NCBI RefSeq assembly: GCF_003324485.1
Contig: NZ_QODK01000001.1
Coordinates: 806,001 to 870,000, forward strand
DNA: 64,000 nt
Origin: Cohaesibacter intestini
Lineage (GTDB): Bacteria > Pseudomonadota > Alphaproteobacteria > Rhizobiales > Cohaesibacteraceae
Direction of reading: 5' to 3'
Shown here: positions 1 through 64,000 of the stretch, one piece after another
How positions within the stretch are numbered: position 1 is the stretch's first letter
Layout: each line of letters begins with the position of its first letter
Translations under genes and position numbers: made by a program
The notes under the pieces: model-generated
What the model saw: only the letters and a program-made list of their open reading frames with translations
What the model was told of the DNA's origin: nothing
Databases searched by the model: none

Positions 1-150
1 TATCACATCGAGCCGATGGCCAAGAGCACCTTCTACTTCGTTCTGGCGGTGTTGGTGGTTGTCGATATCGTCCAAGGGCGTTATCAAAGGAAGCTGATTG
101 CCAAGCGCGAGCTGGAACTGAAACGCGGCCAGATGAAGCATCCCGCCTGA
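1..150 (+). CDS. C-terminal end of an unrecognised membrane protein (partial)
   Basis: Frame 1 is open from the first base to a TGA at 148-150, giving 49 residues of a protein that starts outside the window. The visible part holds one hydrophobic segment (about residues 10-24, rich in Val, Leu and Phe) followed by a basic tail with several Lys and Arg residues, as expected for a last membrane helix with a cytoplasmic end. The tail ends 54 bp before arfB, so both could share a transcript. No family can be named from so little sequence. Confidence 0.55.
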   Translation, partial: YHIEPMAKSTFYFVLAVLVVVDIVQGRYQRKLIAKRELELKRGQMKHPA

Positions 151-204
151 AGGCCGTATCCCGAGAGCCATCGGGAAAAGCCGCCCGAAGAAAGCAGAAA
201 GACC

Positions 205-633
205 ATGTCTGATCGCATCATCATCAAGGAAGGCTTGAGCCTTGATCCGGACGAGTTGGAGGAACGCTTCATCCGCGCCTCCGGTCCCGGCGGTCAGAAT
301 GTCAACAAGGTCTCGACGGCGGTGGAGTTGCGGTTCGACGTGCGCAATTCCCCCTCCCTGCCCGGTTATGTCAAAGCCAATCTGCGCCAGCAGGCTTCGC
401 ACTTGATGACACAGGACGGGGTTCTGGTGATGCAAGTGCAAAGCCATCGCACGCAGGCGCGCAACCGCGAAGAGGCGCTCGAGCGATTGGTGGCCCTGAT
501 CGACAAGGCAACCTACCGCCCAAAACGGCGCATTGCCACCAAGCCGACCCGGGCCAGCAAAAAGCGCCGGGTGGATAGCAAAACCAAGCGCGGTGCCCTG
601 AAGAAAATGCGCTCGTCAAAAAGCTTCGACTGA
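205..633 (+). CDS. arfB: Alternative ribosome-rescue factor / peptidyl-tRNA hydrolase ArfB
   Basis: The 142-residue protein is a codon-independent release factor that hydrolyses peptidyl-tRNA on ribosomes stalled at the 3' end of broken mRNAs. The catalytic GGQ motif is at residues 29-31 inside RASGPGGQNVNK. The C-terminal third is strongly basic (many Lys/Arg with KPTRASKK-type runs), matching the family's flexible tail that enters the empty mRNA channel. Its length equals that of typical ArfB (about 140) and lacks the codon-reading domains of RF1/RF2. It converges on yifB with only 11 bp between the stop codons. Confidence 0.93.
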   Translation: MSDRIIIKEGLSLDPDELEERFIRASGPGGQNVNKVSTAVELRFDVRNSPSLPGYVKANLRQQASHLMTQDGVLVMQVQSHRTQARNREEALERLVALIDKATYRPKRRIATKPTRASKKRRVDSKTKRGALKKMRSSKSFD

Positions 634-644
634 CCCTGCAGCCT

Positions 645-2174
645 TCACCCCACCAACGAGGTTTCTGCCGTCATGCGATAGCTCAGTGCTTCGGCTATGT
701 CGGTTTTGCCGGGTTGGGTGCGCCCTGCGAGATCGGCCAGGGTTCGGGCAAGCTTCAATATGCGGTGATAGCCACGCGCCGACAGGGCCATGCTTTCGGC
801 TGCATGGGCCAGCAGCCTGCGGGCTTCGCCCTTGACGTCACAGACCTGTTCAATGGCACTTGCCGGGCATTGAGCATTGGTCATGGTGGCAGAAAGACCA
901 AGCGCCACAAAGCGCTGGCTTTGCAACAGCCGCGCATTGGCGACCCGCTCGGCCACCTGTTTTGAGCCTTCTTTCGACGGCGGCAACATCAGATCACTGG
1001 CGGAGACGGCAGGCACTTCGATGCGCAGATCGATGCGATCAAGCAAGGGACCGGAAATCCGGGCCTGATAATCGGCGGCACAACGATTGCCCCTTTTGCA
1101 GACATAGCCCGGCTCACCTGCATGGCCGCAACGACAGGGATTCATCGCCGCGATCAGTTGAAAGCGGGCTGGATAGGTCACCCGGTGGTTGGCGCGGGAT
1201 ATAACCGCCTCGCCGCTTTCGATCGGCTGGCGCAAACTGTCGAGCACTTGGGGCGAGAATTCCGGCAGTTCATCGAGAAACAATACCCCATTGTGCGACA
1301 AGGCCACCTCGCCCGGCTTGGCCTTCATACCGCCACCGACCATTGCCGCCATCGAGGCGGAATGATGGGGCGCCCGGAAGGGACGGGCGGGCGACAAGCG
1401 TCCCTGAGGCAACAGGCCGGCAATGGACTGGATCATTGATACATCGAGCAGTTCCGCCGGAGACAAGGGCGGCAGGACGGTCGGCAGGCGTGAGGCCAGC
1501 ATGCTCTTGCCCGAGCCCGGCGGGCCGACCATCAGCATATTGTGGCCGCCCGCGGCAGCGACTTCGAGCGCCCGCTTGGCCAGTTCCTGGCCCTTGATAT
1601 CCTTGAGATCCATCACCGCAACATCATTTTGGCGAATGCCTGCCCGGGGACGCGCCAAAAGCTGGCTGCCCTTGAAATGGTTCGCTAGCGAAATGAGACT
1701 GTCAGGCGCGAGTATATCCATGTCCGCATCGGCCCATGCGGCTTCCGGACCGCAGTCTTTGGGGCAAATCAGGCCACGGTCATCGGCATTGGCCGCCATG
1801 GCTGCCGGCAGAACCCCGATCACAGCCGCGAGCCGCCCATCAAGCGCCAGTTCCCCCAATACCGTGTAGGTATCAAGGCAATCGGCCGGAATGGCTCCGA
1901 TTGCCGCCATCAGGCCCAGAGCGATGGGCAAGTCAAAATGACTGCCTTCCTTAGGCAGGTCGGCAGGGGCAAGATTGATGGTGATGCGTTTGGGTGGCAG
2001 GGAAAGGCCCGAAGCGGTCAATGCAGCACGCACCCGTTCGCGGCTTTCCGCCACTGCCTTGTCCGGCAGCCCCACAATGGTAAAGGCAGGCAGGCCAGAG
2101 GCAACATGAACCTGCACATCCACGGGCCGGGCAGCGATGCCCTGAAAAGAGACCGTCTGAACATGAGCCACCAT
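645..2174 (-). CDS. comM: YifB/ComM-family Mg-chelatase-like AAA+ ATPase
   Basis: A 509-residue protein with an N-terminal Lon-substrate-like/ChlI fold (about 20-140), an AAA+ Mg-chelatase core with Walker A GPPGSGKS at 217-224 and Walker B LFLDE at 298-302, and a C-terminal Mg-chelatase domain. ComM is known as a hexameric helicase that promotes branch migration during natural transformation, but the gene is widespread in bacteria not known to be competent. The frame stays open upstream to 2393. I chose the ATG at 2174 because MVAHVQTVSFQG is the usual family start, the length then matches, and the longer reading would run into the divergent ogt. Confidence 0.92.
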   Translation of the reverse strand: MVAHVQTVSFQGIAARPVDVQVHVASGLPAFTIVGLPDKAVAESRERVRAALTASGLSLPPKRITINLAPADLPKEGSHFDLPIALGLMAAIGAIPADCLDTYTVLGELALDGRLAAVIGVLPAAMAANADDRGLICPKDCGPEAAWADADMDILAPDSLISLANHFKGSQLLARPRAGIRQNDVAVMDLKDIKGQELAKRALEVAAAGGHNMLMVGPPGSGKSMLASRLPTVLPPLSPAELLDVSMIQSIAGLLPQGRLSPARPFRAPHHSASMAAMVGGGMKAKPGEVALSHNGVLFLDELPEFSPQVLDSLRQPIESGEAVISRANHRVTYPARFQLIAAMNPCRCGHAGEPGYVCKRGNRCAADYQARISGPLLDRIDLRIEVPAVSASDLMLPPSKEGSKQVAERVANARLLQSQRFVALGLSATMTNAQCPASAIEQVCDVKGEARRLLAHAAESMALSARGYHRILKLARTLADLAGRTQPGKTDIAEALSYRMTAETSLVG

Positions 2175-2391
2175 GGCTGCCTCGAAAACCTGAAATAGAT
2201 GAAGAAAGAAATGCAACTTCTTGCAATCATAGAGGGAGCATTTGTCAGGATCAAGAACAAATATCGAACAATCGGCGACCTGTCCCCTTGGCCGTATGGG
2301 AAAAATCGGTGTATTAGGAAAGGTCAGGAACGAGAGCAAACCGGAAGGGAGCGGCAGGGTGATGCAGGATGCAAGAATAGGGAAAGCACCC

Positions 2392-2904
2392 ATGCTCTAT
2401 TGTCATCACGACAGTCCGATTGGACCGCTGACCTTTCATGGCATCGGTGACAGGCTTCATGGGTTGCATTTTGCCAAACAGGGCCAACCGATCAAGCCTG
2501 ACCCGGATTGGGTGCAAGAGGACCGTGCCTTTGGCGAGGCCCGGCGGCAGGTGGATGCCTATTTTGCCGGAGATCTGACCCATTTCAGTCTCGATTATCA
2601 TCTGGACGGCTCGCCCTTTCAGCTTGAGGTCTGGCATGCGCTTGAGGCCATTCCCTTTGGAGAATTGCGCTCCTATGGGGACATTGCCCGTGCGGTGGGG
2701 CAACCGGGTGGTGCGCAGGCGGTGGGGATGGCCAACAATGCCAATCCAATCCCGATCATCGTGCCCTGTCATCGGGTGATTGGCGTGGACGGCGCTCTGG
2801 TGGGCTTTGGCGGTGGATTGCAGACCAAAATCTGGCTTCTGGAGCATGAAAAGATCAATCCCAGTCAGGTCCATAGCCCCAACCAGATGGGGTTTGATTT
2901 TTAA
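2392..2904 (+). CDS. ogt: Methylated-DNA-protein-cysteine methyltransferase (Ogt type)
   Basis: A suicide enzyme that removes alkyl groups from O6-alkylguanine and O4-alkylthymine onto its own cysteine. At 170 residues it has the short N-terminal ribonuclease-like domain and the C-terminal DNA-binding/catalytic domain, with the acceptor Cys126 in PCHRV and the preceding GELRSYGDIA helix. I chose the ATG at 2392 because GGGA lies about 8 bp upstream and family length then fits; the frame is open back to 2242. A second protein with the same catalytic domain is encoded at 42774-43724. The gene is divergent from yifB. Confidence 0.93.
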   Translation: MLYCHHDSPIGPLTFHGIGDRLHGLHFAKQGQPIKPDPDWVQEDRAFGEARRQVDAYFAGDLTHFSLDYHLDGSPFQLEVWHALEAIPFGELRSYGDIARAVGQPGGAQAVGMANNANPIPIIVPCHRVIGVDGALVGFGGGLQTKIWLLEHEKINPSQVHSPNQMGFDF

Positions 2905-2924
2905 TCCCCCCACACAGAACACAT

Positions 2925-2959
2925 GAAAAAACCGTCGCGCAGAGGCTGCACGACGGTTT
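2925..2959 (-). terminator. Rho-independent terminator of the peroxidase gene
   Basis: A 9-bp stem (AAACCGTCG at 2929-2937 pairing with 2951-2959) has a 13-nt loop. Read on the minus strand it is followed by a run of T residues. It lies 22 bp past the end of the peroxidase gene and 25 bp after the convergent ogt, so it may stop both transcripts. Confidence 0.75.
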
Positions 2960-2981
2960 GGTTGTCTGGATGCAGTCGGCC

Positions 2982-4178
2982 CTATTGCTCCAGCAGATGC
3001 TCATAGCGCTGATCGGTCAGGGTCTTGAGGAAAGCGACGAGGGCCTTGATGCGGTCCTCTTCAAGGGCCGGGCCTTCGGTCAACTTCTTTGTATCAACGG
3101 TTTCAGACACTTCCGGGTCACCCCAAGGCTTGCCGGTTTCAGGGTTGATCCGGGACGCAGCCGCCTTGGAATTGTAGCGATTGTAGAAGCGGACGACGGT
3201 TTCAAGATCCTCGAAAATACCATTATGCATATAGGGACCGGTCACTGCCACATTGCGCAGGGTGGTGGTTTTGTATTTGCCATCCTCGGCCTTTTTGTCG
3301 ACCTTGGCGTTGCTTGCCAGACCATGATCGATGCTGCCGACACCCACCCCGTTGGCGGCCCGAAGCGCTTTGTTTTCCGGCACACCAATGTTGAAATATT
3401 GGTGGTTGGTGAAGAGCTCCTTCTCGACACCGGGGCGCTTATGCAGCTGGTGGCAGAGATTGCAGTTGGTGAATTGCTGGGAGAAGAACAGGGTCCGGCC
3501 CAGTTCCTCCTCACGAGTGAAGTCCGCTTCGCCGCGCAGATAGCGATCATATTTCGAATCAAACGGGCTGAAATAGTCGGTCCGTTCAAAGGCGGCAATC
3601 GCCTCGGTCATGGCACGATAGGCTTTGTCACTGTCAGCAAAGATATCCTCGCCATAGAGCAGCTTGAAGCCGCTGACATATTCATCATTCTCCAACAGGC
3701 GCTCGACAACAGCCTGTTTGCTTTCCATGCCCATTTCCAGCGGATTGAGCGGCGGGCCACCTGCCTGACCTTCAAGATCCGGCTCGCGGCCATCAAGAAA
3801 CTGGCCACCGACCCAGTGGCCGTCTTTGTTCTTGTGGAATTTCGGTGTCAGTGCCGCATAGGACGCCGTCGGGGCATTGCGGTCGCCGATGGATTGGCCG
3901 TCATCGCCAAGGGAGGTGGCGCGGCCGATGGCCCCATCAAGCCCATTGCTGCGCGGATCGGCGAAGCCCGCTTCTGGCGCATGGCAGGTGAAACAGGACA
4001 TGGTCCGGTTGTTTGACAGATTTTCATCGAAAAACAGCGCCGCACCCAAGCCTTCCAGCGTGGCCTTGTCGGAGGGCAGGGTTGGCAGCTCTTCAGCCTT
4101 TGCGTTGACAAGCCCGAAGGCCAGAGCCAGTGAGACCGCCGCGACGCCTTTGGTCAGCGCCTTTGCACTATGGGACAT
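2982..4178 (-). CDS. Periplasmic diheme cytochrome c peroxidase (CcpA/MauG family)
   Basis: A 398-residue exported protein with a signal peptide (basic start, hydrophobic core about 11-26, likely cleavage after an AKA-type site). It has two c-type heme motifs, CFTCH at 62-66 and CNLCH at 239-243. Spacing and length fit bacterial diheme cytochrome c peroxidases, which reduce H2O2 in the periplasm using a small cytochrome or cupredoxin. Related MauG proteins modify cofactors instead; no methylamine dehydrogenase genes are nearby, so peroxidase is the better guess. The start at 4178 has AGGA about 6 bp upstream; the frame is open to 4223. Confidence 0.88.
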   Translation of the reverse strand: MSHSAKALTKGVAAVSLALAFGLVNAKAEELPTLPSDKATLEGLGAALFFDENLSNNRTMSCFTCHAPEAGFADPRSNGLDGAIGRATSLGDDGQSIGDRNAPTASYAALTPKFHKNKDGHWVGGQFLDGREPDLEGQAGGPPLNPLEMGMESKQAVVERLLENDEYVSGFKLLYGEDIFADSDKAYRAMTEAIAAFERTDYFSPFDSKYDRYLRGEADFTREEELGRTLFFSQQFTNCNLCHQLHKRPGVEKELFTNHQYFNIGVPENKALRAANGVGVGSIDHGLASNAKVDKKAEDGKYKTTTLRNVAVTGPYMHNGIFEDLETVVRFYNRYNSKAAASRINPETGKPWGDPEVSETVDTKKLTEGPALEEDRIKALVAFLKTLTDQRYEHLLEQ

Positions 4179-4231
4179 TCTATCCTCACAAGTCACAGCT
4201 CGAGCGTTGATCGCATCCCCCAAAAAGTCGT

Positions 4232-4260
4232 GACCCTGCTTTCTGGTCCAAAGCAGGGTC
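4232..4260 (-). terminator. Strong hairpin between gshB and the peroxidase, probable gshB terminator
   Basis: A perfect 11-bp inverted repeat, GACCCTGCTTT at 4232-4242 and its complement at 4250-4260, with a 7-nt loop. On the minus strand it lies about 95 nt beyond the gshB stop and a short T run follows a few bases later. The distance and the unusually perfect stem leave room for a REP-like element instead. Confidence 0.5.
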
Positions 4261-4354
4261 CTTCCCCAGTCGAAAATGCACGCTCGAAAGTCGTTACGGT
4301 CCTCTAAACGGATAAAAGCAACTTATCCGACTCTTGGCCTTGAGAAATGTCAAC

Positions 4355-5317
4355 CTATTCGGCTTCAGCCCGTTTGGCTTCGATATTGTCCCAGATGATG
4401 GCAGCAATATCGATGCCGTCAAGGCGCTGGATGACTCGGATGCCCGTCGGGGAGGTGACATTGATTTCGGTGAGGTAATTGCCGATCACATCGATGCCAA
4501 CAAAGATGAAACCACGCTCTTTCAGCGCCGGGCCGATGCGGGCGCAAATTTCCTTTTCGCGCTCGGTCAATTTGGTCTGCTGGGCCTGCCCGCCCTGCAC
4601 CATGTTGGAGCGCAGATCGTCTGCGGCGGGGATTCGGTTGATTGCCCCGACCGGCTCACCATCGACCAGAATGATCCTTTTGTCGCCAGCCTTCACATCC
4701 GGCAGATATTGCTGGGCCACCCATGGTTCAACGAAAATCTCACCGAACAGACCCATCAGAGAGCCAAAATTCTGGTCATCCTTTCGCAACCGAAACACGG
4801 CTGCACCGCCATTGCCATAGAGTGGCTTCATGACGATATCGCCATATTTTTCCTTGAAGGCCCGTAGCTCTTTCTCGGAGCGGGTGATCAGGGTGGGCGG
4901 CATCAGGTCGGGAAATTCCGTGACGAAGATCTTTTCCGGTGCGTTGCGCACCTGAGCTGGATCATTGACCACCAAAGTCTTGGGGTGAATCCGCTCCAGC
5001 ATATGGGTGGCAGAAATGTAGGCCATGTCAAATGGTGGATCCTGACGCATGTGAATGACGTCGAAATCCGCCAGATTGGTCCGCACCGCTTCACCCAGCG
5101 TGTAGTGATTGCCCGGCTCATCGCGGACTTCCACCGGTTCGACCTGTGCATAGACCACGCCATCTTCCATCGCCATGGTGTCAACGGTGTAGTGGAACAG
5201 CTGATGGCCACGATTTTGCGCTTCGAGCATCAGGGCAAAGGTCGAATCCCCTGCAATGTTGATGCTTTCGATGTGATCCATCTGGATGGCGACTTTGAGG
5301 GGGCGGGATTGTGCCAT
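4355..5317 (-). CDS. gshB: Glutathione synthetase
   Basis: ATP-grasp ligase that joins glycine to gamma-glutamylcysteine, the second step of glutathione synthesis, in the cytoplasm. The 320 residues match the family length. Hallmarks are the N-terminal [12 protein letters not shown] stretch, the substrate-domain DPPFDMAYI motif, the glycine-rich ATP loop ([12 protein letters not shown]) and the C-terminal VTSPTGI motif. It is downstream of rsmI-yraN on the same strand (112 bp after yraN), an arrangement common in alphaproteobacteria. The window also encodes a glutathione transferase (10908-11540). Confidence 0.96.
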
Positions 5318-5429
5318 GATTGGGCTCCGGCTGGATGAGGGGCGGGTGGGGAATACCCCGGACAGGGACTATATGTCGGCTTTGGTGCGCAATTTCAAGG
5401 CCACAGAGCGGGCCTGCGGGCTGGTGAGG

Positions 5430-5819
5430 TTAAAAGGCATCAAAGGCTGCTTCCAGATGTTGCCAGTCGGGCTTGGCGCCAGTGCCCTTGGCAAAAGCCA
5501 TGACATCGAACCGATAGCTATTGATGCTGTCATCGGGTTGATTGGCAATATAATGGGAAGCGGCGGCAACAATGCGCTGCTGGTTGCGCGGGGTGATCGA
5601 CCATAGGGCATCGTCAAGACTGGCGCGATATTTGACTTCAAGAAAGATCAGCAAATCGCCTTGGCGGCAAACAAGATCAATCTCGCCCCCTTGCGCCTTA
5701 TAGCGGGTGGCAAGGATCTGATAGCCTTTGGCCCGCATGATCAGGCCGGCCCAGCGCTCGGTGCGCAAGCCTCGATCATAGCTCTCTTTCCGGTGCCGTT
5801 CCCGCGCCCGTCCGGCCAT
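5430..5819 (-). CDS. yraN: YraN family protein (UPF0102), nuclease-like
   Basis: A 129-residue member of the UPF0102 family, which has a restriction-endonuclease-like fold. The motif GGEIDLVCRQGDLLIFLEVKYR (about 44-65) carries the E...D...E-x-K pattern of the PD-(D/E)XK superfamily. Its role in cells is not established. It sits 5 bp after rsmI and is probably translated from the same mRNA; the rsmI-lpoA-yraN association is conserved across many proteobacteria. Confidence 0.92.
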   Translation of the reverse strand: MAGRARERHRKESYDRGLRTERWAGLIMRAKGYQILATRYKAQGGEIDLVCRQGDLLIFLEVKYRASLDDALWSITPRNQQRIVAAASHYIANQPDDSINSYRFDVMAFAKGTGAKPDWQHLEAAFDAF

Positions 5820-5824
5820 GGTGC

Positions 5825-6859
5825 CTAATCCTCGTCTGACAATTGGTCCTTGATCGTTTGCGCCAGTTTGTAGATGTCGTTTTTCTTGGCACCAACCCTG
5901 GCTGCGATGTCGGCAGACAATTGCTTGACATGGAGCCCGGAATTCAAGCCTTCCCGGATCAAAGCCTCGACATCCAGTTCCGCTAGGTCCGGCTCGGAGC
6001 GCGGCCCGATCAGCACCACGGCTTCGCCGCGCGGCGCATCACTTTCGGCGTAAAGGGCTGCCAGTTCAGTCAGGGTGCCGCGCTTGAATTCCTCGAATTT
6101 CTTGGTCAACTCACGCGCCACCACGACGTGACGCTCGCCACCCAGATGGGTTGCCATGGCGCTGAGCACCGGGGCCAGACGGCGCGGGCTTTCATAGAAA
6201 ACCAAGGTGCCCGTCGCACCGCTCAGGTCCATCAGCTTGCGATCGCGCGCTCCGGCCTTCTGTGGCAGGAAGCCAGCAAAATGGATCTGGTCTGTTGGCA
6301 GACCGGCAGCCACCAGAGCAGCCAGCATGGCAGACGCACCGGGAATCGGGATGACCGCATGACCAGCTTCGATGACGTCACCCACCAGCTTATAGCCGGG
6401 GTCAGAGAGCAGCGGCGTGCCTGCGTCGGAGATCAGGCAGACCGCCTTTCCTTCAGCCAAAGCATTGAGAATATAGGGCCTTTGGCGATCGGCATTATGC
6501 TCATGATAGGTAATCAGCCGGGTGCGGATGCCATAATGGGTCAGCAATTTGCGCGACACGCGGGTGTCTTCGCAGGCGACCATGTCGGCTGCGGCCAGCA
6601 TTTCGAGCGCCCGGATGGTGATGTCCTTGAGATTGCCGATCGGAGTGGAAACAATATAGAGACCTGCGGCCACATCCGTGGCGCGCAGTTTTGTTCCGGC
6701 AACGAAATAAGACGATTTCTCGCTCTCAGCCACATCACTGTCTTGTGCACCGAACGCATCGTCTGTTGGTGCTTCCGACGCAAGCTTTTGCTGATTATCA
6801 TCACCTTCATCGCCAGACACTCCAAGGGAGAGGTTGTCGCTGTCTTTGTTGCCGGTCAT
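5825..6859 (-). CDS. rsmI: 16S rRNA (cytidine-1402-2'-O)-methyltransferase RsmI
   Basis: SAM-dependent tetrapyrrole-methylase-fold enzyme that methylates the 2'-OH of C1402 in 16S rRNA and helps decoding fidelity. The conserved core starts near residue 65 with LYIVSTPIGNLKDIT, followed by CEDTRVSRKLL, ISDAGTPLLSDPG and PIPGASA. At 344 residues it is longer than E. coli RsmI (286) because of an acidic N-terminal extension of about 60 residues that looks disordered; whether translation starts at 6859 or further in cannot be settled by eye. It leads the rsmI-yraN-gshB transcript and is divergent from the lpoA-like gene. Confidence 0.95.
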   Translation of the reverse strand: MTGNKDSDNLSLGVSGDEGDDNQQKLASEAPTDDAFGAQDSDVAESEKSSYFVAGTKLRATDVAAGLYIVSTPIGNLKDITIRALEMLAAADMVACEDTRVSRKLLTHYGIRTRLITYHEHNADRQRPYILNALAEGKAVCLISDAGTPLLSDPGYKLVGDVIEAGHAVIPIPGASAMLAALVAAGLPTDQIHFAGFLPQKAGARDRKLMDLSGATGTLVFYESPRRLAPVLSAMATHLGGERHVVVARELTKKFEEFKRGTLTELAALYAESDAPRGEAVVLIGPRSEPDLAELDVEALIREGLNSGLHVKQLSADIAARVGAKKNDIYKLAQTIKDQLSDED

Positions 6860-6955
6860 CTTTTCATCAGTTTGGTTGGCTGATTCTGTCGATCAGACTG
6901 GAATTGAGCTGACGAGTGTCAGCGTGGCGTCATTTTTTCGTGAATTCGCGACAAA

Positions 6956-6986
6956 TTGGCCACAGTTTGGCCGAATCAGTGGCCAA
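6956..6986. promoter_or_regulatory. Inverted repeat in the rsmI / lpoA-like divergent promoter region
   Basis: TTGGCCAC (6956-6963) and its complement GTGGCCAA (6979-6986) are separated by 15 bp in the 273-bp region between the divergent starts. The dyad may be an operator; no known regulator could be matched. Confidence 0.3.
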
Positions 6987-7132
6987 ATATCCATTGAAAA
7001 TCCAACATACTTGTTTTGGCAGGTTATTTCTGACAAATCAAACGCACAAGTTATCACCGCAAAATCGCAACTTCATTTGCCAATGCGGGGTCCTGTTGAA
7101 GGCAAGCGGTCTGAGTCTGGAGGCCAGTATTG

Positions 7133-8416
7133 ATGCGTTTTAATCAACAATTTCACTCCACTCCCCAAGCGAAAAACGGCAGATTTCGCCGGTTTTTGAC
7201 CGGTGGCATGGTCGTTGGGTTGGGTGCTGTGCTGGCTGCATGCCAACCGGTGAGCCTCTCCGGCCCGGGCTTTGGCACCCAGAACAATTTCGACGGTCCG
7301 GTGACCGTCGCCCAGCCAACCGGCGAAGTGCTTGGTTCTGGTTCGGTGCGCATCGCATTGCTAACGCCGCAATCGGCACAAGGAGCCTTTGGCCAGACCG
7401 GTCTGGCGATTCGCAATGCAGCAGCGATGGCGCTCGAGGACTACAGCACCGCCGATTTGCAGGTCATCGTCAAGGATGTCGGCACGGGTGCGAGTGCCGC
7501 CACCGAGCAGGCTGGCCGCGCACTCGCCGAAGGAGCCCAATTGGTCATTGGCCCGCTGCGCTCAAGTGCGGTTAAGCAGGCCGGGCTGGTGTTGAAACCG
7601 GCTGGCGTACCGATGATTGCCTTTAGCACCGATACCGGTGCCGCGGCACAGGGGGTCTATCTGATCAACTTCTCACCAGAGAATGATGTCGAGCGGATCC
7701 TGTCCTATGCGGCCATTCAGGGCAAACGCAGTGTGGCTGCAATGCTGCCAAGCACGCCTTATGGCAATGTGGTTGAAGCAGCTCTGCGCCAATATGCAGC
7801 CCATTTCGGTGTGCGGGTCGTCACCATCGAGAAATACAATGCCGGGACCAAGCCGGATCCCTTCAGCCTGCAAAAAGCAGCTGAAGAAATTGCCGGTGTA
7901 AAAGGCCAGATCGACAGCCTGTTCATTCCTGAAGCCAGTGCCGTGGTCAATGCGGTGCAGCTGCTGGCCGGTCAGGGCGTGCGTGACACGGATGTTACCT
8001 TCCTGGGTTCGAGCCAGTGGGACTCGCCACAGGTTGCCGCCGAACCAATGCTCAAGGGAGGCTGGTATCCTGCACCGCCACGTGTGCTGCGCAATCTGGA
8101 CGGCCGGACCATCGGATTTGACAGTTTTGCTTCGCGCTATACCACCAAGTTCGGCCAACAGCCGCCGCGCGTCGCCTCACTTGCCTATGACAGCGTAATC
8201 CTCGCTGCTGCTCTGGTGGCTCAGGCCGGGGAGCGGAAGTTTGCGACCGAAACCCTGACCGATCCGCAAGGCTTCATCGGTTTTGGTGATGGCTTCTTCC
8301 GCTTCCGTCGCGATGGCACGTCCCAGCGCAGTCTGGCGATCATGGAGATTACCGGCCGAGCTGGCGCCAAAATCGTCGACAACGCACCGATGTCGGCAGC
8401 AGGTTTGCCAAACTGA
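7133..8416 (+). CDS. LpoA-like penicillin-binding-protein activator lipoprotein (type-1 periplasmic-binding fold)
   Basis: A 427-residue lipoprotein: signal peptide with lipobox LAAC and lipidation Cys37, then a Leu/Ile/Val-binding (type 1 periplasmic-binding) fold from about residue 65 (RIALLTPQSAQGAFGQTGLA). In gammaproteobacteria the equivalent domain of LpoA activates PBP1A from the outer membrane; the long N-terminal TPR domain of E. coli LpoA is absent here. The neighbourhood rsmI/yraN matches the lpoA (yraM) locus and supports that relationship. GGAGG lies 9 bp before the ATG at 7133. An ABC-transporter binding protein is an alternative, but no transporter genes are near. Confidence 0.8.
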   Translation: MRFNQQFHSTPQAKNGRFRRFLTGGMVVGLGAVLAACQPVSLSGPGFGTQNNFDGPVTVAQPTGEVLGSGSVRIALLTPQSAQGAFGQTGLAIRNAAAMALEDYSTADLQVIVKDVGTGASAATEQAGRALAEGAQLVIGPLRSSAVKQAGLVLKPAGVPMIAFSTDTGAAAQGVYLINFSPENDVERILSYAAIQGKRSVAAMLPSTPYGNVVEAALRQYAAHFGVRVVTIEKYNAGTKPDPFSLQKAAEEIAGVKGQIDSLFIPEASAVVNAVQLLAGQGVRDTDVTFLGSSQWDSPQVAAEPMLKGGWYPAPPRVLRNLDGRTIGFDSFASRYTTKFGQQPPRVASLAYDSVILAAALVAQAGERKFATETLTDPQGFIGFGDGFFRFRRDGTSQRSLAIMEITGRAGAKIVDNAPMSAAGLPN

Positions 8417-8442
8417 TCATCGCAACTGGATCGAGAATCAAA

Positions 8443-8472
8443 GAAAAGGGAGCCATTCGGCTCCCTTTTTTG
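8443..8472 (+). terminator. Bidirectional Rho-independent terminator
   Basis: AAAAGGGAGCC with a 4-nt loop pairs with GGCTCCCTTTTTT. It lies 27 bp after the lpoA-like gene and 10 bp beyond the end of the convergent SH3 gene, with T tracts in both readings, so it can serve both. Confidence 0.85.
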
Positions 8473-8481
8473 TTGGCGTGA

Positions 8482-9426
8482 TCAATTGGCAAAACAGCGG
8501 TCGATCAGTTGTCCGCCTTCGATCAGCATCATCTCTGGGCCTTTGCCCTGCAATTCATGATGGCCGTTGGTGTAGCGCAAGCCCGACCCTGACTGGACCT
8601 GCGTTACGCGGATCTTTGGCCCGCTGTCATGACTGTAAAGCGCATAAGTCTCGTTGGCATCCGCAATGAAGGTGACTTGCAGTGGGATGCCTTCATTGCA
8701 GGAATAAGTGACGCTGTTGCGATGGACCGTCTGGTCAGGCTGTTGCGGTTGCTGCTGTTGCTGGCCTTGCCCTTGCAGGCTGGCGCGGAAATTGGCGCAG
8801 CTATCAAACGTGCCCTGAAACGGAGTGTGTGTGGAGCAGATGATGCCGCCCCACATGAAGCCGTTTCGATTGCCACGATACTGGATGGTGAACCAAGGAT
8901 AGCCATTGAACATCACACCCGTTGAACCGGTTACCGTGATGGGAGCAAATTCCGGCAAAGATGTCAGGCGCCGAAACTGGGTGCCCGGCCCGCCGCGCAC
9001 AATGCCGCCACCGGTTGCTGCCTGCAAGGGGAATGGGCCTCTCCTGCCCTGCATTTGCGGATCGGACTGACGCGGCGCGGCAGCGGGGCGCAGAAACCGG
9101 TTGTTGACCCAGCCCTGCATGTTCCGACCACGCGAAGAGCCACGCACATAGGTCCAGTTGCCATCCACCGCTTCCACATTCATGTGACAATCATTGGAAT
9201 CGAAGAAGCCGATGCGCTGACTATGCCTGCTGGGCTGGGCACGCACATTCAACACATCACCACGACCGACACCGGCAACACAGACGGGATCCGATCCGCG
9301 ATACCGCGCCTCAGCCGGGTCCATTGTCAAGGGGATTGCGACGAGACCGAGGGCCAGCGCGACCCATTTCGCCTTTGCTTCAACTATTTTTGCCAATTCT
9401 CTCTCCAATATTGCACAGGTAAGCAT
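8482..9426 (-). CDS. Exported protein with two SH3b domains and a C-terminal MliC-like lysozyme-inhibitor domain
   Basis: The 314-residue protein has a signal sequence with a long n-region (cleavage probably after AEA at about 40). Two bacterial SH3-like domains follow (about 48-113 and 132-200; cues DVLNVRAQPS and GGGIVRGGPGTQFR), then a Gln-rich linker (219-230), then about 75 residues (239-313) that fit the MliC/PliC fold: YSC at the start, SGSGLRYTNG and ELQGKG in the middle, and a late Cys (243 and 311 could form the family disulfide). MliC proteins inhibit c-type lysozymes; SH3b domains bind peptidoglycan or peptides. Function is inferred from domains only, and the start at 9426 is uncertain. 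Confidence 0.7.
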   Translation of the reverse strand: MLTCAILERELAKIVEAKAKWVALALGLVAIPLTMDPAEARYRGSDPVCVAGVGRGDVLNVRAQPSRHSQRIGFFDSNDCHMNVEAVDGNWTYVRGSSRGRNMQGWVNNRFLRPAAAPRQSDPQMQGRRGPFPLQAATGGGIVRGGPGTQFRRLTSLPEFAPITVTGSTGVMFNGYPWFTIQYRGNRNGFMWGGIICSTHTPFQGTFDSCANFRASLQGQGQQQQQPQQPDQTVHRNSVTYSCNEGIPLQVTFIADANETYALYSHDSGPKIRVTQVQSGSGLRYTNGHHELQGKGPEMMLIEGGQLIDRCFAN

Positions 9427-9693
9427 GATAAAATTTGGTAAAATGTCGGCTGTTCAAATGGTCTCAAGTAAAAAGCGACCCGACTCTTGCCATCAAAGCA
9501 GAACAACAGACCTCGCGAAGAGAGTAAGTCTTTCTCCTGATATCGCAAAGCTGTTTCTTCTTGGAGCGCTGTTTTTGAAGGCAAATACAGTGTGGTTGCC
9601 ACTAGTGGCAGGGAGCTCCTGCGGCACACTACGTGGCGGACTTTCAACGCGAACAAAATGCTGCAAAACGGGCAAAAGGATGTAATGCCGCTG

Positions 9694-10188
9694 TCAGACG
9701 TTGACCGACTGGCCTTCCTCGATCAGTTGGAGGGTTTCGGACAGGTCATTCTGAACCACACTTTCAAACACGATAGAGGTTTCTATCCGGCTGATCTCTG
9801 GGCGCGACGAGAATTGTTCCACCACCAGCCGATGCAAATGAGTGGTGTCTGTTGTGACCACCTCTACCACCGCATCAAAGCGACCGCTGATCATCCATCC
9901 GGCACGCACTTCCGGAATTTTCAAAACCTCACGGAGCAGCCGGTCCAGATCCTGCTTTTTGTGTTCCGACAATTGAATGAACAGCATGGCCTTCAAAGAC
10001 AGGCCAATTTGCTCGAGCCGGACATCGGTATGAGCCCCTGCAATCAGTCCGCTCTCGTGCAATCGTTTCAGACGTTCATGAACACTGGACGCCGCCAAAC
10101 CGACCTCAAATGACAGCTCTTTGTTGGTCATCCGAGCATTGTTCGACAGAAGCGCCAAAATGCGTCGATCCGTTCGGTCAATGTTCAT
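9694..10188 (-). CDS. Lrp/AsnC family transcriptional regulator
   Basis: A 164-residue regulator: winged helix-turn-helix at about 1-60 (DRTDRRILALLSNNARMTNKELS then SSVHERLKRL) and an AsnC/RAM effector domain at about 65-145. Such proteins form octamers that respond to amino acids. The start at 10188 has AGGTG about 6 bp upstream; the frame is open to 10314 but the added part does not look like protein. It is divergent from the DUF2000 gene (221 bp apart), which is its most likely target. One of three Lrp-type regulators in the window. Confidence 0.9.
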   Translation of the reverse strand: MNIDRTDRRILALLSNNARMTNKELSFEVGLAASSVHERLKRLHESGLIAGAHTDVRLEQIGLSLKAMLFIQLSEHKKQDLDRLLREVLKIPEVRAGWMISGRFDAVVEVVTTDTTHLHRLVVEQFSSRPEISRIETSIVFESVVQNDLSETLQLIEEGQSVNV

Positions 10189-10409
10189 TTTTTCACCTGG
10201 CATCCGAAATGGTTTCGATAGAAGCGGTCCTTGCAGAGTGATACACGAGTCTATCGACCAATCACAGAACTTATTTCCTCTGATGAGACAATCTATCGAA
10301 GAAAAATAGGTCAAAGCTGCATATCACTTTCCTTTCCTTCCGTCACACAAAGTCGACGAGCCGCAGGCTGCCGCGGGCTGTCTTTGGCTTGAATGAGGAG
10401 CGAAAAGAG

Positions 10410-10859
10410 ATGATCTCCATACCAACCCGAACAGGAAAGACCCCTCAAACCATGTTTGACACAAAGATTTGCATTGTTGTTCGTGAAGACCTTGAGATCT
10501 GGCAAAAGCTAAACGTAACCGCCTTTCTGATGAGCGGTATTACCGGAGCCAATCCCGGTATTATTGGTGCGGCCTACATTGATGACCAGAATAATGCGCA
10601 TCTGCCGATGTCTGTTCAGCCGGTGATTGTCTTGTCCGCCACGGCCAGTCAGCTCGCCACCATTCGCAAACGCGCTCAGAGTCGGGATGTGGCCACCGTG
10701 GCCTATATCGAGGAGATGTTCGCCACCGGGCATGACGCCGCCAACCGGGCCGTCTTTGCAGACCATGGCCCTGATGAACTCAACACCGTGGGTATCGCCT
10801 TGCGAGCAGACAAGAAAATCGTCGACAAGATCACCAAAGGCGCCAAGATGCATGGCTGA
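10410..10859 (+). CDS. DUF2000 domain protein
   Basis: About 149 residues matching the DUF2000 family, a fold related to peptidyl-tRNA hydrolase 2 with no established function. Cues are FDTKICIVVREDL near the start, KLNVTAFLMSGI and the C-terminal ALRADKKIVDKITKG. DUF2000 genes are often found beside Lrp/AsnC regulators, as here, hinting at a role in amino-acid metabolism (inference). AGGAG lies 9 bp before the ATG at 10410; ATG 10452 is an alternative that trims 14 residues, and 10389 is also open. Confidence 0.75.
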   Translation: MISIPTRTGKTPQTMFDTKICIVVREDLEIWQKLNVTAFLMSGITGANPGIIGAAYIDDQNNAHLPMSVQPVIVLSATASQLATIRKRAQSRDVATVAYIEEMFATGHDAANRAVFADHGPDELNTVGIALRADKKIVDKITKGAKMHG

Positions 10860-10907
10860 CCCACAGGGGAATGGTCTGGCTTTTACCGCGACCGCTCCTT
10901 GCCTCTG

Positions 10908-11540
10908 TCAGGCTGTTGGCGTCGTGGCGCCAAAGGCTGGCACAGCGTCAGCAAATTCCTGCAACCATTGGGCCAAATTTGGATGTGCTTGTTGCCAGCT
11001 TTGCTGCCATTTCCCCCACCAGGTTCCTTGAGTGGTGAAATCAAGATAACCAAGCGCGCTGGCCAGAAAGAGCTGGTCGGCGGATGGCAGCGGTGCGAAG
11101 TCTGTCACCAGATGGGCCTGATCCAACATGGCCAGAGCACGCAGAATTTTGCCCTCCTGACGATCGATCCATTGGGAATTCTGGCGGTCCTGATCGTGGT
11201 TTCGCGTCTCAATCGCAGCTGCAATGGTGCAGTCCATCAAACCGGCGGCAAGCGCCTGTCTGGTCAGGCCCTGATACTTGTCCGGACCGCGAAACTGGAA
11301 AGCGGCCTTTCCCTTGCGTTCATAAAGACAGTCAAGGATAACCCGGCTGTCATAAAGAACCTCTTCATTCTCCAGAATCAGTGTCGGCACCTTGCCCAGT
11401 GGATTGCGCACCAGCAGGGTTTCGTCATGGCCCCGATGATTGACCGTCTGGATGGTGACCTCCTTGTCCAGCTCAAGAACAGACACGGCCATTCTGGCGG
11501 TCCGCGCATAGGGAGACGTGGGGCTGATCAGAAGTTTCAT
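10908..11540 (-). CDS. Glutathione S-transferase family protein
   Basis: A 210-residue cytosolic GST-like protein. The N-terminal thioredoxin-fold domain has the SPTSPYARTARM start (Ser/Tyr region that activates glutathione), NPLGKVPTLILENEEVLYDS with the cis-Pro and the ED/DS glutathione-binding pair, then an all-helical C-terminal domain. Substrate is unknown. The start at 11540 has AGGATC upstream; the frame is open to 11657. A near-identical 169-bp piece of this gene recurs at 13319-13487. It converges on the DUF2000 gene. Confidence 0.9.
   Translation of the reverse strand: MKLLISPTSPYARTARMAVSVLELDKEVTIQTVNHRGHDETLLVRNPLGKVPTLILENEEVLYDSRVILDCLYERKGKAAFQFRGPDKYQGLTRQALAAGLMDCTIAAAIETRNHDQDRQNSQWIDRQEGKILRALAMLDQAHLVTDFAPLPSADQLFLASALGYLDFTTQGTWWGKWQQSWQQAHPNLAQWLQEFADAVPAFGATTPTA
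11247..11415. repeat. Direct repeat, copy 1 (inside the GST gene)
   Basis: These 169 bp match 13319-13487 in the same orientation, without gaps and with five substitutions by my count (about 97% identity). The copy covers the GST codons for roughly residues 42-98. The two copies flank the DUF4345-like gene and the AraC regulator. Confidence 0.9.
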
Positions 11541-11674
11541 CAAGGTGATCCTGGATCCAAGTGGGCAAGAGATGTCTGCGACAGGAGGGAAGCAAGGCAT
11601 GATATATCTGTGCAGGCTAGGGGAGGACAGACTGTGCCAATCCTCGATCCCACGCAAGCTTTATCAAACGGCAA

Positions 11675-12094
11675 TCACAGTCTGTTGGGGGCCTCGTGCA
11701 TTTGGCTTTTGCGTCGGGGGCCGAAAGCCAGAAGCAGCAAAAGGGCAATAACAACTTCAATGGCGAAGGCACCGAGAATGCCGCTCGAGGGCATACCATC
11801 AAGCACCAGACTGACAATCCGGCCAATGGGGAAAGCGCAATAAACCGACAAGGCAGCGATCAGGGCGAACGGTGTCCATGCCGCGCGCCATGCACCCGCC
11901 AGCATAATTCCACCAAGGCTGGCAAGGCCTGCACCGGGGGCGCGCAAGTCGCTCAACAAACTAGGGTCTGTGCCAAGGGCTACCCCGTAGCTGGCATAGA
12001 AGGCTTGCGGGTCGAGCAGCAAGAAGCAGCCAATGGCAAGTGCGATAAGGCCGCCAAGGACCAAGGTCACTTTCTGAAACAACGTAGTCTGCAT
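11675..12094 (-). CDS. DUF4345-like four-helix membrane protein
   Basis: A 139-residue protein with four predicted membrane segments (about 10-28, 54-70, 74-92 and 104-122) and a short basic tail. The segment DLRAPGAGLASLGGIMLAGAW resembles the conserved second helix of DUF4345 proteins, which have no known function. It lies between the AraC regulator and the GST on the same strand, 134 bp upstream of the GST, and could be co-regulated with either. The family call rests on pattern only. Confidence 0.65.
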   Translation of the reverse strand: MQTTLFQKVTLVLGGLIALAIGCFLLLDPQAFYASYGVALGTDPSLLSDLRAPGAGLASLGGIMLAGAWRAAWTPFALIAALSVYCAFPIGRIVSLVLDGMPSSGILGAFAIEVVIALLLLLAFGPRRKSQMHEAPNRL

Positions 12095-12240
12095 GGTTTT
12101 GCCCTTCGATTGGTTCGCTCAAATGCAGTCTGGCTGCATGGATGGCGATGGATAGCAATCGAGGAGCCTGTTGCCTTGGCTCAGGGCGCCAATTTTTGGG
12201 CCGGTCGCGTCAGATGGCGGGGCCAGTCGCCAGTCGGGTC

Positions 12241-13254
12241 TCACATGCCGCGGCGAAAGCTGGCCGGTGTGCAATCATGCCAGCGCTTGAAGGCACGGGT
12301 GAACGTGCTCTGATCCGAAAAGCCCGCAAGGAAAGCGATTTCAGCAAGCGCATAGTCGGTTTCGCGCAACAACTGCTCGGACAGTGTCTTGCGGGCCTTG
12401 GAAACCAGATCCTGATAGGCCAGCCCCGCCGCTGACAGTCTGCGCTGCAGGGTGCGACGGCTCATGCCCAACCTGTCGGCCATGTCAGCCAAACTCGGGG
12501 CGCCTTCGCTGAGGGCTTTGCCAACATGGTCCAAGATCTGGCTTTCGAGCGCCGTCTGGCCACTGAAAGCCGACAGTTCCTGTTCGAGATGCGTCTCGAA
12601 AAACTGCGCCATGCCCTGATCCGCCAAGCGATTGGTCCGAAGCGCGTCGGTGATGGCAAGTTCCAGCGTGTTGTGGCCAGCGGCAAAATGGACCGGCCCT
12701 TGAAAATGGGTCTGGTAGGCGGTTTCATCCGTGGGTTTTTCCCGCGCCAGATGGATTGCGAGAGGCACAAAGGACGCTTGGCTCACCTCGCGGGTCAAGG
12801 ACCAGGCAGCGGCCAGAGCCAGTTCATTGGTCATGGCCAGACCCAAACGCTGGCTCGGTGCGGGGATCACCGATAACAGAAGGATGCCATCCATGGGTTT
12901 GACCTGAAAATTGGCAATCGATGTGACGACCTTGCCAAAGCGCTCCACCCGGCGATAGGACCCCATCAAATCGGGAGCGGATTTGAAGGCCAGACCGAAA
13001 GCGCCATAGTCATCGCAGCGCATCGACGCGCCGATTTTGATCGGGATCGCATGGCCCTGCTCAAACTCTGCTGCCAGATGTTCGAGCAGATCAAAGAAAC
13101 GATCATCGGCTACCATCTGTCTGGGGTCACTTGGCGCGTCCGGATCAACATCCACCAGCCGATAAAGCGCCTGCCGAACCGTCCTTGAGGCGGGCGCATC
13201 TCCGACGGCCAAGTCTATCGCCTTGTGAACAAAGAGTGTCGATATCCATCCCAT
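12241..13254 (-). CDS. AraC-family transcriptional regulator (arabinose-binding-like N-terminal domain)
   Basis: A 337-residue regulator. The N-terminal two thirds fit the PF12625-type domain found in OruR/ArgR-like AraC proteins. The C-terminal 100 residues hold two helix-turn-helix units: LADMADRLGMSRRTLQRRL and ALAEIAFLAGFSDQSTFTRAFKRW, followed by the usual TPASFRR end. I chose ATG 13254; the frame extends to 13323, but that upstream part enters the junction of a duplicated GST fragment, so the native promoter region may have been rearranged. Effector unknown. Confidence 0.88.
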   Translation of the reverse strand: MGWISTLFVHKAIDLAVGDAPASRTVRQALYRLVDVDPDAPSDPRQMVADDRFFDLLEHLAAEFEQGHAIPIKIGASMRCDDYGAFGLAFKSAPDLMGSYRRVERFGKVVTSIANFQVKPMDGILLLSVIPAPSQRLGLAMTNELALAAAWSLTREVSQASFVPLAIHLAREKPTDETAYQTHFQGPVHFAAGHNTLELAITDALRTNRLADQGMAQFFETHLEQELSAFSGQTALESQILDHVGKALSEGAPSLADMADRLGMSRRTLQRRLSAAGLAYQDLVSKARKTLSEQLLRETDYALAEIAFLAGFSDQSTFTRAFKRWHDCTPASFRRGM

Positions 13255-13318
13255 CTGGCGACGTGATCCTTCAGGTCCCTGCAGTGCCTGTGATGCATTT
13301 GCCGCTCGCCCACATCCG

Positions 13319-13487
13319 GGCAAGCGCCTGTCTGATCAGGCCCTGATACTTGTCCGGACCGCGAAACTGGCAAACGGCCTTTCCCTTGCGTTCATAAAGA
13401 CAGTCAAGGATAACCCGGCTGTCATAGAGAACCTCTTCATTCTCCAGAATCGGTGTCGGCACCTTGCCCAGTGGATTGCGCACCAGC
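13319..13487 (-). pseudogene. Broken duplicate of the GST gene (direct repeat copy 2)
   Basis: This stretch encodes NPLGKVPTPILENEEVLYDS and the following residues of the GST N-terminal domain, nearly identical to 11247-11415. It lacks the glutathione-activating N-terminus and the whole C-terminal domain. No full-length GST can be read here, so it is a remnant. It lies in a 431-bp stretch (13255-13685) that otherwise holds no gene apart from the porin terminator. Only five changes suggest a recent event. Confidence 0.85.
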
Positions 13488-13633
13488 TGGACTGGGTCGC
13501 AGACGGTGGAATCCGAGACTGATCCAATCGCGCCATTCTGGCAAGCGCATTCCTTCGCTCATCCCGCTTGCTGGCATTGGGATGCCAGCAGGGTCAGGCG
13601 GGGGCGGTGTCGCAAGCCGAACGGCGAGACGAA

Positions 13634-13664
13634 CAAAAAAGCCTGCTGAAAAGCAGGCTCTTTT
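13634..13664 (-). terminator. Terminator of the porin gene
   Basis: AGCCTGCT (13640-13647) and AGCAGGCT (13652-13659) form an 8-bp stem with a 4-nt loop, followed on the minus strand by six T residues. It is 22 bp past the porin stop. Confidence 0.85.
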
Positions 13665-13685
13665 GATTGTCAGGTGATCAATTGA

Positions 13686-14345
13686 TCAGAAGCTCTTTGT
13701 CAGGCCAACGCGGAAGATATTCAGGCCATCAAATTTGTCGGTGTTGGTGACACCGCCAATGGTGACCTTCTGATCTTCGATCGAGGCATAGAGATATTCG
13801 GCCCGCAGGCTGAAACCATCCTTGAGGGCATAGTCGACACCGGCACCAACCGCAAAACCGGTTGACCAATTGTCATAGTCAAAGCCAGCCACATTGCGGT
13901 CTTTCTTGACATGGGCCAAGGCCAGACCACCGGTCACATATGGCATGATGCTGTCAAAGGCCACACCAACGCGGGCGCGGGCGGTCAGCAGGGCATTGAC
14001 TTCCTGATGACAGTTTGGCGTAGCGACAAAACAGGTTTTGCCAGCAGCAGCAGCCGAGCTGCCTTCAATATTGGCCAGAGAGGCATCGGCTTCGACGCCG
14101 AAGACGAAATTGTTGGACTGGTAATTATAGCCGACAACCACACCGCCAATGGCACCGCTCATGTCGAGGCTGTTTCTCAGGCCACCGAAAGTAGAAGACT
14201 GATCCACATTGCCGAAGCCATAGCCAGCGGACAAACCAGCATAGATACCGCTCCAGTCATGGGTCATTTCCATCTGCATATCAGCAGCGGAAGCCGCCTG
14301 CAGGCTGGCAAGCGAAACGGCCAAGGCGCAAAGAATTTTCTTCAT
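13686..14345 (-). CDS. Outer-membrane beta-barrel protein (Omp25/Omp31-like)
   Basis: A 219-residue exported protein: signal peptide (KKILCALAVSLASLQAASA, cleavage near 21), then an eight-stranded outer-membrane barrel of the OmpA-like/Omp25 type. Cues are WSGIYAGLSAGYGFG, GVVVGYNYQSNNFVFGVEADAS, ARARVGVAFDSIMPYVTGGLALAHV, AEYLYA and the terminal Phe (RVGLTKSF). Two Cys in the second half may form a loop disulfide. These proteins are abundant structural or adhesive barrels in Hyphomicrobiales. The start at 14345 has GGA about 7 bp upstream. Confidence 0.88.
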   Translation of the reverse strand: MKKILCALAVSLASLQAASAADMQMEMTHDWSGIYAGLSAGYGFGNVDQSSTFGGLRNSLDMSGAIGGVVVGYNYQSNNFVFGVEADASLANIEGSSAAAAGKTCFVATPNCHQEVNALLTARARVGVAFDSIMPYVTGGLALAHVKKDRNVAGFDYDNWSTGFAVGAGVDYALKDGFSLRAEYLYASIEDQKVTIGGVTNTDKFDGLNIFRVGLTKSF

Positions 14346-14695
14346 ATTCAAATCCAATCACAAACAAAAGAGGCACATTGTTGTGGTTTCAGGATTGCTC
14401 CGGAGGCCGACGACAAGGTCCAAAAAACTAGATTTTCAGGTAACACATCCAAAGCACAACTTCAAATCAATAAAAGACAAGTAAAGCTAGCATTTCTATT
14501 TGTTGCAAATATATCTCTGGACTCTTGACGGCACTCTAGAAGCCCTTAAATCCGCCAATTACTTGATAAACATAGAGAAAATAAGTAATCAGGTACACTT
14601 CCCGCATTGGTGGAGATGGGGGGCCGGAGAGAAGTGACTTAAAGCGCCATAAAATTGTAGCTTACCACCCCCCGCTCTGTCTGCTCCGGTTGCCT
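14346..14695. other. 350-bp intergenic region, porin promoter side
   Basis: AT-rich stretch upstream of the porin start and downstream of the lysE stop. It presumably holds the porin promoter; I see no open frame with coding character. A GGTGG/G-run near 14610 could pair with the ACCACC/C-run near 14665, a possible lysE-side terminator, but no T tract supports it. Confidence 0.4.
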
Positions 14696-15316
14696 TCAGC
14701 TGGCAAAAAGCCAGAGGCCGACACCCATCATGAGGGAACCGGAGAGGCGGTTCATCAGGCGAACATTTTTGGCATTGCCCAACAGGCTGCGCAGGCCTTT
14801 GCCACCGGCTGCATAAATGCTCATGCAGATGAATTCAAACAGCAAGATGATCGCCACCAAAATCGTCAACTGGCTGGCCAGCGGCCGAGAGCTGTCAATG
14901 AAGGGCGGCAGAAGCGAAATCATGAAGGCCCAACCCTTGGGATTGGCAATGGCGGTCATGAAGCCTTGCGCCATCAGATCCCAGTTCCGTCCAAGCTGCA
15001 TCTCGCTTTGGCTGCTGCTCAGGGCCATCTTGCCCTTTGAGCGCCACATGCAAATGCCAAGATAGAAGAGATAGGCCGCGCCCATCGTCTTCATTGCCAG
15101 AAACATCCACGGATAGGTCAGCATCACACTGGCAATGCCGAGCACCGCAGCGACTGAGACCAGTCCGACGCCAAGCACTTCGCCCAGCATCATCCACAGG
15201 GTACGGCGATAGCCGATGCTCATGCCAAGGCTGAGCGCCAGGGTCATGCACATGCCCGGAGTAAGCGAAACAAAGAAGAAGGTGGGAATGAAGACAGTCA
15301 GGGCCGTCATGCTCAT
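14696..15316 (-). CDS. LysE-family amino-acid exporter
   Basis: About 206 residues with six hydrophobic segments, the LysE/RhtB translocator layout. Hallmarks are the first-helix SLTPGMCMTLAL (the TPG motif), the MGAAYLFYLGICMW region and NPKGWAFMISLLP in the fourth segment. These proteins export amino acids or related compounds by proton antiport. The start is ambiguous among ATGs at 15328, 15316 and 15310; 15316 has a weak GGA about 11 bp upstream. It is divergent from an Lrp-type gene, the usual regulator-exporter pairing. Confidence 0.9.
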   Translation of the reverse strand: MSMTALTVFIPTFFFVSLTPGMCMTLALSLGMSIGYRRTLWMMLGEVLGVGLVSVAAVLGIASVMLTYPWMFLAMKTMGAAYLFYLGICMWRSKGKMALSSSQSEMQLGRNWDLMAQGFMTAIANPKGWAFMISLLPPFIDSSRPLASQLTILVAIILLFEFICMSIYAAGGKGLRSLLGNAKNVRLMNRLSGSLMMGVGLWLFAS

Positions 15317-15345
15317 GGGCAGGATCATCCAGATTTAGACTTAGA

Positions 15346-15357
15346 ATTGGCGCCAAT
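15346..15357. promoter_or_regulatory. 12-bp perfect palindrome between lysE and the Lrp-type gene
   Basis: ATTGGCGCCAAT lies 29 bp upstream of the lysE start and 98 bp upstream of the regulator. Its position suits an operator for the neighbouring Lrp-type protein, or autoregulation; binding is inferred. Confidence 0.4.
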
Positions 15358-15455
15358 CTATCTCAAAGGGATGCGTAAATCTTAGCAAAGTTGCCTTGTT
15401 ACACCGGCTCTTTTGCAATATTGTCGATGAAAATTGCGCTTGAGTGAGAGAAATC

Positions 15456-15920
15456 ATGCACGATACGGCTCTAGATAGACATGATGTGCGCATTCTGAAT
15501 CTGTTGCTCGAAGACAGTCAGATTCCGCGACTTGATTTGGCGGACAAGGTTGGGCTGTCTTCGTCGCAAGTTTTTCGCCGTCTCAAACGGCTTGAGGAAA
15601 TCGGGGTGATCGCGCGCTATGCCGCCATTCTCAACCGAGAGAAAGCCGGGCTTGGGGTGGCTGCGTCGATCATGGTGCAATATCGCAGGACCGAAATGGA
15701 CGCCCGGCAAAAAACACTCGAACTGATCGAGCGAACACAGGAAATCCATGAATGCTATTCCATCACCGGAGAGTATGATTTCATGGTCCGGGTCTATTGC
15801 AAGAGCATGAAGGAATTCAACAAGCTGGTGAATGAGACCTTGCAGGCCCGCTTCATTGCCGGGATTCACTCCTATATGCTGCTGGCCTGTTTCAAGGATC
15901 AGCCGAGCCTGTTGGCCTAG
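15456..15920 (+). CDS. Lrp/AsnC family transcriptional regulator (likely controls lysE)
   Basis: A 154-residue regulator with winged HTH at about 6-65 (DRHDVRILNLLLEDSQIPRLDLA then SSSQVFRRLKRLEEIGV) and an AsnC effector domain (GEYDFMVRVYCKSM). I chose ATG 15456, with GAGAG just upstream; a GTG at 15444 is also open. It is divergent from the LysE exporter, so induction of export by an intracellular amino acid is the expected role. Its TAG stop overlaps the TAG of the convergent hemW within a CTAG. Confidence 0.9.
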   Translation: MHDTALDRHDVRILNLLLEDSQIPRLDLADKVGLSSSQVFRRLKRLEEIGVIARYAAILNREKAGLGVAASIMVQYRRTEMDARQKTLELIERTQEIHECYSITGEYDFMVRVYCKSMKEFNKLVNETLQARFIAGIHSYMLLACFKDQPSLLA

Positions 15921-17131
15921 CAGGCCAATTCTGCCACCAGACTGTTGAGCATCAAAAAGCCTTGGCGGGTGGCGCGGATGCGGGTTGGGCTGGTTTGCTC
16001 CAAAAAGCCACCTTCCACCAGCATGGCTATCTTTTTGGCGTCGAGCGGCCTGCCTGCAAGGCGCTCATAGCGGGCGGTATCGATGCCCTCTTTGACGCGC
16101 AGGCCCATAATCAGAAATTCGTCGCTCTGGGCTTCGAGACTGAGCACTTCTTCGCTCAGCGCTCCGGTGCCGTCGGCCTCGACCCGTTTCAGCCAGCTTT
16201 CTGGATGGCGTTCATTGGCGGTGGCGATGCGGCCGTTGGACAGGCTCAGTCGCCCATGGGCCCCGGCCCCGACGCCGACATAATCGCCATAACGCCAATA
16301 GGTCAGATTGTGACGGGATTCGCTGCCCGGGCGGGCATGGTTGGAAATTTCATAGGCTGGCATGCCGTGGCGCTCCAGCTCTTCATGGGTCATTTCATAC
16401 AAAGCCACCGAGGTGTCTTCATCGGGCAGCTCGAATTTGCCATTGCGATAGAGCTTGAAGAAAGGGGTGTCCTGCTCGATGGTCAGCTGATAGAGCGAGA
16501 GATGATCCGCCGACAGGGCGATGGCTTCGCGCAATTCCTTCGCCCAGAGGTTTGGGGTCTGGTGCGGACGGGCATAGATGAGATCAAAGGACATGCGCGG
16601 GAAATGGGCTTGCGCCAGTTTGATCGCCGCCTTGGCTTCCTCGGCGCTGTGCAGGCGCCCCAAAAAGCGCAATTGGTCATCATAGAGCGACTGCACCCCC
16701 AGCGAGACGCGATTGACGCCGGCCTTAGCATAGCCTTTGAAGTGATCCGCTTCGACCGAAGTCGGGTTGGCTTCCAGCGTCACTTCGATATCGTCGGCCA
16801 TGGTCCAGAGGCCCGCAGCGGCATCGAGCAAGGCAGCGACGGTTTGCGACTTCATCAGCGACGGGGTGCCGCCACCGAAAAAGATCGAGGTTAGCGCCTG
16901 ATGCTTGCCCGCCGCCTTTTGGCGCTCGGCATAATGGCGCATTTCAGTGATCATTGCGTCAGCGAAACGGTTTTGATCGACAGGCTGGTGGCGCACATGG
17001 CTGTTAAAGTCACAATAGGGGCATTTGGCCATGCAGAAAGGCCAATGCAGATAGAGCCCGAAGCCGGGTGTGTCCGGTCCGGTCCCCTTCATTGTTGCAT
17101 TGGAAGAGCTGGCGGCGCGTTCGATCATCAT
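15917..17131 (-). CDS. hemW: Radical SAM heme chaperone HemW
   Basis: A 404-residue HemN-like protein that binds heme and a [4Fe-4S] cluster and is thought to deliver heme to apoproteins; earlier annotated as oxygen-independent coproporphyrinogen oxidase. The radical-SAM CxxxCxxC cluster motif is at Cys33, Cys37 and Cys40 (HWPFCMAKCPYC), followed by FFGGGTPSLM. Unlike true HemN it lacks the extra N-terminal part, which favours HemW. The start at 17131 has AGGAACC directly upstream. It ends the rph-rdgB-hemW operon typical of alphaproteobacteria. Confidence 0.92.
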   Translation of the reverse strand: MMIERAASSSNATMKGTGPDTPGFGLYLHWPFCMAKCPYCDFNSHVRHQPVDQNRFADAMITEMRHYAERQKAAGKHQALTSIFFGGGTPSLMKSQTVAALLDAAAGLWTMADDIEVTLEANPTSVEADHFKGYAKAGVNRVSLGVQSLYDDQLRFLGRLHSAEEAKAAIKLAQAHFPRMSFDLIYARPHQTPNLWAKELREAIALSADHLSLYQLTIEQDTPFFKLYRNGKFELPDEDTSVALYEMTHEELERHGMPAYEISNHARPGSESRHNLTYWRYGDYVGVGAGAHGRLSLSNGRIATANERHPESWLKRVEADGTGALSEEVLSLEAQSDEFLIMGLRVKEGIDTARYERLAGRPLDAKKIAMLVEGGFLEQTSPTRIRATRQGFLMLNSLVAELAC

Positions 17132-17226
17132 GGTTCCTGACAGATCAGGCCTCTCTCCATGCCAATGGCGAAGAGGCAAAAACCCCGGCCAGCCCGAAAG
17201 GGCGGTCGGGGCTTGGGACTTTCATG

Positions 17227-17877
17227 TTACTTGAGAAAAGACTCAAGGCAAGCATCGGAAAAGAGCTTGAAGGCGCGGGAGCGATGGGACAGGCCGCGAT
17301 CGCCGCCCGGTTTCCAGCCATGTTTCTGCTCCGAGGTCATTTCCCCAAAGGTGATGTCATGGCCTTCAGGGATGAACATTGGGTCATAGCCAAAGCCCTT
17401 GTCGCCGCGCGGCGGCCAGATGACCTCGCCTGCCACTTCGCCGCGGAAGAATTGGGTCTCGCCATCGGGCCAAGCCAGACAGAGCACCGCGATGAAGCGG
17501 CCCGTCCGGTCTTTGGGCTCGATTGCGCCCTTGGCTTGCAGCTTTTCCTCGACATTGCGCATGGCCAAGGCGAAATCCTTCGCAGGCCCTGCCCAACGCG
17601 CGGAATAGATGCCCGGATCGCCATCAAGGGCATCGACCGCAAAGCCGGAATCATCGGCCAAAGCCGGAAGACCCGTGGCTTTGGCGGCAGCCAAGGCCTT
17701 CAGTTCCGCATTGGCCTCGAAGGTGGTGCCGGTTTCTTCCGGCTCGTCCAGCTCCAATTCGGCTGCGGTCTTGATGCTCAGGCCATAATGGGCCAGCAAT
17801 TCCTGAATCTCGCGGATCTTGCCCTTATTGTGGCTCGCCACCACAAGCGGCGTGTCGACACTAAGCTGATTGCTCAT
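17227..17877 (-). CDS. rdgB: XTP/dITP diphosphatase (RdgB/HAM1)
   Basis: Cytosolic pyrophosphatase that hydrolyses ITP, dITP and XTP so that they are not built into nucleic acids. The 216 residues carry the N-terminal [14 protein letters not shown] substrate loop, [28 protein letters not shown] with the catalytic Asp, [11 protein letters not shown] and the C-terminal SHRSRAF motif. It is 31 bp downstream of rph and 95 bp upstream of hemW on the same strand. Confidence 0.96.
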
Positions 17878-17908
17878 CGAATGCTCTCTTTGTTGTGGGC
17901 GGATTGGC

Positions 17909-18628
17909 TCAGGCTTCGTCAGCGACCTGAAGGGTCAGCAATTCGCCGATGCCTTTCTTGGCCAGCCCCATCAGAGCCATCAATTCTTCTTCGGAGAATG
18001 GCTCGCCTTCGGCGGTACCCTGAATTTCCACAATGCCGCCCTTGCCGGTCATGACGAAGTTGGCGTCGGTTTCAGCGTCGGAATCCTCCAGATAGTCAAG
18101 ATCCAGCACCGGGGTGCCGTTATAGATGCCGCAAGAAATGGCGGCGACCTGATCTTTCAAAATGGTGGCATCCTTGGCGACCATGCTGCGGCTGCGCATC
18201 CACTCGATGCAATCACGCAAGGCAATCCAGGCACCGGTGATGGAGGCGGTGCGGGTGCCGCCATCGGCTTGAATGACGTCGCAATCGACGGTGATCTGAC
18301 GTTCACCGAGCGCTTCCAGATCGACAATAGCACGCAGGGAACGGCCAATCAGGCGCTGGATTTCCTGTGTCCGGCCAGATTGTTTGCCCGCGCTGGCCTC
18401 ACGGCGCATGCGATCACCGGTGGCGCGCGGCAGCATGCCATATTCAGCGGTCACCCAGCCGCGATTCTGACCACGGAGCCAAGGCGGGATACGCTCTTCA
18501 AGGCTGGCGGTGCAGAGCACATGGGTATCGCCAAACTTGATCAGGCAGGAGCCTTCCGCATGTTTGGAGACATTGCGCGTGATCGTCACCTCGCGCTTCT
18601 GGTCTGGGGTACGTTTGGACGGGCGCAT
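17909..18628 (-). CDS. rph: Ribonuclease PH
   Basis: Phosphorolytic 3'-5' exoribonuclease that trims tRNA 3' ends; works as a hexamer. The 239-residue protein begins [14 protein letters not shown] and has the [30 protein letters not shown] (phosphate-binding Arg) and [18 protein letters not shown] motifs of the PDX fold. The start at 18628 has AGGAG 7 bp upstream; the frame is open to 18862 but overlaps the divergent promoter region. First gene of the rph-rdgB-hemW operon. Confidence 0.97.
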
Positions 18629-18745
18629 TGAAGTCTCCTGCTTGCTGTGTCGAATGGCCGGGACGCCTGATCCCCCGCTCACGCAAGGGTGAAAGGGATG
18701 TTGGCCACATGGGCCATTGTTTCCGGTCCGGTCACATCTATATCT

Positions 18746-18758
18746 TGTGCATTGCACA
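18746..18758. promoter_or_regulatory. Palindrome in the rph / hrcA divergent promoter region
   Basis: TGTGCA-T-TGCACA is a perfect 6+1+6 dyad, extended to CTTGTGCAT...; it lies 117 bp before rph and 132 bp before hrcA. It is not the CIRCE sequence bound by HrcA. A regulatory role is only suggested by symmetry and place. Confidence 0.3.
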
Positions 18759-18890
18759 TGCCTGAAGAGCTTTCTAGAAGTGCATGGGCCTTGAGACAAG
18801 GGGTGCTTGCAGCATTTCGTGTTTTTGGGGCATAAGAATATGGAACGATGCTTCGAAACCACGGAGCCTGTTATCGACAGAGAGTGTCAG

Positions 18891-19976
18891 ATGATCGATC
18901 GCATAAACAGCTTTCCGCCCTTTACCGGGATGGATGACCGGTTGAAGGACATTTTCCGGACCATTGTCGAATCCTATCTGCAAACCGGGGATCCGGTCGG
19001 TTCGCGCAGCATTTCACGCGCCCTGCCGATATCCCTGTCCCCTGCCTCGGTGCGCAATGTGATGTCGGATCTGGAGCATCTGGGCTTGATTTATGCGCCC
19101 CATACCAGTGCCGGGCGGTTACCAACCGAAATGGGCTTGCGCTTCTTTGTTGATGCGATGCTGGAATTTGGCGATCTGTCGAATGATGAGCGCCGCAGCA
19201 TTGAAAGTCAGATGACCGCGTCACCGGATCATGAGGCCGGGGTCGACAATCTTCTGACAAAAGCCAGCAAAATGCTGTCGGGCCTGTCATCAGGGGCGGG
19301 CCTTGTTTTGACCTCCAAGCAGGATAAGAGGCTCAAGCATGTGGAATTTGTCCGGCTGGAAGCGACCAAGGCCTTGGTCGTGCTGGTGGATGAGGAAGAT
19401 CGGGTCGAAAATCGTCTGATCGACCTGCCCTCGGGCCTCCCCGCCTCAGCCCTGACGGAAGCCAGCAATTTTCTCAATGCCCATATTCGCGGCAAAACGC
19501 TGACGGCGGCGCAAACCGAAATCGAGGCCCATCGCCATGCATTGCAGGCTGAACTGGACGAACTGACCGCCAAGTTGGTGGAAGCCGGGCTCGCCACATG
19601 GGCCGGGGCCAACACGGACCAGCCACAGAGCCTGATTGTTCGCGGGCGGTCCAATTTGTTGGAGCATGTCACCGCGCGGGAAGATCTTGAGCGGATCCGG
19701 CATCTGTTTGATGATCTGGAGACCAAAAAAGATCTGGTGCAGTTGTTGCAACTGGCCGATCAAGGGGACGGGGTCCGGATCTATATCGGATCGGAAAACA
19801 AGCTTTTCTCCCTGTCCGGCTCGTCGGTCATTGTCTCGCCCTATCGGGATAGTGAGCAGAATATTGTCGGCATTCTTGGCGTGATTGGTCCAACGCGGTT
19901 GAACTATGCCCGCATCGTGCCAATGGTCGATTATACCGCTCGGGTCTTGACCAGCATGTTGTCGGAGAAACCCTGA
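18891..19976 (+). CDS. hrcA: Heat-inducible transcription repressor HrcA
   Basis: A 361-residue dimeric repressor that binds CIRCE operators (usually before groESL) and needs GroEL for activity. Cues are [22 protein letters not shown], the winged-helix [35 protein letters not shown] and the C-terminal [19 protein letters not shown]. The start is uncertain: ATG 18891 matches the usual short lead, while ATG 18840 and 18807 are also open. No CIRCE sequence was found in the window, so its targets should lie elsewhere. grpE follows 249 bp downstream. Confidence 0.95.
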
Positions 19977-20062
19977 ATCGTGACCGGTGCCTAAGGTCCC
20001 CCGTTTTTTGACGTCAAAATAGTCCAGAAGGCCACTGCATGTGCTTTGGGGTGTGAATCGCC

Positions 20063-20090
20063 TTGAAATATCCGCGGCTTTTGCATCTCT
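20063..20090 (+). promoter_or_regulatory. Candidate RpoH (sigma-32) promoter for grpE
   Basis: A CTTGAAA -35 box at 20063-20069 is followed after about 14 bp by GCATCTC, matching the C-A-T-N-T part of the heat-shock -10 box. It lies about 135 bp before the grpE start and would allow grpE expression independent of hrcA. Not tested. Confidence 0.4.
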
Positions 20091-20225
20091 TTGCCCTGCA
20101 CTACTTGATTTTCTGCTGAAAAGCCTGATATCGGGTGCAAACCAAAAGACCTGAGGATGTTTGGTGCGCGTTACGGTGATATGCCTCACCCGCATGCGCA
20201 CTCGTTCCAAAAGCGAGGCCAATTG

Positions 20226-20882
20226 ATGTCTGAAGAAAAGCAAAACTCTGAAACTGTCGAGGATCCGCTTGCCGAGGCTCCGGTTGAAGAGACTGCAACC
20301 GATGCGCCCTATCTCAATCCGCTGGAAGCAGCCGAGCTTCGGATTGCCGAGTTGGAAAAAGAACATGGCGAGATGAAAGATCAGCTTCTGCGCACCGTCG
20401 CCGAAATGGAAAATCTGCGCCGCCGTACCGAGAAGGAAGTGCGCGATGCCAAGCAGTTTTCGGTCGCCAGCTTTGCGCGTGATATGCTTGCCGTTGCTGA
20501 CAATCTGCGTCGCGGTCAGGAAGCCGTTGCCGATGAAGATCGCGTTGCCGCCGAGGGTGCACTGAAAGCTTTGCTCGATGGCACGGCGATGACCGAGCGG
20601 GAAATGCTCAAGACACTGGAAAAGCATGGTGTCAAAAAGCTGAACCCGGAAGGCGAGAAATTCGATCCCAATTATCATCAGGCGATGTTTGAAGTGCCGA
20701 ACCCGGATGTGCCGAACAATTCCGTGGTTCAGGTGGTTCAGGCCGGTTATGTGATCGGCACCCGCGTTCTGCGTCCGGCGATGGTCGGCGTGGCCAAGGG
20801 GGGGCCGAAATTCGTGTCCCCAGCTGCGGATGAAGAGTCAACAGACGATGCATCAGGCGAAGGTCTCGACAAAAGCGTCTGA
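20226..20882 (+). CDS. grpE: GrpE nucleotide-exchange factor of DnaK
   Basis: A 218-residue co-chaperone that releases ADP from DnaK and acts as a thermosensor. An acidic N-terminal tail is followed by a long helical dimerisation region (about 35-110, [20 protein letters not shown]) and the beta domain with [13 protein letters not shown] and the [21 protein letters not shown] end. The start at 20226 has GAGG about 8 bp upstream; the frame is open to 20157. A hairpin terminator follows. Confidence 0.96.
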
Positions 20883-20903
20883 TATTACCGCATAGAAGAA
20901 CCC

Positions 20904-20945
20904 AAAGCCGTTGCCGCTCTCGTAAGCGGCAGCGGCTTTTTCACA
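20904..20945 (+). terminator. grpE terminator
   Basis: AAAGCCGTTGCCGCT pairs with AGCGGCAGCGGCTTTTT around a 6-nt loop, with one internal mismatch, and ends in a T run 22-60 bp after the grpE stop. Confidence 0.85.
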
Positions 20946-21064
20946 TCAATGGGATTCTGTCGGGAGAATATCTCGATCAAAGGTGAAAGTGCGCCGTTTC
21001 GTCGCACCTTGCGGGTCTTTTTTGGATGGTTCCAATGATTTTAGTCAAAGAGAGGCGTTCGGTC

Positions 21065-21198
21065 TGAGACTAAAGTGGACTCAACCTTGTGGTTCGGGTT
21101 CGCCAGTGCGTCTCTCTCCTCCCCTCGACGTTCCTCTGCTGGCACCATACCCATGGATCACGCCTATAAGGAGACCTCCAACAGGTCTCCTTTTTTTT
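21065..21198 (+). ncRNA. Putative small RNA with an exposed anti-Shine-Dalgarno-like loop
   Basis: This gene-free stretch ends in its own strong terminator (21168-21198: AAGGAGACCT, 5-nt loop, AGGTCTCC and eight Ts) although grpE already has one. Upstream of it a long imperfect hairpin can be drawn: 21089-21095 pairs with 21155-21161, a GGGT/ACCC block, then GCCAG 21102-21106 with CTGGC 21139-21143. It closes a 32-nt loop containing the pyrimidine run TCTCTCTCCTCCCCT (21111-21125), complementary to ribosome-binding sites. C/U-rich loops of this kind occur in trans-acting alphaproteobacterial sRNAs. The 5' end is a guess; no family was recognised. Confidence 0.5.
21168..21198 (+). terminator. 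Terminator of the putative small RNA
   Basis: A 10-bp perfect stem, 5-nt loop and eight consecutive T residues. No coding sequence on the plus strand lies between it and the grpE terminator 230 bp upstream. It is also 48 bp beyond the end of the convergent LysR gene. Confidence 0.9.
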
Positions 21199-21245
21199 GC
21201 CCTGATGAAATCTATCGTTTACGTAATGGGCATCTTGTTGCGGTT

Positions 21246-22133
21246 TTACGATCTGCCAAGCGCTGTAATAATCCAGGATCGGAACTGAATGGCCGCCGGG
21301 CTGATATGGCCACGTTGGCGCACCAGTCGCATTGTTTGGCCGGTGGCAAGAGGCGTGCTATCCAATGCAACAAGGCTTCCGTCTGCCAGCGCGGCATGCG
21401 TCAGGGCAGCATGGGCCATAAAGACACCCCTGCCCTGTCTGGCGGCTTCGAGCGCGAGCCATTGATTGGGATATTTGAGGCCCGCATGCCAATCGAGAGA
21501 AAGGCTCGCTCTCGCCTCAGCCCAGACCTGCCAATCGGCTTCGCAATGGCTGTCATGCAACAAGGTCACCGATTTCCAGTTATGGGGATCCTGAAGACCC
21601 AACAGATCCCGATATTGCTGAGAGCAGACCGGCAGGATCGCATCATCATACAGAGGTTCGCTGAGAAGGTCGCCGTCTTTTGCCTCTCGGTTGGTAATCA
21701 GGAAATCGAGCGCGCCCATATTCTGGCTGCCACCACGCCTTGATTCTGCGCGAGGAATGATTTCCACCTGTGGATTGAGTTGATAAAAGTCCTGCAGGCT
21801 GGGCAACAGCCAGCCATCGAGCAAGGCGGGCGGCAAGGCAATGGTGAGAGAGACAAGTGGGACGTCGCTTTGTTTGGGTGGCATCAGCGTCGCAAGCTGA
21901 TCGAGCAGGCGGGTCACGTCTGGCAGATAACGCTCGCCAGCGTCCGTCAGTTTCACCTTGTTGGCCCGACGAACGAACAGGACCTCTCCCAGCCACGTCT
22001 CCAAGCCCTTGACATGCTGACTGATGGCGGTCGAAGTGACATCCAGTTCCAGCGCTGCGCGCGCAAAGGAACCATGACGGGCTGCAGCTTCGAAGGCCTT
22101 GACGGCGCTGAAGGGCGGTAGCTTTCGCGACAT
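21246..22133 (-). CDS. LysR-family transcriptional regulator (GcvA-like)
   Basis: A 295-residue LysR regulator: N-terminal HTH at about 8-67 (LPPFSAVKAFEAAARHGSFARAA and TAISQHVKGLETWLG) and a LysR substrate-binding domain. The RKLPPFSAVKAFEAAARHGSF opening is typical of the GcvA/AmpR subgroup. The start at 22133 has GAGG about 6 bp upstream. No divergent target is adjacent, since putA on the upstream side points the same way, so the regulated genes are unknown. Confidence 0.9.
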   Translation of the reverse strand: MSRKLPPFSAVKAFEAAARHGSFARAALELDVTSTAISQHVKGLETWLGEVLFVRRANKVKLTDAGERYLPDVTRLLDQLATLMPPKQSDVPLVSLTIALPPALLDGWLLPSLQDFYQLNPQVEIIPRAESRRGGSQNMGALDFLITNREAKDGDLLSEPLYDDAILPVCSQQYRDLLGLQDPHNWKSVTLLHDSHCEADWQVWAEARASLSLDWHAGLKYPNQWLALEAARQGRGVFMAHAALTHAALADGSLVALDSTPLATGQTMRLVRQRGHISPAAIQFRSWIITALGRS

Positions 22134-22287
22134 GTGGAACCTCGACTCTGTCTGACTTTGGAAATGTGCATGGCTTGGTGCCCGGATTGGCTTTTCTTGC
22201 AGGTGGGCTTTTTCCATTTATCACATCATGATCCAAGACGTGGTTTGGGCAGTGATACCGCTCCAGAATGCCAGAGAAACGACAAAG

Positions 22288-22320
22288 GGCAAGAAAAACT
22301 TTTCCAAGTTTTTCTTGCCC
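22288..22320 (-). terminator. putA terminator hairpin
   Basis: A perfect 15-bp inverted repeat (GGGCAAGAAAAACTT at 22288-22302 and its complement at 22306-22320) with a 3-nt loop, 26 bp past the putA stop. The trailing T tract is short on the minus strand (CCCTTTG), but the stem itself is very stable. Confidence 0.75.
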
Positions 22321-22346
22321 TATTTCATCATGTTGAATTTATTGCT

Positions 22347-25300
22347 TTATTTCACGCGCCCTTCAGCCGCTGCCAACAGTTGCGCGTTGCCACCGGATGC
22401 CGTCGTGTCGATGCAGAGATGTCGCTCGAGGATGAAACGGGCCGGATCGGCTTCGACAATCAGTGGCATCAAAACCCCGTCACGTTTGGCAATTTCAATG
22501 CGGAGGGCCCGTTTGATGTCAGCTTCAAAGCAACAGGCGATGGCATCAATCGAGTCCAGATGGGACATTGTTTCGACATCGACATGACCATCGAAACCGA
22601 CAATCGGCGCCCCTGATGGCTTGAGTTGTTCCGCAAGGGCCTTGGCGCCCGGCGCGACCAGCACCACCGCACAGCCACCAACCAGCGCAGCCACTGTCAT
22701 TTTCAGGGTTTCGGTATCATCGCCCCCGATCACCAGCGCAATACCGCGCGGTGCAAAAGTCAGCCGGTTGGACTCCCCGGTCGGTCCGGGCATTTCCTGC
22801 GGTTCGAGCGACTCTCCCATATGAGCGTCAAACTCAACCGGCATGTCGCAAACGCCTTTCAGCGCGGCGTAGCGGAAGGCATTGGCCGCCCAATGGGTGC
22901 GCAGCTCGTGCTCGGTCTGCAGCTCATGGATCGCATATTGCAGCTCGACAGTGGCGATTTGCTCGCCACTCATCGTGCCGGTTGCCGGGGCAGCCCCCTG
23001 ATAGAAGCGATTGACATAGTGAGGGCCACCGGCTTTCGGGCCGGTTCCAGACAGGCCTTCGCCACCGAAGGGCTGCGAGCCAACAATGGCGCCGATCTGG
23101 TTGCGATTGACATAGATGTTGCCGACCTTGATCCGGTCAACAATGTCCTGCACCCGATTGTCCATCCGGGTGTGAAGTCCAAAGGTCAGGCCAAAGCCCT
23201 TGGCATTGATGGTCTCAACCACCTTGTGCACATTGCGTGCGGCAAAGGAGGCCACATGAAGGACGGGACCGAAAATTTCCTCCTCCAACTCTTCAATACC
23301 AGAGAGCTGAATGATCGTCGGCGCGCAGAAAATGCCGCTCTCCGGCACATTCAACTGCTTGATCAGCTTGCCAGCGGCACGCATTTTCTCACAATGGGCG
23401 TCGATCTTGCCCTTGGCGGCCTGATCAATCACCGGGCCGATATCGGTCGCCCAGTCCCATGGATTGCCCAAAGCCAGTTCAGCCATTGCGCCCTTGAGCA
23501 TCTCGATCACTCGTTCATAAATGTCCTCCTGCACATAAAGCATGCGCAAGGCCGAGCAGCGCTGGCCGGCCGACTGGAAGCTCGAGGCGAGGATATCGCG
23601 CACGGCCTGTTCCGGCAGGGCGGTGGAATCAACGATCATTGCATTGAGACCCCCGGTCTCGGCAATGACGGGCGCGTCCGGGGAAACATGTTCCGCCATG
23701 GCGCGGTTGATGGTCTGGGCAACACCGGTGGAGCCGGTGAAGCAAACCCCGGCAATGCGCGGATCGCTGGTGATTGGCGTGCCGACGGTGCGGCCGCTGC
23801 CGGGCAGCAATTGCATAGCGGCTTTTGGCACGCCTGCTTCATGCATCAATTCAACGGCACGGGCGGCGATCAGCGGGGTTGGGCCTGCGGGCTTGGCCAA
23901 AACCGCATTGCCAGCGGCGAGCGCCGCCAAAATCTGGCCAGTGAAGATGGCGAGCGGGAAATTCCAGGGCGAGATGCAGGCGATGGTTCCGCGCGCCTGC
24001 TTTTTGGCCTCGGCTTCCAGACGCTCTGCTTCATTGGCATAGAAGCGGGCAAAATCGACCGCCTCGCGCACTTCGCCGATGGCATCAAGCATGGTCTTTC
24101 CCGCTTCGCGGCTGGCAAGTGCAAAAAATTCCGGAGCATGGGCTTCATACAGATCACCGACCTTGCGCAGAATCGCAGCGCGCTCGGCGGTCGGCACCTG
24201 TGACCAGTCCTCGAACCCTTTGAGGCTGGCAGCAAGAGCCGCTTCGACATCATCGCTGGAGGCTTGCGCGACAAGACCGATTTGGTCACTTGGGTCGGCA
24301 GGGTTGAAAACCGGTTTCATTTCGGAAGCGGTTTCATATCCGTCAACCATTGGCTTTGCCGACCATTGATGGGTCTTGAAACGACCACGTTCCGCATCCA
24401 ATTTGGCCATAGTGACCGGGTCTGTATGATCCCACCCCTGGCTATTGACGCGTTTTGCACCAAAAATGTCTTTTGGCTTGGTGATGTAGGGATTGGCAAT
24501 CGCATCGCCAAGGCTGCGCACCTGTGCGAAGGGATCCTTGGCGATTTCTTCCGGCGCGATGCTCTCATCGACAATCTGGTTGACGAAGGACGAGTTGGCG
24601 CCATTTTCCAGCAGACGGCGGACCAGATAGGCCAGCAAATCTTCGTGGGCACCCACCGGCGCATAAATGCGGCAATTGACATATTCGGTTTTCATCAGGG
24701 TTTCGAACAGGCTTTCCCCCATGCCATGCAGACGCTGGAATTCGAACCGGTCCTTGCGGATGCCCATGGTCTGGGCAATTTCGAGGATGGCAGCCACCGA
24801 ATGGGCATTGTGCGAGGCAAATTGCGGGTAGATCCGGTCTGTCATGTCCAGCAAGCGGCGGGCATTGGACAGATAGGAGACATCGGAATTGACCTTGCGG
24901 GTAAAGACCGGGAAGCTTTCAAGGCCCATCACCTGGGCGCGTTTGACCTCGGCATCCCAATAGGCCCCCTTGACGAGGCGCACTGTGATCTTGCGGTCCA
25001 GCTTGTGGGTCAGGGCATAGAGCCAGTCGACAACGAAGGATGCGCGGTGGCCATAGCTCTGGACCACGACACCAAAGCCATCCCAGCCAGCCAGCGCCGG
25101 ATCAGAAAAGACTTTTTCGATGACATCAAGGGACAGATCGAGGCGGTCCATTTCCTCCGCATCGATGTTGAAGCCCATATTGGCAGACTTGGCCAGCAGG
25201 GCGAGCGACAGGGTACGGGAGGTCAACTCTTTGAGCACCCTATCCTTCTTGCCCATCTCATAGCGGGAATGGAGCGCCGACAATTTGACCGAGATACCCG

Positions 25301-26042
25301 GATTCTTCATCGTGTCATCGGACTTGCAATGCTTGGCCAGCGCTGTGATCGCATCAGAATAGGCAATGTGATAGCGCATCGCATCCGCTTCGGTGCGGGC
25401 CGATTCGCCAAGCATGTCGTAGGAATAGACATAGCCCTTCTTTTGCATACCCTCCGCACGGTTGGTGGCCTTTTCGATGGTGGTTCCAAGCACGAACTGG
25501 CGCCCCAGTTCCTTCATCGCCTGCGCCACAGCGGTCCGCACCACGGGTTCGCCCATCCGTTTGACCATCGAATGGAGCGTCGTGGCCAGCCCTTTTTCTT
25601 CATCGGTTTTGAGCAGCTTGCCGGTCAACATCAGGCCCCAGGTGGAGGCATTGACCAGCGAGGAGGCCGATTTGCCCAGATGCACGCCCCATTCACTGGG
25701 GGCAATCTTGTCGGAAATCAGCGCATCGATGGTGTCCGGGTCCGGCACCCGCAGCAGGGCTTCGGCCAGACACATCAGGGCAATGCCCTCTTTGGTCGAC
25801 AGGCCATATTGGGCCAGAAAGCTTTCCATCATGGTCGGCGCGGTGCTGGTACGGATGGTCCGGACCAGATCGGCGGCGCGTTTGCTGGCCCGGGCGCAGA
25901 GATACTCGTCGAGATCAGCTTCCTGCATCAGACGACGGACATTTTGCGCCTCATCGGCCAGATAATGATCGCGGATGATGGTGCGAAGGCTGGTCATGCG
26001 GTCAGTCAGATCCTGTGCCCGCTCGCTGTTCTGTTGATCCAT
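22347..26042 (-). CDS. putA: Bifunctional proline dehydrogenase / delta-1-pyrroline-5-carboxylate dehydrogenase PutA
   Basis: A 1231-residue enzyme that oxidises proline to glutamate in two channelled steps at the inner membrane face. An alpha-helical arm (about 1-150) leads to the FAD proline dehydrogenase barrel (about 190-490, with FNIDAEEMDRLDLSLDVI and the YCR-like GESLFETLMKTEYVNCRIYAPVG stretch). The NAD-dependent aldehyde dehydrogenase follows (about 560-1020, AETGGLNAMIVD and the QSAGQRCSALR active-site Cys), then a C-terminal ALDH-like domain to the end. It lacks the N-terminal ribbon-helix-helix of E. coli PutA, so it should not repress its own gene; a divergent Lrp-type regulator fills that role. 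Confidence 0.96.
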   Translation of the reverse strand: MDQQNSERAQDLTDRMTSLRTIIRDHYLADEAQNVRRLMQEADLDEYLCARASKRAADLVRTIRTSTAPTMMESFLAQYGLSTKEGIALMCLAEALLRVPDPDTIDALISDKIAPSEWGVHLGKSASSLVNASTWGLMLTGKLLKTDEEKGLATTLHSMVKRMGEPVVRTAVAQAMKELGRQFVLGTTIEKATNRAEGMQKKGYVYSYDMLGESARTEADAMRYHIAYSDAITALAKHCKSDDTMKNPGISVKLSALHSRYEMGKKDRVLKELTSRTLSLALLAKSANMGFNIDAEEMDRLDLSLDVIEKVFSDPALAGWDGFGVVVQSYGHRASFVVDWLYALTHKLDRKITVRLVKGAYWDAEVKRAQVMGLESFPVFTRKVNSDVSYLSNARRLLDMTDRIYPQFASHNAHSVAAILEIAQTMGIRKDRFEFQRLHGMGESLFETLMKTEYVNCRIYAPVGAHEDLLAYLVRRLLENGANSSFVNQIVDESIAPEEIAKDPFAQVRSLGDAIANPYITKPKDIFGAKRVNSQGWDHTDPVTMAKLDAERGRFKTHQWSAKPMVDGYETASEMKPVFNPADPSDQIGLVAQASSDDVEAALAASLKGFEDWSQVPTAERAAILRKVGDLYEAHAPEFFALASREAGKTMLDAIGEVREAVDFARFYANEAERLEAEAKKQARGTIACISPWNFPLAIFTGQILAALAAGNAVLAKPAGPTPLIAARAVELMHEAGVPKAAMQLLPGSGRTVGTPITSDPRIAGVCFTGSTGVAQTINRAMAEHVSPDAPVIAETGGLNAMIVDSTALPEQAVRDILASSFQSAGQRCSALRMLYVQEDIYERVIEMLKGAMAELALGNPWDWATDIGPVIDQAAKGKIDAHCEKMRAAGKLIKQLNVPESGIFCAPTIIQLSGIEELEEEIFGPVLHVASFAARNVHKVVETINAKGFGLTFGLHTRMDNRVQDIVDRIKVGNIYVNRNQIGAIVGSQPFGGEGLSGTGPKAGGPHYVNRFYQGAAPATGTMSGEQIATVELQYAIHELQTEHELRTHWAANAFRYAALKGVCDMPVEFDAHMGESLEPQEMPGPTGESNRLTFAPRGIALVIGGDDTETLKMTVAALVGGCAVVLVAPGAKALAEQLKPSGAPIVGFDGHVDVETMSHLDSIDAIACCFEADIKRALRIEIAKRDGVLMPLIVEADPARFILERHLCIDTTASGGNAQLLAAAEGRVK

Positions 26043-26175
26043 GTGGACCTCCTTGGACGGCTTGGCTCGGCGGCTCGATCTTGCTTTTGCTTTGATTTTC
26101 GCTCTGTTTCAGGCGAAGAATGTCGGGACCGCGAAGCGATGTGATTGCTTGGAAGATGGCTTCAGAATAGCGGAA

Positions 26176-26259
26176 AATGCCTAGGCGAACTGACTGAATG
26201 ATTTGCAAATTTAGCCAGATTCTCTTATTTTTGGTCCATAGACTTCATTCAATGCCTAG
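26176..26259. promoter_or_regulatory. putA / regulator divergent promoter with a repeated 9-mer
   Basis: In the 231-bp region between the divergent starts the 9-mer AATGCCTAG occurs at 26176-26184 and again at 26251-26259, 75 bp apart (about seven helical turns). TGAATG and CATTCA words lie between them in inverted order. Lrp-type octamers wrap DNA over several phased sites, so these may be PutR contact points (inference). Confidence 0.35.
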
Positions 26260-26273
26260 AAATTTTGACAATT

Positions 26274-26723
26274 ATGGACAATTTGGACAATCTTGATCGC
26301 AAAATTCTCGACGTTCTGGCCGACGACGGGCGGATCACGATCACTGACCTTGCAAAAAAGGTCGGTCTATCAAAGACCCCTTGCCAGCTCAGGATGCGCA
26401 AGCTGGAGGAGAAGGGCTATATCCGTGGCTATGGCGCGATGCTTGACCCGGAAAAGCTTGGCGAAGGGCATATCGCTTTTGTGCAGGTCTCCCTCAGCGA
26501 TACACGATCGGACGCGCTCAATGCCTTCAACGAGGCGGTGCGCCATATCAGGGAAATCGAGCAATGCCACATGATCGCGTCGAATTTCGACTATCTTCTG
26601 AAAATCCGCACCCGTGACATGTCGAACTATCGCAAGGTGCTGGGAGAGAAAATCTCCGCCCTGCCCCATGTGTCGCACACATCAACCTTTGTGGTGATGG
26701 AAAGCGTCAAGGATCGAAAGTGA
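26274..26723 (+). CDS. putR: Lrp/AsnC-type proline-catabolism regulator (PutR-like)
   Basis: A 149-residue Lrp-type protein with HTH (DNLDRKILDVLADDGRITITDLA then SKTPCQLRMRKLEEKGYI) and AsnC domain (MIASNFDYLLKIRTRDM). PutR of rhizobia and Agrobacterium is a proline-responsive activator encoded divergently from putA; position and family match. The ATG at 26274 gives the standard length; a TTG at 26265 is also open. It converges on the lipid kinase with 21 bp between stops. Confidence 0.9.
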   Translation: MDNLDNLDRKILDVLADDGRITITDLAKKVGLSKTPCQLRMRKLEEKGYIRGYGAMLDPEKLGEGHIAFVQVSLSDTRSDALNAFNEAVRHIREIEQCHMIASNFDYLLKIRTRDMSNYRKVLGEKISALPHVSHTSTFVVMESVKDRK

Positions 26724-26744
26724 ATGGCATTGGTGCGGCCCGGT

Positions 26745-27662
26745 TCAGTCCGTTTTCGCACTCAAGACCCTGAGGCTTTTGGGGTGAAGCTCAATCGTTA
26801 CCTTGTCTTCCAAGGGCAGCAATTCGCCATCCTGAACGCATTTGGCCGGTTTCTTGCGGCTTGTCATTGAAATCTCGACCTTCCTGGCAGCCCTGATTGT
26901 GAGGTCGGGATTGTCGTGGGTTTGCCCTAGCAACAGATCAGCGCCCAGTTTCAGTGCCTTTTGGCGGTTCATCCGGCCAACCATATAGACACCGAGCCGC
27001 CCACCATCGGGCTGCTCGGCAAAGGGCGGTGTGGTGCCACCGAACAGATTGTTGGAAATGGACAGGGCACTCAGTTTGCAGGTTTCCGGTGTGCCGTCGA
27101 TTGAGAGGGTCAACTGATAGAGCGGCATGCGGGCGATGGTCCTCCAAAAAGCTTTCAGGCTGGCGGCCATTTTGCCAAAGCGCGAGCCATAGGTCAGACG
27201 ATCACGCTTGCGAATCATCCGTGGGTGCAGACCAATCGACATTTGATGGACAAAGGGACGACCGTTGGCGGTTGCGATGTCATAGGCGCGCATTTGGCTG
27301 TGCCCCAAAGCATCGATGGCAGCATCGAGATCAAGCGGCATGGCCAACGAACGGGCAAACAGATTCATCGTGCCGCCTGGAATGACCGCAAGGATCTTGT
27401 CATGCTTCCAGGCAAATTCAGCTGCCGCCGACACGGTGCCATCGCCCCCACCGGCCAACAGGACCGCAAAATCTTCGCTGCGGGCGGTTTTCTCCATGTC
27501 GTCGATCAACGCCTTGCCGTCTCCCACATGGAAGGTCACTGCATCATAGTGATCAGCCAAGGCCTGCTGGATATGATCCTTGACGGCGTCGAGATCGGCG
27601 GTGCGAAAGGTGCCGCTACCGGTATTGAGGAAAGCATGGACGCTGTTGTTCGGCTCAGTCAC
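26745..27662 (-). CDS. Diacylglycerol-kinase-family lipid kinase
   Basis: A 305-residue protein of the DAGK/YegS/LCB5 fold, which phosphorylates lipids such as diacylglycerol, sphingoid bases or phosphatidylglycerol. The nucleotide-binding loop LLAGGGDGTVSAAAEFAW and the PGGTMNLFARSLAMP motif are clear. I chose a GTG start at 27662 because GGAAGGAG lies 6 bp before it; ATG 27689 has no comparable site. The start overlaps the end of alkB by 8 bp, pointing to translational coupling. Lipid substrate unknown. Confidence 0.88.
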   Translation of the reverse strand: MTEPNNSVHAFLNTGSGTFRTADLDAVKDHIQQALADHYDAVTFHVGDGKALIDDMEKTARSEDFAVLLAGGGDGTVSAAAEFAWKHDKILAVIPGGTMNLFARSLAMPLDLDAAIDALGHSQMRAYDIATANGRPFVHQMSIGLHPRMIRKRDRLTYGSRFGKMAASLKAFWRTIARMPLYQLTLSIDGTPETCKLSALSISNNLFGGTTPPFAEQPDGGRLGVYMVGRMNRQKALKLGADLLLGQTHDNPDLTIRAARKVEISMTSRKKPAKCVQDGELLPLEDKVTIELHPKSLRVLSAKTD

Positions 27663-28281
27663 GGCTGGCTCCTTCCGGTCTCGTGTCACTTCCGGCCTTT
27701 GTCACCCGCCGCATGGTCAAATTGATCCGGCCCGGCTCTTTGAGCAAAGTCGAGGTGCCGGGATAGATCTTGTCGACCCCATGATAGGCGAGGCGGTCTT
27801 CGCCTTCGAGCAGCAACACGTCACCGGACTGGAGCAGGAAGCTCTGGGTTGGATCCTTGCGTTCCCTGCCACCAAGGCGAAAGCGGGCATCATCGCCGAG
27901 CGAGACAGACAGGATCGGTGCATCGAAATCCTCTTCGTCATTGTCGACATGGAGGCCCATTTTGGCGTCCGGACGATAATAATTGATCAAACAGGCTTCA
28001 GGCGGCAGCGGGTAGCCGGTCAGATCCTGCCAGAGCTGCATCAAGCGATCAGGGATTGCAGGCCAAGGCTGACCGGTGACTGGATGGACCGGCTCATAGC
28101 GATAGCCCGATTTGTCCGATAGCCAGCCCAACGGGCCGCAGTTGGACATGCGCACCGACAAAGGTTTGCCCCAGCGCGGCATGGTCGGGGTGAAAAGCGG
28201 GGCTTTGGCCACGATTGCACGAATATCTTCAAGCAGAGCCTTTTGTATTTCGGGTGCGAGATGAGCACTCAACAATCGCAT
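27655..28281 (-). CDS. alkB: DNA/RNA dealkylating 2-oxoglutarate/Fe(II) dioxygenase AlkB
   Basis: A 208-residue oxidative demethylase that repairs 1-methyladenine and 3-methylcytosine. The iron triad is His111 and Asp113 (LHVDND) plus His167 (LAYHGV), and 2-oxoglutarate is held by Arg185/Arg191 (RINLTMRRV). The substrate-lid motifs INYYRPDAKMG and CGPLGW are present. It overlaps the lipid kinase start by 8 bp. With ogt and the Ada-like gene the window holds three alkylation-repair genes, although alkB is not next to either. Confidence 0.94.
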   Translation of the reverse strand: MRLLSAHLAPEIQKALLEDIRAIVAKAPLFTPTMPRWGKPLSVRMSNCGPLGWLSDKSGYRYEPVHPVTGQPWPAIPDRLMQLWQDLTGYPLPPEACLINYYRPDAKMGLHVDNDEEDFDAPILSVSLGDDARFRLGGRERKDPTQSFLLQSGDVLLLEGEDRLAYHGVDKIYPGTSTLLKEPGRINLTMRRVTKAGSDTRPEGASRD

Positions 28282-28471
28282 TTTCTGGTCCTTTTTGCCT
28301 TGGAATGATCCGCCTCATGTTGCTGTCCGCCCTGCCCGTTGCCATTGTTCGCGACGACATCCCCCAGCCCTCTAACGCAGAAAGGGGCCTGCGGGATCCA
28401 TTATGCTGCCCATTTTGTTCGAAAATCCGGCAGCGGTCAGAGGTCGGCTGCCGGACAATCGGCTGATGGTC

Positions 28472-28921
28472 TCACTCCGCAAAGGTAAAGGCTCTGGGGA
28501 ATTGTGCATAGAGCGGATCGCCGTCCCAGAAGACATCGGTCGGCCCGATGGCATAGTCAATCAGGTTCCATTGGCCATAGGCCTGTCGGAGCAGCGCATA
28601 CGTGGTCAGGCCGTCCTGATCGCTCCACATTTTGAATTGCGGACCGTTTGTGGCAATGGCTGCGCCACCGGGCCGTTGCGGTTCAACCACCAGCCAGGCC
28701 CAGTCGCCATAGACATTCATCCGGTTGACCACGAATTCAACCGGTGCGCCAAGGCGGGCTTCCAGCAGCGGGCGAATCGCGTTGAGCACCGCCTTGCGCT
28801 CCACACTGCCTCTTTCTGGCGTGTAAATTTGCTGTGCCGAGGCTACGCTGATGCCCAGTTGGCCAACAGTGAGCAGCAAGGCTGCAATCACGGCAATCGG
28901 CATCCAATGTCTGTTGATCAT
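28472..28921 (-). CDS. Small secreted protein of unknown function
   Basis: A 149-residue protein with a signal peptide (hydrophobic core about 9-24, cleavage near ASA-QQ at 28). The mature part has RKAVLNAIRPLLEARLGAPVEFVVNRMNVYGDWAWLVVEPQRPGG and a DYAIGPTDVFWDGDP segment. I know similar short alphaproteobacterial exported proteins but no function. The start at 28921 has GGGGAG about 7 bp upstream; the frame is open to 29023. Divergent from dnaK. Confidence 0.72.
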   Translation of the reverse strand: MINRHWMPIAVIAALLLTVGQLGISVASAQQIYTPERGSVERKAVLNAIRPLLEARLGAPVEFVVNRMNVYGDWAWLVVEPQRPGGAAIATNGPQFKMWSDQDGLTTYALLRQAYGQWNLIDYAIGPTDVFWDGDPLYAQFPRAFTFAE

Positions 28922-29388
28922 GTCTTTTCTCCCCTTGTCCCCCATGACGAACGGCAAAGTCGGTGCGGCCCGATCGTATTTTTCAGGGTCTGTGTTTGCT
29001 TCAGTCAGAAAAACCGCTTGCATCAGTCTAGCGGATAAAAACCGCTATGCTAAGACGATTTACACGGCCCTTCGCCTTGCTTTGGGCGGGTCAATTGAGG
29101 CCTCTTGTGGGGAATTTTTCATCTTAACCCCGATTTAACCCGAAACACCCCCTTTATTTTGCCGCTCCACTCTTATATGAGGGGTGCCAACTTTTCGAAT
29201 TTTGTCGCAAAAGCGTTCAAACTGGTAGGGTTTCAGCCTTGCACCATGCATGGGTGGCCCCTATATGTCCCATTGAATGGAACCTAACCCGCGCGGCAAC
29301 GCGCATCTTCAGGGGGTCGGGCCGACAACCGGCGCAAACAAACCGCTTTTGAAGGGTTTCACCGACCTGCCGATAAGGAGAAACAAGA
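28922..29388. other. 467-bp dnaK upstream region with a long leader
   Basis: No gene. It holds the candidate heat-shock promoter at 29150-29180 and, if that is used, an untranslated leader of about 205 nt. The leader contains a CACCATGCATGGGTG palindrome near 29241 and a GCGCGGCAACGCGC hairpin near 29291 before the AAGGAG ribosome site at 29372-29381. Confidence 0.5.
29150..29180 (+). promoter_or_regulatory. Candidate RpoH promoter for dnaK
   Basis: CCCCTTTAT (-35-like, 29149-29157) and CTTATAT (29172-29178) are separated by 14 bp. CTTATAT fits the alphaproteobacterial heat-shock -10 form CYTATNT. The same 14-bp spacing is seen before hslV. No CIRCE element is present here. Confidence 0.45.
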
Positions 29389-31308
29389 ATGAGCAAAGTC
29401 ATTGGTATTGACTTGGGCACCACAAACTCCTGCGTGTCCATTATGGATGGCAAAGAGCCAAAAGTCATCGAGAACGCCGAAGGCGCCCGTACCACCCCGT
29501 CGATGATCGGTTTCACCGACGATGGTGAGCGTCTGGCCGGCCAGCCAGCCAAACGGCAGGCTGTGACCAATCCGCTGAACACCCTGTTCGCGGTCAAGCG
29601 TCTGATCGGTCGTCGGTTTGATGACCCAGCCGTTAAAAAGGACATGGATCTGGTCCCTTACAAGATCGTCAAAGGCGACAATGGCGACGCTTGGGTGGAA
29701 GTCGAGGGTGGTAAATACTCTCCTTCTCAGGTGTCCGCGATGATCCTTCAGAAAATGAAGGAAACCGCTGAAGACTATCTCGGCACCCCAGTCACGCAGG
29801 CCGTTATCACGGTTCCTGCCTACTTCAACGATGCCCAGCGTCAGGCTACCAAAGATGCCGGCAAGATTGCTGGCATGGAAGTGCTGCGCATCATCAACGA
29901 GCCGACCGCAGCCGCTCTGGCTTATGGTCTGGACAAGAATGACGGCAAGACCATCGCGGTTTATGACCTTGGTGGTGGCACGTTCGACGTGTCCGTTCTG
30001 GAAATTGGCGACGGCGTGTTTGAAGTGAAATCCACCAACGGCGATACCTTCCTGGGTGGTGAAGATTTCGACATGCGTCTGGTCGACTATCTGGTGCAGG
30101 AATTCAAGAAAGACAGCGGCATTGATCTGAAAAATGACAAGCTGGCTCTGCAGCGCCTGAAAGAAGCTTCCGAGAAAGCCAAGATCGAGCTGTCTTCCTC
30201 CACCCAGACCGAGATCAACCTGCCTTACATCACCGCAGATGCCTCTGGTCCGAAACACCTGACCCTGAAGCTGACCCGTGCAAAGTTCGAAGCGCTGGTT
30301 GACGATCTGGTCAAACGCACCATCAAGCCTTGTGAAGCCGCCTTGAAAGATGCTGGCCTCAACGCCTCCGAAATCGACGAAGTCGTGCTGGTTGGCGGTA
30401 TGACCCGCATGCCGAAGGTGCAGGAATCGGTCAAGCAGTTCTTTGGCAAAGAGCCTCATAAGGGTGTGAACCCGGATGAAGTGGTTGCCATGGGTGCGGC
30501 CATTCAGGCTGGCGTTCTGCAGGGCGACGTGAAAGACGTGCTGTTGCTCGACGTGACCCCGCTGTCTCTGGGTATCGAAACCCTTGGCGGTGTCTTCACC
30601 CGTCTGATCGACCGCAACACCACCATCCCGACCAAGAAGGGTCAGGTCTTCTCGACCGCTGATGACAATCAGAGCGCCGTGACGATCCGGGTTTTCCAGG
30701 GCGAGCGTGAAATGGCTGCCGACAACAAGATGCTTGGCCAGTTCGATCTGGTTGGCATCCCGCCAGCCCCACGCGGTGTGCCGCAGATCGAGGTGACCTT
30801 TGACATCGACGCCAACGGCATCGTCAATGTCTCCGCGCTCGACAAGGGCACCGGCAAGGAGCAGAAAATCTCCATCAAGGCCTCTGGCGGTCTTTCCGAC
30901 GACGAGATCGAAAAGATGGTCAAGGATGCCGAAGCCAATGCCGAAGCCGATAAGGTGCGCAAGGAAATGGTGGAAGCCAAGAATCACGGCGAAGCCTTGG
31001 TGCACTCGGCCGAGAAGAGCGTTGCTGACTTTGGCGACAAGGTATCAGATGCCGACAAATCTGCCATCGAGGCAGCGATTGGCGAGCTGAAGACCGCTCT
31101 GGAAGGTGACGATCTTGAAGCGATCAAAGCCAAGACCGAAGAGTTGACCAATGCTTCCATGAAGCTTGGTGAAGCCATGTATGCGGCACAGCAGTCCGAT
31201 GAGGAAGCCCAAGCCGCCGCAGATGCTGCACGCGATGCTGCCAAGGATGATGACATCGTCGATGCCGACTTCGAAGAAGTCCGCGACGATGACGAGAAAA
31301 AGTCCTAA
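29389..31308 (+). CDS. dnaK: Chaperone protein DnaK (Hsp70)
   Basis: A 639-residue ATP-dependent chaperone. The nucleotide-binding domain begins [18 protein letters not shown], with [13 protein letters not shown] and the phosphate-2 loop [16 protein letters not shown] linker with [19 protein letters not shown] precedes the substrate-binding domain, and the protein ends in a helical lid and an acidic [11 protein letters not shown]-type tail. AAGGAG lies 9 bp before the ATG. Codon use is strongly biased, as for a highly expressed gene. dnaJ follows after one intervening gene; grpE is 8.5 kb upstream. Confidence 0.99.
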
Positions 31309-31330
31309 GGCCGGGTCGTTACAAGACAAA

Positions 31331-31400
31331 AGGCAGCACTCATCGGGTGCTGCCTCATCGTGTTGAGAACCCGGAGTGATGCCACACTTCGGGTTTTGTT
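31331..31400 (+). terminator. Tandem hairpins after dnaK
   Basis: Hairpin 1: AGGCAGCAC (31331-31339) with GTGCTGCCT (31347-31355), no T tract. Hairpin 2: AACCCGGAGTG (31368-31378) with 31385-31395 (one G-U pair), followed by TTGTT. The second resembles a terminator, the first an mRNA 3' stabiliser or partial attenuator before the downstream genes. Confidence 0.65.
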
Positions 31401-31427
31401 GTGAAACCAGTGCAGTTGGGCGGGCAA

Positions 31428-32312
31428 ATGAACATTCCGACAGATTCCGAAGATGTCTATGGCAGCCATGCGTTGCCTGCGTCCCTCGCCCACCTTCGGG
31501 CCATAGCCAATGCGCGTGGTGCGGGCCTGTTTGATCGACGCCTTGCGTCTATCACCCGCAAGCTGCTCTATCTGCTGACCTCATCGCCTTATGATGTACC
31601 GGTCTTCCGTTCGCAGAAATTGCGCCTTTATCCCAAGAGCAATCGGTGTGAAAAGCGGGCCTTTGTCGGGCTGTCTTCATGGGATCAAGGGGAGCGGGCG
31701 GCCATTGCTGCTGACATAGCCGCATCTGTCGCACGTGAGGCGCCTTTCGTCTTTCTCGATTGCGGCGCCAATATCGGGCTTTACAGCCTGTTTGCCCGTG
31801 ACGAGGCGCTGGCGCTGGGCAAGCCCTTCGTCGGACTGGCGATCGAGCCGGATCCGGTGAACCAGAAGCGCCTGGCGTTCAACCTTGATGCCTCTGATGC
31901 ACGGGACGTGACCATCGCCCCCTTTGCCATCGGGCGAGAAGAGGGCATTGTGCGGTTTGTCAGTTCGGTTTCCAACCGTGGTGAAGCCCATGTGGCGTGC
32001 GACGCAGAAACCAACCCTTGCATTGAATTGCCAATGCGGCCGCTGTCGGACCTTGTCAAAGCGCATGGGATCGACCATATCGATGTGATGAAAATCGACA
32101 TCGAGGGACACGAATTTGAGGCGCTGGAGCCTTTCTTCGATGCGGCACCAAAGTCCTTGTGGCCCAAAAAGATTTTGATCGAGGTGGGCCGAGATCAGAA
32201 GACCGATGCTCTGTCGCTGTGCCTAGATCGCGGCTATCGCGTCGAAAAAGCCATCAACATCAATGCATATCTTGCACTGGAAACGCCAGATCAGACCGTT
32301 GATTGGCCGTAG
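31428..32312 (+). CDS. FkbM-family SAM-dependent methyltransferase
   Basis: A 294-residue protein with the FkbM methyltransferase signature: SAM motif FVFLDCGANIGLYSLFA, the AIEPDPVNQKRLAFNL segment and IDVMKIDIEGHEFEALEPF. FkbM enzymes methylate hydroxyls, often on sugars or secondary metabolites; the substrate here is unknown. It sits between dnaK and dnaJ (119 bp after dnaK, 27 bp before dnaJ) and probably shares the dnaJ transcript. ATG 31428 preferred; GTG 31401 also open. Confidence 0.85.
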   Translation: MNIPTDSEDVYGSHALPASLAHLRAIANARGAGLFDRRLASITRKLLYLLTSSPYDVPVFRSQKLRLYPKSNRCEKRAFVGLSSWDQGERAAIAADIAASVAREAPFVFLDCGANIGLYSLFARDEALALGKPFVGLAIEPDPVNQKRLAFNLDASDARDVTIAPFAIGREEGIVRFVSSVSNRGEAHVACDAETNPCIELPMRPLSDLVKAHGIDHIDVMKIDIEGHEFEALEPFFDAAPKSLWPKKILIEVGRDQKTDALSLCLDRGYRVEKAININAYLALETPDQTVDWP

Positions 32313-32339
32313 ACCAAGACGAGTTAGAAAGTGGAACGG

Positions 32340-33467
32340 ATGTCCAAAGCCGATTATTACGAATTGCTCGGGGTCTCCCGTGGGGCTGACGACAAGGAGT
32401 TGAAAAGCGCCTTTCGCAAGAAAGCGATGCAATTTCACCCTGACCGCAATCCGGACGACCCGGAGGCCGAAGCCCGCTTCAAGGAAATCAATGAAGCTTA
32501 CGAAATTCTCAAGGATGCCGAAAAGCGCGCCGCCTATGACCGCTATGGTCATGCAGCCTTTGAACAAGGCGGCATGGGGCAGGGCTTCGGATCCGACTTC
32601 GGGTCCTCCATGTCCGATATCTTCGAGGATATTTTCGGCGACATGATGGGCGGCGGTGGCCGTCGGTCCCGCGGTCGCGAGCGTGGGGCTGACCTGCGTT
32701 ACAATATGGAAATCACGCTGGAAGAGGCCTTCCACGGCAAAACCGCCGAAATCGAAGTGCCGACTTCTGTCACCTGTACCACCTGTTCAGGCTCCGGTGC
32801 CAAGGCAGGCACGAGCCCGAAACCCTGTCGCACCTGTGGTGGTATCGGCAAGGTTCGGGCCACACAGGGCTTTTTCACCGTCGAGCGGACTTGTCCAAGT
32901 TGTCATGGCCGTGGCGAGGTGATCGAGGATCCATGTGAGAGCTGTCACGGTTCGGGTCGGACGATGGAAAACCGCACCTTGTCGGTCAACATTCCGTCTG
33001 GTATCGAAGACGGCACCCGCATTCGCCTGTCCGGCGAAGGGGAAGCCGGGGTCCGGGGTGGCCCTCCGGGCGATCTATACATCTTCCTTACCCAGAAACC
33101 GCATGACCTGTTCCAGCGGGATGGGGCAGACATTTTCTGCCGCGTGCCGATTTCGATGTCGACCGCCATTTTGGGTGGCCAGTTCGAGGTCCCGACCGTG
33201 GATGGTGGCAAGACGCGGGTGAATGTGCCCGAAGGCACCCAGACGGGCAAACAGTTCCGTCTGCGTGGCAAGGGCATGCCGGTTCTGCGCAGTGCGCAAT
33301 ATGGCGACATGTATATTCAGGTCGATGTGGAAACGCCGCGCAAGCTCACCAAACGCCAGAAGGAACTGATCATGGAGTTTGACGAACTGGCGCATGCAGA
33401 CAATCATCCAGGCAGCGACGGCTTTTTCGCCAAGGTGAAGGATTTCTTCGAACGCATCGGCGAATAG
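32340..33467 (+). CDS. dnaJ: Chaperone protein DnaJ (Hsp40)
   Basis: A 375-residue type-I J protein that stimulates DnaK ATPase and delivers substrates. The J domain has HPD at 33-35; a Gly/Phe-rich region follows ([15 protein letters not shown]). The zinc region has four CxxCxGxG-type repeats ([32 protein letters not shown]), then two beta-barrel substrate domains and a C-terminal dimerisation part. ATG 32340 matches the family start [12 protein letters not shown]; a GTG at 32331 is also open. Confidence 0.98.
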
Positions 33468-33491
33468 ATGACAGTCTGCCAATCGATGTTG

Positions 33492-33522
33492 AAAAGGGGT
33501 GTTGGATCAGCACCCCTTTTTT
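33492..33522 (+). terminator. dnaJ terminator
   Basis: AAAAGGGGTG pairs with CACCCCTTTT around a 9-nt loop, ending in six Ts, 25 bp after dnaJ. The rest of the 321-bp gap to pmtA is AT-rich and presumably carries the pmtA promoter; a TTGACA box occurs at 33669 without a well-spaced -10. Confidence 0.88.
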
Positions 33523-33788
33523 GCATCCGCTGACTTAAAAACACCATCAAAGCGGATCATGCTGTCGCCGAATGCTGATGGCACAGCCGGATTGATGTCG
33601 GGACTACAAGCCTTTACCGGGCTTGATTTGTTTCTTTTCTTGATGTGATGTCTTTCATCGCGCATCATTTGACAATATATTGATTACGTATGTTCCCTCA
33701 TTTATTCTCTCGCGCCATCTGGCACGGGTCACAGTGTCTACTCCTCAAGCCTGTCGAATGTCAGGCTTGGATTTTGCCGGAGAATCCA

Positions 33789-34391
33789 ATGCTCAAGAAA
33801 TTGCGTAACCGTCCCTTGATCACCAAGATCCCGGATGAAATCCGTTTCTTGCGGCAATGGTTCGACAATCCGCTGAAAACCGGCGCAGTGGCGCCGTCCA
33901 GCCCGGCTTTGGCGCGGCGCATGGCCTCCTTCATCGATCCGGCCAAACCGGGTCTGGTGGTGGAGCTGGGGCCCGGGACGGGCGTTGTCACACAAGCGGT
34001 CCTTGGGCGCGGTGTTGAGCCAAACAGGGTGCTGGCGGTGGAATATTCCACCGACTTTGTCGACATTCTGCGCGACCGCTTTGCTGGCGCGACGGTGATG
34101 CAGGGGGATGCCTATGACTTTCAAACAATCCGGCAGACTCACATCAACGAGCCTCTGGCAGCGGTGGTCTCGAGCCTGCCCCTCTTCACCAAGCCGAAGG
34201 CCATGCGCAGCAGACTGATCGATATGTGCCTTGATGCGTTGGCACCGGGCTGCCCCTTCATCCAGTTTTCCTATGCCCTGGTTCCGCCGGTGCCAGTCGG
34301 GGAGGGCAATTTCACCATCGAGACCAGCAACTGGGTCATTGGCAACCTGCCGCCCGCCCGTGTCTGGGTGTATCGCAGACCGCTGCAATAG
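33789..34391 (+). CDS. pmtA: Phospholipid N-methyltransferase (PmtA-like)
   Basis: A 200-residue SAM methyltransferase resembling rhizobial PmtA, which methylates phosphatidylethanolamine three times to phosphatidylcholine at the inner membrane. Cues are the N-terminal DEIRFLRQWFDNPLKTGAVAPSSPALARRMA, the SAM motif VVELGPGTGVVTQAVL and VVSSLPLF. The related KsgA-like rRNA methylases differ in the N-terminus. The start at 33789 has GGAGA about 6 bp upstream. It begins a likely pmtA-FMN reductase-pyrF transcript. Confidence 0.82.
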   Translation: MLKKLRNRPLITKIPDEIRFLRQWFDNPLKTGAVAPSSPALARRMASFIDPAKPGLVVELGPGTGVVTQAVLGRGVEPNRVLAVEYSTDFVDILRDRFAGATVMQGDAYDFQTIRQTHINEPLAAVVSSLPLFTKPKAMRSRLIDMCLDALAPGCPFIQFSYALVPPVPVGEGNFTIETSNWVIGNLPPARVWVYRRPLQ

Positions 34392-34442
34392 GTCTGTTTG
34401 CGACGATTTCTCCTCTTTCTTCTTCAATATACAGGATGGGTT

Positions 34443-35021
34443 ATGCAAAAGACGCGTATTCTCTGTTTTGCTGGGTCGACGCGGTCCGGTAGTTTCAATC
34501 AGGCTCTGGCGGGTGTCATGGCCAAAAAACTCAGCCTGATGGAAATGGATGTCACATATCTGAATCTGACTGACTATCCGCTGCCGCTATTCAATGCCGA
34601 TGATGAAAAAGAAAAGGGCCTGCCGGACAATGCGGTGAAACTGGCCAAATTGATGGCCGACCATGACGGTATCTTCATTGCCAGCCCGGAATATAATGGC
34701 TCTGTGACACCCTTGATGAAAAATACCATCGACTGGGTCTCGCGTGTGCCGGCTGAAGGTCGCCATCCCTATCGGACGCCGGTCTTTGCCATTGGCGCGG
34801 CCTCACCCGGCCAGATGGGTGGTATGCGTTCTCTGGCTCATTTCCGCCAGATCCTCGTGGCCTTGGGGGCCATCGTGATTCCGGAACAGGTGAGTGTCGG
34901 CAATGCGGGCTCGGCCTTTGACGACAAGGGCGATCTGAAAGAGGATCGACAAAGCGCCTTCCTTGAGGGCTGTGCCCATAAACTGATCCAGACAGCGCAA
35001 CGCCTGAAGCCACTCGGATAG
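34443..35021 (+). CDS. NADPH-dependent FMN reductase
   Basis: A 192-residue flavodoxin-like flavoprotein. The FMN phosphate loop is [15 protein letters not shown] (about 8-22), the second flavin motif is [20 protein letters not shown]. Members reduce FMN, quinones, azo dyes or chromate; which applies is unclear. The start at 34443 has AGGA upstream. It lies 51 bp after pmtA and 106 bp before pyrF. Confidence 0.9.
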
Positions 35022-35127
35022 ACCATCGTCGGCCATCTATTCACCTACACAGCTATGGACCGGACCAGATTTGGGTGATAAGGCTCTTGCCAATTATCCC
35101 AAATCTGTCAGCTACGGAGATCTTCCC

Positions 35128-35826
35128 ATGTCCATCAGCGCCCGCGACCGCCTGATCGTACCCCTTGATGTGCCCACGCTTGATGACGCCCGCCGGGTTG
35201 TCGATGATCTGGGGGACACAGTCTCCTTCTACAAGATCGGCTATCAGTTGGGTTATGCAGGTGGCTTTGCGCTGGCCCATGACCTCATAGCAGAAGGCAA
35301 GCAGATCTTCATGGATCTGAAATTGCTCGATATCGACAATACGGTCGAGAAGGGCGTGGACTCGATCAGCCGCATGGGCGCAACCTTTCTGACCGTTCAT
35401 GCCTATCCCAAGGCGATGCGGGCCGCTGTCGCGGGGCGGGGCAGCTCGGATCTCAAACTGCTCGGTGTCACCGTACTGACCTCTATGGATGATCAGGATC
35501 TGCTCGAGGCAGGCTATCGGATGCGTGCAGAGGAACTGGTTGCCATGCGCGCCAAGGATGCCAGAGAAGCAGGCATGGACGGCATCGTCTGTTCAGCACA
35601 GGAAGCCACGGCCATGCGCACCATTGTCGGCCCGAATGTGTCGATCGTAACCCCGGGCATCCGCCCGAGTGGCAGCGATGTTGGCGACCAGAAGCGGGTG
35701 ATGACGCCGGGCAAGGCCATTGCAGCGGGTGCTGATTATCTGGTGGTTGGGCGTCCGGTGCTCAATGCGGCTGACCGTCCATCAATGGCCCGCCAGATCG
35801 TCGACGAGATTGCAGCGGCGCTGTAG
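35128..35826 (+). CDS. pyrF: Orotidine 5'-phosphate decarboxylase
   Basis: A 232-residue TIM-barrel enzyme that makes UMP from OMP, the last step of pyrimidine synthesis. Motifs are [13 protein letters not shown], the catalytic [13 protein letters not shown] (the Asp-Lys-Asp array), VHAYPK and [18 protein letters not shown], then YLVVGRPV. The start at 35128 has GGAG about 8 bp upstream. No other pyr genes are in the window. Confidence 0.97.
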
Positions 35827-36022
35827 GGATCAGCCAGCGATCTAACGATTATTTCGGTTCCGAAGCAAAAATCGGAATCTTTCATATCCAATGATGATCT
35901 GGCCTCGACACATTCCGTCAGTTCAGCGTGGCCAATGGTTGTCCAAGCGCTGACGTTGGTCAGCTTCGCGATGGCGAATGACCGAATGTGTCTTTGCACC
36001 TTGAACAGGTCGGGCGAGATCG

Positions 36023-36655
36023 TCAGGCAGCGCTGGTGCGCAAACCCTTGAATTCCCCATAGCGCCATGCCTCGCGCTGCTTGCGCAGGGCGTGCATGTA
36101 GATGACCTGCCCGATGGCAACACTGAGCAAAATCATCAGCAAGCCGGGGATGACAAGAGCATAGAGATAGCTGTCCGGATTGGTTTTCAAGAAAGCCTTT
36201 TCCGGGCGGTCCGGATTGACATGGGCCAAAACCGTGCGCCCCACGGAATAGGCCGCAATCTGATGCTTTACTTCGCCGGGCGAGTGAGATCGGATTGGCC
36301 GGACTGACAGGCGCTGGCCGGTATAGAGCGTGCCATCATACAAGTATTGATACTGGATATCGGCCGTGAAGACCGGCGTACCATCCTCATAGGTCATCCG
36401 AACCACGTCGGACTTCATGACAACTGCTGTTACCTGCTTCCAATTCTGAGCCGTGAAGGCCGTGGAGAAATGCGCAAGACCGACCACAAACAAGGCAAAG
36501 CCGACCACGACGAGGAAGAAACGCAACAGACGAACCGATCCGCGTTGATCCACCGACAGCTGTGGCCGCTGTAAACGCCAGCGGGCCGGTTCCTTGATCG
36601 GTTGGCGTTCAATTCCCTTGGTTCCCGGATAAATATAGGCAGGTTGGTAACGCAT
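36023..36655 (-). CDS. DUF3592 domain membrane protein
   Basis: A 210-residue protein with two membrane helices (about 42-62 and 164-186) around a central extracytoplasmic domain with WKQVTAVVMKSDVVRM, FTADIQYQYLYDGTLYTGQR and VLAHVNPDRPEKAFL. This is the DUF3592 layout, which has no known function. ATG 36655 is preferred, 36676 is also open. Its promoter must lie in the unusual intergenic array at 36811-37014. Confidence 0.8.
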   Translation of the reverse strand: MRYQPAYIYPGTKGIERQPIKEPARWRLQRPQLSVDQRGSVRLLRFFLVVVGFALFVVGLAHFSTAFTAQNWKQVTAVVMKSDVVRMTYEDGTPVFTADIQYQYLYDGTLYTGQRLSVRPIRSHSPGEVKHQIAAYSVGRTVLAHVNPDRPEKAFLKTNPDSYLYALVIPGLLMILLSVAIGQVIYMHALRKQREAWRYGEFKGLRTSAA

Positions 36656-36810
36656 GATCAAAATCTCGAATATCAAAAAAATAGAAATTGCGACTCAATG
36701 AAACCACACTTTTCCAGTGCGGCCTAATGCCGATGTAAGGATATATCATTAGTTTAATGAAATTCTTTCGCTATCGGAAAAATTTTATCTTTATACTTTG
36801 CAGATGAAAC

Positions 36811-37014
36811 CAGATTCTCTGTTTAGGGCTTGTTAACTTTTATTATCCACAGAGTCTTCACAGATGGGAGAGAAGCAAAAGACGCAGAGACCAGAGTCTT
36901 TCTCGCACTGAAACCATTCACTATTTGCAGCACCAGAGTCATCGAACCGGGTGACAAGAGCGATAACTTTGCGTGCAGAGTCGAGGCAGAGTCAACGGAA
37001 TCGCGCCCAGAGTC
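36811..37014. repeat. Helically phased CAGAGTC array beside a perfect DnaA box
   Basis: The 445-bp gap 36656-37100 contains CAGAGTC six times, all on the plus strand, starting at 36850, 36892, 36934, 36976, 36987 and 37008. Spacings are 42, 42, 42, 11 and 21 bp, i.e. whole multiples of one 10.5-bp turn. A related CAGATTC starts at 36811. Each holds a GANTC site, the target of the alphaproteobacterial methylase CcrM, and a further GAATC is at 36998. The first copy directly continues a consensus DnaA box, TTATCCACA at 36843-36851. The frame across it uses rare Arg AGA codons and is unlikely to be a gene. Confidence 0.7.
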
Positions 37015-37100
37015 GAAGCCGATTTACGCTTTGTTAATACTTAATGGTGGGAAGTTTTCGCAGCCGATCGATCATAGCCGGGCCTCCGCGCGAATGCTCG

Positions 37101-37886
37101 TCAGTGGCGAGAGCGTTTTTTGTAGCGTGTCTTGAACAATAGGGTCGCAAGCATCGCCTTGAGACAGCCGAACAAACCGAATGTCCGCACCCGATAACGC
37201 CATTCCTGCCCATAATGATTGCCCGCGTCGGCGAAGCGTTTGCGGGCTGGCAGTGAGCGATCGCCGCCGATAGCGTCAATGGAAGAGTCAAAGATGTTGT
37301 TGGTAATTGGAGAGGGCAGGATGCCGTAACTCTCCATTCCATGTTCCCACGGACGGCGCATATCTTCATCGATTGGGCGTTTACGCAAGATTTGATAGGT
37401 TAGGAATTTCCGCGCCCCGGCTTTGTTCATGACATAGGCACCGGCAGTGTTTGGAACGCGCCAATAGCGCACGAGAGCCCCGATACCCTGCCATGTCTTG
37501 ACGGTGTCGTAATAGGCTTTGGCAGGATTAGAAATGCGCAGAATTTCCCAATCCTCTGGTAACTCGGTGACGATTTGGGGCAGATGTGCAAAGCTGGAGT
37601 CAAAATGAAGATCATCTTCCATGATGCAGACGGGTTCATCCTCTTCCTGCGCCAAAATTTGCTGCATGGCATATAGATGGCTCGCATAACAGCCAATCTC
37701 GCCTTTGTTCATGGCGCTGTCAATGTCGCCATTTTCAGTGAGAAAGTGGGGTTTGAGATCATCGGGGATGGACGTTCCAAGAAAGGCTGAAATCCGCTCG
37801 GGCTTGAAGCCGCGCTTATGCAATTCTTCAAACATATAGCGCAACCGATCAGCGTCCCGGTCCAAATTTATTACTAGAAATCTCAT
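37101..37886 (-). CDS. Family 25 glycosyltransferase (LPS/LOS type)
   Basis: A 261-residue GT25 enzyme; this family includes beta-1,4-galactosyltransferases of lipooligosaccharide synthesis. Seen are the opening VINLDRDADRLRYM, ERISAFLG, KGEIGCYASHLYAMQQIL (61-78) and the metal-binding CIMEDD ending at 92. The C-terminus is basic, fitting a membrane-peripheral cytoplasmic enzyme. Last gene of a three-gene operon, 11 bp after the GT11 gene. Donor and acceptor are not certain. Confidence 0.88.
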   Translation of the reverse strand: MRFLVINLDRDADRLRYMFEELHKRGFKPERISAFLGTSIPDDLKPHFLTENGDIDSAMNKGEIGCYASHLYAMQQILAQEEDEPVCIMEDDLHFDSSFAHLPQIVTELPEDWEILRISNPAKAYYDTVKTWQGIGALVRYWRVPNTAGAYVMNKAGARKFLTYQILRKRPIDEDMRRPWEHGMESYGILPSPITNNIFDSSIDAIGGDRSLPARKRFADAGNHYGQEWRYRVRTFGLFGCLKAMLATLLFKTRYKKRSRH

Positions 37887-37897
37887 AACCGTCCTTG

Positions 37898-38797
37898 TTA
37901 GATCAAGATCCAGCCCTGGGGACAGATGTCATCGATATAGGTTGATTGCATATGGTCGCGCGTGAACCATCGGCGGGGCGCAATCACCTGCTTATGCAAT
38001 TTGGGATTCAGCCAGGCACCCCACCAGCTGAAAGAGGAATTGGCGATGATATGGTGATTGCATTGACTCATCAAGGCCAGATCATGCATCCGGTCGGCTT
38101 CGGGCATCAAGGTGCGGTTAGACCAGTCCTTGGTGAGGGCATCGGCGGCTTCGATATCATCGCTGAAAATGCAGAAATGACAATCGGGCACCATCTTTTC
38201 CATCAATGCACGGGCACCATTGTAATAGTTGTCTTCCATGATGCCGTGGATTTTCAGCACCTTGGGATCATAGAGATAATCGCCCCGACGGATATGAACG
38301 GACACGGAACCGCGACGCGACACCGTTTTCACACTGTCTTTGGCCAAATCATCGATCAGATGGGACAAGGAAAACTGTTGTCGCACGCCATCTATTTCGC
38401 TATCGAAATAATCTTCAGACTGGAAATATCCGTTGAGATAACACCCCGCCTTAACTGCATGGATCGCCTCGTTTGTGGTCAGGCTGAAATGTCGAAAATG
38501 GGTGCCGGGCCAATTGTCTCCATGTTTGTTTTTTGATCGAGAGAACAGACGTTTCAAGCCGGACGCTTTAGCCGCATCACAGTCCCAGAGATCCGCTTCA
38601 AGGGCGAAGTTGGCCAGACCGAACGTGGTGTGATCAAGGCGGTTGGAATCGACCACATGAAGCAGCAACTTGCGGTCAAGCCGCCGGGCTTGCGCAAAAG
38701 CCGCTGCATATTGGAACATTTGATTGCCCAGGCCACCGAAAATACGGACACAGAGAAACTGGTCAACATTGTGCGGTGTTACTTGAATGGCTTTCAT
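37898..38797 (-). CDS. Family 11 glycosyltransferase (alpha-1,2-fucosyltransferase type)
   Basis: A 299-residue GT11 enzyme. The donor-side motif VHIRRGDY is at 167-174, the N-terminal GGLGNQMFQYAAAFA at 21-35, and NSSFSWWGAWLN near 262. GT11 members transfer fucose from GDP-Fuc in alpha-1,2 linkage onto galactose, e.g. in bacterial Lewis-Y-like O chains. It lies 38 bp after the GT10 gene. No GDP-fucose synthesis genes are in the window, so the sugar must come from elsewhere. Confidence 0.9.
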   Translation of the reverse strand: MKAIQVTPHNVDQFLCVRIFGGLGNQMFQYAAAFAQARRLDRKLLLHVVDSNRLDHTTFGLANFALEADLWDCDAAKASGLKRLFSRSKNKHGDNWPGTHFRHFSLTTNEAIHAVKAGCYLNGYFQSEDYFDSEIDGVRQQFSLSHLIDDLAKDSVKTVSRRGSVSVHIRRGDYLYDPKVLKIHGIMEDNYYNGARALMEKMVPDCHFCIFSDDIEAADALTKDWSNRTLMPEADRMHDLALMSQCNHHIIANSSFSWWGAWLNPKLHKQVIAPRRWFTRDHMQSTYIDDICPQGWILI

Positions 38798-38835
38798 CAG
38801 CTACCTTTTGCGCCGTCGCCTGTGGGCGGTCTCGT

Positions 38836-39876
38836 TCACTTCCGCTCGAACAGGGTGATTTCCATGTGCCACAGCAGCCTTTTTGCAGCGCGCGGCACTT
38901 TCAGCAGGCGTGACAGACGCGAGGCCTTGATCCAGCGAATCGGCTCGGGTCTTTCCAACAGAGGAATGTCTGCCAGCTCTGGAGACAGATCTATAACCAA
39001 TTTGTCCAGCACGGCAAAGAGATTATGCTCATGCATCAACCGATCCTTGTTGGCCTGCATGGCGATGGCCGCCCGCTCGTTCCCAGCTCGGCCCTGATCA
39101 AGGCATTGACGGATTCGCTCAACGGATTCACGTGGACGGGTCAGATCAATCCACAGCAGGCCATCCTTGTCGAAATCATCCGCAATGGCCGGCGAGCCAC
39201 CATGAATGAGAAATGCGCCGCCGAGCAGGGTATCAGCCGTTTTCTCCGTCCAGCCATGGGGCAGAAGATTGTTTTCCAAAGCCAGATGATATCGAGAATT
39301 TTCGATGACTTCCGCCTTGTCTTCAAGGGGTTGGAAGCCGCGCCCGAAGATTGTTAATCGCTCCCCCAACGCGACCTTCAACAGGCGCAGAAAGCGCAAT
39401 CGGCGCACCTGATTTTTGGTCTGACTTTTGGTGGAGCAAATGGCAGTGAGCTCCAAACTTCGGTCTTCAAGGGTGCGGACCGGTTGCGACAAGGCTTGCC
39501 AGTCCTTGCTGACATGCAAGGATCCACCGGCACCGATATCCATCCCGTAGAACCAGGGAAGGGCGGTTTGCGTGATCCGGGTCAGGCCTTTGAACCCCTT
39601 GACATTATAGGGGGATAACACGATTCCGAACTGGTCCAGATACGCCTCGGGATAGGCCTGAAAGTCCGGCGGTTCACTGATCACCAGCACCCGGCGGGCT
39701 TTTGGCACCCGCGTTTTGAGCGGCGCCTTGTGGCGATCATAGGCAACGAGCCAGTCTGCTTTCTGTTCGGGATCCTCAAGAATGACCTGCAAATCATTCC
39801 AGCAGCCGTCCGATCCCGGTGTTTGCCGAAACAAGGCTATGGTCGCGTGGGACGAGGAAAAATGAATGCATGTCAT
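38836..39876 (-). CDS. Family 10 glycosyltransferase (alpha-1,3-fucosyltransferase-like)
   Basis: A 346-residue protein. Residues 194-232 match the GT10 signature: SRYHLALENN with Glu201, then TEK at 210-212 and the GGAFLIHGG segment. GT10 enzymes move fucose from GDP-Fuc to GlcNAc or Glc in alpha-1,3/4 linkage. The rest is divergent and could carry another donor specificity. The C-terminal basic helix (KASRLSRLLKVPRAAKRLLWHM) may bind the membrane. First gene of the GT10-GT11-GT25 operon. Confidence 0.78.
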   Translation of the reverse strand: MTCIHFSSSHATIALFRQTPGSDGCWNDLQVILEDPEQKADWLVAYDRHKAPLKTRVPKARRVLVISEPPDFQAYPEAYLDQFGIVLSPYNVKGFKGLTRITQTALPWFYGMDIGAGGSLHVSKDWQALSQPVRTLEDRSLELTAICSTKSQTKNQVRRLRFLRLLKVALGERLTIFGRGFQPLEDKAEVIENSRYHLALENNLLPHGWTEKTADTLLGGAFLIHGGSPAIADDFDKDGLLWIDLTRPRESVERIRQCLDQGRAGNERAAIAMQANKDRLMHEHNLFAVLDKLVIDLSPELADIPLLERPEPIRWIKASRLSRLLKVPRAAKRLLWHMEITLFERK

Positions 39877-40151
39877 CAGCTGTTCCGTACCAATCTGACC
39901 ATGACAGACGTCGTTGGCAAAAACGCCAAAACCATTCGGCTAAAGCGTGCTATCAGGTGCTTTGTTGCACCCGATTTATCAACTTAACAAGCCACCGTCA
40001 AAGCAAGAAAGCCGCCCATCCTTCAAGTGCCTGAAAGCGTTGTCGCCCGGATGAAGGGAAATCGCACTTTTATTGACTTGGAAGACCGGAACCACTGGTG
40101 TAAGGCATAGACAATTCTTGCTGTCCCGTTCCTATCGAGCCATGAGACCAG

Positions 40152-40952
40152 ATGACCGCACCCAAACGACTTGCCAAACTTCCCCTATCCGTTTTCATCA
40201 TAACGCTGAATGAAGAAGACCGCATTGCACAGTCGGTGCTCAGTGTGATCGATTGGGTGGATGAAGTGATTGTGGTGGATTCCGGTTCCACGGACCGCAC
40301 GATCGAGCGGGCCGAGGATCTGGGTGCCAAGGTGGTGCATCATGACTGGCCCGGTTATGGCGAGCAGAAGCGCTATGGCGAGGATCTATGCCGCAATGGC
40401 TGGCTGTTGAATATTGATGCGGATGAGGAAATCACCCCGGCTTTGCGGGATGAAATCATCGCTCTGTTCAAGCCTGTTCCCGACACCGACATTTGCAAGC
40501 TTGAGATTGTTGATGTCTATCCCCACTTGAGCGAAGCCAAAAGCTGGGCCTATGGCTATTGGCAATATCGGCTTTATGATCGCAGCAAGGGGCGTTTTTC
40601 CACATCCACCGTACATGACACGGTGCGCCCGAGCGCAGAAGCGCGCATTCATGTTCTGAAGGGCAAGGTCAATCACCGCTCCTTCAAGACCATCGCCTTT
40701 GCCGTTGACAAAATGAACCGCATTTCTTCGATGCAGCGCGATGACATGCTGGATCGCAAGCGCAAAATCCCTGCCTGGCGGTTGTTGACGGAATTTCCCT
40801 TTGCCTTTTTCAAAGGCTATGTCCTGCGCAAACACTGCCTCTATGGCTACTGGGGCTTTGTGCTGGCCTATAATTATGCCTTCTCGCGCCATTTGCGGGT
40901 CGCCAAGATGTATGAAGCCCAATTGATGGCTGACGGAGGGGAACAGGACTGA
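40152..40952 (+). CDS. Family 2 glycosyltransferase (WaaE/KdtX-like LPS core enzyme)
   Basis: A 266-residue GT2 protein: LSVFIITLNEEDRIAQSVLSVIDWVDEVIVVDSGSTDRT at the N-terminus, then the metal-binding NIDADEEI. SWAYGYWQYRLYDRSKGRF and VNHRSFKTI are typical of the WaaE-type beta-1,4-glucosyltransferases of the LPS inner core. It is divergent from the GT10-GT11-GT25 operon, consistent with a surface-glycan locus. Acceptor unknown. Confidence 0.87.
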   Translation: MTAPKRLAKLPLSVFIITLNEEDRIAQSVLSVIDWVDEVIVVDSGSTDRTIERAEDLGAKVVHHDWPGYGEQKRYGEDLCRNGWLLNIDADEEITPALRDEIIALFKPVPDTDICKLEIVDVYPHLSEAKSWAYGYWQYRLYDRSKGRFSTSTVHDTVRPSAEARIHVLKGKVNHRSFKTIAFAVDKMNRISSMQRDDMLDRKRKIPAWRLLTEFPFAFFKGYVLRKHCLYGYWGFVLAYNYAFSRHLRVAKMYEAQLMADGGEQD

Positions 40953-41118
40953 GCCATTTGGTCTCAATCCGAAGCCACCCAGTGCACGCCTTGCTGCCAT
41001 GCAGCGGGCAAACAGGTCTTGCACCAGACACAGGACATGCTTAGAACAAGCATAACTCAGATAGGGCCGGTGTGATGTTTGTATCGTCACAAACCGGCAA
41101 AAAGAGCGAGGAACCAGT

Positions 41119-41934
41119 ATGACAGACATTCGGCTTGTGGTTATGGGTGCTCAAGGGCGCATGGGACGTGCTCTGATTGCCGCCATTCATGAAGCAGAGG
41201 GTGTCTGTGTTGCTGGAGCGATTGAACGGGATGGGTCTGACGCTGTTGGTCAGGATGCTGGCCTGTTGGCCGGTCTGCCCAATCTGGGCGTGACGGTGAC
41301 CACCGATCTTGCTGCCGCGCTGGATCAGGCGGATGGGCTGATTGATTTCACCGCGCCGAAGGCAACCCTTGCCTTTGCCGCCATCGCCGCTGAAAAAAAC
41401 AAACTCCACATCATCGGAACCACTGGCTTCACCCCAGAAGAAGAAGCCGAGCTGAAGGTTGTTGCCGACAAAGGGGCCGTGATGGTCAAGTCTGGCAATA
41501 TGTCGCTCGGGGTCAATCTGCTTGGCAAGCTGGTGGAACAGGCGGCACGCTCTCTCGATGCAGATTTCGACATCGAAGTGGTTGAAATGCATCACAAACA
41601 CAAGGTTGACGCCCCGTCAGGCACCGCCCTGTTGCTCGGTCAGTCGGCGGCTGAAGGGCGCGAGATTGACCTGCATGACAATGCGGTGATGGCGCGTGAA
41701 GGCATTACCGGGGCGCGTGAGCGCGGCTCGATCGGCTTTGCCACCTTGCGCGGTGGATCGGTGATTGGCGAGCATACGGTGATTTTTGCTGGCGAAGGCG
41801 AGCGGATTGAATTGACCCACAAGGCGCAGGATCGGTCGATCTTTGCCCGTGGCGCGGTCAAGGCTGCATGCTGGGCCCATGGCAAGCCAATCGGCTATTA
41901 CACAATGATGGATGTCCTCGGTTTGAACCAATAG
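41119..41934 (+). CDS. dapB: 4-hydroxy-tetrahydrodipicolinate reductase
   Basis: A 271-residue NAD(P)H enzyme of lysine and meso-diaminopimelate synthesis. The nucleotide-binding loop [10 protein letters not shown] is at 10-19; the catalytic His158/His159 and Lys162 lie in [29 protein letters not shown] is also typical. GAGG precedes the ATG by 6 bp. gpmA follows after 136 bp. Confidence 0.97.
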
Positions 41935-42070
41935 ACCCGATTTGCAAGCCTTTGGCGCGGGCCCCCTGCTGACAAGCTTGCTTAAAGACCCTGTTTCCCT
42001 ATGCATCCTTTTGAGGTGAGCTCACTGTAAGCCGGGATGCGTTGTCGTTGACTGTGAAGGAGTTGATCCT

Positions 42071-42691
42071 ATGGAACGGACACTAGTGCTGGTGCGTCAT
42101 GGCCAGAGTGAATGGAACCTCAAAAATCTCTTTACTGGCTGGAAGGATCCGGACCTCACCGAACAGGGCCATGCAGAAGCCATTGCTGCTGGTAAAAAGC
42201 TCAACGAGCTGGGTATGAAGTTCGATATTGCCTTCACTTCCGATCTGCAGCGTGCCCAGAAAACCTGTCAGCATATTCTGGATGGCGTCGGCCAGTCCGA
42301 TCTGGAAACCATCCGTGATCTGGCGCTGAATGAGCGTGACTATGGCGATCTGGCTGGTCTGAACAAGGATGATGCCCGCGTCAAATGGGGTGAGGAGCAG
42401 GTTCACATCTGGCGCCGCTCTTATGACGTGCCTCCTCCGGGCGGTGAAAGCCTGAAAGACACCGCTGCCCGCACCCTGCCTTATTTCATCACCGATCTGC
42501 TGCCACAGGTCATGTCTGGCAAGACCGTTCTTTGCGCAGCGCACGGCAATTCCCTGCGTTCCATCGTGATGGTTCTGGACCGTTTGACCAAAGAGGAAAT
42601 CCTCGACGTCAATCTGGGCACCGGCATTCCGATGATCTACAAATTCAACGACGACACCAGCGTTGCATCGAAAGAAATCATCGAACTCTAA
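42071..42691 (+). CDS. gpmA: 2,3-bisphosphoglycerate-dependent phosphoglycerate mutase
   Basis: A 206-residue glycolytic mutase interconverting 3- and 2-phosphoglycerate. The phosphohistidine loop is [10 protein letters not shown] (His10); the second His is in [29 protein letters not shown] and [14 protein letters not shown] are family-specific. It is shorter than E. coli GpmA (250) but matches the short alphaproteobacterial form. GAAGGAG lies 8 bp before the ATG. Confidence 0.96.
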
Positions 42692-42717
42692 GGATTTACT
42701 TGGTCGATTCGAAACCG

Positions 42718-42746
42718 AAAGGGCAGCTTTGGCTGCCCTTTTTTTG
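42718..42746 (+). terminator. gpmA terminator (convergent with the Ada-like gene)
   Basis: AAAGGGCAGC, a 4-nt loop and GCTGCCCTTTTTTT, 27 bp after the gpmA stop and 28 bp before the end of the convergent Ada-like gene. Confidence 0.9.
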
Positions 42747-42773
42747 TTTCTGGATTGCGGAGAGGGAGACGGA

Positions 42774-43724
42774 TTAGACGCCACCGACCTGCTGGCCGGA
42801 TTCCCAGCCCAGGATGGCGCGTTTGCGGGTCAGACCCCAGTGATAGCCGCAGATCGAGCCGCTCTTACCCACAACCCGATGGCAGGGGACAACAAAGGAA
42901 ATGGGGTTCTTGCCGACCGCCGTGCCAACAGCGCGCACGGCCTTGGGATTACCGATCCGCTCGGCGACATCGGAATAGGTGGTCATGTTGCCAAAGGGAA
43001 TCTTCAACAGCATTTCCCAAACCCGCACCTCGAAATCTGTTCCGAGCAGAGTGATCCGCAAAGGCTGCTCGTCATTCCAGGCCTGCGGATCAAAAATCCG
43101 GTGGACATAGCTCTGGGTGGCGGCGGGATTTTCCTGATAGATCGCGTTCGGCCAGCGGCCCATCATGTCTTCGAGCGCCTTATCTTCCTCACCGGGATCG
43201 GCAAAGGCCAGACCGGCAAGGCCATGCGCCGTGACCATCACCAGAGCCATGCCAAAGGGACTTGGATGGAGTCCATAATCGATGGTCAGACCGGCCCCTT
43301 TGGCCTTGTAGGCACCGGGGGTAATGGCCTCATGGGTGACAAACAGGTCGTGCAGACGCGAGGGGGCAGACAGTCCGACCTCGAAGGCTGCATCCATTAC
43401 AGAAGCGGACTGATCGAGCAGTTCCTTTGCATGATCAAGGGTCACCGCCTGTACAAAGCCTTTGGGCGACAGACCACCGGTCCAGCGGGTGAACAGCCGT
43501 TGCAGATGGTGTGGCGACAGGCCCACATGATCAGCGAGCCTCTCAAGGCTCGGCTGGTTGCGCCAATGATGGGTGAGATATTCGATCGAGCGGCGAATGG
43601 TGTCATAGTCGCGCAAAGCGTCCTGCTCGTCGGTCCGGCAGGACTGGGCCGCGGTCAGGATCGGCAAATCCGTTGTCAGGGGCAGGATTTTGGGCAGGCT
43701 CTGGCTCGTCATGCACTGGCTCAT
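42774..43724 (-). CDS. Ada-like AraC / O6-methylguanine-DNA methyltransferase fusion
   Basis: A 316-residue protein: an AraC-type HTH pair at about 41-140 (LADHVGLSPHHLQRLFTRW) joined to an O6-alkylguanine methyltransferase domain (about 160-316) with acceptor Cys281 in FVVPCHRVVG. It lacks the N-terminal zinc/Cys domain through which E. coli Ada senses methylphosphotriesters, so it cannot be switched on the same way. GAGGAG lies 10 bp before ATG 43724; the frame is open to 43775. A second MGMT is at 2392-2904. Confidence 0.92.
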   Translation of the reverse strand: MSQCMTSQSLPKILPLTTDLPILTAAQSCRTDEQDALRDYDTIRRSIEYLTHHWRNQPSLERLADHVGLSPHHLQRLFTRWTGGLSPKGFVQAVTLDHAKELLDQSASVMDAAFEVGLSAPSRLHDLFVTHEAITPGAYKAKGAGLTIDYGLHPSPFGMALVMVTAHGLAGLAFADPGEEDKALEDMMGRWPNAIYQENPAATQSYVHRIFDPQAWNDEQPLRITLLGTDFEVRVWEMLLKIPFGNMTTYSDVAERIGNPKAVRAVGTAVGKNPISFVVPCHRVVGKSGSICGYHWGLTRKRAILGWESGQQVGGV

Positions 43725-43775
43725 TGTTGGCAAACTCCTCGGTCTGTGAAGAGATGCTATCGAATGGCAGAGCAT

Positions 43776-44303
43776 TCAACCACCCGAAACTTGCGCGCAC
43801 CCGGTTTTTGCCGCCATCAGCGCCGATTTTAGCGCCCCGGCAAGGCTTTCCCGCTCACAGGCATGGAGGAAGGCCCCGATTTCCACTCGCTTGCCATGGG
43901 AGGTGAGATGCAGCTCGGTCATGCCGCGATCCTCTTCCTCGCGCGTTTCCATCCTTACCCAATAGGGATTGAAGGACATATGGCTCTGGCGGCCCCTGGG
44001 GCATGTGCGGATAACGCTGACTTCGCACTGGGTGATGCGGATCTGTTCCGTTGCTCTGGCATCGCGATAATTGCGGCGAAAAGCCCACCACAAAAGCAGG
44101 ATATCCAGCCCGGCAAAGCCAAGGATCGGCCAAGCACCCATCAGATAGAACGGAATGGAGACAATCAGCAACGCCAAGCCGACAAAGATCATCAACCCGA
44201 TGAAGCCATTGCGTCCCAAGGATCGGTAGGGATGGAGGATGGCATCAAAATAGGGTTCGGTCTCATCAAAGCGCTGTGTGGTTGCTTCATCAAGAACTGC
44301 CAT
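43776..44303 (-). CDS. DUF2244 domain membrane protein
   Basis: A 175-residue protein with two adjacent membrane helices (about 33-52 and 57-75) followed by a cytoplasmic domain: ITQCEVSVIRTCPRGRQSHMSFNPYWVRM and LTSHGKRVEIGAFL are the DUF2244 hallmarks. Function unknown. It sits divergent from nth, an arrangement common in Hyphomicrobiales, and 51 bp upstream of the Ada-like gene on the same strand. Confidence 0.88.
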   Translation of the reverse strand: MAVLDEATTQRFDETEPYFDAILHPYRSLGRNGFIGLMIFVGLALLIVSIPFYLMGAWPILGFAGLDILLLWWAFRRNYRDARATEQIRITQCEVSVIRTCPRGRQSHMSFNPYWVRMETREEEDRGMTELHLTSHGKRVEIGAFLHACERESLAGALKSALMAAKTGCAQVSGG

Positions 44304-44440
44304 AGCGATAGTCTACCCAAATCTTACGTATTTTCCCATAGTGTTTTTCGCAGCCCTTGCCGATTTGGATCGTTGATGGGAAAGAGACTTGCATCGGCTG
44401 GCGCCGGGAGCCTAAAGATTGATGAGATTATCGAGAAAGG

Positions 44441-45298
44441 ATGAGGACCTTGACCGACCAAGCGGACGACACAACGCCTGCCCCAAAGCCAGCAAAGCAA
44501 AAAGGAGCAAAAGCGGCAAAATCCCCGATTGCTGCGAAGAAAAAACCAGCGGCTAAGAAGCCTGTGCGGCGGCGCAAGTGGAGCAAGATGCCCAAAGAGG
44601 ATATCGAGGCGCTGTTTGATCGTTTCTCGCGCCAGCGGCCCAATCCGCGCGGCGAACTCGATTATACCAACGCCTACACCTTGCTGGTGGCGGTGGTTCT
44701 GTCAGCACAGGCCACCGATGTGGGGGTCAATAAGGCGACGGGACCGCTCTTTGCTGTGGCCGACAGCCCGGAAAAGATGGTGGCGCTCGGCGAAGATGTG
44801 GTCCGGGATTATATCAAGACCATCGGGCTTTATCGCAACAAGGCCAAGAATGTCATTCTGCTCAGTCAGAAATTGATCGACGAATTTGGTGGTGAGGTGC
44901 CTGCGGACCGCGATGCCTTGGTCAGTTTGCCCGGCGTGGGGCGGAAAACCGCCAATGTGGTGCTGAATATCTTTTTCGGTCAGCCGACCATCGCGGTCGA
45001 CACGCATATTTTCCGGCTGGCCAACCGGTTGGAACTGGCACCGGGCAAAAATGTCGATGAGGTGGAATTGGCGCTCGAGAAGGTCATCCCAGACCCTTAT
45101 GTCCGGCATTCCCACCATTGGCTGATCCTGCATGGGCGCTATGTCTGCAAGGCCCGCAAGCCCGACTGCAAGCAATGCATCGTTGCTGATCTCTGCCGTT
45201 TCAAGGACAAGACCTATTCGGTGCCCGCACCGATTGTGGTGCTGGATTCCTATGAAAACAAGCTGAGCGAGCCGAACAAGACCGGAGAAGTGCTCTAG
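44441..45298 (+). CDS. nth: Endonuclease III (DNA glycosylase/AP lyase)
   Basis: A 285-residue base-excision enzyme for oxidised pyrimidines. The helix-hairpin-helix LPGVGRKTANVVL carries catalytic Lys169, and Asp187 is in AVDTHIFRLANRL. The [4Fe-4S] ligands are Cys236, Cys243, Cys246 and Cys252 (C-x6-C-x2-C-x5-C). The first ~48 residues form a Lys/Ala/Pro-rich tail absent from E. coli Nth, likely disordered and DNA-binding. GAGAAAGG precedes the ATG. Confidence 0.97.
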   Translation: MRTLTDQADDTTPAPKPAKQKGAKAAKSPIAAKKKPAAKKPVRRRKWSKMPKEDIEALFDRFSRQRPNPRGELDYTNAYTLLVAVVLSAQATDVGVNKATGPLFAVADSPEKMVALGEDVVRDYIKTIGLYRNKAKNVILLSQKLIDEFGGEVPADRDALVSLPGVGRKTANVVLNIFFGQPTIAVDTHIFRLANRLELAPGKNVDEVELALEKVIPDPYVRHSHHWLILHGRYVCKARKPDCKQCIVADLCRFKDKTYSVPAPIVVLDSYENKLSEPNKTGEVL

Positions 45299-45336
45299 TC
45301 TTGCCCTCTGGGCGCGCTCATGGCGTCAGGAGCCGA

Positions 45337-46023
45337 TCAATCGGTGTTGACCGGCTTGGATCCGGTCAGCCTTTTGTGGACATGGACCATGAAGGCGGTG
45401 GCAAAAAGCGGGGTCAGCAGGTTCAACAAAGGCACAGCGATGAAGCCGGCAATCAGCAGGCCAGCAATGAAGATCCGGCCGCCATAACGGCTGCGCAGCT
45501 CCTTGACTTCGGCGCGGGACCGAAAGCGCAAGGCGGCCTGCTCGAAATATTCACGGCCCAGCAAATAGCCGTTGGCGATGAAAAAGAGCGGCACGCCAAG
45601 TCCGAGGAACGGGATCAGCAATAGCACGATCAGGTTGACGCCGATGACCACCCCCAGAAAGCGCAAGGTCTGGATGATTGCCTCGCCGAGCGGTAAATCG
45701 CGGCCATTGGCTTCGTGGGGATAGTGCCGATCTTCGACGGTGCGGCTGACTTCATCGAGAAACAGACTGGCAACGACGGTGGAAACCGGGATAATCAGAA
45801 ACCAGAGACCGAAAAACAGCCCCAGAGACGTGATGATGGCCGCCGCGGCCTCTGCCCATCCGGGCAAGAAATCTTCCAACGTCAGCATATATTCGATGCC
45901 TTCACGCATGCCCACCCAGACAAGCGCCAGCAGCAGCAAGGTGATGCCGAGCATTTTCCAAAGGACAGAGCGGAACGGCTTGGTGAAAAGCTGATTGAAG
46001 GCCAGGAGGGCTGAGGCAAACAT
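45337..46023 (-). CDS. CysZ-like (EI24 domain) membrane protein
   Basis: A 228-residue protein with about five hydrophobic segments and the EI24/CysZ features: LAFNQLFTKPFRSVLWKMLGITLLLL, PVSTVVASLFLDEVSRTVEDRHYP and NGYLLGREYFEQAALRFRS. E. coli CysZ moves sulfate, but no cys genes are nearby and distant members may act otherwise. ATG 46023 is preferred; the frame is open to 46104. Convergent with nth, 38 bp apart. Confidence 0.85.
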   Translation of the reverse strand: MFASALLAFNQLFTKPFRSVLWKMLGITLLLLALVWVGMREGIEYMLTLEDFLPGWAEAAAAIITSLGLFFGLWFLIIPVSTVVASLFLDEVSRTVEDRHYPHEANGRDLPLGEAIIQTLRFLGVVIGVNLIVLLLIPFLGLGVPLFFIANGYLLGREYFEQAALRFRSRAEVKELRSRYGGRIFIAGLLIAGFIAVPLLNLLTPLFATAFMVHVHKRLTGSKPVNTD

Positions 46024-46229
46024 GAATGTCGAGTCTTTCGCGAATTTTGAGGTGCGTCCTGCATCACATAGGCGGGTAAAAGCGCCAGTGCAAGGGCCGT
46101 TCACCCCTTTTGGCGGTTGCCAAACAGGGCCCCGTTATTATACTGCCGCCGACTTCAACCCCCTTGAAACCGAAAGAAAGGCTCGTTTTTTGGAGGACTA
46201 TCTCCTCAATTCACGTGCCGGAGTTCAGC

Positions 46230-47228
46230 ATGACAGCAGCAAAATATGACATTTTGGGAATCGGGAATGCAATCGTTGACGTGCTTTCGCGCACCGATGA
46301 TGACTTCCTCGTTGCAGAAGATCTGCATAAGGGATCGATGAACCTGATTGATGCTGAGCGTGCCGAATATCTCTATGCCCGCATGGGTCCGGCGATTGAG
46401 GCATCCGGTGGCAGCGCAGGCAACACCATTTTCGGGATTGCCAGCCTTGGCGGTCATCCGGCCTATTTCGGCAAGGTTGCCAACGATCAGCTGGGCAGCA
46501 TCTTCACCCACGACATGCGGTCGCTGGGTGCGCATTTCGACACAGCTCCGCTTAAAGATGGTGCGCCAACTGCCCGCTCGATGATCCTGATCACCCCGGA
46601 TGGCGAGCGGACGATGAATACCTATCTCGGTGCCTGTGTGGAACTGGGCGAAGAGGATATCGACCCGGATGTGGTCGCCAATTCCGGCATCACCTATATG
46701 GAAGGCTATTTGTGGGACAAGGAAAATGCCAAAAATGCCTTCCGCAAGGCTGCCCGCATTGCCCATGAAGCAGGCCGTGAGGTGTCCATTACCCTGTCGG
46801 ACAGCTTCTGTGTGGATCGCTTCCGTAGTGAGTTTCTTGATCTGATCCAGAGCAAGCAGGTGGATATCCTGTTTGCCAACGAGCCGGAAGTAAAAGCGCT
46901 TTATCAGACTGCTGATCGGGCGACGGCGCTCAATGCCTTGCGCAAGGATGCCAAGCTTGCGGCCATCACATTGGGCAGCGAAGGGTCTGTCGTGGTATCA
47001 GGCGATGAGACCATTTATGTCGAAGCCTGCAAAATCCGCGAGCTGGTGGATACCACCGGGGCAGGGGATCTTTATGCCTCCGGCTTCCTGTTTGGCCTGT
47101 CGAAAGGCTTCAGCCTTGAGAAATGCGCCACCCTTGGCAATTTCTGCGCCGCTGAGGTCATCCAGCATATTGGCCCACGGCCGGAGCATGACATGAAGCA
47201 GGCAGCCGAGCAGGCAGGCTTGCTCTAA
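46230..47228 (+). CDS. Adenosine kinase (PfkB family)
   Basis: A 332-residue ribokinase-fold kinase. Signature 1 is SGGSAGNTIFGIASLGG, signature 2 VDTTGAGDLYASGFLFGL with the catalytic Asp; the N-terminal DILGIGNAIVDVLS fits alphaproteobacterial adenosine kinases, which turn adenosine into AMP for purine salvage. Other PfkB sugar kinases remain possible. CGGAG lies 6 bp before ATG 46230; the frame is open to 46110. Confidence 0.88.
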   Translation: MTAAKYDILGIGNAIVDVLSRTDDDFLVAEDLHKGSMNLIDAERAEYLYARMGPAIEASGGSAGNTIFGIASLGGHPAYFGKVANDQLGSIFTHDMRSLGAHFDTAPLKDGAPTARSMILITPDGERTMNTYLGACVELGEEDIDPDVVANSGITYMEGYLWDKENAKNAFRKAARIAHEAGREVSITLSDSFCVDRFRSEFLDLIQSKQVDILFANEPEVKALYQTADRATALNALRKDAKLAAITLGSEGSVVVSGDETIYVEACKIRELVDTTGAGDLYASGFLFGLSKGFSLEKCATLGNFCAAEVIQHIGPRPEHDMKQAAEQAGLL

Positions 47229-47257
47229 GACCCAACCCCCATAACAGACAGACATGC

Positions 47258-47286
47258 AAAAGGCGGCTTACAAGCCGCCTTTTTTG
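47258..47286 (+). terminator. Adenosine kinase terminator (convergent with coaA)
   Basis: AAAAGGCGGCTT, a 2-4 nt loop and AAGCCGCCTTTTTT, 30 bp past the kinase stop and 38 bp from the end of coaA. Confidence 0.9.
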
Positions 47287-47323
47287 TTTCGCTTCCGGAT
47301 CAAAGCTTGGAAATTTGCTCTTT

Positions 47324-48313
47324 CTAGAGCTTGCGCAGCAGGACCGTCTTGATGGCGTGGGTTTCATCCTTGCCCAAGACCAGATCGGCGCGCGGACGCG
47401 TGGGGAAGATATTGTCCCGCAAATTGACCAGGTTGATGGTCGTCCAGAGCCGGTTGGCTGTCTCCTCGGCTTCCTCATCGGTCAGTGTCGAATAGCGATG
47501 GAAATAGGAGCCGGGATCGCGGAACGCGGTTTCACGCAGGCGCTTGAAGCGCTCGATATACCAGCGATGCAGCATATCCTCTTCGGCATCGATATAGATT
47601 GAGAAGTCGAAAAAGTCAGAGACAAAGGGAATCGCCTTGCCATCATTGGGCAGCAGGCCGGTTTGCAGGACGTTCAGACCTTCAAGGATCAGAATGTCCG
47701 GCTGGTCGATGATCACGGCCTCATCGGGCATCACGTCATAATAGAAGTGGGAATAGACAGGGGCACGGACATTGCGCTTGCCGGTCTTGATGTCGGTCAA
47801 GAACTGCAGGATCGCCGTGCGATCATAGCTTTCCGGGAAGCCCTTGCGCTGCATCAGGTCCTCGGCATTCAGCACCGCATTTGGCAGCAGGAAGCCATCG
47901 GTGGTCACCAGATCTACCTTGGGGCTGGCAGGCCAACGAGACAACAAAGCCTGAAGCAGGCGGGCCGTGGTCGATTTGCCGACGGAGACCGACCCCGCCA
48001 CCCCGATGATGAAGGGGGTTTTGGGCTCATTGGTGCCAAGAAAATGCTGAGTGGCATTGTTCAGGCCCTTGGCAAACTCGACATAATAGCTGAGCAATCT
48101 GGAGAGCGGCAGGTAGATTTCCTCAACCTCTTCCAGAGAAATGGGTTCGTGAAGGCTCTTGATGCGCTCCAGATCCACATTGGTCAACGTCATGGGCGTG
48201 TCTGCACGCAGGGTCGCCCATTCTTCGTTGGTAAATGCACGATAGGGGGACAGATTCCGCCGTGCCATTTGTTCCATTGTCTTATTCCCCGGTGCCCGGT
48301 CGACCAGTTCCAT
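47324..48313 (-). CDS. coaA: Pantothenate kinase, type I
   Basis: A 329-residue P-loop kinase that phosphorylates pantothenate, the committed step of CoA synthesis. The P loop GSVSVGKST is at 107-115; [18 protein letters not shown] and [12 protein letters not shown] are family motifs. GGGAG lies about 9 bp before ATG 48313; later in-frame ATGs at 48277 and 48268 are possible. It is 379 bp downstream of hisE, the usual hisE-coaA order in alphaproteobacteria, but probably has its own promoter. Confidence 0.97.
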
Positions 48314-48692
48314 ATCAGGTCACTCCCCCAAGCATCCTGCCTTGATCATCCAAGCCGATGGTTCGCAAGCAGTTTGACGCCTATAGTGGCTTTGTTCGAT
48401 CAATCGCAGCCACTCTAGACGCAAGCGCTGCTCTCAATGTTGATTGATCTCAAAACCTATCCCTTTTGCCGCCTTTCGAGCGACCTTGTCTCCCCCTGTG
48501 GCCCTTGCAACAGAGAGTATGAAAAAGCGCGGCGATCCGTCTTTTGCCTGCTCTTGCAGTGCGTCAATTCACTCGCATGGCGCAATTGGCAATAAGTATG
48601 CGTGTTAGTGCGTAACTTATGCGAGGCCGTGAATAGCGAGTGATGATTCACGTGAAATGAGAGGATGAAGTGGCACGCGGCGGCTCAGACAG
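48314..48692. other. 379-bp gap between hisE and coaA
   Basis: No convincing gene. It must hold the coaA promoter and carries a parS-like site at 48644-48659. A 64-codon frame on the minus strand (48457-48651) has no ribosome site and no family resemblance. Confidence 0.5.
48644..48659. other. parS-like ParB-binding site 1
   Basis: TGATTCACGTGAAATG matches 13 of 16 positions of the parS consensus TGTTTCACGTGAAACA, including the whole 10-bp core TTCACGTGAA. It is intergenic and about 15 kb from the putative origin. Identification is by sequence only. Confidence 0.6.
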
Positions 48693-49016
48693 TCAGTCCG
48701 GCTTGCGGGCGGCTTTCTCTTCCAGCCCGGTCTGGCCGGTGCGGCGGGCCAGCTCGGCCATCACATCGTCCAGTTTGACACCGGAAATGTTCAGCACAAC
48801 CAGCAAGTGATAGAGCAAGTCTGCAGTTTCAGACGTCAACTCTGCCTTATCGCCCTTCATAGCGGCGATCACGGATTCCACCGCTTCTTCCCCCAGCTTC
48901 TGGGCGCATTTGCCGACACCTTTGCAGACCAGTTTGCGGGTGTAGGAATTCGTGTCCTTGGAAGCAGCACGCTTCGCAATGATCGCTTCGAGATCACTGA
49001 GAGTGAATTTGGCCAT
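48693..49016 (-). CDS. hisE: Phosphoribosyl-ATP pyrophosphatase
   Basis: A 107-residue all-alpha (MazG-like) enzyme for the second step of histidine synthesis. Cues are [42 protein letters not shown] with the metal-binding Glu cluster, and the [13 protein letters not shown] helix. HisI is not fused and is not in the window. Last gene of the his operon, 18 bp after hisF. Confidence 0.96.
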
Positions 49017-49034
49017 CTGGCTGTCCTTCCCGTT

Positions 49035-49817
49035 TTATTTGTCCATATCCATGCGCATGGGGATGCCTGAAGCGGCCATGTGGGCCTTGGCTTGCTGAAT
49101 GGAAAATTCACCAAAATGGAAGATGGAGGCAGCCAGAACAGCAGTTGCGTGACCATCACGCACCCCTTCGACCAGATGATCAAGGGTGCCAACACCGCCA
49201 GAGGCGATCACAGGAACGGTGATCATATCCGCAATTTTGCGGGTTAGTTCGATATCGAAACCAATTTTAGTACCGTCGCGATCCATCGAGGTTAGAAGGA
49301 TTTCACCTGCTCCCAAATCGACCACTTCCTGGGCATATTCAATCGCGTCAATGCCGGTCGGTGTGCGGCCACCATGGGTGAAGATTTCCCATCTGGATGG
49401 TTCACCCTCCTTGGAAACGCGCTTGGCATCAACCGAGGCGACGATGCATTGGGCACCGAATTTCTCCGCCGCTTCCTTGACAAACTCGCGGCGCAAAACG
49501 GCGGCGGTGTTGATCGACACCTTGTCGGCCCCGGCTTTCAGCAAGTCGCGGATATTGTCGGTGGTGCGGATGCCGCCACCGACGGTGACCGGCATGAAGC
49601 ATTCTTCCGCCGTGCGGCGGACCACATCAAAGATCGTGTCACGGTTTTCGTGGCTGGCGGTGATGTCGAGGAAGCACAATTCGTCGGCACCGGCGGCGTC
49701 ATAGGCCTTGGCGCTTTCCACCGGGTCACCGGCATCCTTCAGATCGACAAAGTTGACGCCCTTGACCACGCGGCCATCTTTAACGTCAAGGCAGGGAATT
49801 ACGCGGGCTTTGAGCAT
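49035..49817 (-). CDS. hisF: Imidazole glycerol phosphate synthase, cyclase subunit
   Basis: A 260-residue TIM barrel that joins ammonia from HisH with PRFAR to give IGP and AICAR. It opens [23 protein letters not shown] with the first catalytic Asp, and has [38 protein letters not shown] and the second Asp in [14 protein letters not shown]. It starts 1 bp after the hisA stop, so coupling is likely. Confidence 0.98.
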
Positions 49818-49818
49818 G

Positions 49819-50562
49819 TCACTTCTCCGCTTCCTTGGCTGTCTTGATCAAAGCCAGTGCTTCGCTCGGATCAAGGCGGCCATCATAGAGGGCGCGACCG
49901 GTGATCGCCCCTTCCAAAATGGCGCAATCGGGCTGGACCAGCCGTTTGACATCGTCAATCGAAGCAAGGCCGCCCGAGGCAATCACCGGAATGGAGACGG
50001 CACGGGCCAACTCAAGGGTCGCGTCGATGTTGAGGCCGGTCAGAATGCCATCGCGGTCAATGTCGGTATAGATGATCGCGGAAACGCCTGCATCTTCGAA
50101 CTGGCGCGCCAGATCGATCACAGTCAATTCCGAGGTTTCGGCCCAACCCTCGACGGCCACCTTGCCACCCTTGGCATCAATGCCAACGGCCACACGGCCC
50201 GGAAACAGCTTGCAGGCTTCCTTGACCAAAGCCGGATCGCGTACAGCGACGGTGCCCAGAATCACCCGGGAGATGCCCTTGTCGAGCCAATGCTCGATGC
50301 CATCAAGATCGCGGATGCCGCCGCCCAGCTGCACCGGATTGGTGGTGCTGGCCAGAATGCTCTCAACGGCGGCGCTATTCTCGGACTTGCCAGCAAAAGC
50401 GCCATTCAGATCAACCACGTGAAGCCATTCAAAGCCTTGATTCTGAAAGCTTTTTGCCTGTGCACCGGGATTGTCGTTGAAAATGGTCGCCTGATCCATG
50501 TCGCCGAGCTTGAGGCGCACACATTGACCATCCTTGAGGTCGATTGCAGGAAAGATGATCAT
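49819..50562 (-). CDS. hisA: ProFAR isomerase (HisA)
   Basis: A 247-residue TIM barrel catalysing the Amadori rearrangement of ProFAR. Catalytic Asp residues are in [17 protein letters not shown] and [25 protein letters not shown] and VQLGGGIRD are also typical. I chose ATG 50562, which overlaps the hisH stop as TAATG; an upstream ATG at 50574 is less likely. Confidence 0.98.
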
Positions 50563-51212
50563 TATGGTCTCCAACGCAGGAAATTCGAAATCAGCGCCAG
50601 CCCCAGTTTCTGGCTCTTTTCAGGGTGGAACTGGGTGCCGACAAAATTGTCCCGACCAACCATGGCGGTGACGGTCTGGCCATAATCGCAGGTGGCCAGC
50701 AGATCATCGGCATGGGTCGGCTGCATATGATAGGAATGGACGAAATAGGCATGCAGGCCGTCAGGCCCGGTCGGAATACCAGCCCAAAGCGGATGATCCT
50801 TCAGAACGGACACGGTGTTCCAGCCCATATGCGGGATTTTCAGGGTTGGATCCTGTGGCTCCAGCGCCACCACATCGCCGGCAATCCAGCCAAGTCCGTT
50901 GGTGGTGCCATGCTCCAACCCCCGGTCGGCAAGCAATTGTTGGCCGACGCAAATGCCAAAGAAAGGTTTGCCCTTTTTGTGAACGGCTTCCTCCAGCGCT
51001 TCGGTCATGCCATCCACCGCATCCAAACCGGCGCGGCAATCGGCATAGGCCCCAACGCCGGGCAGGACGATCCGATCAGCTGCGCGGACATCCTCCGGAT
51101 TGGACGTGACAGCTACGTCGCCGGTCAGGCCAGCTTCACGGGCGGCGCGCTCAAACGCCTTGGCGGCGGAACACAGATTGCCCGAGCCATAATCAATAAT
51201 CGCAATGCGCAT
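50562..51212 (-). CDS. hisH: Imidazole glycerol phosphate synthase, glutaminase subunit
   Basis: A 216-residue class-I glutamine amidotransferase that feeds ammonia to HisF. The nucleophile Cys88 is in [32 protein letters not shown]-like [10 protein letters not shown] and the late His/Glu pair ([13 protein letters not shown]) are present. Its TAA overlaps the hisA ATG by one base. Confidence 0.98.
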
Positions 51213-51217
51213 GGTCT

Positions 51218-51769
51218 TTACGTCTCCCGGGACCGGTCTGGTGCGGGGAAGAGGCCGATGATCGGCTCGCTGGTCCCTGTGTCCCGCATTTTATCCTTGA
51301 GCGCGACATAGCCGCTTTTGCTCTGGTTTGGCAATGGCTTTGAGGCAGATGCGTCTGCAGACCGCGCAAATGGGGTCTGCGTCGCCCCCCTTTCGGCCTC
51401 TGCCAGTCTTGCTGTCACATAGCGATGCTCACAATGCTCCAGATCCTCGGCATAAAGACTTGCCACTTCGATATAGCCCTTGTTGCGCAGGGACCAACCG
51501 ATGAGATTGGGGGCCTCGAGGCTGATCCACAAGCTCATCAGAAGGGTGATCAGCATGGAAGCCCAGATCGGCAACATGGTTTCGAGCGCCGAGACCGGGA
51601 TCAGAATGAGAATATAGATCAGCAAGATCCACCACAGCCGCTTCACCAGCATCCAGACAGCGGGCAGCATGAAGGCGAAGATCGAATAGTGATCCTTGAT
51701 CAGGATCGCCGAATCGATCGCCTCATGAGGGGGCAGGCCGGGCTTTTCATAAATGGTGTAGGAGGGCAT
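51218..51769 (-). CDS. DUF2628 domain membrane protein in the his operon
   Basis: A 183-residue protein: N-terminal [14 protein letters not shown] and [28 protein letters not shown] are DUF2628 hallmarks, followed by two or three membrane helices (about 43-90), [14 protein letters not shown] and a polar tail. Function is unknown, but this gene is a regular resident between hisB and hisH in Hyphomicrobiales. It ends 5 bp before hisH. ATG 51769 preferred over 51784. Confidence 0.87.
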
Positions 51770-51832
51770 CCTGCCACCTTTCATTTCGTGTCTGTGAACG
51801 ACATCGTTATCAAGGCATGACGGGTGCAGCCG

Positions 51833-52426
51833 TCAGCCATTCAGCGTTCCCTTGGTGGAGGGCACCCGGTCCGCCTGACGCGGATCAAGCTCGATGGCCT
51901 GGCGCAAGGCACGTGCCACTGCCTTGAAACAGCTTTCGGCAATATGGTGATTGTTGCGACCATAGAGATTGGCAATATGCAGCGTGATGCCGGAATTCTG
52001 CGCAAAGGCATTAAAGAATTCCTCGAACAGTTCGGTATCGAAATCACCGATTTTGTCCTTGGTAAAGGTCACATCCCAAACAAGAAAAGGTCGACCGGAC
52101 ACATCCACAGCGGCACGGGTCATGGTTTCATCCATCGGCAAATGGGCATCGGCATAGCGGGTGATACCCTTTTTGTCGCCCAGCGCCTGCTTCAGCGCCT
52201 GACCCAGCGCGATGCCGACATCCTCGGTGGTGTGATGGGCGTCCACATGAAGATCACCCTTGACCTTGATGTCCATGTCGATGAGCGAATGGCGGGATAG
52301 CTGATCAATCATATGGTCGAGAAAGCCAACCCCGGTGTCGATCTTGTAGCTGCCGTTGCCATCCAGATTGATGGACAGGGCGACATCGGTCTCGTTGGTC
52401 TTGCGATTGATCGTTGCCTTGCGCAT
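51833..52426 (-). CDS. hisB: Imidazoleglycerol-phosphate dehydratase
   Basis: A 197-residue manganese enzyme for the sixth step of histidine synthesis, monofunctional (no phosphatase domain as in E. coli). The metal-binding motifs are [33 protein letters not shown] and the late [18 protein letters not shown]. First gene of hisB-DUF2628-hisH-hisA-hisF-hisE, divergent from hslV. Confidence 0.97.
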
Positions 52427-52819
52427 AGATGCATTCCTTCGCGTGGGTCTTCAAGCCAAAACACCCGGGGTCCAGAACAAGCCTTTCGCGCCGTTGCGCA
52501 CATGCTTTGCTTCCAACCTGCCGGGCAATTCTTTATGTATCAGGGCATTCTTTACAAATCCATAGGCCTCAATGCGCTAATTGAATCAACATGGTTGGTT
52601 TTTGACGTATTTGTTGCGCAATTTCGCACGATTATGGCACCACCATGCGCAAAGTCGCACAATGAGGTCTTTTGGCCTTGGTCTTGAAGGTGTAGAAGCT
52701 GAGCCAAAGGGGCTGATTGAAAGTCGATCAGCGGCGCTTACATAAGACACAGATTTCCAATCGAACCCAAGGGCTCATCAGCCTGAGGGACCCGAGGGGG
52801 CCGCAACAGGGATGAGAGA
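52427..52819. other. 393-bp divergent promoter region hisB / hslV
   Basis: No gene. It contains the candidate heat-shock promoter for hslV (52717-52743), a second CTTGAAG word at 52683, and presumably the his operon promoter in the AT-rich part around 52530-52640. No leader-peptide-style run of His codons was seen ahead of hisB. Confidence 0.45.
52717..52743 (+). promoter_or_regulatory. Candidate RpoH promoter for hslVU
   Basis: TTGAAA (52717-52722) and CTTACAT (52737-52743) are 14 bp apart, the same spacing as the dnaK candidate, and resemble the alphaproteobacterial heat-shock consensus. hslVU is RpoH-controlled in many proteobacteria. Confidence 0.45.
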
Positions 52820-53383
52820 ATGAGCGATCAAAGTTCAAATGTGCCGGTTTGGCACGGCACGACCATTGTAACCGTTCGCAAGGGTGGCAAGGTTGTCATT
52901 GCCGGCGATGGACAGGTGAGCCTTGGCCAGACGGTCATCAAGGGCAATGCCCGTAAGGTGCGGCCACTGGGCAAGGGCAATGTGATTGCCGGATTTGCCG
53001 GGGCAACCGCCGATGCCTTCACCCTGTTCGAGCGGCTGGAAGCCAAACTGGAACAATATCCCGAACAGCTGACCCGCGCCTGTGTCGACATGGCCAAGGA
53101 TTGGCGCACGGACCGCTATCTGCGCCGTTTGGAAGCGATGATGATCGTGGCGGACAAGAATGTCTCGCTGGTCCTGACGGGCACTGGCGACGTTCTGGAG
53201 CCCGAAGACGGGGTCACGGCGATTGGGTCTGGTGGCAATTATGCGCTGGCTGCCGCCCGTGCCCTGATGGATACCGATCTGGACGCCGAAGCCATTGCCC
53301 GCAAGGCGATGGGCATCGCGGCTGACATTTGTGTCTATACCAACGGCAATCTGACGGTGGAAGTGCTTGATGCTGACGCGTGA
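52820..53383 (+). CDS. hslV: ATP-dependent protease subunit HslV
   Basis: A 187-residue proteasome-like threonine protease that forms a double hexamer under HslU. The N-terminal nucleophile after processing is Thr14 in [44 protein letters not shown] and [17 protein letters not shown] follow. AGGGA lies about 8 bp before the ATG. The stop overlaps the next gene by 14 bp. Confidence 0.98.
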
Positions 53384-54458
53384 CACCCTCATTGCTGCCA
53401 GCCGTCAGGGGTTGATCGGGCTGGATCAGGTTGATCCGCTGCTGGCTTTTCTCACCGGTGAGGATCAGGCAGGACGCGCCGTGATGCATGACCCGGAAGA
53501 AATGCACTTTGCCCGGGGCTTCCACGATATTTTCATTTCGATCGGCCTTGTCATCCTGATGTCGGGCTATTTCGCGACCGCCATGCTGTTTGGCAATGAC
53601 GAGGCCACAACGGTTCTGATGACTTATGGTGGTAGTATGGTGCTGGTCTGGGGCCTGGCCGAATGGTTTTCCAAGGCCCTGCGTCTGTCCTTGCCCTCGA
53701 TCCTTTTGAGTGGCCTGTTTGTTGCGCTGAGTGGTCTGACCGGGGTCTCTTTGCTATCGGTCCTGTTTGCACTGGGCAATGGCTGGTCCGTGCCGGACTG
53801 GGCAGCGCTTGACGGATCCGGTTTCTTTGGTTTGGTGCCATTTTTTGCTGCCATTGCGGGGGGCTTGGTCTTTTATGGCCGGTTTCGCGTGCCGATCACC
53901 CCAACCTTCATCACCTTGGCGACCATCGGTCTGTTTTTCATGCTGCTGGCTTTGATCGAGGAGACACTTCTGACGGATTTCATCACCCTCTGGATGATAC
54001 TGGTCGGGCTCGGCTGTCTTTCGCTGGCTTTATGGTATGACCGCCAGGATCGCATGCGCCAGACGGTGAAGAGCGACACGGCCTTCTGGCTGCATCTGGT
54101 GGCCGCACCCTTGCTGGTCCATTCGCTTCTGTCCCATTTGTCGGTGATTGAGTCCAGTGCCTTTGCGGCACTGGCGACCATCGCCTTGTTTGTTCTTATC
54201 GGGCTGTTTGCCCTGATCATTGACCGCCGTGCCCTGCTTGCCTCGGGGATCGGCTATCTGGGCGTTGCCATCGGCATCCTGATCGAACAAAGCCAGTTGG
54301 GTGAGGGGGGCGCCGTTGCGCTTACCTTGCTGATTCTTGGCCTGTTCGTCCTGATGCTTGGCTCAGCCTGGACCAAATTGCGGGATCTGCTGCTCAGCCG
54401 ATATTCCCATCATCCGCTGATGCGCAACCTGCCTCCTGTTTCTTCCGAAAGGATCTGA
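53370..54458 (+). CDS. Multi-pass membrane protein between hslV and hslU
   Basis: A 362-residue protein with a soluble N-terminus ([28 protein letters not shown]) and about ten hydrophobic helices. The layout resembles DUF2157-type predicted membrane proteins, but I cannot assign a family with confidence. It starts at ATG 53370 inside the last codons of hslV, with GGTGGA about 10 bp upstream, and ends 3 bp before hslU, so the three genes form one translationally coupled operon. Confidence 0.75.
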
Positions 54459-54461
54459 TGA

Positions 54462-55769
54462 ATGACCAACTTTTCCCCGCGCGAAATCGTGTCCGAGCTG
54501 GACCGCTTCATAATCGGCCAGAAAGAAGCCAAACGAGCAGTGGCCATCGCGCTGCGCAATCGCTGGCGTCGGCAACAGCTTGACGACAGCCTCAAGGAAG
54601 AGGTTTTGCCCAAGAATATCCTGATGATCGGGCCGACGGGGGTCGGCAAGACCGAGATTTCACGCCGTCTGGCCAAGCTCGCCAATGCCCCCTTCATCAA
54701 GATCGAGGCGACGAAATTCACTGAAGTGGGCTATGTCGGGCGTGATGTGGACCAGATTGTCCGCGATCTGATCGAAAGTGGCATCATGTTGACCCGGGAA
54801 AGCCGCCGCAAGGATGTGAAGGCCAAAGCCCATGGGGCCGCAGAGGATCGGGTGCTGGATGCGCTGGTCGGTCCCGGTGCGGGCAGTGCGACCCGTGACA
54901 GTTTCCGCAAGAAGCTGCGCGATGGGCTGCTGGACGACAAGGAAATCGAAATCGAGGTGCGCGACAGCTCATCGCCGATGTCGAATTTCGAAATTCCCGG
55001 CATGCCCGGAGGTTCCATGGGCGTGATGAATCTGTCGGACATGTTCGGCAAGGCCTTTGGTGAGCGCACCAAATCCCGTCGGGTGTCGGTCAAGGAATCC
55101 TACGAGCTTCTGATCATGGAGGAATCGGATAAGCTGCTTGATGAAGATCAAGTTGTTTCGGAAGCGATTTCCTTGGTGGAAAATAACGGTATCGTTTTCC
55201 TCGACGAGATCGACAAGATCTGTGCACAGGATGGCCGCGGTGGGGCAGATGTGTCCCGTGAAGGGGTCCAGCGCGATCTGCTGCCACTGATCGAAGGCAC
55301 CACGGTGACGACAAAATATGGCCCGGTGAAAACCGATCATATCCTGTTCATCGCTTCGGGTGCGTTCCATGTGGCCAAGCCGTCCGACCTGCTGCCCGAG
55401 CTTCAGGGTCGCTTGCCGATCCGGGTGGAACTGAATGCGCTGACCAAGGACGATTTCCGCGCCATTCTGACCGAAACCGAAGCCAATCTGCCGAAACAAT
55501 ATAGCGCGTTGATGGCCACCGAAGAGGTGACACTGAGCTTCACCGACGACGCAATCGAAACGATCGCCGATATTGCGGTGGACCTGAACAGCTCGGTTGA
55601 AAATATCGGAGCTCGCCGCCTGCAAACGGTCATGGAGAAGATTCTGGAAGATATTTCCTTCGAAGCACCGGACAAAGCAGGAGAAGAGGTCGAAATAACC
55701 GGTGATTTTGTGCGCGAGCATATTGGTGCTCTGGCCAAAAATACCGATCTGAGCCGCTATATTCTGTAA
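54462..55769 (+). CDS. hslU: ATP-dependent protease ATPase subunit HslU
   Basis: A 435-residue AAA+ unfoldase that feeds HslV. Walker A GPTGVGKT is at 57-64, the pore GYVGRD motif at about 91-96, Walker [12 protein letters not shown], the intermediate I domain spans about 110-230, and the C-terminal tail ends in the SRYIL that inserts into HslV. AAAGGA lies upstream of the ATG. Confidence 0.98.
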
Positions 55770-55784
55770 CAGAAGTAATCTGGC

Positions 55785-56186
55785 TCAGAGCTGATCTCTG
55801 AGATCGGGGCTACCCATGCCCCGGTCTCGCGACGAAGCAGCGCGCAGCTGCAGAATCAACGCATCAAGACTGTCGGGAGAGAGTTGATTGATTCGATCAG
55901 CCAGCAGATTGGCCAGCTCGGTCGCCTTGGGATCGAGGCCCGCGGTGCGAACCGTTGGATTCGGATCCGAAATCTCCGCCAGACGCTGCAATTCTTCCGC
56001 TTCATCCCAAATCACATTGAAATATCCAATGATCCGCTGGATGAGAAACCAGGTCGGCTTGCCGCGTTTGCCATGTTCCAGAGCTGAAAGATAGGCGCTG
56101 GATACCTCCAGTCGCTCCGCCATTTCCTTGAGGGAAATGTTGCGTTCCTGCCTCATGCGCCGCAGCTTTGCACCAAACGGGGTCAT
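55785..56186 (-). CDS. XRE-family transcriptional regulator
   Basis: A 133-residue protein with a Cro/CI-type HTH at about 5-60 (FGAKLRRMRQERNISLKEMAERLEVSSAYLSALEHGKRG) and a helical C-terminus of unknown role. It is conserved next to smr-mltA in Hyphomicrobiales. Its stop lies 15 bp from the convergent hslU stop. Target genes are not evident. Confidence 0.9.
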   Translation of the reverse strand: MTPFGAKLRRMRQERNISLKEMAERLEVSSAYLSALEHGKRGKPTWFLIQRIIGYFNVIWDEAEELQRLAEISDPNPTVRTAGLDPKATELANLLADRINQLSPDSLDALILQLRAASSRDRGMGSPDLRDQL

Positions 56187-56254
56187 GTCTCACCGTCCTC
56201 AAAGGGCTTTTCAGGCCCGGTTTCGAGCTTCAATCGTGTCAGGCTTTAGGCATT

Positions 56255-56881
56255 TTATCCTGATTTGCCCCGTTTTCTCAAGCGCACATGCAAAGCGCCT
56301 GCCCCTCCGAGGGTACGATGGGCTTCCTCGAAGCCGACAATCAACGACCGGATTTCCGGTTCGGACAGCCATTTGGGCACCACACGGCGCAGAACGCCCT
56401 TCTCAGGCCCGACAGAGTAGGTTTTAGCATCTCCCCGGCTTCCCTTGCCGGTGATCACCAGAACATGCTTGTGGCCCTGACTGTGCGCACTGCGCAGGAA
56501 GCCGAACAGGGCAGAATGGGCCTCGCGCTGGGTCATGCCATGCAGATCAATCCGGGCGTCGATGAAGGCACGCCCCTGAACGATGCGCTTTTTTTCCTTC
56601 CGGTCAATCGGGCTGAGCGGCGGCAACGGTTGAGGGCGATGCTTGCCATTGCCCCCCATACCGGCCTTTTTCAGACTCAACATGTCATCCTTGGTCGCGC
56701 GGCGACGCTGAACCGGATGGTTCGGATCGGGTTGATTGGTCGGATCCATCGAGGAAGGTTGATCGATGGTCTCGATAAGAGCCTTCAATTCAGCGGATTT
56801 GCCTTCCATCGGGGTAACGGTGTCAGCCACCTTTTGCCAAAGCTTGAGATCCTTGCGATTGAGCGGAGGCTTTCTAGCCAT
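56255..56881 (-). CDS. Smr (MutS2 C-terminal-like) domain protein
   Basis: A 208-residue protein: a polar N-terminal half (MARKPPLNRKDLKLWQKVADTVTPM) and a C-terminal Smr domain with RIDLHGMTQREAHSAL, VLVITGKGSRG and HVRLRKRG. Smr domains nick DNA or cleave RNA. The start at 56881 overlaps the mltA stop by 8 bp; the longer open frame to 57271 lies inside mltA in another frame and is rejected. Confidence 0.92.
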   Translation of the reverse strand: MARKPPLNRKDLKLWQKVADTVTPMEGKSAELKALIETIDQPSSMDPTNQPDPNHPVQRRRATKDDMLSLKKAGMGGNGKHRPQPLPPLSPIDRKEKKRIVQGRAFIDARIDLHGMTQREAHSALFGFLRSAHSQGHKHVLVITGKGSRGDAKTYSVGPEKGVLRRVVPKWLSEPEIRSLIVGFEEAHRTLGGAGALHVRLRKRGKSG

Positions 56882-57983
56882 CGGCCTGCTCCTTCTCATC
56901 AAGGGGCAGCAAACAGGTAAAGCAGGTCGGTTGTTTGAGGATGCCTGCCAATTGGCCTGCTGTCTCGCCAGAGCCGCAGAAAAGGTCGGCACGGGCCATC
57001 CCTTTGATGGCTGAGCCAGTGTCATGAGCCAGAACCAGTTGGCGGAACGGGGTCTCGTCTCCCTGTTCCAGCGAGGGCAACATGGTCTCGATCCAGAAGG
57101 GCAGGCCAAATGTGTGGAGATGCCGATCGACCGCGATGCTGCGCAGAGGCAAAAGCGGCACATGAGCGGCAGAGAGCGGGCCGGTTTCGGCGCGATTGAG
57201 CGCTGGCTCTTCAACCGGCTTGAAGAAAATATAGGAGGGATTGCGGCCAAGATAGGCGACGCCTTCCGCACCCATGGCCCGCAGATGGGCGATCAGAGCG
57301 CCCATTGAGATCGAATCGGGGGTGAAATGACCCTCTTCAATCAGCAATTTCCCAAGGGATTGATAGGGATGGCCGGATTTTCCGTCAAAGGCGACACGCA
57401 TTGTCTGGCCGTCTTCGAGCCGCAGGCGGGCGGATCCCTGAATATGGATGATATAGGCTTCGAAGGGGTCTTTGAGCCAAACAAACTCCAATCCCTGGCC
57501 TTCAAGGCCGCCAGCCATGATCGCGGCGCGGCTCAGATGCAGTTCAATCTTTCCGTTGCGCTGGCGGGCGAAACTGGTCTCTGGTGTAAAACCTGCAGCA
57601 AGCGCTTCCTTGGTCTTGAGGCTGACCAAATCATGCGGGCGACGATGGAGAGGAAAGCGAAATTCGGTATCAGGGGCCAGCCGTGCATCAAATTCCGGCT
57701 CATAATAGCCGGTCAGCAAGCCCTCGCCATCAATCGAATAGGGCGCAAAATGACGCTCGAAAAAAAGCCGGGCATGGGGGCCGGGCAGATCAGCGGGCAA
57801 ATCAAGAGCCGCTTGCGCCACGGCAAGCAACGCCTTGATCGCCACCGACGGATGACGGCTGGTCGGCGGATGGGCGATCAGGAAGGGCGCAGAGTGACGA
57901 AAGGCGGCAAAGGCCACCTCGTGATCGTGATCAGCCCAACCGGAAAGGGTCGCAAAGTCTGTCCGGGTCAGGCCAGCCATCAT
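56874..57983 (-). CDS. mltA: MltA-type lytic transglycosylase
   Basis: A 369-residue enzyme that cleaves the glycan strand of peptidoglycan, leaving 1,6-anhydro-MurNAc. MltA motifs are GEGLLTGYYEPEFDARL, GLEFVWLKDPFEAYIIHIQGSARLRL, the 3D-domain LAHDTGSAIKGMARADLFCGSG with the catalytic Asp. I see no signal peptide or lipobox in the first 40 residues, unusual for a periplasmic lipoprotein; AAGGAAG just before ATG 57983 supports this start. Operon with tim44, smr and xre. Confidence 0.92.
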   Translation of the reverse strand: MMAGLTRTDFATLSGWADHDHEVAFAAFRHSAPFLIAHPPTSRHPSVAIKALLAVAQAALDLPADLPGPHARLFFERHFAPYSIDGEGLLTGYYEPEFDARLAPDTEFRFPLHRRPHDLVSLKTKEALAAGFTPETSFARQRNGKIELHLSRAAIMAGGLEGQGLEFVWLKDPFEAYIIHIQGSARLRLEDGQTMRVAFDGKSGHPYQSLGKLLIEEGHFTPDSISMGALIAHLRAMGAEGVAYLGRNPSYIFFKPVEEPALNRAETGPLSAAHVPLLPLRSIAVDRHLHTFGLPFWIETMLPSLEQGDETPFRQLVLAHDTGSAIKGMARADLFCGSGETAGQLAGILKQPTCFTCLLPLDEKEQADG

Positions 57984-58081
57984 CTGATTTCTTCCTTCTT
58001 TTCACCAAACGGGCCCGCAAATCCTTGAACAGGAAAGGGGCCCGATTGTCAGCATGGCGGCAAAGTGATTGCCTGCTTTTG

Positions 58082-58813
58082 TTATTGCGCCGATTCCGTG
58101 CCGATCAGCTTCCAGTTCGGGTTGCGGCTGGTCACATCGCGGGCAAAGGTCCAGATATCGGTGACTTCGTCAATGGCATTCGGATCCCCTTCCACCACGT
58201 GACCGATGTCATCCTTGGTGCAGGAGGTGATGGAAGAAACAAAGCGCACAGTGATCTGGGCTTCACCACCGGCCAGTTCCGCCTCGACAATCGAAGACTT
58301 GTTGATGCCGATGAAGGTGAACTCAACCCGCAAGCCCTGTTCGTCCCGTTCATCCAGAGCCTGAACGAAGCCAGCAAACACATCGCCTGCCAGCAATTTT
58401 TTCAAGGTCCGGCGGTCCCCTTCGGCAAAGGCCGTGACAATCATTTCATAGGCGGAGCGGGCACCGGCCATGAAGGAATCAGGCTCGAAACTCTTGTCTA
58501 CCGACATCAGATGGGTGAGAGCCGCATTGAGTGGCGAGCCTTCCGGCGCGATCTTTTCCAGACGCTGGGCTTTTTCCTCAGCTTCCATTTCCTCAGTCTG
58601 GGCGCGACCCGGCAAGGAAATGACATTATCGCCAACATCGTCTGCGCGTGGCGCCTTGCCATCGTTCTGTTTGTCTGGATCGGCATAAGGATCGTAAGGA
58701 TCCGGCTCATTGCCGGTGCGTGTACCAAGAACGTCCCGCAGACGCATGAACAGCACCACTGCGATCACAAGGAAAATGATGGATGTGAGATCGAAACCGA
58801 AGACATCGGACAT
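58082..58813 (-). CDS. Tim44/TimA-like domain inner-membrane protein
   Basis: A 243-residue protein with one N-terminal membrane helix (about 6-22, FDLTSIIFLVIAVVLFM), an acidic linker (PDPYDPYADPDK) and a C-terminal Tim44-like lipid-binding domain (LKKLLAGDVFAGF and WTFARDVTSRNPNWKLIGTE). Such bacterial relatives of mitochondrial Tim44 are membrane-associated, function not settled. AAGG lies 8 bp before ATG 58813. Heads tim44-mltA-smr-xre. Confidence 0.92.
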   Translation of the reverse strand: MSDVFGFDLTSIIFLVIAVVLFMRLRDVLGTRTGNEPDPYDPYADPDKQNDGKAPRADDVGDNVISLPGRAQTEEMEAEEKAQRLEKIAPEGSPLNAALTHLMSVDKSFEPDSFMAGARSAYEMIVTAFAEGDRRTLKKLLAGDVFAGFVQALDERDEQGLRVEFTFIGINKSSIVEAELAGGEAQITVRFVSSITSCTKDDIGHVVEGDPNAIDEVTDIWTFARDVTSRNPNWKLIGTESAQ

Positions 58814-58964
58814 AGAGTTAGCCTTAATCCATTCGTTTTTTGCAGAAAAGGCCTGCAAGTTTGACATTTCTTTCTATATGTAGGGGAGAGGCGTCGGCAA
58901 ATCCAGAAAGGATGCATGCCAGCCCCAAAAAAAGCGCACCCTCATTGGAGTATTTTTGATTACG

Positions 58965-59573
58965 ATGCAAAAATCGCTGTTTCCCTTCGTTCCCTTCCTG
59001 CTGCTGATCGTCCCAGTTCTGGAAATCGGGGTCTTTATTCTGCTTGGCGGGCAGATCGGCGTCATCAATACCCTCCTTGGCATTGTTCTGACCGCCTTGA
59101 TCGGCACCATTTTGCTCAGACGGCAGGGTTTTGCCCTGATCAATCAGGCTCAGGGCCAGATGAATGCAGGCAAGGTGCCGGGCAAGGAACTGGCCCATGG
59201 GGTGATGCTGTTGGCGGCAGGCCTTCTTTTGCTGACACCGGGCTTTGTGACCGATACATTCGGTTTCCTGCTTCTGGTACCACCCATTCGAGACGGGATT
59301 TTCGCTTTTTTCAAAAGCCGGATCACCTTGGTCAATGCCGGTGCAGCGCAATCCGGTTTTTCCAGCAGCAATGCAGGTGGCACCTATTATCGCAGCTACA
59401 GCTATTCCTCGACACAGACAGACTCCACACGCAACCGTTCGGCGGACCCTTCGGTGATTGATCTGGACGATGATGACTTTAGCGAAGTCACCAGCCACGA
59501 TGCCATCGAAGCCAAGCCATCGAGCCAGAAGCCTGACCAGAAGGACGGCCAATCTCCTTGGGAAAAATCCTGA
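58965..59573 (+). CDS. fxsA: FxsA-family membrane protein
   Basis: A 202-residue protein with FxsA features: two helices at the N-terminus (PFLLLIVPVLEIGVFILLGGQIG and TLLGIVLTALIGTILLRRQG), then GKVPGKELAHGVMLLAAGLLLLTPGFVTDTFG and a polar Ser/Asp-rich tail. E. coli FxsA relieves phage T7 exclusion by F; the general role is unknown. A GGAG lies 5 bp before a TTG at 58956, so translation may start there, three codons upstream. Divergent from tim44, before secB. Confidence 0.9.
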   Translation: MQKSLFPFVPFLLLIVPVLEIGVFILLGGQIGVINTLLGIVLTALIGTILLRRQGFALINQAQGQMNAGKVPGKELAHGVMLLAAGLLLLTPGFVTDTFGFLLLVPPIRDGIFAFFKSRITLVNAGAAQSGFSSSNAGGTYYRSYSYSSTQTDSTRNRSADPSVIDLDDDDFSEVTSHDAIEAKPSSQKPDQKDGQSPWEKS

Positions 59574-59760
59574 TTGGCGATTGCCCTTTTTGGATAGCGT
59601 TCCGCCGTATGTCGGGGGGAAAGATGGGCAAATTGGCCTAAAAGCCGCTGCCGTGGGGGCCTTTTCCTTGTTTCCCGTCAAGCATCATGCTAGGCGCTAG
59701 ATAGCGAAGGATTCCAAGCCGGAATCCTGTATATGGACACCAATTTACGGGAATAAATTT

Positions 59761-60258
59761 ATGAGCGACGCACAAGAAAACGGCGCTGCCGAGGGCCAAG
59801 AACAGAAGCTTCCTGGCATGCGCATTCTGGCGCAGTATATCAAGGATCTGTCTTTCGAGAATCCAAATGCTCCGGATTCCCTGCGTCCTCGCGAGAATAG
59901 CCCGGACATCAATGTTCAGATCAACGTCAATGCGACGCCGATCACCGAAACCGAGTTCGAAGCCGAGCTGACGCTCAATGCAGAAGCCAAAGACGGCGAA
60001 ACGGTGATGTTCAATGTTGAGCTGCTGTATGGTGGCATCTTCTCGATCGTCAACGTGCCGCAGGAGCAGCTGCATCCGTTCGTCATGATCGAATGCCCAC
60101 GTCTTCTGTTCCCATTTGCCCGTCAGATCATTTCCGATGCGACCCAGCGCGGCGGTTTCCCTCCACTGAATGTGGATCCGATCGATTTCGCGATGCTGTA
60201 TCGTCAGCGGATGATGGAACTGGCCGCCAAAGAAGGCGAAGGCCAGACCGAGCAGTAA
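59761..60258 (+). CDS. secB: Protein-export chaperone SecB
   Basis: A 165-residue cytosolic tetrameric chaperone that keeps preproteins unfolded and hands them to SecA. Motifs are [75 protein letters not shown]. The acidic N-terminal tail is usual. It is followed by a strong terminator. Confidence 0.98.
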
Positions 60259-60280
60259 GACCTGCTTCAATGAACGTAAT

Positions 60281-60314
60281 AAAAAGCCGACCTCTTTGCA
60301 GGTCGGCTTTTTTG
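60281..60314 (+). terminator. secB terminator
   Basis: AAAAAGCCGACCT, a 6-nt loop and AGGTCGGCTTTTTT, 23 bp after secB; T tracts in both directions mean it can also stop dnaQ readthrough. Confidence 0.92.
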
Positions 60315-60332
60315 TGCCTTGAAAGCGCCAAT

Positions 60333-60348
60333 CGTTTCACGTGAATCC
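60333..60348. other. parS-like ParB-binding site 2
   Basis: CGTTTCACGTGAATCC matches 13 of 16 positions of the parS consensus and contains GTTTCACGTGAA unbroken. It lies in the 118-bp gap between secB and dnaQ, about 3.4 kb from the putative origin. Confidence 0.62.
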
Positions 60349-60376
60349 GTCCGGTTAGACGGGGGCTGAAAAAGCG

Positions 60377-61123
60377 TCAAGATGATTGTTCACTGTCCTT
60401 GGCCAGCTCGGGCAGATAGTCAGCCCAGAGGCTGTCGCCTTTGATTTCTTGCAAAAAGGCCAAATGTGCCTGACGGTCCGCTTCGCTCAAACGGCCGGGC
60501 AGGGGATTCGGCCGGGGACGGGCAGCAACTCTCTGACGACGCCCCCACTGCCCCTCATCACCGCTGCCCTGATCCTCTTCCTCTCCGGCCAGCAGCAGGC
60601 TTTTCTGGCGGCCACCGATCAGTTCGAGATAGACATCGGCAAGGATCTCACTATCGAGCAACGCGCCGTGGAGAGATCGTTTGGTGTTGTCGATGCCGAA
60701 CCGGTTGCAAAGGGCATCGAGGCTGTTGGGTCCTGCGGGAAATTTTGTCCGCGCCATGGCCAGAGTATCGCGAACCAGATTGTCATCAATCTGCGGAAAA
60801 CCAGCCTTTTCCAGTTCCCAGTTGAGAAATTTGACGTCGAACTGGGCATTATGCGCGATGATCACCGTGTCCTTGATGAAATCATGGAAGGCTTGCGCCA
60901 CTTCGGCAAATTTCGGTTTGTCAGAGAGAAACTCCTCCGACAGGCCATGCACTTTGAAGGCCCCTTCGGGCATGTCTCGTTCGGGATTGATATAGACGTG
61001 AAAGTTGTTTTCCGTCGGCAGGTGATTGATCAGCTCGACACAGCCAATTTCCACCACCCGGTCGCCGGTGAAGGGATCAAGCCCTGTGGTTTCGGTATCG
61101 AACACGATCTCTCTGAGTGCCAT
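60377..61123 (-). CDS. dnaQ: DNA polymerase III epsilon subunit (proofreading exonuclease)
   Basis: A 248-residue DEDDh exonuclease. Exo I is FDTETTG at 8-14 with Asp9 and Glu11, Exo II HNAQFDVKFLN, Exo III HGALLDSEILADVYLEL. The C-terminal tail after residue 170 is polar and should bind the alpha subunit. First in the alphaproteobacterial cluster dnaQ-coaE-aroE-maf at its downstream end; genes run maf to dnaQ on the minus strand. Confidence 0.97.
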   Translation of the reverse strand: MALREIVFDTETTGLDPFTGDRVVEIGCVELINHLPTENNFHVYINPERDMPEGAFKVHGLSEEFLSDKPKFAEVAQAFHDFIKDTVIIAHNAQFDVKFLNWELEKAGFPQIDDNLVRDTLAMARTKFPAGPNSLDALCNRFGIDNTKRSLHGALLDSEILADVYLELIGGRQKSLLLAGEEEDQGSGDEGQWGRRQRVAARPRPNPLPGRLSEADRQAHLAFLQEIKGDSLWADYLPELAKDSEQSS

Positions 61124-61172
61124 GGAATCCTCTTGCGTCCAATTATCGGGACTGATGTCCGCTTAGTATGCT

Positions 61173-61775
61173 TCATTCACCGGTGAGAGAAAAGCGCTGA
61201 CGGATGACGTCGAGCACCCTGTCCACCTGTTCTGCGGCGTCTTCAAGGCTGGTGCCGGTGTCGATGACATAATCGGCCCGCTGGCGCTTGTCTGCATCAG
61301 GCATTTGCCGCGCCTTGATGGCTTCGAATTTCTCTTCGCTCATGCCCGGTCGGGCCAAAACACGCGCGCGCTGCACCTTTTCAGGTGCCGAGACCACGAC
61401 AATCACATCGGCGCGGGCCTCACCACCGGTTTCAAACAGCAGGGGAATATCGAGCACCACCATCTGGGCACCGCTCGCCTTTGCGGCTTGGAAAAAGGCG
61501 CGTTCCTCTTCATGAACCAACGGGTGAATGATCGCTTCAAGTCTGGCCATGGCCTCGCTATTGCCGATTACCTGTTTGGAAAGCGCTGCGCGATCCACCC
61601 CGTCCGGGCCAGTGGTGCCGGGAAAGGTCGCCTCGATCAGAGGCGCGGCCCGGCCTTGATAGAGGCGATGGACCGTCGCGTCCGCATCATGCAAGGGGCA
61701 GCCACGCTCGACAAACATTTGCCCCGTTGTTGATTTCCCCATGCCGATGGAACCGGTCAGGCCGATCTTGATCAT
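61173..61775 (-). CDS. coaE: Dephospho-CoA kinase
   Basis: A 200-residue P-loop kinase for the last step of CoA synthesis. The P loop GSIGMGKST is at 8-16; [24 protein letters not shown] and [17 protein letters not shown] are family motifs. It lies 3 bp after aroE and 49 bp before dnaQ. Together with coaA the window holds the first and last CoA enzymes. Confidence 0.97.
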
Positions 61776-61778
61776 CGC

Positions 61779-62639
61779 TCAAGCCTCCAGAATGCGCGTG
61801 CGCAACCCATCCGTTACCGCAGGACGCGTTCCGAACCAGTGTTCAAAGCCCGGCACCGCCTGATGCAGCAGCATGCCAAGTCCATCCACGACCCGATTGC
61901 CACGGATACTGGCTACAGCCAGCAGGTCGGTTTCCAGCGGATTATAGATGATATCGGTGACCAGAGCGGAAGTAGGCAGCGCATCGAGATCAATTTCAAG
62001 GGCAGGTTGGCCAACCATGCCAAGGGAGGACGTGTTGACCAGCAGATCCTTGCCAACGAGGGCTGGATCAAGATTGTCCCAATCTTCAACCATCACCCGG
62101 TCTGCAAAACCGAGCGCAGCAAATAGCTGTTGCAACTCTTCGGCGCGGGCGCGGGTTCGATTGACCAGCGTGACTTTTTTGAAATTGCGGTTGATCAGAC
62201 CATCAATGATCGGGCGGGCTGCACCACCGGCCCCAATCACCAGGGCATGAGCGCCCTGTTTCGCATCCCAGCCAGGGGCGCGTTGGTCAAGATTGGCGAG
62301 AAATCCATAGCCGTCGGTATTGTCTGCATGGAGTTTGTCGCCTTCAAACCACAGGGTATTGGCTGCTCCAAGGCGTTTTGCCGTGTCGTGAATGACATCG
62401 ACATGGGCCAGCACCGCCTGTTTGTGGGGAATGGTGACATTGCCGCCGACAAACGTCTGGTCGCGTAGCGACCCGACGAATTTTTCCAGATCTTGCGGCT
62501 CGACTGCAATCTTCTCATAGGAACCGGCCAATCCATGCTGCTTCAACCAGTGACCATGGATCAGCGGCGATTTGGACTGTTCGATGGGCCAGCCAATGAC
62601 GAATGCCTTTGGTGCTTTTGGGACTTCAGACTTGGTCAT
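61779..62639 (-). CDS. aroE: Shikimate dehydrogenase
   Basis: A 286-residue NADPH enzyme reducing 3-dehydroshikimate to shikimate. Substrate motif GWPIEQSKSPLIHGHWL, catalytic Lys in GGNVTIPHKQAVL, ADNTDGYGFLANL, and the NADP loop ALVIGAGGAARPIIDGL followed by NRTRARAEEL. It starts 3 bp after the maf stop. Confidence 0.97.
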   Translation of the reverse strand: MTKSEVPKAPKAFVIGWPIEQSKSPLIHGHWLKQHGLAGSYEKIAVEPQDLEKFVGSLRDQTFVGGNVTIPHKQAVLAHVDVIHDTAKRLGAANTLWFEGDKLHADNTDGYGFLANLDQRAPGWDAKQGAHALVIGAGGAARPIIDGLINRNFKKVTLVNRTRARAEELQQLFAALGFADRVMVEDWDNLDPALVGKDLLVNTSSLGMVGQPALEIDLDALPTSALVTDIIYNPLETDLLAVASIRGNRVVDGLGMLLHQAVPGFEHWFGTRPAVTDGLRTRILEA

Positions 62640-62642
62640 TGA

Positions 62643-63242
62643 TCAAAACTCCAAACCGTGGTCGCGGCGCAAGTAGGAAAGAAGCGGCAGCAGCGGCAGG
62701 CCCAGAATGGTGAAATAGTCGCCTTCGATTTTCTCAAACAATTGCACACCCAAACCTTCCAGTTGATAACAGCCAACACTGGCACGGACCTGTTCCCCAA
62801 CGCGGGCCATGTAACGGCCGACCTCTTCGGGACCAAGTGGCCGCATGGTGAGAGTGGCAGTGGAGACATGGCGCCACAAAGTTTCCCCATCCTTTACACA
62901 AGCCACCGCCGAATGGAGCTGGTGATTTTTACCTGCCATTTCAAGCAATTGGGCACGGGCTGCGGCTTCATTTTCCGGTTTGTTAAAGCGCTTGTCGCCA
63001 AAGCCGAGTGTCTGATCGGCACCGATGATCAAGACTCCGGGATTGCGATCTGAAACATCCATCGCCTTCACCTCTGCCAACAACTCGGCAATGTCTTGGG
63101 GGCTGCCTCCAGCCTTGATAAGGGGCTGTTCGGCGGCTCGTTCATCAATTTCCGCGGTTTGGCACGCAAAAGACAGTCCGGCATTGGAAAGCAAGGCGGC
63201 GCGCGACTGGCTCTTGGATGCTAGAATCAGGGGTGTCATCAT
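62643..63242 (-). CDS. maf: Maf-family nucleotide pyrophosphatase (septum-formation inhibitor-like)
   Basis: A 199-residue HAM1-fold enzyme that removes modified nucleotides; overexpression of Maf blocks septation in some bacteria. Motifs are LILASKSQSRAALLSNAGLSF, IDERAAEQP and VLIIGADQTLGFGDKRFNKP. AAGGGA precedes the ATG pair at 63242/63239. It begins the minus-strand operon maf-aroE-coaE-dnaQ right beside the putative origin. Confidence 0.95.
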   Translation of the reverse strand: MMTPLILASKSQSRAALLSNAGLSFACQTAEIDERAAEQPLIKAGGSPQDIAELLAEVKAMDVSDRNPGVLIIGADQTLGFGDKRFNKPENEAAARAQLLEMAGKNHQLHSAVACVKDGETLWRHVSTATLTMRPLGPEEVGRYMARVGEQVRASVGCYQLEGLGVQLFEKIEGDYFTILGLPLLPLLSYLRRDHGLEF

Positions 63243-64000
63243 CAGGGTCCCTTTGAAGAAATGCGGTTTGAGACCTTTTAGAGCAACTCAGCCAGAAACG
63301 AAACTGTTGATCAGGGCTGGACTCGGGGATTTTCTCAAAGATTCAAAAGGATCAATTTGTTTCAAAATCGAACGATTGGCTGGTTATCAACGCAACGAAA
63401 ATTAGTGGTTGGTTAAGAGCGATTCTCTCAAGAATCTCCTTGCCAGCCTTTGTCGAAATCCCCCTTTTTGCGTCTCTGGACCACTTATGCCCAAGGTCAA
63501 AATTTTCTGGATAGGGGTTTCTACAATCCGACTTGAAGGCCGATTTCTGTCATTTTCTTGTCGTGATTGGCTGCTAATAAGCGCATGAGTGGATGATTCT
63601 TCCCCAAGCCAGATGGGCCTCAGGGGACAATGTTGGGTGAATCTGGCGCTTTAAGATTTTCTTCACTTTTCCCAAAGCGCCATCCCCAATTGCTTTTGCG
63701 CGGAGACGTATTTGTTAACCATGTATTAACCTAGGTTAACAAACAATTAATACACAAAGAGCGCAAAATTCGTTACCACTTAATCCTCGCATAATTCAGT
63801 TTTGACATTGATCCAGCTTTCTGGATTCCTTGATCAAAATCGACTTTTCCCCGCTGTTCAATTTGCAAGTGGAGGAGTCTATACCGAAATAGGAGGGGGT
63901 TTTCCAAGCGATCTGTGACTCATTTGTGGGTGAAAAAGATATCCCGCAATCCACTGCCAATAAGAAGAAACAGATCTTAGAATCTAAGAATCTTTTTTAT
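63243..64000. other. Putative chromosomal replication origin (Cori-like), cut by the window end
   Basis: A 758-bp gene-free, AT-rich stretch after maf. It contains two exact TTAA-N7-TTAA sites (63715-63729 and 63736-63750), the CtrA-binding form, sharing the palindrome TTAACCTAGGTTAA (63726-63739). Eleven GANTC (CcrM) sites start at 63320, 63340, 63421, 63432, 63595, 63639, 63824, 63875, 63917, 63980 and 63988. DnaA-box-like words are TTATCAACG (63384), TAATACACA (63748) and the complement of TCACCCACA (63925). In Caulobacter the origin lies beside a maf-aroE-coaE-dnaQ cluster. Alternatively this is only a CtrA-controlled promoter region of a gene beyond the edge. Confidence 0.6.
63715..63750. 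promoter_or_regulatory. Tandem CtrA-type boxes
   Basis: TTAA-CCATGTA-TTAA and TTAA-CAAACAA-TTAA lie six bases apart; the middle two half-sites also form a 14-bp perfect palindrome. CtrA represses initiation by covering such sites at the Caulobacter origin. The DnaA-like TAATACACA overlaps the last half-site. Confidence 0.65.

Follow-up and report, generated by a model that had tools for sequence, protein, structure and literature searches.

The replication origins of Caulobacter crescentus and Rickettsia lie between hemE and a COG1806 gene (PMC1914354; this and the other papers cited here are used through their available excerpts). In Caulobacter, the sites of CtrA and DnaA overlap or adjoin, and steric exclusion is the simplest mechanism put forward in the accessible parts of PMC4468827 and PMC4285127. 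As far as its excerpt goes, a 2015 review records CtrA sites as unseen in origins beyond Caulobacter species, except possibly Rickettsia prowazekii (PMC4468827). The excerpt on Sinorhizobium meliloti describes an origin that has no CtrA sites and is not bound by CtrA (PMC4433202), and the CtrA of Brucella abortus is reported, in the available part of that paper, as not binding the origin (PMC2877005). CtrA-type sites have been predicted in the origins of Wolbachia and relatives (PMC1914354), and the CtrA of Hyphomonas neptunium binds next to the chromosomal origin according to ChIP-seq (PMC7200025, in excerpt), so CtrA boxes outside Caulobacter are not new as such.

The window analysed here is the whole stretch of 64,000 nucleotides, C1:806001-870000 of a 4.79-Mb assembly in 27 contigs, and the contig that carries it is 1.28 Mb long. 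Cohaesibacter is placed in Hyphomicrobiales, Alphaproteobacteria. Among the best 80 of 596 HemE loci, four Cohaesibacter records stand out as the closest named relatives, with best-segment identities of 81-87%, and the remaining 76 share 58-65%. Positions 63243-64000 of the window, together with about 40 bases beyond its edge, are very probably the chromosomal oriC of this Cohaesibacter, with a proposed scheme in which CtrA would gate DnaA and ParB would serve segregation. The genes to the left and the region itself are arranged as follows.

60377..61123, minus strand: putative dnaQ, named from its sequence
61173..61775, minus strand: putative coaE, likewise named from its sequence
61779..62639, minus strand: aroE
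62643..63242, minus strand: maf, the left border gene, starting at 63242
63243..64000, no strand: oriC region, 758 of about 795 bp from maf to the first hemE ATG, assigned by gene order, the GC-skew step and blocks conserved in 18 same-genus genomes
63959..64000, no strand: AT-rich stretch, 24% GC over 63959-64003 (3 bases past the edge), a candidate unwinding element

An earlier reading of the letters alone (the sequence-only reading) had described 758 bp without a gene, and indeed no frame of at least 60 aa lies fully within 63243-64000; one frame antisense to maf reaches into the intergenic region up to 63405. The first ATG of hemE is 38 bases beyond the window edge (L002:2038), which gives an intergenic region of 795 bp, and the alignment points to a GTG 21 bases later, common to the genus, as a possible start of translation. 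HemE matches TIGR01464 with 389.6 bits, and the hemE border of an alphaproteobacterial oriC of Caulobacter type is thus present. The same reading had proposed to extend the contig rightwards; it runs on into hemE, hemJ and rho, followed by mnmE, mnmG, rsmG, parA (ParA-type ATPase) and parB (ParB-family protein). It had left open whether this was the chromosomal origin or the left half of one; the window covers nearly the whole intergenic region, more than a left half. The origin region has 42.6% GC against 56.0% for the window, with AT above average as in alphaproteobacterial origins.

The PF03618 (COG1806) kinase has no match in the whole assembly, and the left border here is the next gene, maf. 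Within the genus, a kinase gene of PF03618 type lies between the origin and maf in 7 of 18 genomes and is gone from that place in 11 (L086-L092, L176-L182), and the conserved blocks beside hemE are kept in both kinase-less groups. A FastTree of four proteins sets these two groups apart with weak supports at the deciding nodes (0.223 and 0.698). On this tree the kinase was likely lost twice in the genus, and a single loss was set aside on the same weakly supported split. A kinase remnant in the extra sequence on the maf side was also rejected, since tblastn with seven kinase proteins gave an unconvincing best E of 0.28 in this genome and 0.013 in the relative G013. The COG1806 kinase is a marker for finding origins and not a part of origin function; the region is assigned by position, skew and words.

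GC skew, which the sequence-only reading had named as a check, changes at the locus in the own contig and in a single-contig relative (G012; 4,625,566 bp). Along the 1.28-Mb contig we sampled 20 stretches of 20 kb and picked the break point from the data: the mean is 0.0126 for the 13 stretches on the left and 0.0785 for the 7 that begin with the one bearing the origin, and the two sets of values do not overlap. For the relative (40 stretches, sampling step 116 kb), the optimal fit with two segments places its breaks at the hemE-containing stretch (2,659,701) and at 346,918, half a chromosome apart. Some details count against an origin here: the skew left of the locus is slightly positive rather than negative, and over a contiguous 102 kb the best break in skew and the minimum after detrending are both found at 873 kb, some 3 kb to the right of the intergenic region.

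To describe the footprint, regions upstream of hemE were aligned in 18 genomes, whose genus membership rests on the label 'same genus'. The words found in the region are listed below.

63595..63606, plus strand: GATTCTTCCCCA, containing the sole GANTC site of the region (GATTC at 63595) kept in 18 of 18 genomes
63715..63729, plus strand: predicted CtrA box 1, TTAACCATGTATTAA, perfect in 3 of 18 and with at most one mismatch in 18 of 18
63736..63750, plus strand: predicted CtrA box 2, TTAACAAACAATTAA, perfect in 14 of 18 and with at most one mismatch in 18 of 18
63748..63756, plus strand: DnaA-box-like word TAATACACA, overlapping CtrA box 2
63845..63852, plus strand: TTKTCCCC block, kept in 18 of 18, a possible weak DnaA site
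63914..63922, minus strand: diverged DnaA-like word, TGTGACTCA on the plus strand, TGTGGG in 16 of 18 genomes, this genome and G012 being the exceptions
63925..63933, minus strand: DnaA-like word, TGTGGGTGA on the plus strand, TGTGGG in 17 of 18
63943..63954, plus strand: CCC[AG]C[AT]ATCCAC block, DnaA-like, ATCCAC in 18 of 18

Two exact TTAA-N7-TTAA boxes had been reported before, and they are found at 63715-63729 and 63736-63750, with only one further exact match elsewhere in the 64-kb window. In dinucleotide shuffles of the 795 bp, two such boxes never occurred (0 of 2000; mean 0.03). The position of box 1 holds TAACACTCTGTT in 11 of the 18 genomes, which is one mismatch from the Caulobacter IHF sequence; a comparable closeness was reached by 1 of 360 shuffled sequences, a figure to be read with the relatedness of the 18 genomes in mind. 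This form of the box is lost in the window genome, where the IHF consensus WATCAN5WTR has no match. Outside the genus, two of 31 genomes of the order have a word within one mismatch of the Caulobacter IHF sequence (shuffles: 2 of 620), and among 73 named loci there are none within one mismatch and one within two.

The spacer of box 2 depends on the clade (CAAACAR or TGAAATG) and the half-sites are unchanged in most genomes, with a one-base change of the second half-site in four. A spacer that varies between half-sites that stay is the pattern expected of a binding site. The DnaA-like word which had been noted over the second CtrA box is present and kept in 18 of 18 genomes: with its preceding base, the position of TAATACACA reads T[TA]AAT[AG]CACA in all of them. 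The earlier mention of DnaA-box-like words in general holds for seven words with two mismatches to TTATCCACA and fails for consensus boxes, and this is the weakest part of the case. Neither TTATCCACA nor TTATNCACA matches in the origin region, which contains no word within one mismatch of TTATCCACA, and DnaA boxes defined by consensus were dropped as candidates. Across the genus, the TGTGGG and ATCCAC words adjoin the AT-rich end.

Eleven GANTC sites were counted again, as the sequence-only reading had it; dinucleotide shuffles of the 795 bp contain 4.2 on average, and 3 of 2000 reach eleven. Their significance as a set is not borne out, as only 1 of the 11 is kept in all 18 genomes. The site at 63824 is kept at the aligned position in 8 of 18, and of the other nine, eight are shared with the sister genome G012 only and one is private to the window genome. 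A second GANTC-dense stretch lies at 36692-37010 of the window, with four sites exactly 42 bp apart (36852, 36894, 36936 and 36978), which suggests a short tandem repeat. The existence of this second place means that density alone is no marker of an origin. In the 20 kb around the origin, GANTC is about twice as frequent as the mean of other stretches, both here (59 against 28; G000:C1:862984-882983, L169) and in G012 (67 against a mean of 29; L139). An excess over the whole 20 kb was rejected: it comes mostly from the origin (11) and parS (6), and the other 42 sites in this genome are within the range of its other stretches (18-43).

We also searched the whole assembly for parS with a 14-base word. 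All seven matches with at most one mismatch lie at C1:866334-880865, around the origin (869243-870037) and within 12 kb. Six of them read GTTTCACGTGAATC, with the CcrM site GATTC as one arm, and the seventh is the palindrome. Their places are the following.

60334..60347, plus strand: parS GTTTCACGTGAATC, with GANTC in one arm
C1:874720-880865 (L002 6720-12865), right of the window: six further parS sites

A further nine words, at two mismatches, lie scattered and are probably due to chance, because a reversed parS control yields 28 words when up to two mismatches are allowed (and 1 when at most one is). In the 20 kb around hemE, each of the 18 genomes has 3 to 7 parS-like words with GANTC and one or two palindromes, and GATTC never fills both arms of a parS word; most of these sites are shared through common descent, hence non-independent. 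The window genome also has one parS-like word without the CACGTG core, probably by chance. At 48645-48658 of the window, about 15 kb from the origin region, there is a degenerate parS-like word, GATTCACGTGAAAT, with a GANTC arm, which may be chance as well.

To see how far CtrA boxes extend in Hyphomicrobiales, two sets were summarized. The named loci are the best 80 of 596 without three whose left border is undefined (L035, L060, L066) and without the four Cohaesibacter records, which leaves 73, by title mostly Rhizobiaceae and Phyllobacteriaceae. A perfect CtrA box occurs in 7 of them (0.72 boxes expected from base shuffles) and is missing from 66, and their GANTC sites number 312, where base composition predicts 113. 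For the other set, 43 genomes from outside Cohaesibacter were sampled, 32 were read and one (G054) was dropped for its undefined border, the 11 others having been left aside for reasons that include a lacking hemE match or a hemE at the end of a contig; of the resulting 31, two belong to the same family and 29 to other families. Upstream of hemE, 13 of these 31 have a perfect CtrA box (shuffle mean 0.50, maximum 3 in 500), at positions from -73 to -402 relative to hemE, and GANTC totals 104 against a shuffle mean of 60. Shuffling overstates this contrast, since a perfect box is also present in 8 of 138 AT-rich 400-bp windows elsewhere in two sampled Cohaesibacter genomes. The overlapping DnaA-like word, searched with a strict pattern, was found in 1 of the 80 named loci, a Cohaesibacter, and directly after a CtrA box in none of the 13 boxes of other genomes of the order. 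From the above, our counts suggest that CtrA boxes at origins are more widespread in Hyphomicrobiales than the literature cited here implies, and the S. meliloti arrangement, which is without boxes, may be a loss. One of the loci, L021, is titled Bacillus subtilis SK6B4 and carries a hemE-kinase-maf locus like that of Hyphomicrobiales, so that the record is probably mislabelled.

The genome encodes CtrA (428 bits, cut-off 350) and a CcrM-type methyltransferase with RAMA domain (65.8 bits, cut-off 35.2), and genes for DnaA, ParA and ParB are present. A short frame (139 aa) with a match to the DnaA C-terminal domain (56 bits) was seen apart from dnaA, at G000:C3:612235-612423 (L115). The region is an alphaproteobacterial oriC, and we infer that it is repressed by CtrA; the sequence-only reading of a chromosomal origin agrees with the gene order, the skew, and the box pair and overlapping word kept in the genus. 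In the scheme that we propose, where every binding event, the repression and the unwinding are inferred, DnaA would bind the TGTGGG and ATCCAC words, weak boxes next to hemE, as well as the word that overlaps CtrA box 2, and would open the AT-rich end (63959-64003). At the box pair (63715-63750), phosphorylated CtrA would exclude DnaA from the overlapping word and so silence the origin in cells not meant to replicate. Once active CtrA is lost the origin would be free, and ParB on the parS sites within 12 kb would then move the copied origin. Competition between DnaA and CtrA is described for Caulobacter (PMC4468827, PMC4285127) and is predicted for the overlap here.

Other explanations can be given for the same locus. 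It may be only the divergent promoter region of hemE and maf, with the origin elsewhere, for example at dnaA (C1:700350), about 169 kb to the left of the region, as many bacteria start replication beside dnaA. We regard this as very improbable. A lasting skew step near 700 kb is absent (samples 663,834, 730,218 and 796,601 give 0.005, 0.042 and 0.013) and the step on the own contig arrives at the sample starting 862,984, so that an origin at dnaA is rejected on GC skew; moreover, the parS words cluster at the hemE/maf region, and the C. crescentus origin is placed between hemE and COG1806 in the excerpt of PMC1914354. An assembly in 27 contigs might raise the suspicion that this origin serves a secondary replicon and not the main chromosome, but that is scarcely credible when G012 has the locus at the skew step of its one 4.63-Mb contig and the neighbours are housekeeping genes.

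A more serious alternative accepts the region as the origin and takes the CtrA boxes as ordinary promoter operators of hemE or maf, with no role in replication. Perfect boxes are not rare in AT-rich DNA (the 8 of 138 windows of 400 bp), and in other genomes of the order the place of the box ranges from -73 to -402 relative to hemE. However, all 18 genomes have a DnaA-like word that overlaps box 2, the boxes persist whether the left gene is the kinase (7 genomes) or maf (11), and the corresponding intergenic region contains a box in 13 of the 31 other genomes, where shuffles give 0.50 on average. We therefore consider operators without a replication role unlikely, with enough weight to be kept in mind, and retain the CtrA-gated origin as the preferred reading.

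The one-arm form of parS raises a separate question. A survey of 299 genomes of the phylum found it in 19 of the 38 that belong to this order (the window genome among them), in 7 of 213 from other classes, and in 0 of 48 from other orders of the class, the last count having no yardstick for parS content because the palindrome was uncounted in this sample. A control with G or C at the same place gave 4 of 38, 4 of 213 and 2 of 48, respectively. Of 121 genomes of the order, 50 carry the one-arm form, at 122 sites, and 106 the palindrome, and other one-mismatch parS forms stand beside the palindrome in some families, for example with arms GTTCC and GCTTC in G047. A literature search, which left subscription papers mostly uncovered, did not find the one-arm letters or three related spellings, and the form may be in print; in part of the literature on parS and GANTC, GANTC is described near repABC parS sites, not inside chromosomal parS.

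One speculative idea is that the Hyphomicrobiales centromere reads the replication state. The passing fork would leave a one-arm parS hemimethylated until CcrM acts, which would tie ParB loading or the choice of arm to replication, and the palindromic parS (one near the origin, two in some genomes), which CcrM could not methylate, would be the constant anchor. Alternatively, the ParB of this order merely tolerates A at that place of parS, and the pattern is explained without methylation. CcrM is common in other alphaproteobacteria too, and the one-arm form is absent from those sampled, which speaks for a tolerant ParB. Since such a ParB would suffice and the form is absent from the other alphaproteobacterial orders sampled, we consider the methylation idea unlikely. 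If methylation does change ParB binding, DNA methylation would be tied to chromosome segregation.

In summary, the origin is placed here for Cohaesibacter with a footprint in 18 genomes, and the literature matches listed include no origin paper on the genus. Among the systems with which it can be compared, S. meliloti and Brucella are of the same order, and Hyphomonas neptunium belongs to another. The Brucella/Ochrobactrum loci (L023, L024, L040) are hemE-kinase intergenic regions, and the chromosomal origin of S. meliloti presumably matches in position. In contrast to this Cohaesibacter, the S. meliloti origin is without CtrA sites (PMC4433202) and the B. abortus CtrA is non-binding (PMC2877005), as far as the excerpts of both papers tell. 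H. neptunium likewise has CtrA at the chromosomal origin, there by ChIP-seq (PMC7200025, in excerpt) and here as predicted boxes only. The predicted origins of Rickettsia, Ehrlichia and Wolbachia share the hemE border, with CtrA- and DnaA-type sites among the prediction criteria; they differ in a border of COG1806 or COG1253 and measure 383-620 bp among the hemE-bordered rows listed in the part of PMC1914354 available.

The nearest counterpart for comparison is Cori of Caulobacter crescentus. Unlike Cori, this Cohaesibacter lacks the COG1806 kinase gene, has no word within one mismatch of TTATCCACA, has lost the IHF-like form of box 1, and carries two perfect boxes against the five CtrA sites reported for Cori in the excerpt of PMC1914354. 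Like Cori, it has hemE on one side, TTAA-N7-TTAA boxes, a DnaA-type word over a CtrA box and an AT-rich stretch (PMC1914354, PMC4285127 and PMC4468827, in the parts accessible), and 11 of the 18 same-genus genomes have a box 1 that differs at a single base from the Caulobacter IHF sequence, which overlaps a CtrA site there (PMC4285127, in excerpt).
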